Under the pieces are notes generated by a model, which was given only the letters and a program-made list of their open reading frames with translations, was not told where the DNA came from and made no database searches. Made by a program: the position numbers and the translations under genes. From NCBI GenBank assembly GCA_027307235.1, contig DAHUXH010000018.1:1-46540 (forward strand): DNA of 46,540 nucleotides. The letters are read 5' to 3'. The stretch comes from Vulcanimicrobiota bacterium (GTDB taxonomy: Bacteria > Vulcanimicrobiota > Vulcanimicrobiia > Vulcanimicrobiales > Vulcanimicrobiaceae). Positions 1-46,540 of this stretch are shown piece by piece; the first letter of the stretch is position 1, and the number at the start of each line of letters is the position of its first letter.

Positions 1-1
1 G

Positions 2-208
2 CAGGGCGTGCTCTACGCCTACGAGGTGATGGAAGGCAAAGACATCGCCCACCTGACGATCTTCCAAGCGCAGAGCGTGGTGCTCACGCCCAACGAGCCG
101 AATGCCGGCAGCGTAACGCGCCCACACCTGCCGCTTGCGCCTTCACCGAAGCCCGCGCCGCCCGCGAAACCGACACCAACACCGACGAAGAAGCCGGGCA
201 CGTTCTAA
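2..208 (+). CDS. Secreted paralogue of unknown function, C-terminal end only
   Basis: This is the last 68 codons of a gene that enters from the left edge. The visible part reads QGVLYAYEVMEGK, then a strand ending FQAQSVVLTPNEP, then a Pro/Thr/Lys-rich tail. It matches the C-termini of the two following minus-strand proteins (QGIYYPFRMLEGK…FQATRVTFMPDEP and EGVLYPY…FQAQSVSF), so it is a third family member in opposite orientation. Its TAA stop at 206–208 directly abuts the TAG stop of the convergent neighbour, with no spacer. Function is unknown. Confidence 0.75.
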   Translation, partial: QGVLYAYEVMEGKDIAHLTIFQAQSVVLTPNEPNAGSVTRPHLPLAPSPKPAPPAKPTPTPTKKPGTF

Positions 209-958
209 CTACTGGGTCGTCGACTGCGGTCGGGTGACGGCGGTGATGTCGGGTTCCGGAAATGTGAAGCTCACGCTCTGTGCCTGGAAGAGGGTCGTGC
301 TCGTCGGTGAGTTGATCTGAGCAAGATGATACGGATAGAGTACGCCCTCAATCGCGCGGTAGTCGGACAGCACGTCGACCTCTCCGCCACTGTACTGAAT
401 GGCGCTAATCATTCCGGTCGAAGGGCGTATTAGTAATAACACGGGATCGCCGCCGTTGGGCGTAATGAGGATTCTATCCCCGAGCTTCGCGTCAAGCCCT
501 TTAGCCGTGATCGCGGCGCCTTCGGTATCCGGATGCCAATAGCCATGCTCCGTGACATACAACAGCGTGCGAACCGCCGATGGGGCGACTGAATAGTTCG
601 TCAGCGTGTTGCCGTTCAGCTGCCACGGGCCCTTTTTGTCGATGCCGTATTGAAATGTCTTCTTATCGTTGAACGTGACGACCGTGCGCGCGAAGCCTGT
701 TCGTAAATCGGCGACGTACACGAACGGTGCGACCGTGCTGTTCAACTTGGCGACGCCCAAGACCAGGAGGCCGCCGTACTTGTCCCAAGTGGAGCCGCCT
801 GCATTGGTCTTCGTCAATTGAAGTGCAACGGCGGGGTGCGCGATCATCTCATCGCTCAGCGGCTTCACGGAGAGCTGCACGGTCGGGGGCGGTGTTGCGG
901 TCCCAACGATACCCGTCGCGAAGACGACGGCGAGACCTAATCGCACGGCGCGTCGCAT
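209..958 (-). CDS. Secreted protein of unknown function, paralogue B
   Basis: The 249-residue product begins with a basic n-region and hydrophobic core (MRRAVRLGLAVVFATGIVG) that looks like a signal peptide. The remainder is predicted export-type, beta-rich sequence. It shares YVADLRTGF, a GD(R/K)(I/V)LITPNGG block, an (L/F)(S/A)DYR block and a C-terminal FQAQSVSF strand with the next upstream protein. A GAGGA ribosome site lies eight bases before the ATG. Only 13 bases separate it from the paralogue upstream, so the two probably form one transcript. I recognise no catalytic motif. Confidence 0.8.
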   Translation of the reverse strand: MRRAVRLGLAVVFATGIVGTATPPPTVQLSVKPLSDEMIAHPAVALQLTKTNAGGSTWDKYGGLLVLGVAKLNSTVAPFVYVADLRTGFARTVVTFNDKKTFQYGIDKKGPWQLNGNTLTNYSVAPSAVRTLLYVTEHGYWHPDTEGAAITAKGLDAKLGDRILITPNGGDPVLLLIRPSTGMISAIQYSGGEVDVLSDYRAIEGVLYPYHLAQINSPTSTTLFQAQSVSFTFPEPDITAVTRPQSTTQ

Positions 959-971
959 CGGGGAATCCTCG

Positions 972-1766
972 CTAACCCTGCGCCTTCACGGCGGGTTTAG
1001 AAGCAGCGGGTCGCGCGATCGTAGCGTCGGGAGGTTCGTCGGGCATGAAGGTCACGCGGGTCGCCTGGAACACGGTAAGAGCTCCGGTCGTCTTGCCTTC
1101 GAGCATGCGAAACGGATAGTAGATGCCTTGCACCGGGCGGTAATCGGCAAACAGACTTATCTGCCCGGTGCCAAATTGGATGGCACTGATCAAACTCGTC
1201 TCCTTTTTGATCACGAGCAAGAACGGAGCACCGCCATTGGGCGTGATCAGGACCTTGTCACCAAAACGCGGATCGATGCCGGCTGCTGTGAATGTGGCTT
1301 TGTCATTCGGATTCAAGAATCCAAAGCGGTTCACATACCGAGCTGTCGCTATCGCGAGCGCCAGGCTATCGAAACTCTTGACGACGCCGTCGTGTGAATT
1401 CCAGCCACCGCGCGCATCGACGCCGTATTCATCGATGTCTTTGCCGTCGCTCGATTGGATGACCATACGATCGTAGCCGGTTCGCAGATCGGCGACGTAC
1501 GAATATGAACGAGTCGAGGGTCCCGCGTGGACTTCTCCGATCACGGCGATACTGCCGAATCGATCCCAAGCCGTGCCGATCGATGCCCTCGAAGCCGCAA
1601 GCGCCGCCGTCGGGTCTTTGAGTTGCGCATCCGTGAGCGACGGGAGCAGCTGCGACGAAGTGGGCTCCGGGCTCGGCGCTGCCTGTCCGCTCATGGCGCT
1701 CGCCGTGGTGGCAAACAGGGTCAGCGCTATGGCCGCAAGCGGCATGGCTTTGAGAGGAAACCACAT
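972..1766 (-). CDS. Secreted protein of unknown function, paralogue C
   Basis: 264 residues starting MWFPLKAMPLAAIALTLF, with a signal peptide that probably ends near ASAMSGQA. The mature part has YVADLRTGYD, GDKVLITPNGG, LFADYRPVQGIYYPF and a final FQATRVTFMPDEP strand, each matched in the adjacent paralogue. The reading frame stays open far upstream, to about 3104, but that part lies antisense to rpmE and prfA and is discarded; the signal peptide fixes the start at 1766. A second Met at 1745 is possible. It heads a two-gene unit with paralogue B. Function is not known. Confidence 0.8.
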   Translation of the reverse strand: MWFPLKAMPLAAIALTLFATTASAMSGQAAPSPEPTSSQLLPSLTDAQLKDPTAALAASRASIGTAWDRFGSIAVIGEVHAGPSTRSYSYVADLRTGYDRMVIQSSDGKDIDEYGVDARGGWNSHDGVVKSFDSLALAIATARYVNRFGFLNPNDKATFTAAGIDPRFGDKVLITPNGGAPFLLVIKKETSLISAIQFGTGQISLFADYRPVQGIYYPFRMLEGKTTGALTVFQATRVTFMPDEPPDATIARPAASKPAVKAQG

Positions 1767-1859
1767 CCTGTCGGCGGCTTCTTGCCGCCGGTGTGTCGAC
1801 CCTGGCGGCGCCGCATCAGGGCCTATTAGGTACCAGGTTCCCCCTCTTGCGGGGGCTGT

Positions 1860-1865
1860 TATAAT
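1860..1865 (+). promoter_or_regulatory. Probable -10 element for rpmE
   Basis: A perfect TATAAT ends ten bases before the GTG of rpmE. The best -35 at the right distance is poor (TTCCCC, 1838–1843). With this -10 the transcript would start only a few bases before the start codon, so the mRNA would be almost leaderless. Confidence 0.45.
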
Positions 1866-1874
1866 GGGGGGGTT

Positions 1875-2147
1875 GTGAAAGAGAAGATCCATCCCACGTG
1901 GTACCCCGAGGCGCGCGTCCACTGCGCGTGCGGGAGTACGTTTACGACCGGCTCGACCATCAAGGACATCTCCGTCGAGATTTGCTCGGCGTGCCATCCG
2001 CTGTTCACCGGTCAGCAGAAGCTCATCGATACGGCAGGCCGCGTCGAGAAGTTCCAGCAGCGCGCCGAAGCCGCAAAGAAGAAGCAGGCCGAAGCCGCAG
2101 CGCGCAAGGCATCCAAAGACGCGAAAAAAGCTACCGTCGAAGCGTAG
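1875..2147 (+). CDS. rpmE: 50S ribosomal protein L31
   Basis: A 90-residue protein with the L31 core: [20 protein letters not shown] at the start, then [12 protein letters not shown]. Cysteines at 17, 19, 37 and 40 make it the zinc-binding (C+) type. The core ends near residue 60 and is followed by a 30-residue Lys/Ala-rich tail that is longer than in most L31 proteins. The start is GTG, directly preceded by a G-run. It has its own -10 and a strong terminator, so it is probably monocistronic. L31 sits on the large subunit near the central protuberance. Confidence 0.93.
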
Positions 2148-2166
2148 CGACGCGGGCATTGGAAGG

Positions 2167-2199
2167 GACGGGCCGCCGCGCGGCTCGTCTTTTCTTTTT
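2167..2199 (+). terminator. Rho-independent terminator after rpmE
   Basis: A 10-bp stem (GACGGGCCGC with GCGGCTCGTC, one G·T pair) and a three-base loop are followed by TTTTCTTTTT. It lies between rpmE and prfA, with only 29 bases left before the prfA start. Confidence 0.88.
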
Positions 2200-2228
2200 C
2201 GACGATCGTCAATTGAGGCGAAACACGA

Positions 2229-3329
2229 ATGTCTAGTTTGAACGCACAAGTCTTCGAGCGGCTCGACAGCGTCGCACGCCGCTTTGACGAAATCGATGCC
2301 GCGCTCGCCAATCCGAGTGGCGGGTTCGATCAAGCGCGCTTCACTGCGCTCGTCAAGGAACGGGCGTCGATCGAAGAGACGGTGACGACGTACCGCGCGT
2401 ACCGCAAGATCCTCAGCGACATCGCGGGAAACGAACGGCTGCTCGCCGACAAGAGCGATCCCGAACTGCAAGCGCTCGCGCAAGAGGAAGCCCCGGCGCT
2501 GCGCGCGGCCCACGATCACTTGGAAAGCAAACTCCAGGAATTGATGGTTCCGCGCGATCCCAACGACGACAAGGACATCTTCGTCGAGATTCGCGCCGGC
2601 GCGGGCGGCGACGAAGCGGCCATCTTCGCGGGCGATCTGGCGCGCATGTACATGCGTTTCGCGGAAGCCAAAGGCATGAAGGTGGAACTCGTCTCCGAAA
2701 ACGAGAGCGACGCGGGCGGCTACAAAGAGATCGTCTTTGCGATCAAAGGCCAGGGCGCGTATCGTTATTTCAAACACGAATCCGGCGTGCACCGCGTGCA
2801 GCGCGTTCCGGTGACCGAAGCACAAGGCCGCGTGCACACGTCGACCGCGACGGTCGCCGTACTGCCGCAGGTCGACGACGACGTCGAGATCGAGATTAAA
2901 TCGTCGGACTTGCAGGTTGACACGTACAAAGCCAGCGGCGCCGGCGGTCAGCACGTCAACAAGACCGAATCGGCCATCCGCATCACACACGTCCCGACCG
3001 GAATCGTGGTCGCGTCGCAACAAGAACGCTCGCAGACGCAAAACCGCGAACGCGCCATGCAGATGCTGCGTTCGATGCTCTACGAGCGCAAGCAGCGCGA
3101 GCAAGAAGAAGCGATGGGATCACTGCGGCGCAGCCAAGTCGGCACCGGCGACCGCTCGGAGAAGATTCGCACCTACAACTTCCCGCAAGATCGCGTGACC
3201 GATCATCGCATCAACCAGAACTACGGCAACATTCGCGGCATCATGGACGGCGACATCGGCGACCTCGTCGACGATCTGCTCAAAGACGAGCGCGCGCGCC
3301 TGCTCGCCGGCAGCGAGCCTGCGGCATGA
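2229..3329 (+). CDS. prfA: Peptide chain release factor 1
   Basis: 366 residues, the usual length for RF1. It recognises UAA and UAG in the ribosomal A site and triggers peptidyl-tRNA hydrolysis. The codon-reading tripeptide is PVT at about 194–196 (RF1-type PxT, not the SPF of RF2). The catalytic GGQ is at about 239–241 within SGAGGQHVNKTES. A GAGGCG ribosome site precedes the ATG. It overlaps prmC, which methylates the GGQ glutamine, by four bases, a classic functional pair. Confidence 0.97.
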   Translation: MSSLNAQVFERLDSVARRFDEIDAALANPSGGFDQARFTALVKERASIEETVTTYRAYRKILSDIAGNERLLADKSDPELQALAQEEAPALRAAHDHLESKLQELMVPRDPNDDKDIFVEIRAGAGGDEAAIFAGDLARMYMRFAEAKGMKVELVSENESDAGGYKEIVFAIKGQGAYRYFKHESGVHRVQRVPVTEAQGRVHTSTATVAVLPQVDDDVEIEIKSSDLQVDTYKASGAGGQHVNKTESAIRITHVPTGIVVASQQERSQTQNRERAMQMLRSMLYERKQREQEEAMGSLRRSQVGTGDRSEKIRTYNFPQDRVTDHRINQNYGNIRGIMDGDIGDLVDDLLKDERARLLAGSEPAA

Positions 3330-4171
3330 GCGTCGCCGAGCTGCTCGGTCACGCGAGTTCGACGCTCGCGGTCACGAGTGACTCGGCCCACGCCGACGCG
3401 CAGATCCTGCTCGCGCACGTCCTCCAGCGCGATCGCGCCTGGCTGATCGCGCACTCCGAAGAACCGGTGTCGCCCGAACGCATGGCGGAATTTGAAGCAT
3501 TGGCGAAACGCCGGTCGAGCGGCGAACCGATCGCGTACATTCTCGGTTGGGCGGGGTTTTACGGCCGCGTCTTCGCGGTCAATAACGCCGTGCTCATTCC
3601 TCGTCCGGAAACCGAATTGCTCGTCGATGAGGCGCTGGAGTTTTTGCGCGCGCGCGGCAAAGAGCATCCGCATGCGCTCGATATCGGCACCGGTTCAGGG
3701 GCGGTAGCCTGCACGCTCGCGGCCGAAGTGGCGACGGTGCAGGTCGATGCCACCGATGCATCGGCGCGCGCCCTCGACGTCGCGGAGATCAACGCGGATC
3801 GTATCGGCGTCGCGCAGCGCTGCCGGTTTCTTCACGGTGACTTGGCCGAACCGGTGCGCGGCCGGCGCTATGACGTCATTGTCGCCAATCTGCCGTACGT
3901 TCCAACCGCTGATATCCCGCCGCGGCCCGACCCCGTCAGCTTCGAACCGCGCAGCGCGCTCGACGGCGGTCCCGACGGACTCGACCTGTATCGCCGCCAT
4001 GCGCCCGACCTGATGGCGCTGCTCGCCCCGAATGCGATCGCGCTCCTCGAAGCCGGCCCCGACAACATCGACGCCCTCGCCGCCATCATCGCCCACGCAG
4101 TCCCAGACGCACACATCGAATTACAACGCGACTACAGCAACCTACCCCGCTACATTCGAGTGCAAGCGTAG
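3326..4171 (+). CDS. prmC: Release factor glutamine N5-methyltransferase
   Basis: 281 residues. It transfers a methyl group from SAM to the glutamine of the release-factor GGQ motif. An N-terminal helical domain is followed by the SAM-binding motif DIGTGSGAVA (about 119–128) and the substrate motif NLPY (about 188–191), an accepted variant of NPPY. Its ATG overlaps the prfA TGA (ATGA), which implies translational coupling. The C-terminus is complete (LPRYIRVQA). Confidence 0.95.
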   Translation: MSVAELLGHASSTLAVTSDSAHADAQILLAHVLQRDRAWLIAHSEEPVSPERMAEFEALAKRRSSGEPIAYILGWAGFYGRVFAVNNAVLIPRPETELLVDEALEFLRARGKEHPHALDIGTGSGAVACTLAAEVATVQVDATDASARALDVAEINADRIGVAQRCRFLHGDLAEPVRGRRYDVIVANLPYVPTADIPPRPDPVSFEPRSALDGGPDGLDLYRRHAPDLMALLAPNAIALLEAGPDNIDALAAIIAHAVPDAHIELQRDYSNLPRYIRVQA

Positions 4172-6735
<2,564 letters not shown>

Positions 6736-6739
<4 letters not shown>

Positions 6740-7758
6740 CCACGATCGCGCTCGACGCGCGCGTCACGCGCCGCATCTCGGTCGGCATGCGTGCGTACAT
6801 GCACGAATTGACCGAGCGCCTCCCGCGCGTCGCCCCGGAGTTTTCGTACCGGGTTTTCGATCGCGGCCGAAATTTCGGTTTGAGCGAGCAGATCGGTCTG
6901 CCGCTCGCGATCGCGCGCTCGGGCGCCGACCTCACGCATTTTCTTTCCTTCTACGCACCGGTGTTTCCGGCGCGACCGTTCGTCGTCACCGTGCACGATC
7001 TCATCCACTTGCGCTTCCCGCGGTATTTCAAACGCCACGTCGGATTCTATTATCAGACCGTCACGCGCGCGCTGTGTGCGCGTGCCGCGCGTGTGATTAC
7101 CGACGATCCGCGTACGGTGGACGATCTCGAACGCTTTCTCGGCGTGCCGCGGACGAAGGTCCGCACCATCGCGCTCGGCGTCGACGACCGGTTCTTAACT
7201 CCGGCGCAGCCCTATCGCGCCGAGCGGCCGTATCTGCTCTACGTCGGCAATCACCGCGCGCACAAGAATCTCGCGACGCTCTTCGACGCATGGTCGTCGC
7301 TCGCGCCCGAGGTCGCACTCGACCTCTACGTCACCGGAGACGATGATTTCGGCGGCGAGTTGGAACGCCGCTCGACGCCGGTGCGCAGGATCGTGGCGCT
7401 CGGCGACATTGCGACCGATCGATTGCCGGAATACTATGCCGGTGCGCTCGCGCTCGTTCATCCGGCGCTTTGCGAAGGCTTCGGTCTGCCGATGCTCGAG
7501 GCGATGGCGGCCGGAACGCCGGTCATCGCGTCGGACGACGCCGTTCCGCAGGTGCTCGCGCACAACGCGCTCCGCTTTGCGACGCGCGATGCGGCCGCGC
7601 TGCGCGTTCAGATGGAGCGCATCGTCGGGAATCCCGCGCTGCGCGGCGAACTGGTCGAGCGAGGTCGAACGCTGGCCGCGCGTCTGACGTGGGATGCGTG
7701 CGCGCGAGCGACGGCCGACGTCTACCGCGAGGTGTTGGAGGAGAGCGAAGGTTCATGA
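6736..7758 (+). CDS. Family 4 glycosyltransferase
   Basis: 340 residues with a GT-B fold. An N-terminal acceptor domain (ALDARVTRRISVGMRAYMHE) is followed by a C-terminal GT1-type nucleotide-sugar domain: YLLYVGNHRAHKNLATLF, then PALCEGFGLPMLEAMAAG, which carries the E-x7-E pair. The GTG start overlaps the TGA of the preceding glycosyltransferase. The open frame runs further upstream but that part is a shadow. It probably works with its neighbour on a surface polysaccharide or glycolipid. Confidence 0.92.
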
Positions 7759-9269
7759 GGCGCGCGCTGGTCACGGGGATGGTGCTGCTCGCGACGCTGG
7801 GCGCTGCGACGCCGGCCCCGCCGCCGAAAACCGTCGCTCCGATCGCCATCACGATCGACGGTACGACGCTGCCGCTCGATCCGCCGCCGCGTTTTGAGAA
7901 ATACGAGTTGCTGGTGCCGGTGCGCAGGATCATTCAGGCGCTCGGTCTCGACTTCGAAAAGTCGGGGAAGAAAATCAGCACGCAGGTGGGCTCGAAGACG
8001 GTCGTGCTGGTCGTCGGCAGCCGTCGCGCGTACGTCGACGATCAGCCGTTCCAGCTCGACATGCCGCCGGTCGAGATCAAAGACGTCTTGTACGCGCCGC
8101 TGCGCTTCTTCGCAGACGTCTTGGGCGCGCAAGCGTATTTCGACGCGAAGGCACGCATCGTGCACATCGACTCCTCGACGATCGGACAGACCGGCGACGG
8201 GAAGATCGTGCGCGGCAAGCACATCGAGTATGACGGCATCGTGACGGCCGTAGACATCGACTCCGATCCGCCCACGATCACCGTCTCGTACGGTCCGTCG
8301 GTACGCACGATCGAGGTCGGCACGAATGCGCTCATCGACCTGCACGACGTCAACACCGACGTCTACACGCCGGGTGAACTCGGGAACGTCCGGCCCGGCG
8401 ATTTCGCGCGGATCGGCATGGACCGCAGCGGACAGGCCTCGCACATCACCGACGCATTCGGCTCGCGCAGCGGCTTGGTGGCGGCGGTGACCGGGAGCGA
8501 TCTCGTGCTCGACGACGGCCAGGTGATCGAGCCGTCGCGCGGCACGATGATCGAACTCAACGCCGCGACCGCGACGCTCGCGGACATTCACGTCGGCGAT
8601 CGCGCGACGGTGCGCTACAACATCGAAACCAACGAAGTGCGCGAGATTCTCGCGTCGCGTGCGTCCAGCGCGCCGTCCTCGGCGAACGGGATCGCGTCGA
8701 TCGACTCCGTGACGCTGGATGCGACCCGTCCGCTGCGCGCCAATCAGTCCGTCACCTTCACGCTGCGCGGAACGTCCGACGCCGTCGTCACCTTCGACAT
8801 CGGATCGTATGTGTCGGGCCTGGTCAGTTCGCAAACGTCGCCCGGCGTGTACACGACCGTTTTTCACATCCCCAACGATGCGAACTTCGCGGACGTGCCG
8901 GTCATCGGCCGGCTCACGGTGCGCGGCGGCCCGAGTGTGACGCAGGCGTCGACGCAGACGCTCTCGGCGGCGAGTGCGCCGCCGGGTATCGCCGACGTCG
9001 CTCCGGCAGCCGGGGCCACGATCGACAGCGCAGCGCCGGCGATCTACGTGACGTTCGCAACCGACGCTGTTGACGTCGATCCGTCGAGCATTCGCCTTGA
9101 AGTCAATGGACGCGACGTGACGCCGGAGTCGTTGCGCTCCGCGCGGTACATCGAATATCTGCCGAGGGTTTCCTATCCCGATGGGAAAGTCCGCGTCAGC
9201 GTTCACGTCGCCGACTTGGCCGGGAACGTCTCGGAAAAGAGCTGGTCGTTCACCATCAAGACACGATGA
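7755..9269 (+). CDS. Secreted stalk-domain (copper amine oxidase N-like) protein
   Basis: 504 residues. A signal peptide (MRRALVTGMVLLATLGAAT) is followed by a stalk domain at roughly 30–135, with the typical VPVRRIIQALG and VKDVLYAPLRFFADVLGA-like strands. A middle beta region (140–300) contains repeated short strands. Two Ig-like segments close the protein, the last ending with VHVADLAGNVSEKSWSF. Such proteins are usually exported wall- or surface-associated adaptors. The ATG overlaps the stop of the upstream glycosyltransferase, tying it to envelope assembly. The exact role is unknown. Confidence 0.88.
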   Translation: MRRALVTGMVLLATLGAATPAPPPKTVAPIAITIDGTTLPLDPPPRFEKYELLVPVRRIIQALGLDFEKSGKKISTQVGSKTVVLVVGSRRAYVDDQPFQLDMPPVEIKDVLYAPLRFFADVLGAQAYFDAKARIVHIDSSTIGQTGDGKIVRGKHIEYDGIVTAVDIDSDPPTITVSYGPSVRTIEVGTNALIDLHDVNTDVYTPGELGNVRPGDFARIGMDRSGQASHITDAFGSRSGLVAAVTGSDLVLDDGQVIEPSRGTMIELNAATATLADIHVGDRATVRYNIETNEVREILASRASSAPSSANGIASIDSVTLDATRPLRANQSVTFTLRGTSDAVVTFDIGSYVSGLVSSQTSPGVYTTVFHIPNDANFADVPVIGRLTVRGGPSVTQASTQTLSAASAPPGIADVAPAAGATIDSAAPAIYVTFATDAVDVDPSSIRLEVNGRDVTPESLRSARYIEYLPRVSYPDGKVRVSVHVADLAGNVSEKSWSFTIKTR

Positions 9270-9313
9270 CGCGAGGGGGAAACGAACCGTGAAGAAACCC
9301 CGGGCATAGGCGC

Positions 9314-9655
9314 ATGGTGGACTGCATCTTCTGCAAGATCATCGCCGGTGAGATTCCCGCGAAGTTCATCCGCCGCGATGACGACGTGGTGGCGATCGCG
9401 GATGCGAACCCGCAGGCGCCCTCTCATTTGCTCGTCATGCCGAGCAAGCACATCGCCAACATCGCGGATTTGGCCGGTTTGGCAAACGCCGCGCTGCTCT
9501 CGCGCGTCTTCGACGTGGCCACGAAGCTCGGCAAGGAGCACGGCAAGCACGGTTTTCGTCTCGTCGTCAACTCCGGCGCCGACGGCGGGCAGACCGTCGA
9601 TCACATGCACGTTCACGTGCTCTCCGGCCGCTTCATGGAGTGGCCGCCCGGATAG
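9314..9655 (+). CDS. HIT family nucleotide hydrolase/transferase
   Basis: 113 residues, a complete HIT (Hint-like) protein. The N-terminal CIFCKIIAGEIPA motif and the catalytic histidine triad HMHVHVL at about 97–103 are present. The family hydrolyses purine nucleoside phosphoramidates and related adenylates. Its C-terminus is slightly shortened (SGRFMEWPPG) relative to many family members. The start is the ATG at 9314, after AGGCGC. Confidence 0.94.
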   Translation: MVDCIFCKIIAGEIPAKFIRRDDDVVAIADANPQAPSHLLVMPSKHIANIADLAGLANAALLSRVFDVATKLGKEHGKHGFRLVVNSGADGGQTVDHMHVHVLSGRFMEWPPG

Positions 9656-9671
9656 CGTGCGCTCTTGTCGT

Positions 9672-9700
9672 TTGACGAGGCTGCCGGGGTATGCTACCGT
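9672..9700 (+). promoter_or_regulatory. Promoter for rpsU–yqeY
   Basis: TTGACG (9672–9677), a 17-base spacer and TACCGT (9695–9700), preceded by TG as in an extended -10. It leaves a leader of about 75 bases before rpsU. Confidence 0.5.
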
Positions 9701-9782
9701 TACGCAGGCGAGGCCCGATCGGGTCCCGTCTTTGATTTTGCTCCGGCGTGATTGCCGCAGCCGAAAGGGGGGTTGAACACGA

Positions 9783-9953
9783 ATGGAAGTCCGCATCGCT
9801 CCAGGTGAATCGATCGAGAGCGCGTTGCGCCGTTTCAAGAAGGCCACCCAGAAGGCCGGCATCTTGGCCGAGGCTCGCAAGCACGAGCACTACGAGAAAC
9901 CCAGCGTCCGCCGCAAGAAGAAGTCCGCGGCAGCGCGCAAGCGCCGCGCCTAA
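9783..9953 (+). CDS. rpsU: 30S ribosomal protein S21
   Basis: 56 residues: [20 protein letters not shown], then a basic helix ending [12 protein letters not shown]. Length, the ESALRRFK signature and the Arg/Lys-rich tail are those of S21, which binds the small subunit near the anti-Shine–Dalgarno helix. A strong AAAGGGGGG ribosome site precedes the ATG. Its TAA overlaps the next ATG (TAATG), the usual rpsU–yqeY arrangement. Confidence 0.96.
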
Positions 9954-10396
9954 TGGGCGCCCTCAAGGAGAAGATCGCCTCCGATCTCAAGGAGGCGATG
10001 AAAGCACGAGACCAGCTTCGGGTCGACACGTTACGGTCGGCCCTCTCCGCGTTCACCTATAAGCGCGTGGAGGCCGGTGCCGAGCTGACCGACGCCGACG
10101 AGGCGGCAGCCGTGCAGAAGCAAGTCAAGCAGCGTTCGGATTCGATTGTCGAGTTCGACAAGGCCGGCCGAACCGAGCTGGCCGAGAAAGAGCGGCGCGA
10201 GCGCGATATTCTGAGCGCCTATCTTCCCGCCCAGATGTCGGCCGACGAGGTGCGCTCGGTGGTCCGCGCGGCACTCGAATCGCTGCCGGCCGAAGGCCGC
10301 AATCAAGGCGCTGTCATGAAGATTGTGATCCCGCGCCTCAAAGGCATGGCCGACGGCAATCTCGTCCGCCAAATCGTCCAAGCCGAGTTGTCCTAA
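9953..10396 (+). CDS. yqeY: GatB/YqeY domain protein
   Basis: 147 residues matching the stand-alone YqeY family, which is homologous to the tail domain of GatB, the tRNA amidotransferase subunit. Visible family features are LKEAMKARDQLRVDTLR near the start, the central EKERRERDILSAYLP, and the C-terminal GAVMKIVIPRLKGMADGNLV. It is translationally coupled to rpsU. Its cellular role is not well defined; a function in tRNA-dependent amidation is inferred from the domain. Confidence 0.93.
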   Translation: MGALKEKIASDLKEAMKARDQLRVDTLRSALSAFTYKRVEAGAELTDADEAAAVQKQVKQRSDSIVEFDKAGRTELAEKERRERDILSAYLPAQMSADEVRSVVRAALESLPAEGRNQGAVMKIVIPRLKGMADGNLVRQIVQAELS

Positions 10397-10399
10397 TTC

Positions 10400-10504
10400 G
10401 GGGAAACTCTGATTCTCGTCAGGCCGAGGCGCGAAAGGGCAAAGTGTACTACGGTACATGAGCCCCTTCGCAATGACGGCATGGCGAGAATCAGAGTTTT
10501 CCCC
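10400..10504. repeat. Palindromic intergenic repeat, copy 1
   Basis: Outer arms GGGGAAACTCTGATTCTCG (10400–10418) and CGAGAATCAGAGTTTTCCCC (10485–10504) are complementary apart from one extra base. Between them is a core of about 63 bases that contains a second palindrome around GTGTAC-TACG-GTACAT. Its reverse complement matches the core at 40321–40384 at most positions, while the outer arms of the two copies differ in sequence. It fills most of the gap between yqeY and nfeD. Confidence 0.85.
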
Positions 10505-10543
10505 AAGCTGTAACTTGGGCGGGGTGGCGAAGTAGTCTCCTGC

Positions 10544-11842
10544 ATGAATGGCATGCGACGGTTCCTAGCGCTCGGGTGGGTGCTCGCGATCGCGCTGGGC
10601 GCGCTCGGCTTGGCACGTGCCGCCGGTTCGCGGCCCGAGGTCGTGGAGATTCCCATCACCGGCACGGTCGATGACGGGATGGCCCACATGGTGCGCCGCG
10701 CCGTGGACGAGGCCGACCGCGACGGAGCGGCGGCGATCGTGCTCGACGTCAACTCTCCGGGTGGGCTGGTCAGTTCGGCATTCGAGATACGCGACGCGCT
10801 CTTTAGCGCTAAGGAGCCGGTGATCGCCTATGTGAGCGAGCGCGCGTATTCGGCCGCCGCGTTGATCACGCTCTCCGCCAAGACGATCGAGATGGCGCCC
10901 GGCGCGTCAATCGGCGCCGCCGAACCGATTCCCGCCACCGAGAAGATGATCTCGGCGCTGCGCGCCGAGTTCGAATCGACCGCCTTGAAGAACGGCCGCA
11001 ATGCGATGCTGGTCGGCGCGATGGTCGACAAGCGCGTCGATGTTCCGGAGTACAAAGCGAGCGGCGCGATTCTCACCCTCAATACGACCGACGCGCGGCG
11101 CGCGCATATCGCCGACGGCATCGCGCCCACGATGGACGCCGCGCTCGCAGCGGCGCATCTGCAAGACGCGACGGTTCTCACCTCCGAATACACCTTCGGC
11201 GAACAGCTTGCGCGTTTCGCGACCAGCCCCGAAGTCAGCGGCCTGCTCTTGACGCTCGGAATGCTCGGCTTGTTGATCGAGATGCAGACGCTGCACGGTA
11301 TCGCGGGCGTCATCGGCGTATCGTCCCTCGCGCTGTTTTTCGGCTCGCACGTGTACTCGGGTTTCTCCAACGTCACGGTCGTCGCGCTTGCGATCGTCGG
11401 GCTTGCCGGCATCCTCTGGGAGCTGCACATCGTGCCCGGACACGGCGCGCCCGGTATACTGGGCGGCATCGCGCTGCTCTTCGCGGTGCTGCTCGCGTTC
11501 GGGATCCCGTTCCTCTTCGTCGCGATGGAGACGGTGTCGAGCGCGATCATCTTGACGGTGATCGGCTTCTGGCTTGCCACGCTCATCTTTCCGCAAAACG
11601 CCTGGATGGCGAAACTCACGCTTGCCACCGTGCAAGGGCCGGAGTACGTCGCGAGCGGCGACTACTCGTTCCTGCTCGGCAAGAACGGAACGGCGGCTTC
11701 GCTCCTGCGCCCCGCCGGGGTCGTGACCATCGACGGTCATCGCGTCGACGTGCTCACGGCCGGCGAGTTCATCCCCGCCGGAACGCCGGTGCGTGTCGTG
11801 CGCGTCGAGGGGGCGCGCATCTTCGTTGAACCGAACTCCTAA
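10544..11842 (+). CDS. nfeD: NfeD-type membrane-bound serine protease
   Basis: 432 residues, the long NfeD form. A signal peptide is followed by a ClpP-like domain with LDVNSPGG (about 67–74) and a candidate nucleophile Ser near 103 in ERAYSAAAL. Four or five membrane helices follow (about 230–360), and then a C-terminal OB-fold (TAASLLRPAGVVTIDGHRVD). Long NfeD proteins work with flotillin/stomatin partners in membrane quality control; the next gene encodes such a partner. Confidence 0.93.
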   Translation: MNGMRRFLALGWVLAIALGALGLARAAGSRPEVVEIPITGTVDDGMAHMVRRAVDEADRDGAAAIVLDVNSPGGLVSSAFEIRDALFSAKEPVIAYVSERAYSAAALITLSAKTIEMAPGASIGAAEPIPATEKMISALRAEFESTALKNGRNAMLVGAMVDKRVDVPEYKASGAILTLNTTDARRAHIADGIAPTMDAALAAAHLQDATVLTSEYTFGEQLARFATSPEVSGLLLTLGMLGLLIEMQTLHGIAGVIGVSSLALFFGSHVYSGFSNVTVVALAIVGLAGILWELHIVPGHGAPGILGGIALLFAVLLAFGIPFLFVAMETVSSAIILTVIGFWLATLIFPQNAWMAKLTLATVQGPEYVASGDYSFLLGKNGTAASLLRPAGVVTIDGHRVDVLTAGEFIPAGTPVRVVRVEGARIFVEPNS

Positions 11843-11878
11843 TGCATCGCACGCGCTTGTCGCGAAAGGAAACCGTCC

Positions 11879-12892
11879 GTGATTGGAATCGGCGCCGGGA
11901 TCATTTTTGTCATCGCCGTCATCCTGTTTTTTGTGTTTCTCTACTACTTTCCGATTGGGCTGTGGATTCGGACGGTGGCGGCCGGCGTGCCGATCGGAAT
12001 CGTTTCGCTCATCCGCATGCGCTTGATCGGCATTCCCCCCGGCGTGGTGGTGAGCAATCTCGTGCGCGCGCGCAAGGCCGGATTGATGCTGACCATCGAT
12101 CAGATGCAATCGCACTACCTTGCGGGCGGTAACGTCGACAAGGTCACGCTTGCGATGATCGCGGCGCAACGCGCGCAAATTCCGTTGGAGTGGCAGCGCG
12201 CCGCCGCGATCGACCTCGCCGGACGTGACGTGCTCGAAGCGTTGCAGACTTCGGTGAATCCCAAAGTCATTGAAACGCCGATTTTTCAAGGTGTCGCGCA
12301 GAACGGCATTCAGCTCAACGTCAAGGCACGCGTGACGGTGCGCAGCAACCTCGACCGCTACGTCGGCGGCGCGGGCGAGCAAACCATCATCGCACGTGTC
12401 GGTGAAGGCGTCGTCGCGGCGGTCGGCGCGGCGATCGATCATAAGCAAGTCCTCGAGTATCCCGACCGCATTTCGAAGACCGTGCTCGGAAAAGGCCTCG
12501 ATGCCGGAACGGCGTTCGAGATCGTCTCCATCGACATCGCCGACGTCGACGTCGGCAAGAACATCGGCGCTGATCTGCAGATGAGCCAAGCCGAAGCCGA
12601 TCGCCGCATCGCGCAAGCCAAAGCATCGGAACGGCAATATGCCGCGATGGCCGCCGAGCAAGAACAGAAAGCGGCGACGCAGGCGATGCGCGCGAAGGTC
12701 GTCGAGGCCGAGGCGCAGGTTCCGCTCGCGCTCGCCGATGCGCTCAAGACCGGCAACATCGGCGTCATGGATTACTACCGCATGCAGAACATCCAGGCGG
12801 ACACGGGGATGCGCGGCGCGATCGGCGGCGCAGCCGACGGCGGCGGTGAAGCCCCGCGTGGTCCCCAACCGCCGTCGGCTCCGCCGAAGTAG
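11879..12892 (+). CDS. floA: Flotillin-like protein FloA
   Basis: 337 residues. An N-terminal hydrophobic hairpin (about 2–30) anchors the protein. The YqfA/FloA body follows, with [40 protein letters not shown] and a helical Glu/Ala-rich region ([20 protein letters not shown]). A Gly/Pro-rich tail ends it. It scaffolds functional membrane microdomains. The start is GTG, with AAAGGA nine bases upstream. It pairs with nfeD as in Bacillus yqeZ–yqfA. Confidence 0.95.
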
Positions 12893-13270
12893 ATGCACGA
12901 CAACCTGTGGGTCCTGATCTACGTCGGCGCGCTGCTGATCGGTGTCATCTCGTCGATTATGAAGCGGGTGCGCCGGTCGCGCACCTTCGAGCCGCCCCAG
13001 ATGCAGCGCGCGGCCGTGCAGCGCACGTTTCGCCCGGCGGTCATGCCGCCGTCGCTGATCGCACAGCAGGCGGCCGTGCCGGCGGCCGCGCGCATCACCG
13101 AAATGGTCGCCCCGGAGTTGCCCGCTCCGCAGGCGTACGGTGCGCTTTCGGCCGACGAACCGGAGGCGCGGCGGCCGCGCTGGAATGTCCTATTCGAGAA
13201 CCGCAACAGCATCGTGCGAGCCGTCATCGCAAGCGAAGTCTTGGGTAGGCCGCTCGGGCTGCGCGACTGA
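12893..13270 (+). CDS. Small membrane protein of unknown function
   Basis: 125 residues starting immediately after the floA stop. One N-terminal membrane helix (about 5–22, LWVLIYVGALLIGVISSI) is followed by a basic stretch and a Pro/Ala-rich cytoplasmic part. The last 30 residues (NSIVRAVIASEVLGRPLGLR) look helical and may be the functional end. Its place between floA and phoH suggests a link to the NfeD–FloA membrane system; I recognise no family. Confidence 0.75.
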   Translation: MHDNLWVLIYVGALLIGVISSIMKRVRRSRTFEPPQMQRAAVQRTFRPAVMPPSLIAQQAAVPAAARITEMVAPELPAPQAYGALSADEPEARRPRWNVLFENRNSIVRAVIASEVLGRPLGLRD

Positions 13271-13286
13271 TCATCGGGGAGGCATA

Positions 13287-14237
13287 CTGGCTACCTACGC
13301 GCGACGAACGATCAATCTGAAGAACCTCGACGACCGGGTCCGGTTGTTCGGAGCATACGACCGCAATCTCTCGGCCATCGAGCATGAGTTCAGCGTGGCG
13401 CTTCATGCCGACGGCGATGCGCTCGCCATAGACGGCAATTCGGCCGACGTCAGCAACGCCGCCGGCGTAGTGGAGCGTCTGCTCGCCGCGGCGCTCGACG
13501 GCGCGCAACTGACGACCGAAGACGTTGCGCTCGCGGCCGTCGACGTGCGGCAAAAGCGCGAAACGCAAGCGGTTCCCGACACGCTGATTCGCACGCAGCG
13601 CGGGCGCGAGATTCGCCCGCGCACACCGGGGCAGCGAGCGTTCACGCAGGCCGTGCAATCGCGCACGCTGACCTTCGGCATCGGTCCAGCCGGAACCGGA
13701 AAGACGTTTCTCGCGGTCGTCATGGCGGTGCGCGCGCTCAAAGCACGCGACGTCGCGCGTGTCGTGTTGTCGCGTCCCGCCGTAGACGCGGGCGAGAGCC
13801 TGGGGTTTCTGCCCGGCGACTTCAAGGAAAAAGTCGATCCCTACATGCGTCCGCTCTACGACTCGCTCGGTGAATTGCTTGACGACACGGTGGTGACGAA
13901 GTATCTCGAACGCGGCGTGATCGAGGTGGCGCCGCTTGCGTACATGCGCGGGCGCACGCTCTCCGACGCATTCGTCATCCTGGACGAAGCGCAAAACACG
14001 ACGGTCGATCAACTCAAGATGTTTCTTACGCGACTGGGCGCCAATTCGAAGATGGTCGTCATCGGCGACGCGACTCAGATCGATCTTCCTGCCGGCGTGA
14101 CCAGCGGTTTGCTGGATGCGCGGCGGCGCTTCGGCGAGATCGACGATGTCGCGTTGGTCGAACTCGGCGCCGAAGACGTCGTGCGCCATCCGCTGGTCGC
14201 GAAGATCGTGCGCGCGTACGAACGTACAGCGACATGA
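13287..14237 (+). CDS. phoH: PhoH-like ATPase
   Basis: About 316 residues. Walker A is GPAGTGKT (about 133–140) and Walker B is VILDEAQN (about 230–237), with the PhoH-type LSRPAVDAGESLGFLPGD block between. The family N-terminus (TINLKNLDDRVRLFGAYDRNL) begins right after CTG at 13287, which is preceded by GGGGAGG at ribosome-site distance. The only standard start in frame is GTG at 13140, deep inside the upstream gene, so CTG is chosen. PhoH proteins are cytoplasmic and linked to RNA metabolism together with YbeY. Confidence 0.9.
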   Translation: MATYARRTINLKNLDDRVRLFGAYDRNLSAIEHEFSVALHADGDALAIDGNSADVSNAAGVVERLLAAALDGAQLTTEDVALAAVDVRQKRETQAVPDTLIRTQRGREIRPRTPGQRAFTQAVQSRTLTFGIGPAGTGKTFLAVVMAVRALKARDVARVVLSRPAVDAGESLGFLPGDFKEKVDPYMRPLYDSLGELLDDTVVTKYLERGVIEVAPLAYMRGRTLSDAFVILDEAQNTTVDQLKMFLTRLGANSKMVVIGDATQIDLPAGVTSGLLDARRRFGEIDDVALVELGAEDVVRHPLVAKIVRAYERTAT

Positions 14238-14686
14238 TCTATTACCGCAACGAGGTGCGCGGGAGCGGTGTGGACGCTCGTGCCCTCAAACATGCGGCGC
14301 AGCGGCTGCTGACCGCCGTTGGCGAAGGCGATTCGTCGCTGTCGATCGTGCTGGTCGGCGACGAGCGGATTCGCGACCTCAATCGCGAGCATCGCGGTAA
14401 AGACAAGCCGACCGATGTGCTCAGTTTTTCGCTGGTCGAAAATGGACATGAGCCGGCCGGCGAGCGGATGATCGGCGACGTCGTGATCAGCATCGACACG
14501 GCTCGCCGCCAGGCCGCCGGCTACGAAGCGCCGCTGCAGCGCGAACTCTACCGCTTGCTCATTCACGGCATCCTGCACGTGCTCGGTCACGATCACGAGC
14601 AGCCCGGCGAACGCCGCGAGATGGAGCGCGAAGAACGGCGATTGGCGGCCGCGATCGAGCTCCCGTGGCCCTACGAGGACCGATGA
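14234..14686 (+). CDS. ybeY: Endoribonuclease YbeY
   Basis: 150 residues. The zinc-binding signature HGILHVLGHDH (about 111–121) is intact, as is the upstream TDVLSFSL strand. YbeY acts in 16S rRNA 3'-end maturation and ribosome quality control. Its ATG overlaps the phoH stop (ATGA), and its own stop overlaps the following gene. Confidence 0.96.
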   Translation: MIYYRNEVRGSGVDARALKHAAQRLLTAVGEGDSSLSIVLVGDERIRDLNREHRGKDKPTDVLSFSLVENGHEPAGERMIGDVVISIDTARRQAAGYEAPLQRELYRLLIHGILHVLGHDHEQPGERREMEREERRLAAAIELPWPYEDR

Positions 14687-15438
14687 ACCGCCCGCAGCGC
14701 GAACACAAGCACGAGTACACGCACATCGAGAAGAGCCGCTTCTGGCGCTCGTTCCATCACGCATTCGAAGGCATCGTCTACGCCGCCAAGACGCAGCGCA
14801 ATATGCGCGTTCACCTGGTCGCGGCGTCGCTCGTCTTGTTGGCGGTGCTGCTCCTGCGTTTGGATCGATTCTACGTCATCGCGATCATCGTGCTGATCGC
14901 GATGGTGCTCGGCTTCGAACTGCTCAACACCGCGCTGGAATCGGTCGTCGATCTGCTCACGATCACGCATCACCCGCTCGCCAAGACGGCCAAGGACGCC
15001 GCCGCCGGCGCCGTGCTGATCGCCTCCATCGGCGCCGTGGTGGTCGGGTATCTAGTCTTCTACCAAGGCATCATCAACGGCGGGCAGCGGGTCTTCGCCG
15101 CGGTCGCCAACGTCCCGGCCAACACGGCGTTCGTTGCGCTAGCGCTGGCCGCGATCGCGACGGTGCTGCTCAAAGCGTGGACCGGTCGCGGGACGCCGCT
15201 GCAGGGCGGCGCGGTCAGCGGGCATGCCGCCCTGGCGTTTGCCGCCGCCACGCTGCTCGCATTCCTGTACCAGCGGCCGCTCGCGGCGCTGCTGGGGTAT
15301 GGCGTGGCCGCGCTGGTGGCGCAGAGCCGCGTGGAAGCGGGGATTCACAGCACGGCGGAGGTCGTCTTCGGGGCTTTGCTGGGAACGATCGTGGCCTTGG
15401 CCGTCTACCTCTTGGTGCGCCCGCACGTTGTGTTATAA
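14683..15438 (+). CDS. Fused diacylglycerol/undecaprenol kinase and PAP2 phosphatase
   Basis: 251 residues with two membrane enzyme domains. Residues 15–130 are a DgkA-type kinase: FELLNTALESVVD (about 78–90) and AKDAAAGAV (103–111) are its conserved motifs. Residues 145–251 are a PAP2 phosphatase: SGH at 179–181 and SRVEAGIHSTAE at 215–226, with Glu where Asp is usual in the last motif. One chain could phosphorylate and dephosphorylate lipid carriers such as undecaprenol. The ATG at 14683 overlaps the ybeY stop. It takes the usual dgkA position. Confidence 0.88.
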   Translation: MNRPQREHKHEYTHIEKSRFWRSFHHAFEGIVYAAKTQRNMRVHLVAASLVLLAVLLLRLDRFYVIAIIVLIAMVLGFELLNTALESVVDLLTITHHPLAKTAKDAAAGAVLIASIGAVVVGYLVFYQGIINGGQRVFAAVANVPANTAFVALALAAIATVLLKAWTGRGTPLQGGAVSGHAALAFAAATLLAFLYQRPLAALLGYGVAALVAQSRVEAGIHSTAEVVFGALLGTIVALAVYLLVRPHVVL

Positions 15439-15439
15439 T
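15412..15439 (+). promoter_or_regulatory. Promoter inside the end of the DgkA–PAP2 gene
   Basis: TTGGTG (15412–15417), a 16-base spacer and a perfect TATAAT (15434–15439). It would give the CNNM/CorC gene an internal promoter with a leader of about 35 bases. Confidence 0.6.
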
Positions 15440-15480
15440 GGCGCCGCATTGCAAAACGACCCATATCGAAGTAGTCGCCC

Positions 15481-16791
15481 GTGAACGGCACACCCTGGTA
15501 TAGCTTCTGGGCGCTCGCCGTTCTCATCATCGCGGCGGCCTTTTTCGCTGCCTCTGAGGCAGCCCTCATCTCGGTTTCGCGTATCCGGGCGCGAACGATG
15601 CTCGACCGCGGCCTCAAGCGGGCCGAAGCCGTCGTGCGTCTTGTCGACGACAAGAACACGGTCCTCACCTCGATCCTAGTCGCCAACACGGTCGTGCTCC
15701 TTGCCGCCGATTCGCTCGCGACGTGGGTGGCGATCCAGATGGGCATCCCGAACCCGGTGGTCACCTCGACGATCGCCATGGCGATCGCGCTGCTGCTCGT
15801 CGGCGAGATCATTCCGAAGACCGTTGCCGTGTCGAGCGGCGATCGTTGGGTGCTGCGCTTGGCTCCGGCGATGCGCCGGGTGGCGTGGCTGCTGACGCCG
15901 ATCGTACAAACGTTCCTGTTCGTTGCCGATCTGTGCCTGCGCCCCTTCGGCATCAAGACCGCGCATCATATGTTCGTCACCGAAGAAGATATTCGCACGC
16001 TGATCGACGTCGGCGCCGAACAGCGCGTGATCGAAGAAGAAGAGCGCGAGATGATTCACTCGGTGATCGAGTTCGGCGACACCATCGTGCGCGAAGTCAT
16101 GACGCCGCGGCCTGAGATGATCGCAGTCTCGATCGACGACTCGGCGCGACGCGCGCTCGATCTCGTGATCGCCGAAGGCTACTCGAAGCTTCCTGTGTAT
16201 CAGGAATCGAAAGACGACGTGGTCGGCGTCGTGCACGATCGCGAACTGCTGATCGCGCTCGCCAACGGCGTGCTTTCACAATCGCAATTGCGCGCCCTGA
16301 TGCGGCCGATCGCTCACGTTCCCGAGACGAAGAAGATCGCGGAACTCCTGCGTGAGATGCAGCGCGATAAATTTTCGATGGCGATCGTGGTCGACGAATA
16401 CGGCGGCACCGCCGGTCTCGTGACGATGGAAGACCTGCTCGAAGAGATCGTCGGCGAGATTCGCGACGAGCACGACGAAGACGAGCAAGAACCGATCCGT
16501 TTGCTCGACGACGGGGAAGCGATCATCGACGCGGGCGTCAACATCGAGGACGTCAACGCGAAGCTCGGCACCGCGCTGCCCTTCGACGATTTCGAGACGA
16601 TCGGCGGATACACGGTCGGGCTGTTCGGGCGCTTGCCCAAGGAAGGCGAAGAGATCGCGGCCGACGAGCGCACGCGCTTGAAAGTCGAGCGCATGCGCGG
16701 GCGCCGCATCCTGACGGTGCGCGTGCTTCCGGGCGCCGCCGCCGAACCGGAAGTCGCGGAGGCCGGGGTTGCGCGCGACGCCGCGAGCTGA
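15481..16791 (+). CDS. CNNM/CorC-family membrane transporter (hemolysin-like)
   Basis: 436 residues. A DUF21/CNNM membrane domain (about 1–180; [18 protein letters not shown] and [10 protein letters not shown]) is followed by paired CBS domains (about 205–330; [18 protein letters not shown]). A CorC/HlyC C-terminal domain (about 345–425; [16 protein letters not shown]) closes it. The family exports or regulates Mg2+ and related cations. It starts at GTG 15481. It sits inside the dgkA–cdd interval of the conserved cluster, and the next gene starts within its last codons. Confidence 0.93.
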
Positions 16792-17167
16792 TCTGCTTGC
16801 GCACGCGCGGAGCGTGCGCGAACGCGCCTACGCGCCTTATTCGGCGTTTCACGTGGGCGCTGCATTGGAAACATCGGACGGGACGATCATCGAGGGCTGC
16901 AACGTCGAAAACGCCAGTTACGGTTTGACGGTCTGCGCCGAGCGCAGCGCGGTCGTGCGCGCGATCGCCCAAGGCCATCGCGAGTTTCTTGCCATCGCCG
17001 TGGCCGGGCCCGACGGCTCTTCGGCGGCGCCGTGCGGTGCCTGCCGGCAGTTCCTGATCGAATTTAATCCGTCGCTGCACGTCACCTACACGACGCCCGG
17101 CGGCATCGCGGCCGCGACGCTCGACGAACTGCTGCCGCACGCGTTTTCGAACACCCACCTTCCATGA
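16769..17167 (+). CDS. cdd: Cytidine deaminase
   Basis: 132 residues. Homotetrameric zinc enzyme converting cytidine and deoxycytidine to uridines. The zinc site is CAERS (about 53–57) and PCGACRQ (about 88–94), and the substrate motif NVENASYG is present. The start is TTG with GGAGG just upstream, which makes it overlap the end of the CorC gene by 23 bases. It overlaps recO by ATGA. Confidence 0.95.
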
Positions 17168-17916
17168 CGCCTGCGCGCACCTACAAGGCGCGCGGAATCG
17201 TACTGCGCGCGCGCAATCTCGGCGAAGCCGACAAGATCGTGACGTTTTTCACGCTGGAGAACGGCAAGATCGACGCGGTCGCCAAAGGCGTGCGGCGCAC
17301 GAAAAGCGCGTTTGCCGGGCGTTTGGAATTTGCCAACGAGTGCGATCTCACCATGCACCGAGGGCGTTCGCTCGACGTGATCGCGACCGCTGACATCCAT
17401 CGCGAACTGTGGACGAAGCTGGTTCGACCGGAGGCCTTCGCCGCTGCGCATCAGGCGATCGAATTGATCGACGCGTTCTGCGAACTCGACGCGCCGCTTC
17501 CCGAGGTGTACGCGCTGCTCGCCGGCGTGCTGGCTGCGATCGCCGATGCGGACGATCCCTCGGCGTTGCTGCCGCGTTTCTCGCTGCGGTTGCTCGACGC
17601 GCTCGGCGTCGCGCCGCCCACCGATGCGTGCGTGCGCTGCGGTCAGCCGTTGCCGGAGCAGGCGTTCGTTGACGGCGAGGCCGGCGGGCTGATCGGTGCG
17701 GAATGTCGCGAACGCTGGCGCGAACTGATCGAACTCGACGAAGAGGATCGAGCCAATGTGCGCGCGTTGGCCGCGCCCAAGGGCGGGACGCGGCGTGCGG
17801 CTCTGACCGCGCGGCCGCGCGTGGTGCAGGCGGTGGAGTTGCTGGTCGCTCATCACCTTGGGCGGCGTCCCAAAGCGGGAGCCGGCGCCACCGGTTTCGT
17901 AACCGCGCGTCGATGA
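17164..17916 (+). CDS. recO: DNA repair protein RecO
   Basis: 250 residues. The N-terminal OB-fold (KARGIVLRARNLGEADKIVT) is followed by a helical domain with CVRCGQPLP, a partial zinc-binding motif. RecO loads RecA with RecR at gaps. In many Gram-positive genomes era lies between cdd and recO; here the two overlap directly and era is missing from the cluster. Confidence 0.94.
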   Translation: MTPARTYKARGIVLRARNLGEADKIVTFFTLENGKIDAVAKGVRRTKSAFAGRLEFANECDLTMHRGRSLDVIATADIHRELWTKLVRPEAFAAAHQAIELIDAFCELDAPLPEVYALLAGVLAAIADADDPSALLPRFSLRLLDALGVAPPTDACVRCGQPLPEQAFVDGEAGGLIGAECRERWRELIELDEEDRANVRALAAPKGGTRRAALTARPRVVQAVELLVAHHLGRRPKAGAGATGFVTARR

Positions 17917-18338
17917 CCGTCCTCGCACTCGACCTCGGCAGCAAGCGCATCGGTGTCGCCGTCTCCGACCCGTCCGGTTCGTTCGCGCTGCCGGTGTGCG
18001 TCATCGAACGCACCACGCTGCGCGCCGACCTCGAACGCATTGCCGCGCTCGTCGCCGAATACGGCGCAGCCGAACTGGTGGTCGGCGAGCCGATCGCGCT
18101 TTCCGGCGCGCGAGCGCTGGCCGCCGAGCAATCCGACCGCTTCGTGGAGCGCCTGCGCGGCGTGTTTTCCGGAACGATTCATCGCATCGACGAGCGCATG
18201 ACGACCGCCCAAGCCACCAAGACGCTGATCGCGGCCGACGTCTCGCGCGCCAAGCGCAAGAAGGTCGTCGACAAGATGGCGGCCGCGCTGATTCTCGAGA
18301 CCTTCCTGGCGCGCCGCCGGAACCGCGCAACGTCATGA
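17913..18338 (+). CDS. ruvX: Holliday junction resolvase-like / pre-16S rRNA nuclease
   Basis: 141 residues of the YqgF/RuvX family with an RNase H fold. The first acidic residue is in LALDLGSKRIGVAVSD (Asp 7), and the later RIDERMTT and KKVVDKMAAALILE motifs supply the rest of the site. The family is best supported as processing the 5' end of pre-16S rRNA. The ATG is inside the recO stop, and the C-terminus overlaps mltG. Confidence 0.95.
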   Translation: MTVLALDLGSKRIGVAVSDPSGSFALPVCVIERTTLRADLERIAALVAEYGAAELVVGEPIALSGARALAAEQSDRFVERLRGVFSGTIHRIDERMTTAQATKTLIAADVSRAKRKKVVDKMAAALILETFLARRRNRATS

Positions 18339-19321
18339 AATGGCTGGTGCGTTTCTCGCTCGCCGGCGTCGGCGTTGCAGCTTCGATTCTCGCGTGGTTC
18401 GTCTTCAACGTGTACGTGGACGCATCGCATCCGGCATCCAGCGTCGATCTCGTCGTTGCGCGCGGCGAGACGCTCTCGGAGGTGGCCGACGATCTGCTGC
18501 GCCGGGGCGTGATTCGTGACGCGTTTTCGTTCCGTTTGCTCGCGCGGATCAGCGGTCAGGAGGATGCCGTTCATGCCGGAAGGTACCGCTTGCCCGCGCA
18601 TCTGACGCAAGCCGGCGTCCTGCGGCTGCTCTCGAGCGGCGCCGCGCAGATCACGATTTCGGTCACGATTCCTGAAGGCTTCACCGCCCGGCAGATCGCG
18701 CAGCGCCTGCAAGAGAGCGGCGTCGGTTCAGCCGGCGATTACTATCGCGCGTTTATGTCGGACAGCATCGTCGTCGACGGTGAGCGCACCGCGAATCTCG
18801 AGGGCTTCCTGTTTCCCGATACATACTCGTTTGCCGCCGGCACGTCGCCGGGCGACGTCGAGCACGCGATGACGGCACGGTTTCTGGCGTTGTTTCCGGC
18901 CGATGCGGCGCAGCGTGCGCGGCGCCTGCATGTCTCGATCGCACAACTCGTGACCATCGCGTCGATGGTGGAACGTGAGGCGAAGGTCGATCAAGAGCGG
19001 CCGTTGATCGCGGGAGTCTACTACAACCGGCTGCGCCTCGGGATGCCGCTGCAAGTCGACGCGACCGTTGAATACGCGTTGCCGCATTACAAAACCGAGT
19101 TGTCGTTCGCCGATCTCGCGGTCGATTCTCCGTTCAACACCTACCGGCACGCAGGGCTGCCGCCGACGCCGATCGCCAATCCCGGCCGCGCATCGCTTGA
19201 AGCAGCCCTCTTCCCGCAAGCTTCGCCGTACCTGTATTACGTCTACCGCGGCGACGGCCGGCATGCTTTTGCGAGGACACTGACCGAGCACAACGCGAAC
19301 GTTGCGAAGTACGAGAAATAA
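18335..19321 (+). CDS. mltG: Endolytic murein transglycosylase
   Basis: 328 residues, a bitopic membrane protein: one N-terminal helix (about 6–27), a LysM-like part and the YceG catalytic domain. The catalytic glutamate lies in IASMVEREAKVDQERP, and the GVYYNRLRLGMPLQVDATVEYA block is intact, as is the C-terminal YLYYVYRGDGRHAFA. It cleaves nascent glycan strands. The ruvX–mltG–DUF1292 neighbourhood resembles yrrK–yrzB–yrrL of Bacillus. Confidence 0.95.
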   Translation: MKWLVRFSLAGVGVAASILAWFVFNVYVDASHPASSVDLVVARGETLSEVADDLLRRGVIRDAFSFRLLARISGQEDAVHAGRYRLPAHLTQAGVLRLLSSGAAQITISVTIPEGFTARQIAQRLQESGVGSAGDYYRAFMSDSIVVDGERTANLEGFLFPDTYSFAAGTSPGDVEHAMTARFLALFPADAAQRARRLHVSIAQLVTIASMVEREAKVDQERPLIAGVYYNRLRLGMPLQVDATVEYALPHYKTELSFADLAVDSPFNTYRHAGLPPTPIANPGRASLEAALFPQASPYLYYVYRGDGRHAFARTLTEHNANVAKYEK

Positions 19322-19337
19322 AGAGAGGCGGCTCCAG

Positions 19338-19637
19338 ATGACCATGCGTGACGGCGAGACCCCCGACCAACCCCTTGATTTGCACGACACGCTCAACGTG
19401 CAGACGACCGACGGCAACGAAATTCCCTTTGAGGTCGTCGGCATCGTCGAAGATCCCGAGGAGCACACCGAATACGCGATCCTCATGTACGAGGGAGACG
19501 GCGAAAACGAGGACGAGCGCGAGTTCATCGTCACCGATCGCCGCGGAACGCTGATCGAGGACGACGATCTCGCGCAAGAAATTCTCGATGAGTTTCTCGT
19601 CTTTGCCGAAGAAGCGGGCGACGGGGCGAGCGGCTGA
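19338..19637 (+). CDS. DUF1292 (YrzB-like) protein
   Basis: 99 very acidic residues. The family core EIPFEVVGIVEDPEEHTEYA and the later EREFIVTDRRG are recognisable. The function of DUF1292 proteins is not established. The start chosen is ATG 19338, 16 bases after mltG; ATG 19344 is also possible. Its TGA overlaps the next gene as CTGA. Confidence 0.85.
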   Translation: MTMRDGETPDQPLDLHDTLNVQTTDGNEIPFEVVGIVEDPEEHTEYAILMYEGDGENEDEREFIVTDRRGTLIEDDDLAQEILDEFLVFAEEAGDGASG

Positions 19638-20746
19638 TCCGCGTTCTGTTCCTGGCGGCCAACGTCGGCGTCGGACATCTCTCGGCGGCGCGAGCCATTG
19701 CCGCCGCCCTGCGCGAGGATGATCCGAAGGCGTACATTCGCATCGAAGATTCGTACAAGTATGCGGCGTCGGTCGTGTCATCGGTCGTGTCGAGCGGGTA
19801 TCTGCGTATGGTCAAGACGATTCCGCAGATGTACCGCTACATCTATCAACGCGCGGAACGCGCGACCGAAGTCGGGCCGTTCCGCTCGTGGGCGCAGCAA
19901 TTCGCCGCGCAGAACCTGCGCGCGCTGATCGAACGCGAGCGTCCCGATGCGGTCGTCTGCACGCATGCGTTTCCGTGCGGTGCGATGGCCGAGTACAAGC
20001 GCATGTTCACCGACGCGCCTCCGGTCGTCGGCGTCGTCACCGACTTCGCGGTGCACGCGTTCTGGATGTACGACAACATCGACGCGTATAGCGTCGCCAC
20101 CGAGGATTTGCGCGACGCGATGATAGCGCGCGGCATCGCGCCCGAGCGCATCGCGGTCACGGGCATTCCGGTTGAGCCCCATTTCGCCGATCGCATTGAC
20201 GACGCCGGCGCCTTGCGCGAAGAACTGGGAATTCCGTCCGCGTCACGGGCGATCTTGATCATGGGCGGGGGACTGGGCATCGGCCCGATCGTCGGCATCA
20301 TGCGTGAGCTGACCCAGATCGGCGAACCGCTCTGTGCGGTGGTGATGATCGGCAAGAATCGTGCGCTCGGCCGACGCGTGATGCAGGCGGCACAGGCGCT
20401 GCCCTACCCGGTGCGCGTCGTGCCGTTCGTCGGCAACGTCTACGACTATATGCATGCGTGCGACGTGTTCGTCACCAAGCCCGGTGGATTGAGCATCGCC
20501 GAAGCGTTGGCGGCGCGGATTCCGCTGGTCTTGCTCAAACCGTTGCCGGGGCAAGAAGAACGCAACGCGCGCTTTCTGCTCGATCGCGGTGCGGCCGTCC
20601 GAGCGCGCAACGCCGGTGAAGCGGCCGCGGCGGTGGAACACGTGCTGCGCGACGCCGATCGTCTGCGCTCGAGCGGCGCTGCCATCGCGCATCCCGAGGC
20701 GGCACACGAGGTCGCTTCGATTCTGCGCGGATTTACCGTATACTAG
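19634..20746 (+). CDS. MGDG-synthase-like family 28 glycosyltransferase
   Basis: About 370 residues. The N-terminal MGDG-synthase motif (RVLFLAANVGVGHLSAARAI) is followed by the receptor half with VVCTHAFPCGAMAEYK. The GT28 C-terminal domain has LIMGGGLGIGPI and VTKPGGLSIAEALAA. It probably glycosylates diacylglycerol, like UgtP/MGD enzymes. The essential N-terminal motif needs a start before the first GTG (19775). An in-frame TGA sits at 19589, and the only plausible start between is CTG at 19634, overlapping the upstream TGA. Confidence 0.87.
   Translation: MIRVLFLAANVGVGHLSAARAIAAALREDDPKAYIRIEDSYKYAASVVSSVVSSGYLRMVKTIPQMYRYIYQRAERATEVGPFRSWAQQFAAQNLRALIERERPDAVVCTHAFPCGAMAEYKRMFTDAPPVVGVVTDFAVHAFWMYDNIDAYSVATEDLRDAMIARGIAPERIAVTGIPVEPHFADRIDDAGALREELGIPSASRAILIMGGGLGIGPIVGIMRELTQIGEPLCAVVMIGKNRALGRRVMQAAQALPYPVRVVPFVGNVYDYMHACDVFVTKPGGLSIAEALAARIPLVLLKPLPGQEERNARFLLDRGAAVRARNAGEAAAAVEHVLRDADRLRSSGAAIAHPEAAHEVASILRGFTVY
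20716..20744 (+). promoter_or_regulatory. Promoter for the DoxX gene
   Basis: TTCGAT, a 17-base spacer and TATACT (20739–20744), with a GAGGAGGCC ribosome site close behind. It overlaps the last codons of the upstream glycosyltransferase gene. Confidence 0.5.
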
Positions 20747-20764
20747 ACGCGAGGAGGCCAGACC

Positions 20765-21310
20765 ATGCTCCCATCAGCCCGAACCTATGCAACGTGGCTT
20801 GCGTTGGCCCGGATCTTCGCGGGTGCGTTCTGGCTCTCGCACGGCGTTCCGAAGTTTTCCGATTCGGCAGCGTTCATGCCGCCCAACGGTTTCATGACGA
20901 CCTTCATCACCGCATCGCTCGCGCATACCGGCGGCACGTATCACACGTTCTTGCAGAACGTCGTTTTGCCGAACATCGCGCTGTTCGCCGAACTCGTGCG
21001 CTTGGGTGAAGTCGTCGCCGGCGCGCTGCTCGTTCTCGGCCTGTTCACGCGTGTGGGCGGCCTGCTCGCGACGTTCCTCGCGCTCAACTATCTGTGGGCC
21101 GGCGGCGGCGTGACGCACCTTTCGCAATGGACGACGCTGCCGGGCCTCGCCGCGGTCTTCTCCGCGCTGAACCTGGTGCTGCCGACGGGCCGCGCCCTAG
21201 GCATCGATCGCCTGATGACGCGCACCAAAACCGTCGCCCCCGCCGCGCGCGTCGCACCCGAATTCGTACCTGAAAAGCCGCTCACCGGCCCCACCGCGCC
21301 GCACGACTGA
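20765..21310 (+). CDS. DoxX-family membrane protein
   Basis: 181 residues with four membrane helices. The family opening LARIFAGAFWLSHGVPKF and the later GEVVAGALLVLGLFTRVGGL are typical of DoxX/DoxD-like proteins. A Pro/Thr-rich cytoplasmic tail of about 35 residues follows. Members are linked to thiosulfate:quinone oxidoreduction or oxidative stress, but the fold alone does not say which applies here. Strong GAGGAGG ribosome site. Confidence 0.85.
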   Translation: MLPSARTYATWLALARIFAGAFWLSHGVPKFSDSAAFMPPNGFMTTFITASLAHTGGTYHTFLQNVVLPNIALFAELVRLGEVVAGALLVLGLFTRVGGLLATFLALNYLWAGGGVTHLSQWTTLPGLAAVFSALNLVLPTGRALGIDRLMTRTKTVAPAARVAPEFVPEKPLTGPTAPHD

Positions 21311-21342
21311 TTGCGCCGTAGGTGGCGGGTAGTGGTCTGTGG

Positions 21343-21348
21343 TATAGT
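21343..21348 (+). promoter_or_regulatory. -10 element for the tRNA-Ser(GCT) transcript
   Basis: TATAGT ends 14 bases before the tRNA. I find no convincing -35 at the right spacing; TTGCGC at 21311 is too far away. Confidence 0.4.
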
Positions 21349-21362
21349 CGTCGGCGTCGCCG

Positions 21363-21452
21363 GGAGAGATGGCCGAGCGGCTGAAGGCGGCGGTTTGCTA
21401 AACCGTTATACGATGTAAAGTCGTATCGAGGGTTCGAATCCCTCTCTCTCCG
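21363..21452 (+). tRNA. tRNA-Ser (anticodon GCT)
   Basis: 90 bases, class II. The acceptor GGAGAGA pairs with TCTCTCC, the anticodon GCT (21397–21399) sits in a seven-base loop, a long variable arm is present (TACGATGTAAAGTCGTA) and the T-loop is GGTTCGAATCC. The CCA is not encoded. Confidence 0.96.
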
Positions 21453-21525
21453 AGTCCCTGTTTGCACGGAAGGGAACGCGTTTGCTCCGCCGTATCAGGG
21501 GAGGTCCCGCGTCAAAGCGCGGTAT

Positions 21526-21599
21526 GCGGTCGTAGCTCAATTGGATAGAGCAACAGGCTACGAACTTGTAGGTTGGGGGTTCGAGTCCCTCCGACCGCA
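21526..21599 (+). tRNA. tRNA-Arg (anticodon ACG)
   Basis: 74 bases. The acceptor GCGGTCG pairs with CGACCGC, and the anticodon loop CTACGAA has ACG at 21560–21562. A34 needs deamination to inosine to read CGC and CGA; the tadA gene for that lies about 600 bases downstream. The CCA is not encoded. Confidence 0.96.
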
Positions 21600-21607
21600 T
21601 GTGTGAG

Positions 21608-21644
21608 AACGAGCCCCGTCACGCGGCGGGGCTCGTTTGTTTTT
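21608..21644 (+). terminator. Terminator after tRNA-Arg(ACG)
   Basis: An 11-bp stem (AACGAGCCCCG with CGGGGCTCGTT) and an eight-base loop are followed by TGTTTTT. It ends the tRNA-Ser–tRNA-Arg transcript. Confidence 0.9.
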
Positions 21645-21662
21645 CGGCGAGGGCACGGGAGC

Positions 21663-21691
21663 TTGCAAGCCGTGGGGGAGTTTGGTAGTAT
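21663..21691 (+). promoter_or_regulatory. Promoter for tRNA-Met
   Basis: TTGCAA (21663–21668), an exact 17-base spacer and TAGTAT (21686–21691), placed just after the previous terminator and about 32 bases before the tRNA. Confidence 0.65.
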
Positions 21692-21723
21692 CCGGTGTCG
21701 AATGCCGATCCTCATGGGATTGC

Positions 21724-21795
21724 GGCTCGGTAGCTCAGTGGTAGAGCAGGGGACTCATAAGCCCTTGGTCGTAGGTTCAAATCCTACCCGAGTCA
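21724..21795 (+). tRNA. tRNA with CAT anticodon (Met elongator, or lysidine Ile)
   Basis: 72 bases. The acceptor GGCTCGG pairs with CCGAGTC (one G·T). Anticodon CAT is at 21756–21758 in loop CTCATAA; the closing stem pair is A·G, and the others pair normally. The paired first base and lack of three consecutive GC pairs in the stem argue against initiator tRNA. Elongator Met and tRNA-Ile2 cannot be separated by eye. Confidence 0.88.
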
Positions 21796-21800
21796 ATTTT

Positions 21801-21836
21801 GGGGGGCGGCCGCTGCACCACACGGCCGTCCCCGTT
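21801..21836 (+). terminator. Terminator or attenuator after tRNA-Met
   Basis: The stem GGGGGCGGCCG with CGGCCGTCCCC and a ten-base loop is followed by GTTTTT. It ends only a few bases before the ribosome site of the next gene, so readthrough at this hairpin may control that gene. Confidence 0.8.
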
Positions 21837-21849
21837 TTTCGAGGAAATT

Positions 21850-22086
21850 ATGTCGACCATTCCGTGCGATTTCTGTCCTCACCCGGTCGATCGGACGCAG
21901 ATGGAAGAGATCGAAATCTCGCATTACGTGCCCGACTCTTCCGGTGACGACCTCGCGTACGCGCGCACGTATTATTTCGGTCACCCGGATTGTGTGCGCA
22001 AGTTTTACCGCAGTCTCGTCGAACATAAGCTCGATCTGTTCAAGCACATCCCCAGCACCGGACCGTCACCGGATGTTCCGCGCTGA
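21850..22086 (+). CDS. Small Cys/His protein, probable zinc binder
   Basis: 78 residues with CDFC near the N-terminus (Cys 6 and 9) and GHPDC in the middle (His 45, Cys 48), a spacing that suggests one bound zinc. A GAGGAAAT ribosome site precedes the ATG. No family name comes to mind. It is flanked by tRNA-Met with its terminator and by tRNA-Arg(CCG), so its only visible transcription is readthrough. Confidence 0.75.
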   Translation: MSTIPCDFCPHPVDRTQMEEIEISHYVPDSSGDDLAYARTYYFGHPDCVRKFYRSLVEHKLDLFKHIPSTGPSPDVPR

Positions 22087-22094
22087 TGATGCGT

Positions 22095-22171
<77 letters not shown>

Positions 22172-22181
22172 TTTTTCAACC

Positions 22182-22679
22182 ATGAACGACACATCGTCAT
22201 CGATCGACGAGCGGTACATGCGCCGCGCGATCGAACTCGCCGCGATCGCGCAAGAAGCCGGCGACGTTCCCATCGGCGCAGTGCTCGTCTGCGGCGATCT
22301 CGTCATCGAGACGAAGAACGAAAAAGAAGCGCGGCCCGACCCGACCGCGCATGCCGAGATGCTCGCGATTCATGAAGCGGCGCGCAGGACGGGTGCCTGG
22401 CGGCTCTCTGAGGCGACGCTGTACGTCACCAAGGAGCCGTGCGTGATGTGCGCCGGTGCGATCGTCGCCGCGCGCCTGGCTCGCGTGGTCTACGGGGCTC
22501 GCGATCCCAAGGGCGGGGCCGACGGCGGCGCCTTCGACTACTTGCGCTCACCCAAGACCAATCACCGCCTCGCGGTCGAGTCCGGTGTGCTTGAAGCCGA
22601 GACGGCGGAGCAGCTTCAGAGCTTCTTTCGTCGCAAGCGCGCAAAGCCGCAAGAAGGTATCGCCGAAACGACGCTGTAG
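22182..22679 (+). CDS. tadA: tRNA adenosine(34) deaminase
   Basis: 165 residues. It converts A34 to inosine in tRNA-Arg(ACG). The zinc-deaminase motifs HAE (57–59) and PCVMC (86–90) are intact, and AGDVPIGAVLV is the usual N-terminal block. It follows tRNA-Arg(CCG) so closely that the two are probably co-transcribed. Its substrate tRNA-Arg(ACG) is encoded in the same cluster. Confidence 0.96.
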   Translation: MNDTSSSIDERYMRRAIELAAIAQEAGDVPIGAVLVCGDLVIETKNEKEARPDPTAHAEMLAIHEAARRTGAWRLSEATLYVTKEPCVMCAGAIVAARLARVVYGARDPKGGADGGAFDYLRSPKTNHRLAVESGVLEAETAEQLQSFFRRKRAKPQEGIAETTL

Positions 22680-22704
22680 TACCGCACGCTTCGGGTACAA
22701 CCAT

Positions 22705-22795
22705 GGAGAGGTGGTCGAGTGGTTGAAGGCACCCGCCTCGAAAGCGGGCAGACGTGATGAACGTCTCGAGAGTTCGAATCTCTCCCTCTCCGCCA
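22705..22795 (+). tRNA. tRNA-Ser (anticodon CGA)
   Basis: Class II tRNA. The acceptor GGAGAGG pairs with CCTCTCC, the anticodon CGA (22739–22741) is in loop CTCGAAA, the variable arm is long and the CCA is encoded (22793–22795). Confidence 0.96.
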
Positions 22796-22820
22796 CTGTT
22801 TCATTGAGGAGTTCTTCGGT

Positions 22821-23633
22821 ATGAAGCTCGTTCGCTTTGTGATCTGTCTTCTGATCGGCTTGGTTGGCACTTTCGGGAACGCACGAGCCGACGCGCCTTC
22901 CGGTCGCGTCCAAGTCATGATCGTTGGTGTCGACCACCTCGTCTCGGCGCGCGACGTGAATAACTCGAAGAAATTCGATCCGCTGACGCCCGAACGGCAA
23001 GCGCAGATCATCGACGCGATGCAACGCATCGCGAAGTTCAAACCGACGAAAATCATGGTCGAGGACACGTACGGAAATCCCAGGCTGCCGGACCGCTACG
23101 CAGCCTATCGCAAAGGCGCGTTCACCCTTGGCGCCAACGAGGTCTACCAGTTCGGATTCAGACTGGCAGAGATGGTCAACGCACCGACCGTCTACCCGAT
23201 CGACATGCAAGGTTTTCCGTTTGACTATCCCGGCCTGATCGCGTCGGCAAAAAAGAACGGGCAGACCGCGACCTTCGATGCGGCGAATGCGTTCACCAAG
23301 CCGGTTTTTCAGAAATCCGACGACGTCTCGTATTCGGGAACGATCCTCGAAACGCTGCGTTTCCTGAATGGACCCCTCTTTCAGAAGACGAGCGCGTCGT
23401 GGTACCTCTACATTGACGGCATCGGCGGGGGCAAGGACTACGCGGGTGCCGACCTCGTCTCGTTCTGGTACGCGCGCAACCTGCATATCTTCGCCAACAT
23501 TCGGCGCGACATCGACTCGCCGAACGATCGCGTGGTGGTCTTCATGGGCGCTGGACACGCTCCGCTGCTGCGGAGCTTCGTCGAGCTCTCTCCCGATATG
23601 CAACTCGTCGACCCGGAGCCGTACTTGCAGTAG
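22821..23633 (+). CDS. Secreted DUF5694 / TraB-like protein
   Basis: 270 residues with a signal peptide (MKLVRFVICLLIGLVGTFGN, cleaved near ARA). The mature part has VMIVGVDHLVSARD, KPTKIMVEDTYGN and the C-terminal VVVFMGAGHAPLLR, which fits the DUF5694/ChaN–TraB-like fold with its paired His/Glu positions. The enzymatic activity of this family is not clear to me. GAGGAG ribosome site. Its end overlaps the convergent gene by 92 bases. Confidence 0.72.
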   Translation: MKLVRFVICLLIGLVGTFGNARADAPSGRVQVMIVGVDHLVSARDVNNSKKFDPLTPERQAQIIDAMQRIAKFKPTKIMVEDTYGNPRLPDRYAAYRKGAFTLGANEVYQFGFRLAEMVNAPTVYPIDMQGFPFDYPGLIASAKKNGQTATFDAANAFTKPVFQKSDDVSYSGTILETLRFLNGPLFQKTSASWYLYIDGIGGGKDYAGADLVSFWYARNLHIFANIRRDIDSPNDRVVVFMGAGHAPLLRSFVELSPDMQLVDPEPYLQ

Positions 23634-24351
23634 GAGGCGGCGATCCGGCCAGGCGCGGGTCGGGTGCGGTATCCGAGATCGTCAGGTTGCGGTACGTGAC
23701 GTCGGCGACGACGCCGAACGACATGATCACGGCGTGTTCGCTCGCGCTGAACGTGCCGTGCACGATCATCCACCGGCCGTCAACGACGGCGTAATCGAGC
23801 GCGATGACTTGGTCGCTGCCCAGATCGCGCAACTCGATGTGGGACGGAAGCTGTGAGGCGGCATCGATTCTCAACTCGCTCACATAGAGGCCGCTGTTTC
23901 CCTGGGTCGGCTGCATGACGATATGCGGTGCGGCGGGCGTCGAATCGGGCGCGTACCGCGTCGTCCATTCGCTGAAATAGGGAACGACGGCGTCGACGCT
24001 CGCGTCGGGTTGCGGGATCTGCAGATCGTAGAGCTTGCCGCGCGTCAACGAGATCGTCACCTGCTTGAAATTCGCGAAATAGCTGAAATTGAATTGTGAG
24101 AACGGGTCGAAGTAAGGAACGATCGGGAACGCCTTGCCGACGCTCTCGCCGCCGTTGGGAAGGTCGCGCATGATCGCGTAATCGTCGGCTTGGCGCACGA
24201 CGACGTGGCGGTTGATGTCTTGCGTTCGTCCGAGCGCGGGCGCCGTGACATGCGTGTACTCATCGTACGTGATATACACCGGCGGCGCGGTCGTGTAGGC
24301 CTGTGCCGCTCGGTTGATGGCGAGGGCGAGAGCGAGGTCGGCGGGGATCAT
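23542..24351 (-). CDS. Protein of unknown function, beta-rich
   Basis: 269 residues. The body alternates short strands (VYITYDEYTHVTAP, QVTISLTRGKLYDLQIP, HIELRDLGSDQVIALDY), resembling the lipoprotein-carrier-like secreted proteins found in uncultured phyla. No strong signal peptide is visible from the ATG at 24351. The last 27 or so residues are Arg/Ala-rich and lie opposite the end of the DUF5694 gene, so that tail may be a poorly constrained extension. Function unknown. Confidence 0.65.
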   Translation of the reverse strand: MIPADLALALAINRAAQAYTTAPPVYITYDEYTHVTAPALGRTQDINRHVVVRQADDYAIMRDLPNGGESVGKAFPIVPYFDPFSQFNFSYFANFKQVTISLTRGKLYDLQIPQPDASVDAVVPYFSEWTTRYAPDSTPAAPHIVMQPTQGNSGLYVSELRIDAASQLPSHIELRDLGSDQVIALDYAVVDGRWMIVHGTFSASEHAVIMSFGVVADVTYRNLTISDTAPDPRLAGSPPPTASTAPGRRVAYRERARRSSAAAERVQRP

Positions 24352-24404
24352 CGTGTGTCACGTTCGCTGGAGGGTTCGTACCTACCGCCGCCGCAAGCCA
24401 GGGC

Positions 24405-25598
24405 ATGATCGAACCGAGCGCAGCGACACTCGAACGAGTCATCGAGATCCGTCGTGCCATCCATCGTTATCCGGAACTAGGCTTCGAGGAGCACGAGACC
24501 GCCGCGCTCATCGAGCGCGAGTTGGATGAACTGGGGATCGCGCATCGCCGGATCGCTAAGACCGGCGTAGTCGGTGTGGTGCGCGGGCGGCATCCGGGCC
24601 GCGTCGCCGGACTGCGCGCCGACATGGATGCGCTGCCGATCACCGAGCGCAGCGGTGTGGCATTTGCCTCCGAGATTCCCGGCGTGATGCACGCGTGCGG
24701 GCACGACGCGCACGTCGCGATGCTGCTCGGCGCTGCGCGTACGCTGCAACAGCATCGCGATGACCTGTGCGGTGCGGTGGTGCTGCTGTTTCAGCCGGCG
24801 GAAGAAGGTCCGGGAGGCGCGCTGCCGATGATCGAGCAAGGCGCGCTCGACGATCCGCGCGTGGATGCGGTGGCGATGCTGCACGTGGATACACGCTTGC
24901 ATGCGGGAAGTATCGGGATCACGCCGGGTCCGGTCAACGCGGCGGCCGATGAACTCGCCGTCACCGTGATCGGCAAAGGCGGCCACGGCGCCTATCCGCA
25001 TACGGCCGTCGATGCGATACCGGCCGCGAGCGCGATGGTGCTTGCTTTGCAGAATATCGCGGCGCGTGAAACCGATCCGCTCAAGAGCGTCGTCGTCACC
25101 ATCGGTACGTTGAACGGCGGGTATCGCAACAACGTCATCGCCGACGAAGTGCACATGACGGGAACGTTGCGCTCGCACGATCCGCAGATTCGCGATGAAC
25201 TACCCGAGCGCGTGCGCCGTATTCTCGACGGAATCGCGGCAGCGTACAACGTGCGCGTCGACGTTCAGGTGAAACTCGGGTACCCGCCGGTGGTGAACAA
25301 CGCGAATCTGGCAGAACGATTCGCCGCCTATGCGCGAGCGCTGGAGTTGGCGCGCGTCGAGCGCCCGCTGGCCACGATGGGCGGCGAAGATTTCGCATAC
25401 TTCGCGCAGCGCGTGCCCGGCTTGCACGTGCGCCTGGGCGTGCGCAACGAGTCGATCGGCGCAGTTCACTCGGGCCACAGCGCGGAATTTCGCCTGGACG
25501 AGGCCGCGCTCGCGGTCGGGGTACGAACGCTCATCGCCTTCGCGGTCGGCGTCGGCGGGGGCGAGGTGTCAAGCGAGGAGGCGCTCGGAGCACCATAG
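24405..25598 (+). CDS. M20D-family amidohydrolase
   Basis: 397 residues. The metal site VMHACGHDAHVAMLLGAART, the GLRADMDALPI block, the catalytic FQPAEEGPGGA and the dimerisation domain (GGHGAYPHTAVDAI) are all present, as is the late TMGGEDFAYF. The family removes acyl or other groups from amino acids (hippurate, N-acetylated amino acids, IAA conjugates). Specificity cannot be assigned. Confidence 0.92.
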   Translation: MIEPSAATLERVIEIRRAIHRYPELGFEEHETAALIERELDELGIAHRRIAKTGVVGVVRGRHPGRVAGLRADMDALPITERSGVAFASEIPGVMHACGHDAHVAMLLGAARTLQQHRDDLCGAVVLLFQPAEEGPGGALPMIEQGALDDPRVDAVAMLHVDTRLHAGSIGITPGPVNAAADELAVTVIGKGGHGAYPHTAVDAIPAASAMVLALQNIAARETDPLKSVVVTIGTLNGGYRNNVIADEVHMTGTLRSHDPQIRDELPERVRRILDGIAAAYNVRVDVQVKLGYPPVVNNANLAERFAAYARALELARVERPLATMGGEDFAYFAQRVPGLHVRLGVRNESIGAVHSGHSAEFRLDEAALAVGVRTLIAFAVGVGGGEVSSEEALGAP

Positions 25599-25652
25599 AT
25601 TGGGGCCGATTGCTTGGGCAGGCGCTATATCTAGGGCGTAGAAGCCAGGCCC

Positions 25653-26153
25653 ATGGCGATGGTATCCGAACCGGATCGGCCGGCACGCCGGCATCTTTCC
25701 GGGAGCCTCGAAGTCGAGTCGGCGCCCGAAGAAGCGTTCGCACTGCTGGCGGCGGTTGAAAAATGGCCGCTCTGGCTGTCGTTCTTGCGAACCTCGCGGC
25801 TGGCCGACCCCTCGCAACCGCTCCAGCGCGGGAGCGAAGTCTTGGTCCGCTCGGCGATTCCCGGCGATCCCGAACAACTCTACGAAGTTGACGTGATGAT
25901 CGCCAACTACCATCTCTCGCTGGTCGGCGCGTACTCCGTGCGCCGCCGCATCGACTTTCGCATCGAACGCAAGACGTCGCGCTCGAAGATTCACGTGAAA
26001 GTTGAGTACCCGTCGTATCACGGCCGGGTCGGTGCATGGATCGACAGCGTGCTGCGCGGTCGCAAACTCTCCGCCGCGCTCGACCGTTCGTTGCACCAGT
26101 TCAAAGGCTTGGTCGAGGTTCTCCCCGAGCACTCACTGCTCGCCGACCTGTAA
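25653..26153 (+). CDS. SRPBCC (polyketide cyclase/START-like) protein
   Basis: 166 residues. The typical opening for this lipid- or quinone-binding fold is visible: GSLEVESAPEEAFALLAAVE then KWPLWLSF. Strands in the middle (YEVDVMIANYHLSLVGAY) and a C-terminal amphipathic helix (LDRSLHQFKGLVEVL) complete the fold. The ligand is unknown. Confidence 0.75.
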   Translation: MAMVSEPDRPARRHLSGSLEVESAPEEAFALLAAVEKWPLWLSFLRTSRLADPSQPLQRGSEVLVRSAIPGDPEQLYEVDVMIANYHLSLVGAYSVRRRIDFRIERKTSRSKIHVKVEYPSYHGRVGAWIDSVLRGRKLSAALDRSLHQFKGLVEVLPEHSLLADL

Positions 26154-26157
26154 GAGT

Positions 26158-26397
26158 CTAGGCTGCCGATTCGCCTTTCGGCGCGCTCGGTGTGCTCGGT
26201 GCATCGGAGGAGCTTGCGCTCGGGCGCGAATCGGTGACGTAGAAGCCGGAGCCCTTGAAGAGAATCGGGGCTGGATTGAACAGGCGCTTGCAGGCGCCGC
26301 CGCATGCTGCGCACGGCTGGTCGTGAGTCTCGTCGAAACCGTGACGCACTTCGCTGACGAGGCCGCATTGCGAACACTGATAGTCGTACAATGGCAT
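26158..26397 (-). CDS. FmdB-type zinc ribbon protein
   Basis: 79 residues with MPLYDYQCSQCG at the start and PCAACGG later (Cys 8, 11, 29, 32), the FmdB family zinc ribbon, then a GSGFYVTD strand and a Ser/Pro-rich tail. Some members are annotated as regulators of formamidase genes, but most are uncharacterised. It is convergent with the SRPBCC gene, four bases away. Confidence 0.9.
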   Translation of the reverse strand: MPLYDYQCSQCGLVSEVRHGFDETHDQPCAACGGACKRLFNPAPILFKGSGFYVTDSRPSASSSDAPSTPSAPKGESAA

Positions 26398-26406
26398 ACG
26401 TGCCCT

Positions 26407-26447
26407 AGTATACTACAGCCCTAGCAGTCGTGGTCAATGACTGCTAG
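26407..26447 (-). promoter_or_regulatory. Promoter with palindromic operator for the FmdB gene
   Basis: On the minus strand TTGACC (26432–26437), 16 bases and TAGTAT (26410–26415) form a promoter. A perfect inverted repeat, CTAGCAGTC-9-GACTGCTAG (26421–26447), covers the -35. It has no T-run, so an operator is more likely than a terminator for the upstream gene that ends at 26459. Confidence 0.55.
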
Positions 26448-26458
26448 GAGCCTGTCGG

Positions 26459-27688
26459 TCACAACGGTCCAAACGGGGACGGGGGGTCGAACGGCGACTC
26501 TTCCTCGTCGGGGGCTTCCCATTTCCATCCCATCGGAGCGGGCGGAGGCTCCGCGCCGATCGGCAGGCCGAAGAGTGCCGGGGCGTCCGGCACGGCGAAA
26601 GGCGCGCCGAACGGCGACGGCGGCGGCATCCCGCCGGCGGGCTCCGGCGGCATGGGAGCCCCGAACGGAAGGCCGGGAGTGAACGCCGGGGGCGCCTCGT
26701 TGGCGGGCTGGCCGAAGCCGAAGGCCGGCGCGGCCGGCGCGGGCGGTGCCGCAACCGCGGAAGGCGGAGAGGGAAGCACTGGGCTTTGCGGCGGAGCGTC
26801 CACCGGCGGGAACTCGTAACCGGCTTCAGGTGTGATGGCGTGGTCTTGCCCGGCAAGGGCGCGTTGAACCGTCTGGGCGATCTCGGCTGCCGCCGCCGCT
26901 GCCACGCCGGGCTCGACCGGCATGGCCCGCCGGACGACAGTGGCGCGCGGAGTAAATGCGGGGACGATCATCTCACCAACGGCTGCGCCGACCAAAACGT
27001 AGCGCGGCGGCGGAAGCAGTTGGCCGCCGGGCCGCTTGGCGATCTCGCGCAACTCGTCGATGTACGTTTGAGGAGCGTCTTCGACGCGTATCGTTTCGAG
27101 CAACAACTCGACGGTATCGCGCAGATACTCGTGCGGCGGCATTTTCGAAAATGCGAAGACGTGCTGCGCGACGTCGGCTTTGACCGCTTGCAGCAGCTTC
27201 TTCCAATAGTCGATCGGCTGATAGTACTCGAATTGCCCGAGTTCGCGCTTGGCTTGCGAGTAGAGCAAGGCGATGCGCTTGCCGAGCGGATCGGCCGGTG
27301 GGGCGGGCTCGACAACAGCAATGCGATGAGCGACGCGCGCCAATTCCGAACAGACTTGTCCATGAAAGAACGGGTCGATTTCATGAAGGTAATGAAACGA
27401 CACCGCGAGATCGAAGCTGTCGTCTTTCGCCGGAATGACCGACGTACTGCCGCGCAACAGCTTGGCGCGCAGCGACGCGAACGCATTGATCGCCTCGTTG
27501 CGGTGCTCGATCACGGTCACGTTCGCGCCCGCGCCGATCGCGCGCTTGACCCACTGCCCGTCGGGCCCGTATCCGCAAAACAGCACGCGAGCGCCGCGCT
27601 CGATCATGAGCGATTCCCAGATCAGCGTGTCGATGTAGTGCGCTTCAGCCGCGAACTCGTCGGCGGAGTAGATCGCCTCGGTACTCAT
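26459..27688 (-). CDS. Class I SAM methyltransferase with proline-rich tail
   Basis: 409 residues. Residues 1–180 are a Rossmann methyltransferase: RVLFCGYGPDGQWVKRAI for the SAM loop, then VTVIEHRNEAI and DSFDLAVSFHYLHEID. A helical part follows. From about residue 270 the chain becomes Pro/Ala/Gly-rich (repeated FG, PFG and PPP) and ends DPPSPFGPL. Its ATG overlaps the aroA stop (ATGA). The substrate is unknown. Confidence 0.82.
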   Translation of the reverse strand: MSTEAIYSADEFAAEAHYIDTLIWESLMIERGARVLFCGYGPDGQWVKRAIGAGANVTVIEHRNEAINAFASLRAKLLRGSTSVIPAKDDSFDLAVSFHYLHEIDPFFHGQVCSELARVAHRIAVVEPAPPADPLGKRIALLYSQAKRELGQFEYYQPIDYWKKLLQAVKADVAQHVFAFSKMPPHEYLRDTVELLLETIRVEDAPQTYIDELREIAKRPGGQLLPPPRYVLVGAAVGEMIVPAFTPRATVVRRAMPVEPGVAAAAAAEIAQTVQRALAGQDHAITPEAGYEFPPVDAPPQSPVLPSPPSAVAAPPAPAAPAFGFGQPANEAPPAFTPGLPFGAPMPPEPAGGMPPPSPFGAPFAVPDAPALFGLPIGAEPPPAPMGWKWEAPDEEESPFDPPSPFGPL

Positions 27689-28965
27689 GCCTGCTGCAAC
27701 GTTCGCAGCCTGGCGCCAAACTCCGGGTAGCTGACGTCGGCAGCATCCTCGTCGATCGCGATCGGGCCGGCCGCGCAGGCCAACGCCGCGGCCGCCATCG
27801 CCGTGCGATGGTCGCCGTGCGTGGAGACGATCGGGGTCGCGGGCGCTTGCGGCAGACCGCCGTGGATCTCGATGCCGTTGGGCAGGGTCTCGACGCGGAT
27901 GCCGACGGCCCCCAAGAGCCGCTCGATGGCGGCGACCCGGTCGGATTCCTTGGCGCGCAGGTCACCGATGCCGGTGATGCGCGTCGTGCCCTGCGCGAAC
28001 GCGGCCGCCACCGTGAGGGCTTGGATGTCGTCGATCGCACGCAGCGCCATGTCGGCGGGGACGGCGATGCCGTGCAGCGGCGCATGCTCGACGACGAGGT
28101 CGGCGATCGGTTCGCCGCAACGTTCGCGCGGATCGCGCAGTTCGATCTTCGCACCCATCTGCAGCAAGGCTTCGAGCAGGCCGGTGCGTGTCGGGTTCAC
28201 GCCGACGTCGCGAATCTCGATCCGGCTTCCCGGCGTGATCGTCGCCGCCACGATGAAAAACGCGGCCGAAGAAAAGTCCCCGGGCACGTCGATCGGCGTT
28301 CGCGCGACCGGCGGTGATACTAGTCGTAGGTCGTGCGGTGTCTGCTCGATGGTCGCGCCGAGAAAACGCAGCATGCGTTCGGTGTGATCGCGCGATCCGC
28401 GGCCGCCTTTGAGCGTCACCGGAACACCCGCGAAGAGTCCGGCAAAGAGCAGTGCGGACTTGATCTGCGCCGACCCGGTGAGCAGGATGAAGCGCGTCGT
28501 TTCGATGCGCGGCGTTCCGTGAAGTGCGAGCGGAAGTTTGCCGTCGGTGGTGTCGATCTTCGCACCGAAAGCGCGCAACTGCGCGGCGACGGGCTCCATC
28601 GGGCGGCGGCGCAGCGATGCGTCGCCATCGAGACGCGAGCGCAGATTCGCTCCGGCCAAAACGCCGAGCATCATGCGCGCGGTCGAGCCGGAGTTCATGC
28701 AGTCGATAGTGTCGAGCGGCTCGTGCAGAGTGCCGCCCGAGACGACCAGCCATTCATTGTAGGCGTCGATGCGCACGCCGATTGCTTCGAGTGCGCGGCG
28801 CGTCGCCAGCAGGTCGCGACCCGGGTTGAGGTTGGCGATGTGCAGCGGCTCGGGGGAGAGACCGCCGACGATCAGCGCGCGATGCGAGATCGACTTGTCG
28901 CCGGGCACGCGGAGTTCACCGCGCAGCGGACCGGGCTTGAAGGTAACGGACGCATCGTGCAACAC
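27685..28965 (-). CDS. aroA: 3-phosphoshikimate 1-carboxyvinyltransferase (EPSP synthase)
   Basis: 426 residues. It condenses shikimate 3-phosphate with PEP in the shikimate pathway. Family motifs: LRVPGDKSISHRALI, MNSGSTARMMLGVLAG, LKGGRGSRDHTERML and the late KESDRVAAIE. The frame is open up to 29091 but crosses tRNA-Leu, so the start is GTG 28965, or TTG 28962. It lies 49 bases after the tRNA on the same strand and is coupled to the methyltransferase gene. Confidence 0.95.
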   Translation of the reverse strand: MLHDASVTFKPGPLRGELRVPGDKSISHRALIVGGLSPEPLHIANLNPGRDLLATRRALEAIGVRIDAYNEWLVVSGGTLHEPLDTIDCMNSGSTARMMLGVLAGANLRSRLDGDASLRRRPMEPVAAQLRAFGAKIDTTDGKLPLALHGTPRIETTRFILLTGSAQIKSALLFAGLFAGVPVTLKGGRGSRDHTERMLRFLGATIEQTPHDLRLVSPPVARTPIDVPGDFSSAAFFIVAATITPGSRIEIRDVGVNPTRTGLLEALLQMGAKIELRDPRERCGEPIADLVVEHAPLHGIAVPADMALRAIDDIQALTVAAAFAQGTTRITGIGDLRAKESDRVAAIERLLGAVGIRVETLPNGIEIHGGLPQAPATPIVSTHGDHRTAMAAAALACAAGPIAIDEDAADVSYPEFGARLRTLQQA

Positions 28966-29013
28966 GCCGTAGGGGTACCACGCAGACCGGCGAGTCCCCC
29001 GTTCGCGGGGAGT

Positions 29014-29097
29014 TGGTGGGGAAGGTGGGACTCGAACCCACATGAGTTGCCTCGGCCGCTTTTGAGGCGGCTGCGTCTGCCATTCCGCCACTTCCCC
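29014..29097 (-). tRNA. tRNA-Leu (anticodon CAA)
   Basis: Class II tRNA of 81 bases plus encoded CCA (29014–29016). The acceptor GGGGAAG pairs with CTTCCCC, and loop CTCAAAA holds CAA (29062–29064). It starts nine bases after the stop of the permease–glycosidase gene on the same strand. Confidence 0.96.
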
Positions 29098-29106
29098 GGG
29101 AAACGA

Positions 29107-32100
29107 CTACGGGCGCTTCGATTGCAGCAGGGCTTGCGCCTCTGTGACGTTGGTCGCCGCCGCGAGGGCGACGTGGACGTGAGCGGATGCGCGCGCGAAG
29201 GTGAACTGGACGATCGCGGCGCCGCGCGTGCAGCGTATCTCTTCACGAGCGAGCGCGCCGACGGCCCAGGTGACGAGCAGCGCCCGGTGCCGGCTCGGGT
29301 AGAAGATGCCGAAACCCAACGGCGAGTCGAGCGATTGCGTGTCGCCGAGCGTGCAGGTGTGCGGCGTATCGGTCAGGAGCACATCGTTCTCAGCGCGCGC
29401 GAAGCCGGAGATGTCGACGAGTTGCTCGGTGCTGCGCTCGTCGCGCGGCGTCATCTGCAGATCGGCATCGATCGACGATCCATCCGGCGCGAGCGCGAGC
29501 GTGCGTGAGAACCGCGCACCGCCGAACGGAAGATCGGGAGCATCGTAGATGCAGCTCACGCGCTGCGGTGCAGGCTGCGTGCAGGCGTACGCGCGATTGA
29601 AGGTCCCGGCATCGAGCGGATGCGTGTAGGCGGCGATGTAGTCGCGCGCCGACGGTGCGGGCGGAGCGGAAACGCCGTCGCGAAAGAGACCGATCGACGT
29701 GGCAACGTTGAAAGCCGGCGTGAGCGCCGGGTCGACGAACGCAAATGCGCGCGCACCCGCCCGCGGCGACAGCGCAAGCATGAGGTTCGCTCCGCGCAAA
29801 CGCACGGTATGGCGCTCGGGTGCAAGCGGTGCGGGCGGTGCGAGCGCCGATTCGACGAACGCTTGCGAATGTGGCGCGGCAAGTATACGAAACACCGCAC
29901 CGCGCGGCGGAACGGTCAGCGACGGAAGATAGGTGCGTGCGCGCCCCAAATTCACCCATCGGCCGGTAACGACACGCGGTTGTGCCGACGGATTGATGAT
30001 GTCGATCGCGCCGTGGGTCTGTGCGTCATCGACCAGGAGCGCCGAGTCGCGTGGTTCATGCAACGCCGCGACGGCGTCCAGCGCGGTTTCGATGGACGGA
30101 AAGATGCGCGTGCGGGCCATGATGCGCGCGATCTGCGCGCGGGCTTGAGGAAGAAGCACGCGGCCGCCGCCGTCTGGGACGACGAGCGCGCTGATGCCGT
30201 CGAGTTCGGCCGGATCGCCGAAGCGCAGATCGAAGATGCTGCAGCGCACGTTCGCGGCGCGGCACTGCGCCAGCGCGCCGGTTGTCGTGGCGGCGATCGC
30301 GGCGACATCGGCGTTGGAGATGCTCGCCGGATCGTACGCACCGAGCGTCCATGCGATCGCGACGTCGAAGCGCGGATGCAGCGTTGCAAGCCACGAACCG
30401 CGCTCGGCGATCAGTTCACCGAATGCTTGCGTCGGAAAAAAGCGCGGTTGCCGGGTTCCATTGCTGCCGAATGCCGCGTCCCACGCGTAGCTTGCGTTCG
30501 CCCACGGCGCTTCCCAACCAGCCGGATTCCAGGTGTCTTGCACGGGGAAATTCACGATTCCGTGGACGCCGAGCTGGAGAAAGCGATGCAGTGCCAAGGT
30601 GGTGTTGCTCGGATCGGCCGGGCGGGGCCGTGCCTCGTCGGCGCCTTGCAGCCAACCGGCCTGAAATTCACTCACCATGGCGGGCACGCGCGTTTGCGAA
30701 CCGACCATCAATGTCGAGAGATCGATCTGCGCAAGGTCGTGATCGCCGATACGATACGCGTCGCTCTGATACCAATTTCCCCATGCCCACACCGGCGAAT
30801 CCGCGGTCTCTTTTTGTTGATACGTGTTGATGAACAGCGGCACACGTGCGCCGACGCCGGTGCGCACGGTTGTCGCCAGCCACTCGATGTAGGTGCGCCA
30901 ATGCGGCGCGGGCCAGGTGTCGTTGTCGATGTACGCGCCTTGATCGTCGTCGAGCGCAATCGCGATCACGTCGTGTGCGACCGGCGCGAACTCGGCGAAG
31001 ACCCGCGCGAGCCAGCGCGACGCATACGTGAGATGCGTGGGGTTCGCCAACCATTGCGCCGCCGCAGCATCGGCGTGCGCGTTTTGCAGCGTGGCCGTCG
31101 CCGGGTAGCGGCCCTCAAGAATGTCGTGCAACGGCATGTCGTACTCCGGCCGCTGCAACAGCCACGCCGGGTAGCCGCCGTTGCGCCATTCGTTGCGAAT
31201 GACGGGTCCAGGACGCAGAATGATTTTCAATCCCGCCGCATGGATCGCGCGCAGCAGACCTTCAAGATCGCGCCGCGGATCGGTGCGTCCGGTGAAATCG
31301 AAGTCACCGTCGGAGAGTTCGTGCCAGTTCCATGGAACGTAGAGATCGATCGTGTTGACGTGCAGCTCGGTGCGATACCGCGTGAGCCAATAGCTCCACT
31401 GTTCGCGTGGAATCCGTTCGTAGAAGAAGGCCGCGCCGTAGACGAAGAACGGCCGCCCGTCCACCTCGAACACCGCGTGGCCGCGATCGTTCACGATGCG
31501 CGACGTCCCCCACCCCTCGCCAGCCCGAGCGGCCGCAGGCGCGATCAGCACGCTGACGACGAGCGCGGCCGCAAGCGCGAATGGCCACCAGCGCCGCGCG
31601 CGCGCGGTGACGAGAAAGGCGAGCGCACCGGCGCCGAGCCACGCGACCCCGAACGCGATTGCGTATGCACCGGTGCAGACAAACGCAACGAGCCAACCTG
31701 ACGCCGCGACCAGTGCCGGCAGCGGAAAGAACGGCATGGCGTACGGCGCCCTTCCCAAACGTGCGCGCAACACGCACACCGCGACCACCTGCAATATTCC
31801 TTGCACGAGCACGATGCCCGCCGTCAAGACGGCGATCACTTGATCGAGCGTAAAATACGATGCGATCAGCGAGACGATGCCGATGGCGAGCAACGCGACG
31901 TGCGGACACGACGTGCGCGGATCGACCCGCCCGAAGATCGAAAAGAACGCACCGTCGCGCGCGGCCGCGAACGGAATGCGCGCGAAGCCGAGCAGGTTGC
32001 CGTACACCGACGCAAAGGCCGTGAGCAGGACCAGCAGCGTGACGATCACCGCCGCGCCATGGCCCCATGCGGATTGCGCAATGACTGATGCGAGATACTG

Positions 32101-32907
32101 CGAGACCGGAGCGTGCGGATCGATCAATGCTTTCCACGGCACAGCCGCGAGCACGCCGAGTTGAAGCGCGACGTAGAGTCCCGCGACCAGCACCACAGAC
32201 GTGACGATTGCGCGCGGAATCGTGCGGGTCGCATTGCGCACTTCATCGCCGAGCAGCGCCACGTCGGCGTACCCGGCGTAGTCGTAGAGGGTGACGTAGA
32301 GCGCCGCGCCGATCGCCGCGAAGATGCCGAGGCCGTGCGGCAGCGCGGCGCCCGAGAAGTCACCCCACCGCGCAAGCCGCGCGGCGGGCAATGAAGCGGC
32401 GATGGTGACGAGCAGCGTTCCGACGGCGAGCAATCCGAGCACGACGCTCATCGCGGCGATGCGATCGACGCGCCGGTAGAGCGCCGCGATGCAGACGACG
32501 CCGCATGCGATGCACACCGCAAAATGCAGCATCGGCGATGCGCCGATCGCGGGAACGAGATAGGCGGCGTAATCGGCGAAGCCGATGTAGCCGCTTGCCA
32601 GCAACAGCGGCGCGTAGAGCAAGAACTGCCAATTGAAAAGGAACGCGGCGGCACGTCCGAGTTCGCCGGCGCCGAACGCCTCGCGCAAGAAGACGTACGT
32701 TCCGCCCGAACCGGGGTAGCGCGACGACAGTTCGGCCCACACCAACCCGTCGCAGAGCGCGATTCCCGCGCCAAGCAGCCATGCTCCGAGCGCAAGCATT
32801 CCTGGTAGATGGGCAAGCACGAGCGGAATCGTGATGAGCGGACCAATGCCGATCATCGTAATGACGTTGATCGCGATCGCACCGCGCAGGCCAATGCCGC
32901 GTATCAC
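29107..32907 (-). CDS. APC-superfamily permease fused to a GH35-like glycosidase
   Basis: 1266 residues in one frame. Residues 1–437 are an amino-acid/polyamine permease with about 12 helices (IAINVITMIGIGPLITIP, YPGSGGTYVFLREAFG). A further hydrophobic segment (441–462) ends APAAARAGE, like a membrane anchor or cleavage site. From 465 the chain is a GH35-type domain: FFYERIPREQWSYW, VNTIDLYVPWNWHE, IILRPGPVIRNEW (563–574). The nucleophile Glu is kept (SEFQAGW, about 747), but the acid/base motif ENEYG reads DDDQG (653–657). No standard start lies near the junction; the nearest Met is in the permease (391). GTG start with AGAGG. Confidence 0.88.
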   Translation of the reverse strand: MIRGIGLRGAIAINVITMIGIGPLITIPLVLAHLPGMLALGAWLLGAGIALCDGLVWAELSSRYPGSGGTYVFLREAFGAGELGRAAAFLFNWQFLLYAPLLLASGYIGFADYAAYLVPAIGASPMLHFAVCIACGVVCIAALYRRVDRIAAMSVVLGLLAVGTLLVTIAASLPAARLARWGDFSGAALPHGLGIFAAIGAALYVTLYDYAGYADVALLGDEVRNATRTIPRAIVTSVVLVAGLYVALQLGVLAAVPWKALIDPHAPVSQYLASVIAQSAWGHGAAVIVTLLVLLTAFASVYGNLLGFARIPFAAARDGAFFSIFGRVDPRTSCPHVALLAIGIVSLIASYFTLDQVIAVLTAGIVLVQGILQVVAVCVLRARLGRAPYAMPFFPLPALVAASGWLVAFVCTGAYAIAFGVAWLGAGALAFLVTARARRWWPFALAAALVVSVLIAPAAARAGEGWGTSRIVNDRGHAVFEVDGRPFFVYGAAFFYERIPREQWSYWLTRYRTELHVNTIDLYVPWNWHELSDGDFDFTGRTDPRRDLEGLLRAIHAAGLKIILRPGPVIRNEWRNGGYPAWLLQRPEYDMPLHDILEGRYPATATLQNAHADAAAAQWLANPTHLTYASRWLARVFAEFAPVAHDVIAIALDDDQGAYIDNDTWPAPHWRTYIEWLATTVRTGVGARVPLFINTYQQKETADSPVWAWGNWYQSDAYRIGDHDLAQIDLSTLMVGSQTRVPAMVSEFQAGWLQGADEARPRPADPSNTTLALHRFLQLGVHGIVNFPVQDTWNPAGWEAPWANASYAWDAAFGSNGTRQPRFFPTQAFGELIAERGSWLATLHPRFDVAIAWTLGAYDPASISNADVAAIAATTTGALAQCRAANVRCSIFDLRFGDPAELDGISALVVPDGGGRVLLPQARAQIARIMARTRIFPSIETALDAVAALHEPRDSALLVDDAQTHGAIDIINPSAQPRVVTGRWVNLGRARTYLPSLTVPPRGAVFRILAAPHSQAFVESALAPPAPLAPERHTVRLRGANLMLALSPRAGARAFAFVDPALTPAFNVATSIGLFRDGVSAPPAPSARDYIAAYTHPLDAGTFNRAYACTQPAPQRVSCIYDAPDLPFGGARFSRTLALAPDGSSIDADLQMTPRDERSTEQLVDISGFARAENDVLLTDTPHTCTLGDTQSLDSPLGFGIFYPSRHRALLVTWAVGALAREEIRCTRGAAIVQFTFARASAHVHVALAAATNVTEAQALLQSKRP

Positions 32908-32967
32908 CCGGCCTCTGCTTGGCGTGAGGTGAGCGCGGGCCCTGGTGCGAAGCTAGACTCCGTGAAA

Positions 32968-34005
32968 ATGGCACAGTCGGACATCGCGCAGTTGCTGCGC
33001 ATCGAGGGAGATCTTCGCGTCGAGTGGATCGAGAGCGACGCGCTGCGGAACAATGCGTACGGCGACCCGCACCGCCGTCCGATCGCGGTCTACACGCCGC
33101 CCGGCTACGACCCCGGCGGCTCAACGCGTTATCCGGTGCTCTATCTCCTCCACGGGTACACCGGCGACGCGGTCGCGCTGCTGGCGGCTCGTCCGTGGGA
33201 GGTCAACGCGGTTCAGTGGATCGATCGTTTGATTGGCGAACGCCGCATGCCGTCCGCGTTGCTTGCCATCGTTGACGGATTCACGCGCCTCGGCGGATCG
33301 CAGTACGTGAACTCGATGCAGAACGGACGGTACGCCGATTACGTCGTGAACGACGTCATCGGACACGTCGATCGCACCTTTCGAACGATCGCGCGCGAAG
33401 GCGGGCGCGCCGTGCTTGGGAAATCGTCGGGCGGATTCGGCGCGCTGCATCTGTCGATGGAATCGCCCGGAACCTTCTGCGCATGTGCTTCGCATAGCGG
33501 CGACTCGTATTTTCGCGGCGCTCTCGTGCCCATGTTTCGCGAAGCCGCGCGCATCCTCGAACGATACGGCGGAGATATTGCAGCATTCGTCGAGGGTTTC
33601 GAGAAGAAGCCCAAACGTCCGCAACCGGAATACACGACGATGGAGATGCTCGGTTATGCCGCCGCCTATACACCGCGCAGCGCCGCCGCCTTCGACGTCG
33701 AGTTGCCGTTCGACCGAGAGACCGGCGAGTTGCTCGACGACGTGTTCGCTCGTTGGCTGGCCTTCGATCCGGTCGAACGCGTGCATGCGCGCTGCGCGGA
33801 ACTGAGCCGCCTGCGCCTGCGTTACCTCGATTGCGGCCGGCGCGACGAGTATGGGCTCGACATCGGCGCCCGCATCCTCGCGCAGCGCATGCGCTCGCTG
33901 GGCTTGGACGTGCTGCACGAGGAATTCGACGACGACCATCGCAACGTCGGCTACCGATACGAACGCTCTCTTCCGGCCCTCGCGGCAGTCCTGGATACAC
34001 GATGA
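32968..34005 (+). CDS. Alpha/beta-hydrolase esterase (esterase D / feruloyl esterase-like)
   Basis: About 345 residues. The N-terminal strands RPIAVYTPPGYDPGG and PVLYLLHGYTGD, and the nucleophile elbow GKSSGGFGAL, are those of the esterase D/PHB-depolymerase-like group. The likely acid and histidine are in RDEYGLD and DDDHRNVGYRY. ATG 32968 is chosen; GTG 32962 is also in frame. It is divergent from the permease–glycosidase gene with only 60 bases between, so a link to carbohydrate deacylation is possible but inferred. Confidence 0.85.
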   Translation: MAQSDIAQLLRIEGDLRVEWIESDALRNNAYGDPHRRPIAVYTPPGYDPGGSTRYPVLYLLHGYTGDAVALLAARPWEVNAVQWIDRLIGERRMPSALLAIVDGFTRLGGSQYVNSMQNGRYADYVVNDVIGHVDRTFRTIAREGGRAVLGKSSGGFGALHLSMESPGTFCACASHSGDSYFRGALVPMFREAARILERYGGDIAAFVEGFEKKPKRPQPEYTTMEMLGYAAAYTPRSAAAFDVELPFDRETGELLDDVFARWLAFDPVERVHARCAELSRLRLRYLDCGRRDEYGLDIGARILAQRMRSLGLDVLHEEFDDDHRNVGYRYERSLPALAAVLDTR

Positions 34006-34619
34006 TACGAAAGCTTTTTTGGGTGATCTGCGCCGCCGTCATGCTGACGGCGAACGCCGCTTCGGCGGATGACACCGCCTATGCGCCCAGCCAACCCTAT
34101 GACGACCCGGCGATGCACTACGTCCCGCCGAGCGGGTACGTGCTCTTGGGGATCCGTCACCTCGGCTTGAACGGCATCGGCGATCCGACGGCGGTCGCGG
34201 CGTGGGCGAAGAACCCTCGCACGCGCGATCAGATCACGATCACCGTGACCGTGCAAAACTTCAACGGCACGCTCGATGCGTTTGAATCGACGACCGAACA
34301 GGACTTGCGCCAGGGCCTGAACAGCTTCTTCGTTCGCGGAAAGTCGCGCGCATCGCTCTCCAACGGTATGCCGGCATATTGGCTGCACATCACCTACGGC
34401 GGCGACGTGGTGCAAAGCCTCGAGGATCCGCAGCAGGCACCGGCTGGAACGCCCGATACGGCCACCGCTCCTCCGGTCAGCGTTCGCTACCAGTACATGT
34501 GGATCGACGGCGCGCGCGGCGTGATGCTCGCCGTCACCGCCCCGCTCGATCTCATCAGCGAAGACGACGCCCGCAAGATCCTCTCGAGCGCGACCGCCGT
34601 ACGTTTCCCGGGAACCTGA
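34002..34619 (+). CDS. Secreted protein of unknown function
   Basis: 205 residues with a clear signal peptide (MIRKLFWVICAAVMLTANAASA). The mature part begins with a Tyr/Pro-rich stretch, and later has QITITVTVQNFNGTLDAFES and MPAYWLHITYGG, suggesting a beta-sandwich. The ATG overlaps the esterase stop (ATGA), so the two are co-translated. No family recognised. Confidence 0.8.
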   Translation: MIRKLFWVICAAVMLTANAASADDTAYAPSQPYDDPAMHYVPPSGYVLLGIRHLGLNGIGDPTAVAAWAKNPRTRDQITITVTVQNFNGTLDAFESTTEQDLRQGLNSFFVRGKSRASLSNGMPAYWLHITYGGDVVQSLEDPQQAPAGTPDTATAPPVSVRYQYMWIDGARGVMLAVTAPLDLISEDDARKILSSATAVRFPGT

Positions 34620-34636
34620 CTCGAGCGTCTTTGTCG

Positions 34637-35803
34637 TTAGGGCGTGGTGGTAGCGGCGAGCACGCGCGTGGCGTCGAGCGCCCGGCGCAGGTCGTCGACC
34701 AGATCGCCGGCGTCTTCGATGCCCACCGAGAGGCGCAGAAGACGATCGTCGACGCCGCGGCGCTCGCGCTCTTCCTTTGGAATCGATCCGTGCGTCATGC
34801 GTGCGGGGTGGCAGATGAGCGACTCGACGCCGCCCAAGCTCTCCGCGAGGCTGAAGTAGCGCAGGTCTTTGGCGAACGCCATCGTGCGGTCGGCCGAACC
34901 GCGCAAGACAAATGAAACCATGCCGCCGAAGCCGGACATCTGGCGCTTGGCGAGTTCGTGCTGCGGATGTGTCGTCAGGCCGGGGTAGATGACGCGCTCG
35001 ACGTCGTCGCGCCCGGCGAGAAAGTCAGCCACGATCTGCGCGTTGTGCGCGTGCTCGCGCATGCGCACCGCCAGCGTCTTCGCGCCTCGCATCGTCAGCC
35101 ACGCATCGTGCGGACCGGGAACGCCACCGATCGCATTCTGATGGAACTTCAGCGCGTCGAAGAGTTCGCGATTCGACGTGATCGCCACGCCGCCGACCAC
35201 GTCGCTATGACCGCCGATGTACTTCGTCGTCGAGTGCACCACAATGTCGGCGCCCAGCGCGAGCGGTTGCTGAAAGTACGGCGACGCGAAGGTGTTGTCG
35301 ACGACGACTACGCTGCCGTGCGCGCGCAGCGAGCAGATCGCGGCGATGTCGGTGAGCTTGAGCAGCGGGTTGGTGGGAGTTTCTATCCAGAACAGGCGCG
35401 TGTTCGGTCGCACGGCGTCGCGCACTGCGTCGAGATTCGCCATGTCGACATAGGTGAATTCGATGCCGTAGCGTTCCAGGACGCGAGAGAAGAGGCGGAA
35501 CGTGCCGCCGTAGAGATCGTCGCTGACGACGACGTGCTCGTCGGGTTGCAGAAGTTTCATCACCGCGTCGGTGGCCGCCATGCCGCTCGCGAACGCGCAC
35601 GCGAAGTCGCCGCCTTCCAGCGACGCGAGCTGCCGTTCGAGCGCCAGACGCGTCGGGTTGATCGTGCGGCTGTAATCGAAGCCCTTATGAATGCCGACTT
35701 CGTCCTGCGTATAGGTTGATGTTTGATAGATCGGCACGATCGTCGCGCCGGTGGCGGGGTCGGCCTCCTGGCCGACGTGGATGGCCTTCGTGCTGAACTT
35801 CAC
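34637..35803 (-). CDS. Cystathionine gamma-lyase / gamma-synthase (PLP enzyme)
   Basis: 388 residues of the Cys/Met metabolism PLP family. The cofactor lysine is about 194 in HSTTKYIGGHSDVVGG; the phosphate-binding SGMAATDA and the VVVDNTFASPY block are present. Sequence by eye does not separate MetB, MetC and gamma-lyase. The pairing with a CBS-domain cystathionine beta-synthase upstream (overlap GTGA) favours gamma-lyase in reverse transsulfuration. Confidence 0.92.
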   Translation of the reverse strand: MKFSTKAIHVGQEADPATGATIVPIYQTSTYTQDEVGIHKGFDYSRTINPTRLALERQLASLEGGDFACAFASGMAATDAVMKLLQPDEHVVVSDDLYGGTFRLFSRVLERYGIEFTYVDMANLDAVRDAVRPNTRLFWIETPTNPLLKLTDIAAICSLRAHGSVVVVDNTFASPYFQQPLALGADIVVHSTTKYIGGHSDVVGGVAITSNRELFDALKFHQNAIGGVPGPHDAWLTMRGAKTLAVRMREHAHNAQIVADFLAGRDDVERVIYPGLTTHPQHELAKRQMSGFGGMVSFVLRGSADRTMAFAKDLRYFSLAESLGGVESLICHPARMTHGSIPKEERERRGVDDRLLRLSVGIEDAGDLVDDLRRALDATRVLAATTTP

Positions 35804-37203
35804 GGAATAACCGCAGCCGATGTGGTGGAAAGAAAGCTGATGATGTCTTGACGCGTGACGACGCCGATCGGTTCGCCGTCGTCGGTCACGACGATCGCCG
35901 GGTTGGCGAGCGTCAACAGCTTGTACGCGCGATCGATCTCCTCGAACTGTTCGAGGGTCGGGAACGGGCGGGACATGACCTCGCGCACCGGTTGGTGCAG
36001 AATGTCCGCGCGATCGAACACCGCCTGCATGACCGCGACGTCGTTGATGCTTCCGACTTGCTCGTGCTCGCGGATAACGGGAATTTGCGAGATTTCAAAC
36101 TTCCGCAGCAGATCGAGTGCGGCTTTCACGGTGTCGTCTTCGCGAAGCGTGATCATCGGCGGCAGCGGCGTCTTGCTGCGCAGCAGATCGCCGACCGTCG
36201 AACGGCGTTTGCCTTCAGCGAGAAAACCGTTGGCGATCATCCACTCGTCGTTGAATATCTTCGACATGTACCCGCGTCCGGAATCGGGCAGAATCACGAC
36301 GACCACCGCGTCGGCGGGAAGGGTGGCGGCAAGCTTGCAGGCGGCCACGGCGGCCGTGCCCGACGAACCGCCGACGAGCAATCCTTCTTCGCGCGTGATG
36401 CGCCGCGCCATCAAGAACGAGTCGCGGTCGGGGACACGCACCATCTCGTCGATGACCTTGAGATCGACGGTCTCCGGCAAGTAATTCATGCCGATGCCTT
36501 CGACGGCGTACGAACGCGGTGTGTCGCCGGAGTAGATCGAGCCTTCCGGATCGGCACCGACGACGTGAATCTTCGGATTCTTCTCTTTGAGGAAGCGCGC
36601 GGTGCCGGAGATCGTGCCGCCGGTGCCGATGCCGGCGACCAGATGCGTGATCGTCCCGTTGGTCTGCTCCCAAATCTCAGGACCGGTCGTGTGATAGTGG
36701 GCGTCGGGGTTGTGATGGTTGTGAAACTGGTTGGGCTGAAACGCTCCGGGAATCTCCGATGCCAAGCGATTGGCGACGCCGTAGTACGATTCAGGCGAGT
36801 CGGCGGGCACGTTGGTGGGCGTGACCACGACTTCGGCGCCGTACGCGCGCAGCAAGTCGATCTTTTCTTTCGACATCTTGTCGGGCATGACCAGGATGCA
36901 GCGATACCCGCGAATTGCCGCCGCCATCGCAAGACCGCTTCCGGTGTTGCCGCTGGTGGGCTCGACGATGGTGCCGCCCGGTTTGAGCAGGCCGGCGTTC
37001 TCGGCTGCGTTGAGCATCTCGAGCGACGGACGATCCTTGACGCTTCCGCCCGGATTCATGTATTCGACCTTGGCGAGGACCAAGCACGGCGCTCCATCGA
37101 CGACTTTGTTCAGCCGGACCAGCGGAGTGTGGCCGATCGCGTCCAACGCGGTGGCGCAGTAGGTCGGGCCGGCTGCGCGGTCCGTGGGTGCGAGTCTCGA
37201 CAA
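35800..37203 (-). CDS. Cystathionine beta-synthase with CBS domains
   Basis: 467 residues. The PLP fold type II core has the cofactor lysine in NPGGSVKDRP (about 56), SGNTGSGLAMAAAIRGY and the glycine loop GIGTGGTISGT. Two C-terminal CBS domains (about 345–460) probably sense SAM or adenylates. It condenses serine (or O-acetylserine) with homocysteine. I choose TTG at 37203, because AAGGAG lies nine bases upstream; an ATG at 37275 has no ribosome site. Cysteine synthase with CBS domains is the alternative. Confidence 0.88.
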   Translation of the reverse strand: MSRLAPTDRAAGPTYCATALDAIGHTPLVRLNKVVDGAPCLVLAKVEYMNPGGSVKDRPSLEMLNAAENAGLLKPGGTIVEPTSGNTGSGLAMAAAIRGYRCILVMPDKMSKEKIDLLRAYGAEVVVTPTNVPADSPESYYGVANRLASEIPGAFQPNQFHNHHNPDAHYHTTGPEIWEQTNGTITHLVAGIGTGGTISGTARFLKEKNPKIHVVGADPEGSIYSGDTPRSYAVEGIGMNYLPETVDLKVIDEMVRVPDRDSFLMARRITREEGLLVGGSSGTAAVAACKLAATLPADAVVVVILPDSGRGYMSKIFNDEWMIANGFLAEGKRRSTVGDLLRSKTPLPPMITLREDDTVKAALDLLRKFEISQIPVIREHEQVGSINDVAVMQAVFDRADILHQPVREVMSRPFPTLEQFEEIDRAYKLLTLANPAIVVTDDGEPIGVVTRQDIISFLSTTSAAVIP

Positions 37204-37323
37204 GAGCGGGTTCTCCTTAGCTGGCGGATACGTCGAGGTGGCGCTTTCCGCGCCTGCGCGCGCCGCGCCTTTCATGACGCGCGGCTGCGGGTATGCGGGT
37301 TGACGCGGAGAACTCTACGCAGC

Positions 37324-37662
37324 ATGATCCTTCGTCTTGCGGGCGCGCTCGCGCTCGGTGTGCTGATCCTCGCTGGTTGCAACAACGACACCTTGCCGCC
37401 CGGTGCGCGCACGGCGTCGCTGCGGGGCGTTGTCATCGACGACGCGACGCAGAAGCCCATCGCCGGTGCGACCGTGAGCGTGGAGACCGTCATGACCGCG
37501 TCAACCGATACCGCCGGCACCTTCAAGTTCGATCAAGTCCCAAGCGGCGACATCGACATCACGGTGCAGGCGCCGGGGTATCAGTCGTTCAGTGAACCGC
37601 TCAGCGTCACGCCGGGAACGACGACCTCGCTGAACATCAGTCTCAAGAAGACCTCGCCCTAG
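37324..37662 (+). CDS. Lipoprotein with carboxypeptidase-regulatory-like domain
   Basis: 112 residues. The lipobox LILAGC places the lipidated Cys at 19. After a short linker comes a single CarboxypepD_reg-like beta-sandwich (SLRGVVIDDATQKPIAGATV, DIDITVQAPGYQSFSEPL). Such domains are small adhesion or assembly modules. The gene stands alone, divergent from the beta-synthase gene and convergent with yvcK. Confidence 0.85.
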   Translation: MILRLAGALALGVLILAGCNNDTLPPGARTASLRGVVIDDATQKPIAGATVSVETVMTASTDTAGTFKFDQVPSGDIDITVQAPGYQSFSEPLSVTPGTTTSLNISLKKTSP

Positions 37663-37679
37663 GCTCCTCGCCGCGCTGG

Positions 37680-39026
37680 CTACGCGCGCGCGGGTCGTTC
37701 GTAGGCGTGCGGCGGCCGCACGAAGGTCGCGCGCTCCGCAACCGTGCGATCGATCGTCGAAACGATCACGTTCGCAAGGCGCTCGGGATCGTGGCGCACT
37801 TTCTCCACCTCGCTCATCACCTGCGCGCGAATCGGCGTCATGCCGAGTTCGGTGATGCGATCGATATCCGGGACGACCGGGACTTGGCCTTCCTCGGCAT
37901 AATAGTCGAGCAACCGGTGCGGCGGCTCGTCGTTGACGATCACGTAGTCACAGACGCGTTCGCCCGCATTCTCGATGAGCGCGGCGACGTGTTCCGATGC
38001 CGGCATCGCATCGGTTTCGCCGGGTTGCGTCATCACGTTGCAGACGTAAATCTTGACGGCCGCCGCCGCCGCGACTTCATGCGCGATGCGCGCGACCAGG
38101 AAATTCGGAAGAATCGACGTGAAGAGCGAGCCCGGGCCGAGCACGATCGCATCGGCCGAGCGAATCGCGTCGATCACTTCCTCGAGCGGCTGCGCATCGG
38201 GTGTATCGAAGAAGACGCGGCGGATGCGATGGGTCGATGCGCTGATCGACGTTTCGCCTTCGACGATCGTGCCGTCGTCCAAGCGCGCGCGCAACTTCAC
38301 CGCACCCAGCGTCGACGGCAGCACGCGGCCCTTGACGTTGAGCACGCGGCTGGACTCCTTGATCGCGCGATCGAAGTTGCCGGTGATGCCGGTCATCGCT
38401 GCGAGGAACAAATTTCCGAACGAATGGCCGATCAGCCCTTCGCCTTCGGTGAAGCGGTATTGAAAGAGGTCGGTGACGAGCGCTTCGTCGTCGGAGAGCG
38501 CCACCAAGCAGTTGCGAATGTCGCCCGGCGGCAGCACGCCGAGTTCTTTTTGCAGCCGTCCTGACGAGCCGCCGTCGTCGCTGACGGTGACCACGGCCGT
38601 GAGATTGGTGGTGTGACGTTTGAGGCCGCGCAACAAGGTCGAGAGTCCGGTGCCGCCGCCGATCGCGACGATCTTGTAGCCTTGGCGTAAACGCATCTCC
38701 GCGAGCGTGTCGACGATGCGGTTTTGTCCGCCCGATGCCGACGCGCGCGCCACCGCCCGCAAGACGGCGATCGCGCCGAAGTACATGCAAGCCAGGCCAA
38801 GCACGACGAAAATCCACGCGAGGTGAGTCGGCGGGAAGAAGTCGGCGACGACGTCGTCGATGACCTCGTTGACGTGCAGATCGATGCCGAGCGCCACCAC
38901 CCATCGGTCGAGACCGTCGACAAAGAGCGCCGCTCCGAGAACGACGAGCAGCATCCAGCGCTTGATTCCCAAGCCCGGAACCAGCCACCGCAAGCCGGTC
39001 ATCGCGCGCTCTTTCATGTCACTCAT
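37680..39026 (-). CDS. yvcK: YvcK/CofD-family gluconeogenesis factor with membrane anchor
   Basis: 448 residues. The YvcK core starts near 115 with KIVAIGGGTGLSTLLRGLKR and VTVSDDGGSSGRLQKELGVL, then LIGHSFGNLFLAAMT. YvcK proteins bind UDP-GlcNAc and affect cell-wall synthesis during gluconeogenic growth. Here about 110 N-terminal residues add two membrane helices (about 23–40 and 68–92), which the cytosolic Bacillus protein lacks. It follows rapZ with an ATGA overlap. The whiA partner of other Gram-positives is not present here. Confidence 0.93.
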   Translation of the reverse strand: MSDMKERAMTGLRWLVPGLGIKRWMLLVVLGAALFVDGLDRWVVALGIDLHVNEVIDDVVADFFPPTHLAWIFVVLGLACMYFGAIAVLRAVARASASGGQNRIVDTLAEMRLRQGYKIVAIGGGTGLSTLLRGLKRHTTNLTAVVTVSDDGGSSGRLQKELGVLPPGDIRNCLVALSDDEALVTDLFQYRFTEGEGLIGHSFGNLFLAAMTGITGNFDRAIKESSRVLNVKGRVLPSTLGAVKLRARLDDGTIVEGETSISASTHRIRRVFFDTPDAQPLEEVIDAIRSADAIVLGPGSLFTSILPNFLVARIAHEVAAAAAVKIYVCNVMTQPGETDAMPASEHVAALIENAGERVCDYVIVNDEPPHRLLDYYAEEGQVPVVPDIDRITELGMTPIRAQVMSEVEKVRHDPERLANVIVSTIDRTVAERATFVRPPHAYERPARA

Positions 39027-39883
39027 AGAGAACGCCCCACATCGCGATTCGCGACGTGAATCCGCACGTCATGAAGTTTGCCGTAATGACGAGCAAGACG
39101 CTCGGCGACGTAGACGGAACGATGCTGACCGCCGGTGCAACCGACGCCGATCGACAGACGCGTTTTTCCCTCGGCGACATACCGGGGAAGCGTGAAGTCG
39201 AGCAGCGAGGTAACGTGATCCAGGAATGGCTGCAGTGCATCGTCTTCTTCGATGAACGCGGCTACTTTCGCATGAGTTCCGTCGAGTGGGCGGAGGGTTT
39301 CAACGTAGTTCGGATTGCGCAGAAAGCGCACGTCGAAGAGCAGATCAAGATCGATCGGTAAACCGTATTTGAAACCGAACGCGACGAGCGTGACCATCAT
39401 CGGCGCCACCCCGCTGTCGGTGAAGCCTTCGACGATGTGCGTGCGCAATTGCGCTTGCGTCAGGTCGCTCGTGTCGATCATCTGCGTCGCGCGTTCCCGC
39501 AGCGGCGAGAGCGCCGTGCGTTCGCGTGCGATCGCTTCACGCAAGGTTCCCGATTGTGCGAGCGGATGGCGGTGGCGGGTCTCGCTGTACCGGCGCACGA
39601 GCACCTCGTCGCGCGCATCAAGAAAGAGCACCTCGCAGCCGTGCAACGTGCGCGCGGCGTCGACGGCGACGGCGGGATTGCCGAGCGCGGCGTCCCCGCG
39701 CGCGTCGATCGCCAAAGCCACGTTCTCGACGTTCGCCTCGGCAAGGATACGGAGCGCCGGCTCGATCAGCCCGGAAGGAAGATGGTCGATGCAGTAGTAG
39801 CCGAGATCCTCGAACGTCTTCATCGCCTGACTCTTGCCCGCGCCGGAGAGACCGGTTACAAATACCAGACGGCGATGCGTCAC
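39023..39883 (-). CDS. rapZ: RapZ/YvcJ nucleotide-binding protein
   Basis: 286 residues. Walker A is GLSGAGKS (about 11–18), then GYYCIDHLPSGLI, and the C-terminal domain has SIGVGCTGGQHRSVYVAERLA. RapZ binds RNA and UDP-GlcNAc-related signals; in Gram-positives YvcJ is less defined. The start is GTG 39883, at the family N-terminus (THRRLVFVTGLSG); the longer open frame is ignored. It is coupled to yvcK and divergent from the DUF2203 gene, 24 bases away. Confidence 0.94.
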   Translation of the reverse strand: MTHRRLVFVTGLSGAGKSQAMKTFEDLGYYCIDHLPSGLIEPALRILAEANVENVALAIDARGDAALGNPAVAVDAARTLHGCEVLFLDARDEVLVRRYSETRHRHPLAQSGTLREAIARERTALSPLRERATQMIDTSDLTQAQLRTHIVEGFTDSGVAPMMVTLVAFGFKYGLPIDLDLLFDVRFLRNPNYVETLRPLDGTHAKVAAFIEEDDALQPFLDHVTSLLDFTLPRYVAEGKTRLSIGVGCTGGQHRSVYVAERLARHYGKLHDVRIHVANRDVGRSL

Positions 39884-39907
39884 GTTCGCGCCAGTTTCGG
39901 ATGTGCC

Positions 39908-40300
39908 ATGAAGAATTTTTCGCGGGATCAAGCCAACGCCCTCATCCCCAAGATCGCGCCCCTGGCTGAAGAGCTGCTGACGCTGCGACGCGACCTTGCC
40001 ATCCAGATATTGGAGTGCGAGGCTGCCGGCCGCAACGTCGCAAGCGAAGCCCCGCGCCTGGCGGGATTGCGCTCGCCGCTTCCGCCGCTGCGATTCGGGG
40101 AAATGAAGAGCGAGATCGTCCGGCTCGTGCATCGCATCGAAGGCTTCGGCTGCATCGTCAAGGACCTGGATTTGGGACTCATCGACTTCCCCGCCTTGCG
40201 CGGCGGCCGGCCCATATACCTGTGCTGGAAGGCCGGCGAGGCCCATGTCGACTATTGGCATGAGCGTGATGAGGGCTTCCCCCACCGGAAACCCGTGTAG
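39908..40300 (+). CDS. DUF2203 protein
   Basis: 130 residues. The N-terminal FSRDQANALIPKIAPLAEEL helix and the C-terminal VKDLDLGLIDFPALR, IYLCWKAGE and WHERDEGF motifs define DUF2203, a family of unknown function. The TAG stop (40298–40300) lies inside the outer arm of palindromic repeat copy 2. Confidence 0.88.
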   Translation: MKNFSRDQANALIPKIAPLAEELLTLRRDLAIQILECEAAGRNVASEAPRLAGLRSPLPPLRFGEMKSEIVRLVHRIEGFGCIVKDLDLGLIDFPALRGGRPIYLCWKAGEAHVDYWHERDEGFPHRKPV

Positions 40301-40410
40301 GAAGCGCTCTCTTTTTCGCCGGGCCTTCGTTGCGTAGAGGCTCGTGTACCAGAGTACACTTCGCCTCTCCGCGCCTCGGCCGGACGAAAAATAGAGCGCT
40401 TCCTACACGG
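40293..40410. repeat. Palindromic intergenic repeat, copy 2
   Basis: Outer arms of 26 bases (40293–40318 and 40385–40410) are complementary except at one position. The core (about 40321–40384) contains the hairpin GAGGC…GTGTAC-CAGA-GTACAC…GCCTC and matches the reverse complement of copy 1. It lies between the convergent DUF2203 and DUF1858 genes and may act as a bidirectional terminator. Confidence 0.88.
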
Positions 40411-40444
40411 ATTTCGCTGGCAGGCTGCTGACGGGGGCTTTGTT

Positions 40445-40849
40445 TTAGCTGGGGGTGGCGGTGGCTTCTACGGCGATGAAGTCTTCGGCTAGGCCTTGGA
40501 GGCGGACTTCGCCGAACTCGGCGGTGTAGGCGCCGCTTTCGTAGCCGGTGATCTCGCCGATCTCGGGGACGGTCGCAAGTTGAGGAATCTTCGCGCGAAT
40601 CTCGTCGGGAATGCGCACTTTGTCGCCGACCGCAAGGCCGTTCTCTTGCCACAGCGCGTTGAGGCCGTCGAGCAGCATCGGCAGCGGGATGCCGTAATCT
40701 TCGCTGATCGCGCCGATGGTGTGGGATTCGCTGATCGCGCAATTCGAGCAGCCGCCCAAATGGAAGCGCGCGAAGACGCGCCGCGCGCCCGCGTGCAGGC
40801 GAAAAGCTTGGTCAACGGTCATGTCGGGGGTGAAACGCTGGTCGGTCAT
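40445..40849 (-). CDS. DUF1858-domain protein
   Basis: 134 residues. The N-terminal part, MTVDQAFRLHAGARRVFARF then HLGGCSNCAISESHTIGA, is the DUF1858 helical domain with its CxxC, found in hybrid-cluster and ScdA-like redox proteins. A beta-rich C-terminal half is unassigned. AAGGAG ribosome site before the ATG. It follows rnpB on the same strand by 78 bases. Confidence 0.85.
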   Translation of the reverse strand: MTDQRFTPDMTVDQAFRLHAGARRVFARFHLGGCSNCAISESHTIGAISEDYGIPLPMLLDGLNALWQENGLAVGDKVRIPDEIRAKIPQLATVPEIGEITGYESGAYTAEFGEVRLQGLAEDFIAVEATATPS

Positions 40850-40927
40850 GGGAACTCCTTGCCTGATGTACTTCTTTTCAACGGGGCCGGTTCTCCCCCG
40901 GTTGCAACGGCCGCTGGGAATCATTGT

Positions 40928-41299
40928 GCGGAGTACGCCTGTAAGCCGGATTCTGTATCCCGCGCAGTGCGCGAAATGATGACCATCTCTCTGGGGCACG
41001 CGTTACCGCGCACCTCGGTGCAACGTAGCTCGTTCGGACGGGCCGTCCGTCCCTTGCGGGAAGTCGAGCGGTCTTGCTTCAGGTGGGGTTTACCCGAACG
41101 CGCGTCACCGCAACGTTCCGTGAGCTCTTACCTCACGATTTCACCCTTACCCGCATCGACGCCGTGAAGCGCCGCGCCGGCGGTATGTTTCTGTGGCACT
41201 TTCCTTCGAGTTGCCTCGACAGGACGTTATCCTGCACCCTGCCCGATGAAGCCCGGACTTTCCTCACCGTTGAAGGCGCGGTCATCCGGCGTACTCCGC
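40928..41299 (-). ncRNA. rnpB: RNase P RNA (type A)
   Basis: About 372 bases. The ends pair over 12 bp as P1 (GCGGAGTACGCC with GGCGTACTCCGC). The universally conserved GAGGAAAGTCCGGGC near the 5' end, ACAGAAA in the middle and ATACAGAATCCGGCTTA near the 3' end are all present. It is the catalytic RNA that trims tRNA 5' leaders. Confidence 0.96.
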
Positions 41300-41305
41300 A
41301 TCATC

Positions 41306-41335
41306 ACTGTACCGAACAACCAGCAACAACGGCAA
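41306..41335 (-). promoter_or_regulatory. Promoter for rnpB
   Basis: On the minus strand TTGCCG (41330–41335), 18 bases and TACAGT (41306–41311). The expected start, about seven bases downstream, coincides with the first base of rnpB. Confidence 0.65.
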
Positions 41336-41349
41336 GGACCATGCAAGCG

Positions 41350-41793
41350 TCAAGCCCTCGCCTTGCGCGGCCGGCCACCCTTGCGCCCATTCTTGCGGGC
41401 CGCCGTCCGCTTGGCTTCCGACCGCGACGCGCCTCCGATTTTTCCGGCTTCGCTCATCCACTTGCGGGTTCCAAAAACGCCGTCGATCAAACCCGGCACG
41501 TAGTGGTCGACGTCGAGCGATTCCCAATGAAGCGAGGTGCCATCGTCTTCGAGCTGCACCTTCGCAACATCGCTCGGATTTGCGTCCGCTAAGCCCTGCA
41601 GAAGTTTTCGCGGGATCGCAAGTTCGACGCCGGATGCGAGTCGTAGTGCAAGCGTGTCATCATCCGCGCAATATCTCACAGCGATCGCTCGCGGTCGAAA
41701 AGGATCTTGCTCGTACGCCTTACCGCGCGCGATCGCGATGCCGATGCCCGCTTCCGTCACGTCGGCCCGTGCGGTCCCCTTCCCGATGGTCAT
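41350..41793 (-). CDS. DUF2442 protein with basic AT-hook-like tail
   Basis: 147 residues. The central region (YCADDDTLALRLASGVELAI then PRKLLQGL) is DUF2442, often the antitoxin-like partner of DUF4160. A basic C-terminus (NGRKGGRPRKARA) resembles an AT hook and suggests DNA binding. The ATG at 41793 overlaps the DUF4160 stop and has GGGAGAG upstream. Confidence 0.8.
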   Translation of the reverse strand: MTIGKGTARADVTEAGIGIAIARGKAYEQDPFRPRAIAVRYCADDDTLALRLASGVELAIPRKLLQGLADANPSDVAKVQLEDDGTSLHWESLDVDHYVPGLIDGVFGTRKWMSEAGKIGGASRSEAKRTAARKNGRKGGRPRKARA

Positions 41794-41993
41794 TGCATAC
41801 TCTCCCAAAGTCGCGTGAGCTCGCTCGTTTTTGCGTTGCGAATCGCATTGTTGCGGCGGGCGATGACGACGCGGCGATCAAGAGTCAACTCCACGATCAC
41901 GTGGCCGTCGCCGATCAACGCATGAACGCGGCGCCGTTCATGATCCTGCGGATACACGCGAAACCGGACCCCGCCGAAGCGAACGGTACTCAC
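41790..41993 (-). CDS. DUF4160-like protein
   Basis: 67 residues (start GTG): a beta hairpin (VRFRVYPQDHERRRVHALIG, then VIVELTLDRRV) and a C-terminal helix ending LTRLWESMQ. The layout fits DUF4160, and the overlapping DUF2442 gene supports a two-gene toxin–antitoxin-like module. Whether it is toxic is unknown. Confidence 0.7.
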   Translation of the reverse strand: MSTVRFGGVRFRVYPQDHERRRVHALIGDGHVIVELTLDRRVVIARRNNAIRNAKTSELTRLWESMQ

Positions 41994-41995
41994 GA

Positions 41996-42025
41996 ATTAT
42001 AACCCAAACGCTTTTGGTTCTTCAA
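41996..42025 (-). promoter_or_regulatory. Promoter-like sequence before the DUF4160 gene
   Basis: On the minus strand TTGAAG (42020–42025), 18 bases and a perfect TATAAT (41996–42001). The -10 is only two bases before the GTG, so transcription would begin inside the first codons; either the start codon is further in, or the promoter call is wrong. Confidence 0.4.
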
Positions 42026-42060
42026 GGGCCGATAAGCGCCCACTTGTAGAATATCAAGGT

Positions 42061-42084
42061 GGCCCGGCTCAAAAGAGCCGGGCC
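42061..42084 (-). terminator. Perfect 10-bp hairpin, probably the original tRNA-Ala terminator
   Basis: GGCCCGGCTC-AAAA-GAGCCGGGCC. On the minus strand it lies just downstream of the displaced tRNA-Ala 3' fragment, where a tRNA terminator would be, but it lacks a long T-run. Confidence 0.55.
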
Positions 42085-42091
42085 GCGTCAA

Positions 42092-42115
42092 TTGGTGGAG
42101 GCAAGGAGACTCGAA
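42092..42115. repeat. Left attachment-site repeat (tRNA-Ala 3' fragment)
   Basis: 24 bases identical to 45935–45958, which is the 3' end of the tRNA-Ala(GGC) gene including its CCA. The two copies diverge on both sides. This is the hallmark of site-specific integration into a tRNA gene. Confidence 0.88.
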
Positions 42116-42407
42116 AACGGCTCGCTGTCGCCAGGGCGGGTTTTTAGCGGCCGCCAGCGTGGGGGCCTCCCTACGAAATGGGCGCCCGAGGGTACCAACG
42201 GACCTCGTAAGCCGCGCTGGATGGCAACAGAAATGGCGACGGATTGCTGCCTCCGCATGTCCTTTGCGAGCCTGCGGCAGCCTCGCCGGTGGAGCCGCGA
42301 AAATCGTTAACGCGCCGGCAACTTATCAGGGATTGCGCGTTCTAACTAATGCAATGTTGTCGCACTTCGAATTCGAAAACAAATGCGGTCGAAGTTGTTA
42401 CTTGGCG
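42116..42407. other. Left end of the element, no gene seen
   Basis: Apart from the paired motifs at 42221–42243 I see no convincing gene here; the open frames have no recognisable features. It is probably integrase-binding and remnant sequence. Confidence 0.5.
42221..42243. repeat. Arm-type tandem motif, left
   Basis: ATGGCAACAGA and ATGGCGACGGA in tandem. They match the tandem GGGCAACAAGA/TGGCAACAAG at the right end of the element and may be integrase arm-binding sites. Confidence 0.45.
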
Positions 42408-43415
42408 CTATGTCCTTCGGTAATACGGCAGTCCCCATTGCCGAGAGAAGCCATCAGCCCGGGGAAGTAGCGCAGTTACCTCATAGCTTGCATATTGATC
42501 GCGGTTGTCTGCCGCTTTGTGGTTGTCAAAGACTAGATATCTGTGCTGATTACGACCTGTGACTCGGGGCACTGGCACTGATTTGCGCACCTCATTCGGC
42601 AGGGAGACTAAGGGAAGGCTGTGCACTGCTTGGAATAAGTTTTCAAGTGGCGTTCCATCCTGGCGAAAGGTCGAATCAAAAGGCAGCGTTGCTGAGTACA
42701 CTTCCTGAAAATGGTGCTGCAGCGTCGTATTTAAAACGTCGGCGATTTTGTAAAGTAAGTAATAAAGTCGACGGAGATCGTAGTTGAAAGAGTTTGCGGC
42801 GTGCTGGTCGCGAGCGTTTGGATGATAAACGGGGTCGGGAATTATCACTCCAGATTCATCAACGCATTCGAGATAGTAACCGCACACTCGAACCATATCG
42901 CTCATACGGGTGAGCGAGACTGTGCCAAACCGCTTGCTCGAATGCTTGAGTTCGTTGAAGATATCCAGAAAAAAAATCGCCTCGGACAGGTGCGATCGGT
43001 AGAGGTTTTCAGCCGTATATCCGTGTTCTTTTAGCCACTTCCAAACTTCGATAGACGGCCCATTTTTTTCCGGTTTGCAGCATCCTAAGATGATTTCGTA
43101 GGCCGCGTTATAGTAGTTCGTGAATGCAAATAGCGTTCCCGACAGCTTCTGCAGCAACTCCTTATTGTCTGTCAACGGCGCGCTCGTCTGGTGCAGATTG
43201 ACCGTCTGAACTAAGTCAAGAAGAGCCGATGCGAAATCGGCTAGTTGCAGGTTGAAAATTCCGCCCGGATGCCGGACTCGGTAGTGACGGTAGCCGTCGG
43301 TAAATTGTCCTACGCTCGCGAGGTGACCGAGCACCGGTGGCACATGCCCTAACGTTTCAGTTAACTGAATTCGCAGCTTCACGCCCATCGGCGTAGCATT
43401 CGCTTCGATAAGCAA
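42408..43415 (-). CDS. Unknown protein of the element
   Basis: 335 residues (TTG 43415, or 326 from ATG 43388). Largely helical: FASALLDLVQTVNLHQTS, NYYNAAYEIILGCCKP, FFLDIFNELKHSSKRF and NYDLRRLYYLLYKIADVLN. The N-x-LKH motif and helical character recall HEPN-type proteins, but the catalytic R-x4-H is not present, so I make no such call. Codon use and base composition differ from the host genes. No function assigned. Confidence 0.62.
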   Translation of the reverse strand: MLIEANATPMGVKLRIQLTETLGHVPPVLGHLASVGQFTDGYRHYRVRHPGGIFNLQLADFASALLDLVQTVNLHQTSAPLTDNKELLQKLSGTLFAFTNYYNAAYEIILGCCKPEKNGPSIEVWKWLKEHGYTAENLYRSHLSEAIFFLDIFNELKHSSKRFGTVSLTRMSDMVRVCGYYLECVDESGVIIPDPVYHPNARDQHAANSFNYDLRRLYYLLYKIADVLNTTLQHHFQEVYSATLPFDSTFRQDGTPLENLFQAVHSLPLVSLPNEVRKSVPVPRVTGRNQHRYLVFDNHKAADNRDQYASYEVTALLPRADGFSRQWGLPYYRRT

Positions 43416-43712
43416 CTTTCTTCGGTGGCCGGCTTAACGGCAGTGGACCGCATCTCCCATGTGCTTGGCCTTCCCGCTGAACCGCAAAGGGCCGCATACT
43501 TTATGTCGCTCTCGTTAGGTGTGCCATGCAGTCGACCCACCCCGTAATGGTCCGCGACCGGATCTGAGCACTTACTGGAGGGAGTCAATTCTGAACTGCG
43601 CGGGTTCCGCCGCTATCAACGATGATCACGCAAATCTTGAGACAACCGGTTAGGCTTTGTTTGGCTGCGGTGAACCAGGAGCGCTCGCCAGTACGACCAA
43701 TTCAACGGAACC
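43416..43712. other. Intergenic stretch between divergent element genes
   Basis: 297 bases between the start of the minus-strand gene and the HNH-like gene. It should hold both promoters; I see no strong consensus and no repeats. Confidence 0.4.
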
Positions 43713-44804
43713 GTGTCAGACGACTCGTGCCTCTATTGCAGCAATGTTACTGGTTCACTCGAGCACGTGTTAGCGTCGGGTATTGGAGGCCGCCTTGCCA
43801 GAAGAGACCTCCTCTGCGGTTATCACAACAATGAGTGTGGTAAATGGGCCGACGATGTTTTGTGTGATCAGTTTGAATTTGCGATTCACTCGTTGGAGGT
43901 CCTAAAGGGAGACGGCACGCGGGGAACTACGTGGCATAACTTGCAGTCCGACGAAGGGGACCGCTTTGACGTTCTGCCGACTTTCCGATTCCGCATGCGC
44001 CATACTGTTACCGAATCTTCTGAAGGCGCTATTGAAATCACCGGAACGGAGCAGAAGCCGCTTAACAAGATCGGAAAGCAGTTATCAGCGATAGCTGACC
44101 AAAAGTCTTCCAGAACTGAGGTCCGGCGTTATAATTTTAGAACGCCTGTCAGCACGCACGGACCCGGAACCCGCGGGATTGTGAAAGCAGCACTGCATTT
44201 CGTGGCGACCGCAACACGTGAGCGCGATAGGATGCGCGAAATCTGCCAAAGCCTCGCCAGCACGCTTTTTAGCAACGACGAGCCAGCGAACGTTGAGGTT
44301 ATCCCATACGAGGTTATGGACAATGGAAGCGAAGCTACCCGTCATGAACTGCTTGCTTGGAACGAGGGCGACGCGACACTGGTTCGCGTAAAAATCTTTA
44401 ACCTCGTTACTTACCTCGTGCGCCTCCCGTTTGTAGAGTTACAACCAACACGATACCGCCAGGATACCCGCACTGGTATTAAGGTGATTAGCGCGACTCT
44501 GGCGCCCCATTTGATTGTGGACGCTTCGCTGGCAACCCCAGACGGCTATCGAAAAGAATTTGCGCGTCGCGTTGACGCCGTTGTCGCCATCGGTTCGTGC
44601 AAGTCCGACATAGTGAGCATTTTAGATGACGTGCTCGGTTCATCGGCATACCGGATGGCAATTGGGAGCGAAGCCCGCGCTCGGATTCTTGAGAATAAGC
44701 TACGCGAGCGGTTCCAGCCGCGCGCTGGCGTCTTTGAACCATGGGTAGCGCGCGAAATCGTTACGTTCGGGAAGCGCCGCATTTCGGAAATGTCAAAGAT
44801 TTAG
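43713..44804 (+). CDS. HNH-endonuclease-like protein
   Basis: 363 residues. The first 50 hold a zinc-knuckle HNH signature: CLYC (6–9), LEHVLASGIGGRL (16–28), then LLCGYHNNECGKWADDVL with Cys 35, His 38 and Asn 39–40. The remaining 310 residues are a mixed fold with no family I know. HNH domains of this kind occur in phage and defence nucleases. The start is GTG 43713 after GGAACC. Host-unlike base composition. Confidence 0.72.
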   Translation: MSDDSCLYCSNVTGSLEHVLASGIGGRLARRDLLCGYHNNECGKWADDVLCDQFEFAIHSLEVLKGDGTRGTTWHNLQSDEGDRFDVLPTFRFRMRHTVTESSEGAIEITGTEQKPLNKIGKQLSAIADQKSSRTEVRRYNFRTPVSTHGPGTRGIVKAALHFVATATRERDRMREICQSLASTLFSNDEPANVEVIPYEVMDNGSEATRHELLAWNEGDATLVRVKIFNLVTYLVRLPFVELQPTRYRQDTRTGIKVISATLAPHLIVDASLATPDGYRKEFARRVDAVVAIGSCKSDIVSILDDVLGSSAYRMAIGSEARARILENKLRERFQPRAGVFEPWVAREIVTFGKRRISEMSKI

Positions 44805-44874
44805 CGACGCGACTGCAATCATTTATTGCCCATGGTTTTGTGTGCACTCCGAGCGTTAATTTTACGATGGCGGT

Positions 44875-45480
44875 TTAGACTATCGGCTTATTGAGGGCGC
44901 TCATTCGGCTCTCTATGTCCGAAACGGCCTCAGGATCAAAGCGCCGAAAACTTGACCAGAACGCATGGCGGCACCGATCGCGAAAAGATACGCCGTCGTC
45001 ATCGGTCCCAGCGAACAAGCGTAACAGAGCCTCAAAGGCCAGAGTATAGCGCGCCTTGGGAATAACGCCTTCGCGTACAAGGTATCGGGACAGCTGTGCC
45101 ACCATTGCTGGCGCTACCTGCGGCTCGTAGAGCATAGCGCAGGTAGGAACCTCTACCACGTGAGCGTTCGAAATAGCCTGACCAAATAAGAGTAGGTTTC
45201 GCGTCGCCTGTAGCGACGACAAGGTAAGATAGTCCGCCTGCGATACGACCCATTCCTGAAACTCGACAGGGATTGCGCCGCCTTGCATAACGCGCAGGTC
45301 ACCTATAATTTCACCGCTCGGTCTTTCCGCCTCCGCTATGCAAGCGTTGCGCCAGTTATTGTAGACACGTCGCACGGTATTTGGAGATGTCGACTTCTGC
45401 CTCAGCCCCTCGTGACGAGGGGAAGGTACTACGATGAGCGCGGCGGCCGAACCAACGCGCAAGATAGACTCCACGCCCAT
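44875..45480 (-). CDS. Unknown protein of the element
   Basis: 201 residues. The first third reads ILRVGSAAALIVVPSPRHEG, then VYNNWRNACIAEAERPSGE; the rest is helical (VAPAMVAQLSRYLVREGV). It overlaps the upstream minus-strand frame by 125 bases in another phase, so the two may be one frameshifted gene or an overlapping pair. No family recognised. Confidence 0.5.
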   Translation of the reverse strand: MGVESILRVGSAAALIVVPSPRHEGLRQKSTSPNTVRRVYNNWRNACIAEAERPSGEIIGDLRVMQGGAIPVEFQEWVVSQADYLTLSSLQATRNLLLFGQAISNAHVVEVPTCAMLYEPQVAPAMVAQLSRYLVREGVIPKARYTLAFEALLRLFAGTDDDGVSFRDRCRHAFWSSFRRFDPEAVSDIESRMSALNKPIV

Positions 45481-45793
45481 TGGTAAACCACTTCACAGGA
45501 CCTCTAAGATCGTCCGGTGCAACACGGCCCACCGTACCATCGATCACCGCTGACCTGGCACCATCGAGGGCGAAGCGCAGCGACGGGTACTGCTCGCAAA
45601 GACTTTCGTCTATCGCCTTGCACCAGGCAGAGAACGCCGCGATCTCGGCTTCAAGCTCGTCGTCAGAAATTATTTGAACCTCCCGCCTTAGTCGAATACC
45701 AAGCGGTGCGTCGCTCGAAAAAGCACCGGAGCCATGCCTGCATTCGCCAGCCGCCTCACGATTGTGTTTCTCCCTTGATCGGTATAGAGCCAA
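45356..45793 (-). CDS. Possible unknown gene, or 5' part of a frameshifted gene
   Basis: 145 residues from TTG 45793. The middle is plausible protein (ELEAEIAAFSAWCKAIDESL, FALDGARSAVIDGTVGRVAP), but the last 45 residues, which overlap the next frame, are Arg/Ser-rich and look less natural. The coding sequence may shift frame near 45480–45500. The start is uncertain. Confidence 0.38.
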   Translation of the reverse strand: MALYRSREKHNREAAGECRHGSGAFSSDAPLGIRLRREVQIISDDELEAEIAAFSAWCKAIDESLCEQYPSLRFALDGARSAVIDGTVGRVAPDDLRGPVKWFTNGRGVYLARWFGRRAHRSTFPSSRGAEAEVDISKYRATCLQ

Positions 45794-45859
45794 TCAATCG
45801 CGCGTTCGCCGAAAATCCCTTCCGGTCTCATCCCCGGCTTCGGTGGCTGCCGTGTCGGC

Positions 45860-45880
45860 GGGCAACAAGATGGCAACAAG
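45860..45880. repeat. Arm-type tandem motif, right
   Basis: GGGCAACAAGA and TGGCAACAAG in tandem, 55 bases inside the right repeat; counterpart of the left motif. Confidence 0.45.
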
Positions 45881-45894
45881 TTCGGGGGACGGAA

Positions 45895-45924
45895 GCAAAA
45901 ATCGCCCGCTTTCACGGGCGATTT
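45895..45924 (-). terminator. Terminator of the tRNA-Ala transcript, supplied by the element
   Basis: On the minus strand AAATCGCCCG and CGGGCGATTT form a 10-bp stem with a six-base loop, running into TTTTTGC. It lies ten bases beyond the CCA of tRNA-Ala(GGC), inside the element. Confidence 0.85.
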
Positions 45925-45934
45925 CATCGCAATC

Positions 45935-45958
45935 TTGGTGGAGGCAAGGAGACTCGAA
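45935..45958. repeat. Right attachment-site repeat inside tRNA-Ala(GGC)
   Basis: Identical 24 bases to 42092–42115. Here they are part of the functional tRNA: CCA, discriminator, acceptor 3' strand and half of the T arm. Confidence 0.88.
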
Positions 45959-46011
45959 CTCCTGACCCTCACGCTGCCAGCGTGATGCTCTACCAGCTGA
46001 GCTATGCCCCC
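45936..46011 (-). tRNA. tRNA-Ala (anticodon GGC)
   Basis: 73 bases plus encoded CCA (45936–45938). The acceptor GGGGGCA pairs with TGCCTCC (one G·T), and loop CTGGCAG holds GGC (45976–45978). Its 3' end was rebuilt by the inserted element. Confidence 0.96.
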
Positions 46012-46041
46012 ACAGGCACGGATACGAGCGGAGCGGGACGT

Positions 46042-46117
46042 TGGTGGAGACATGGGGATTCGAACCCCAGACCCCCTGCTTGCAAAGCAGGTGCTCTACC
46101 AGCTGAGCTATGTCCCC
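46042..46117 (-). tRNA. tRNA-Ala (anticodon TGC)
   Basis: 73 bases plus encoded CCA (46042–46044). The acceptor GGGGACA pairs with TGTCTCC (one G·T), and TGC is at 46082–46084. It is in tandem with tRNA-Ala(GGC). Confidence 0.96.
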
Positions 46118-46127
46118 CTCACGCAAA

Positions 46128-46148
46128 CGCCCGGTTCGGCACCGGGCG
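46128..46148 (-). terminator. Hairpin between the tRNA-Ile fragment and tRNA-Ala(TGC)
   Basis: CGCCCGGT-5-ACCGGGCG; on the minus strand it is followed only by TTTGCG. It is a weak terminator or a processing hairpin. Confidence 0.4.
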
Positions 46149-46158
46149 GATACGTTCT

Positions 46159-46207
46159 TGGTGGGCCGTCCTGGGATCGAACCAGGGACCTCATGCTTAT
46201 CAAGGAT
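46159..46207 (-). pseudogene. tRNA-Ile (GAT) 3' half, attachment site of a second element
   Basis: On the minus strand the sequence from about TTGATAAGC onward (anticodon loop, 3' anticodon strand, T arm with GGTTCGATCC, acceptor ACGGCCC, A and CCA) is intact tRNA-Ile. Upstream of the loop no D arm or acceptor 5' strand is present. It is a split tRNA end as left by integration with crossover in the anticodon loop. Confidence 0.78.
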
Positions 46208-46302
46208 ACGTATCCCCGCACGAGTGCCCGTTTTCCTCACAAAATACCGTCCGCGCAGTCCGTAAAGTGCCGCATTTTCCGCGCGGTTGCTCACCGGTTG
46301 CC

Positions 46303-46540
46303 CTACGGGTTTTGCGACGCGACTGCTTGCTTTTCCTCCTCGCCAAAGAACGCATCGAGTCGAGCGGCCGCATCGGCGTCGGCTACGTCATAGACGTGCG
46401 AGTACACAGAGAGCACGAGCTTGGGCGTCGAGTGCCCCATGCGCTGCTGCGCGACCGCGACCTGCACGCCCAAGTACGCCATGAGGGCATTTGCGGTGTG
46501 GCGCAATCCGTATAGGGTGATCGGCGTCACCTTCGCTTTT
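46303..46540 (-). CDS. Tyrosine recombinase/integrase, C-terminal end
   Basis: About 78 residues visible; the 5' part is outside the window. It shows the box II region GLRHTANALMAYLGVQ, QRMGHSTPKLVLSVYSHV with the Arg/His pair and the nucleophile Tyr, then an acidic tail. It ends about 95 bases from the tRNA-Ile fragment, so it is the integrase of the element that used that tRNA. Confidence 0.85.
   Translation of the reverse strand, partial: KAKVTPITLYGLRHTANALMAYLGVQVAVAQQRMGHSTPKLVLSVYSHVYDVADADAAARLDAFFGEEEKQAVASQNP

What the first reader, a model, noticed from the sequence alone, without database searches (positions are those of the whole stretch)
29107..32907. Single gene joining an APC permease to a GH35-like glycosidase
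The frame runs without a stop from a complete 12-helix APC-type permease, through one extra hydrophobic segment, into a roughly 800-residue GH35-like domain. By topology that domain should sit outside the membrane. No ATG, GTG or TTG lies near the junction that could make two genes. A sugar-cleaving domain tethered to an amino-acid-type transporter suggests capture of a released product, for example an amino sugar or glycosylated amino acid. I know of no described system of this kind.
Basis: partly seen in the sequence, partly recalled or inferred. Interest (0 to 1): 0.85.

Follow-up and report, generated by a model that had tools for sequence, protein, structure and literature searches.

The report
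Transporter fused to sugar-cutting enzyme gene
One bacterial gene joins a complete amino-acid-type membrane transporter to a sugar-cutting enzyme that ends up outside the membrane; the same join occurs in about half of this little-known bacterial family, so it is real, and it probably links release of an amino sugar to its uptake.

Summary
The fusion is real. The 1266-aa frame (29107-32907, minus) holds a full 12-helix LAT-type APC permease, a 13th hydrophobic segment and a GH35-like glycosidase. 49 of 99 genomes of the same Eremiobacterota (WPS-2) family carry the fused frame; 23 carry both halves at separate places. The hydrophobic segment is the signal peptide of the standalone enzyme, kept inside the fusion; in 39 of 43 distinct fused proteins it ends in a canonical signal-peptidase I site, so the enzyme may be cut free rather than stay tethered. 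[quoted passage not shown] Unfused permease orthologs sit beside a glucosamine-6-phosphate-deaminase-like SIS gene (7 of 24 loci), two of them also with a GH20 hexosaminidase. I read it as periplasmic release plus uptake of an amino sugar or derivative. The overall plan resembles animal SLC7-SLC3 transporters, with another glycosidase family. Substrate, activity and cleavage are inferred, and the window's own genome shows no clear amino-sugar catabolic enzyme.

The parts
29107..32907 (-). Fused gene, GTG start, 1266 aa: APC permease + internal signal peptide + GH35-like enzyme
   Evidence: same frame in 49 of 99 family genomes
31591..32907 (-). LAT-type APC permease, residues 1-439, 12 predicted helices
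   Evidence: Pfam AA_permease_2 E 8e-33; helices; Foldseek BasC TM-score 0.83 by target
32269..32286 (-). Invariant TM6 motif Y208-D209-Y210-x-G212-Y213, expected substrate site
   Evidence: Invariant in 59 close fused and separate orthologs; Ala or Asn replaces D209 in distant paralogs
31522..31590 (-). 13th hydrophobic segment, residues 440-462: internal signal peptide ending in A460-R461-A462, predicted signal peptidase I cut before G463
   Evidence: A-x-A with Pro/Gly at -4..-7 in 39 of 43 fused proteins, 15.9+/-3.0 in shuffles; standalone enzymes start with an equivalent segment
30358..31503 (-). GH35-like TIM barrel, residues about 469-850
   Evidence: Pfam GH35; eight strands in the model; Foldseek best hits exo-beta-D-glucosaminidases
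30943..30945 (-). D655, acid/base position at the end of beta-4 (Glu in GH35), in invariant motif LDDDQ
   Evidence: Asp in every aligned sequence covering the site; aligned with Glu of GlmA IDDE
30667..30669 (-). E747, expected nucleophile at the end of beta-7, in invariant motif EFQAGW
   Evidence: position by secondary structure
29110..30357 (-). C-terminal accessory domains of the enzyme, residues 851-1266, with invariant Cys882/Cys889
   Evidence: Model; invariant columns
32968..34005 (+). Divergent esterase (PF00756), conserved neighbour of the fused gene and of the enzyme-only gene; role unknown
   Evidence: Pfam E 3e-17; found in 75 of the fetched loci

Best explanation
A long-standing gene fusion in one Eremiobacterota family makes, from one start codon, a LAT-type APC permease followed by an exo-glucosaminidase-like enzyme that ends outside the inner membrane. 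The joint is the enzyme's old signal peptide, which now serves as a 13th membrane segment carrying the enzyme across, and which probably can still be cut by signal peptidase I (A462|G463), giving permease and enzyme in equal amounts. The enzyme most likely removes a 2-amino-sugar (glucosamine type) from a glycoside in the periplasm by a retaining mechanism with E747 as nucleophile and D655 as an unusual Asp acid/base. The permease most likely imports the freed amino sugar or a close derivative. Shown: the fusion, its spread, the site residues, the signal-peptidase motif, the neighbourhood of unfused orthologs. Inferred: cleavage, activity, substrate, direction of transport.
For: Fused frame in 49 of 99 family genomes, both halves as separate places in 23 more. 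Junction under purifying selection, dN/dS 0.07-0.36. Signal-peptidase motif in 39 of 43 against 15.9+/-3.0 expected. Standalone enzymes start with a signal peptide and most standalone permeases end just after WPF. Model and fold search point to exo-beta-D-glucosaminidases. GlmA's amino-reading Asp is conserved and its acid/base Glu is Asp; Asp acid/base has a precedent in CsxA. SIS gene of NagB-II/GlmS type beside 7 of 24 unfused permeases, six on the same strand 8-37 bp away, with chance about 0.001 per genome; GH20 and Oar-type receptor in some loci.
Against: The window's own genome has no NagB-II above threshold, no convincing NagB and only a weak GH20 hit. Fused loci themselves have no amino-sugar genes nearby. 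Three or so well-assembled genomes keep the enzyme without a close permease and two keep the permease without the enzyme. The Asp at the acid/base position could mean low or different activity. The motif statistics use related sequences, and one control window (after TM11) is also enriched.
Confidence: 0.45

Rival explanations
1. The chain stays whole: a single-polypeptide bacterial counterpart of animal heteromeric amino acid transporters, in which an LAT-type permease carries a glycosidase-fold ectodomain on one extra helix, used for substrate capture, stability or trafficking.
For: The permease half is closest to LAT/SLC7 light chains by sequence and fold; order and predicted topology match the type II SLC3 subunit; fused state kept in 49 genomes.
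Against: Conserved signal-peptidase I motif right after the segment; the modelled helix is only 15 residues and the linker is unstructured; 23 genomes keep both halves apart; the ectodomain is GH35-like, not GH13.
Confidence: 0.3
2. The pair handles a glycosylated or glycated amine other than glucosamine (for example a fructosamine or glucoselysine type compound, or a glycosylated amino acid), as in the frl system.
For: E. coli FrlA is a related APC permease (NF008466 E 9e-18) working with the SIS-domain deglycase FrlB; GlmS-like SIS proteins include GfrE, a glucoselysine-6-phosphate deglycase. No GlcN catabolic enzyme was found in the window's genome.
Against: The SIS neighbour scores much higher on GlmS and NagB-II models than on FrlB; GH20 hexosaminidase in two loci; no kinase of the FrlD type was seen, though it was not searched for systematically.
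Confidence: 0.2
3. The two halves have unrelated jobs; the fusion is a tolerated read-through of two neighbouring genes, with the permease an ordinary amino acid transporter.
For: The trees need several fusion or fission changes and partner exchange. Enzyme-only and permease-only genomes exist. Among unfused genomes co-occurrence counts (23 both, 13 enzyme only, 6 permease only, 8 neither) are too weak to prove a link. Family models call the permease only a general amino acid transporter.
Against: The fusion is retained across many genera with the junction under purifying selection; the sugar-enzyme neighbourhood of unfused permeases.
Confidence: 0.15
4. Assembly or sequencing artefact that removed a stop codon between two genes.
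For: Genomes are metagenome-assembled.
Against: The same open frame in 49 genomes and about 50 loci of several assemblies, including contigs over 1 Mb.
Confidence: 0.01

Closest known systems
[quoted passage not shown] PDB 5gsm, 5gsl, 8oug; PMC6566704)
   Same: Best fold and sequence match of the enzyme half; Asp before the acid/base position; Glu at beta-7
   Different: Acid/base Glu replaced by Asp; secreted and fused to a permease; only 13-15% identity over the full structural alignment
LAT-type APC permeases (BasC 6f2g/9h76; SLC7 light chains LAT1, y+LAT1, xCT)
   Same: Fold, 12 helices, GxG in TM1
   Different: Invariant Asp209 in the TM6 site; unfused orthologs sit with amino-sugar-type genes; C-terminal enzyme
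Heteromeric amino acid transporters SLC7-SLC3 (4F2hc, rBAT; PMC8537225)
   Same: APC permease paired with a one-helix, glycosidase-fold ectodomain outside the membrane
   Different: One chain instead of two; GH35-like instead of GH13; likely signal-peptidase site; active-site motifs invariant
frlAB operon of E. coli (FrlA permease, FrlB SIS deglycase)
   Same: APC permease working with a SIS-domain enzyme on a sugar-amine compound
   Different: The SIS gene here is closer to GlmS/NagB-II; no enzyme fusion in frl
FbcH cytochrome b-c1 precursor of Bradyrhizobium (own knowledge)
   Same: Membrane protein and exported protein in one chain joined by an internal signal peptide
   Different: Cleavage is proven there, only predicted here; unrelated proteins

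Membership tests
GH35 | Pfam Glyco_hydro_35 match above cut-off | tested here: met
   107 bits against 27, but only profile positions 3-106 of 319
GH35 | Catalytic Glu pair at ends of beta-4 and beta-7 | tested here: not met
   Beta-7 Glu747 present; beta-4 residue is Asp655 in every sequence covering the site
GlmA exo-beta-D-glucosaminidase | Asp-Glu motif, Asp reading the 2-amino group | tested here: not met
   Asp kept (D654), Glu replaced by Asp
GlmA exo-beta-D-glucosaminidase | NCBIfam NF041127 equivalog cut-off | tested here: not met
   107.9 bits against 1500
GlmA exo-beta-D-glucosaminidase | Hydrolysis of glucosamine oligomers | not testable with these tools
   Needs enzyme assay
APC superfamily, LAT type | AA_permease_2 match, 12 helices, GxG in TM1 | tested here: met
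APC superfamily, LAT type | Amino acid as substrate | not testable with these tools
   Needs uptake assay; gene neighbourhood points to sugar amines
Heteromeric amino acid transporter (SLC3-SLC7) | GH13-type ectodomain subunit | tested here: not met
   Ectodomain is GH35-like
Heteromeric amino acid transporter (SLC3-SLC7) | LAT-type permease plus one-helix type II glycosidase-fold ectodomain | tested here: inconclusive
   Order and predicted topology agree; permanent anchoring unproven because of the cleavage motif
Signal-peptidase-processed precursor (FbcH-like) | Internal signal peptide with A-x-A site | tested here: met
   39 of 43 fused proteins
Signal-peptidase-processed precursor (FbcH-like) | Actual cleavage into two proteins | not testable with these tools
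   Needs expression and blotting
NagB-II glucosamine-6-phosphate deaminase (SIS neighbour) | NCBIfam NF046059 cut-off | tested here: not met
   98-114 bits against 430; the GlmS isomerase half scores higher

The most novel reading that the evidence does not exclude
A single-chain bacterial counterpart of heteromeric amino acid transporters that arose independently: an LAT-type permease turned amino-sugar importer, with a built-in exo-glucosaminidase on its outer face that feeds it directly.
Probability: 0.25. Interest if true: 0.88.

Novelty: new variant of a known kind. Interest (0 to 1): 0.68.

Why it matters
No transporter-glycosidase fusion of this kind was found in the papers searched, and no APC-family amino-sugar importer is known to me. 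If right, it is a second, independent pairing of an LAT-type permease with a glycosidase fold, next to SLC7-SLC3, where the meaning of the glycosidase fold is still open (PMC8537225). With about 50 natural fused versions and 23 genomes that keep the halves apart, the value of the link becomes directly testable. The invariant Asp at the acid/base position also marks an uncharacterised GH35-like subfamily.

Tried and rejected
Sequencing error or frameshift: rejected, 49 genomes share the frame. Internal start making two proteins: GTG codons exist but no position is conserved. Decayed enzyme: rejected, active-site motifs are invariant. Rhodospirillales origin (titles of L042, L046): those loci share match statistics with same-family genomes G007 and G014, so the titles look wrong. 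Amino-sugar genes around fused loci: none found; the flanks are CBS- and CGL-type genes, esterase, tRNA-Leu, aroA. Strong co-occurrence of unfused halves: counts too weak to claim. Literature searches for Eremiobacterota enzymes, transporter fusions and FbcH gave nothing direct. A first version of the A-x-A test anchored on a second WP motif in some sequences and was redone. Full-length folding was limited to residues 1-1190 by the length cap.

Full report
1. The observation. The frame at 29107-32907 on the minus strand is open for 1266 residues. Pfam finds AA_permease_2 at 9-450 and Glyco_hydro_35 at 481-589. A hydropathy scan gives twelve helices and a thirteenth hydrophobic segment at 440-458 after a basic loop ARARR, which by the positive-inside rule puts the enzyme outside. 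The statement that no ATG, GTG or TTG lies near the junction is wrong: in-frame GTG codons occur at 31551, 31494, 31473 and 31464. None is a credible start, since such codons fall at different places in each relative.

2. It is not an artefact. The window belongs to an Eremiobacterota (WPS-2, Vulcanimicrobiota) genome, judged from the titles of its relatives. In the phylum search, 49 of 99 genomes of the same family hold one open frame covering both halves, 23 hold both halves as separate places, 13 only the enzyme and 6 only the permease (some of the non-fused cases are contig ends or gaps). About 50 fused loci came from public assemblies, some on contigs over 1 Mb. Close pairs show dN/dS of 0.07-0.36 in the junction, 0.04-0.15 in the permease and 0.06-0.11 in the enzyme.

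3. How the two states relate. Enzyme-only loci keep the neighbourhood of fused loci: cystathionine beta-synthase- and gamma-lyase-type genes, a divergent esterase, aroA and a methyltransferase. There the enzyme starts with its own signal-peptide-like segment, and most standalone permeases end at or just after a WPF motif. The enzyme tree needs at least 9 changes between fused and separate and the permease tree at least 5 (a few 'separate' labels are contig ends, so these numbers are upper-leaning). Fusion or fission therefore happened more than once. In one genus (g9) the fused permeases and the standalone ones belong to different clades, so partners also seem to have been exchanged.

4. The junction. 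The extra segment is the standalone enzyme's signal peptide kept inside the fusion. In 39 of 43 distinct fused proteins it ends in A-x-A with Pro or Gly at -4 to -7; shuffling gives 15.9 +/- 3.0 and none of 5000 shuffles reaches 39. Related sequences are not independent, and the control window after TM11 also exceeds its shuffles (21 against 7.5) because that stretch is conserved; the window after TM12 overlaps the junction itself. The junction by contrast varies in sequence and length while -3 and -1 stay Ala. In the full model the helix covers only 441-455, and 452-464 has pLDDT under 50. I conclude that signal peptidase I probably can cut at A462|G463. A precedent for a membrane protein and an exported protein joined by a cleaved internal signal peptide is the cytochrome b-c1 precursor FbcH of Bradyrhizobium (own knowledge, not found in the library).

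5. The enzyme half. The model (mean pLDDT 84.8) matches exo-beta-D-glucosaminidases 8oug, 5gsm and 5gsl best. A profile search aligns LDDD with IDDE of a Pyrococcus GlmA; this is a weak second segment in line with a strong first one. In GlmA the Asp before the acid/base binds the amino group of glucosamine, and the following Glu is the acid/base (PMC6566704). Here the Glu is Asp in every sequence that covers the site, fused or not, including an acidobacterial homolog. The Glu of EFQAGW at the end of beta-7 is invariant. An Asp acid/base has a precedent in the GH2 exo-glucosaminidase CsxA. The half is thus a conserved, probably active, uncharacterised GH35-like subfamily; by the acid/base criterion it is not a standard GH35 member.

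6. The permease half. By sequence and fold it is LAT-like: BasC, xCT, LAT1, y+LAT1. Y208-D209-Y210-x-G212-Y213 in TM6 is invariant in 59 close fused and separate copies, while distant paralogs have Ala or Asn in place of D209.

7. What it carries. Unfused orthologs give the clue. In 7 of 24 unfused permease loci a two-domain SIS gene lies beside the permease: six on the same strand with gaps of 8-37 bp, one tail to tail. An eighth case lies in another family of the same class (L107). Its best models are the GlmS isomerase half and then the NagB-II glucosamine-6-phosphate deaminase, all below their cut-offs. Two loci add a GH20 hexosaminidase (PF00728 E 1.5e-111 in L116; homologous frame in L114), and several a large outer-membrane-receptor-like protein judged from its CarboxypepD_reg domain and length. 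This looks like amino-sugar use. The frlA-frlB system of E. coli shows that an APC permease can carry a sugar-amine compound.

8. Limits. The window's genome shows no NagB-II-like gene above threshold; its PF01182 hit looks like 6-phosphogluconolactonase beside an OpcA-like gene; its two-domain SIS hit has the length of GlmS; its GH20 hit is weak. If glucosamine is taken up there it may feed cell-wall or lipid synthesis rather than catabolism, or the substrate differs. Cleavage, activity and transport are untested.

9. Comparison. The overall plan, an LAT permease with a one-helix glycosidase-fold ectodomain, is that of SLC7-SLC3 transporters (PMC8537225), but the ectodomain family, the single chain and the likely cut differ. 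It may work like such a pair; it is not a member.

Noticed in passing
L079, L104, L107, L112, L114, L116; also G013, G069, G105: Unfused permease orthologs sit beside a two-domain SIS gene (GlmS/NagB-II type), some with GH20 hexosaminidase and a large outer-membrane-receptor-like gene: an amino-sugar-like cluster with an APC permease.
   Followed up: yes
L099, L101, L117: HpnI and HpnK, the glucosaminyl-hopanoid genes, lie within about 2-4 kb of unfused permease copies in genus g9.
   Followed up: partly
window 32968-34005 and 75 fetched loci: A divergent PF00756 esterase without an evident signal peptide is almost always next to the fused or enzyme-only gene, and in L110 next to the permease alone.
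   Followed up: partly
L042, L046: Loci titled Rhodospirillales share match statistics with same-family Eremiobacterota genomes; the titles look wrong.
   Followed up: partly
L054-L060, L069, L070, L081: Enzyme-only copies of one genus have a shortened N-terminus and Pro or charged residues after the hydrophobic segment, so a poor cleavage site; they may be membrane-anchored.
   Followed up: no
G102 contigs C137 and C47: One genome (8% contamination estimate) holds two different fused copies.
   Followed up: no
G134, G137, G138 (L108, L109): Large genomes of a distant family in the phylum carry a 40-41% identical standalone permease with Asn at the D209 position and no related enzyme above threshold.
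   Followed up: partly
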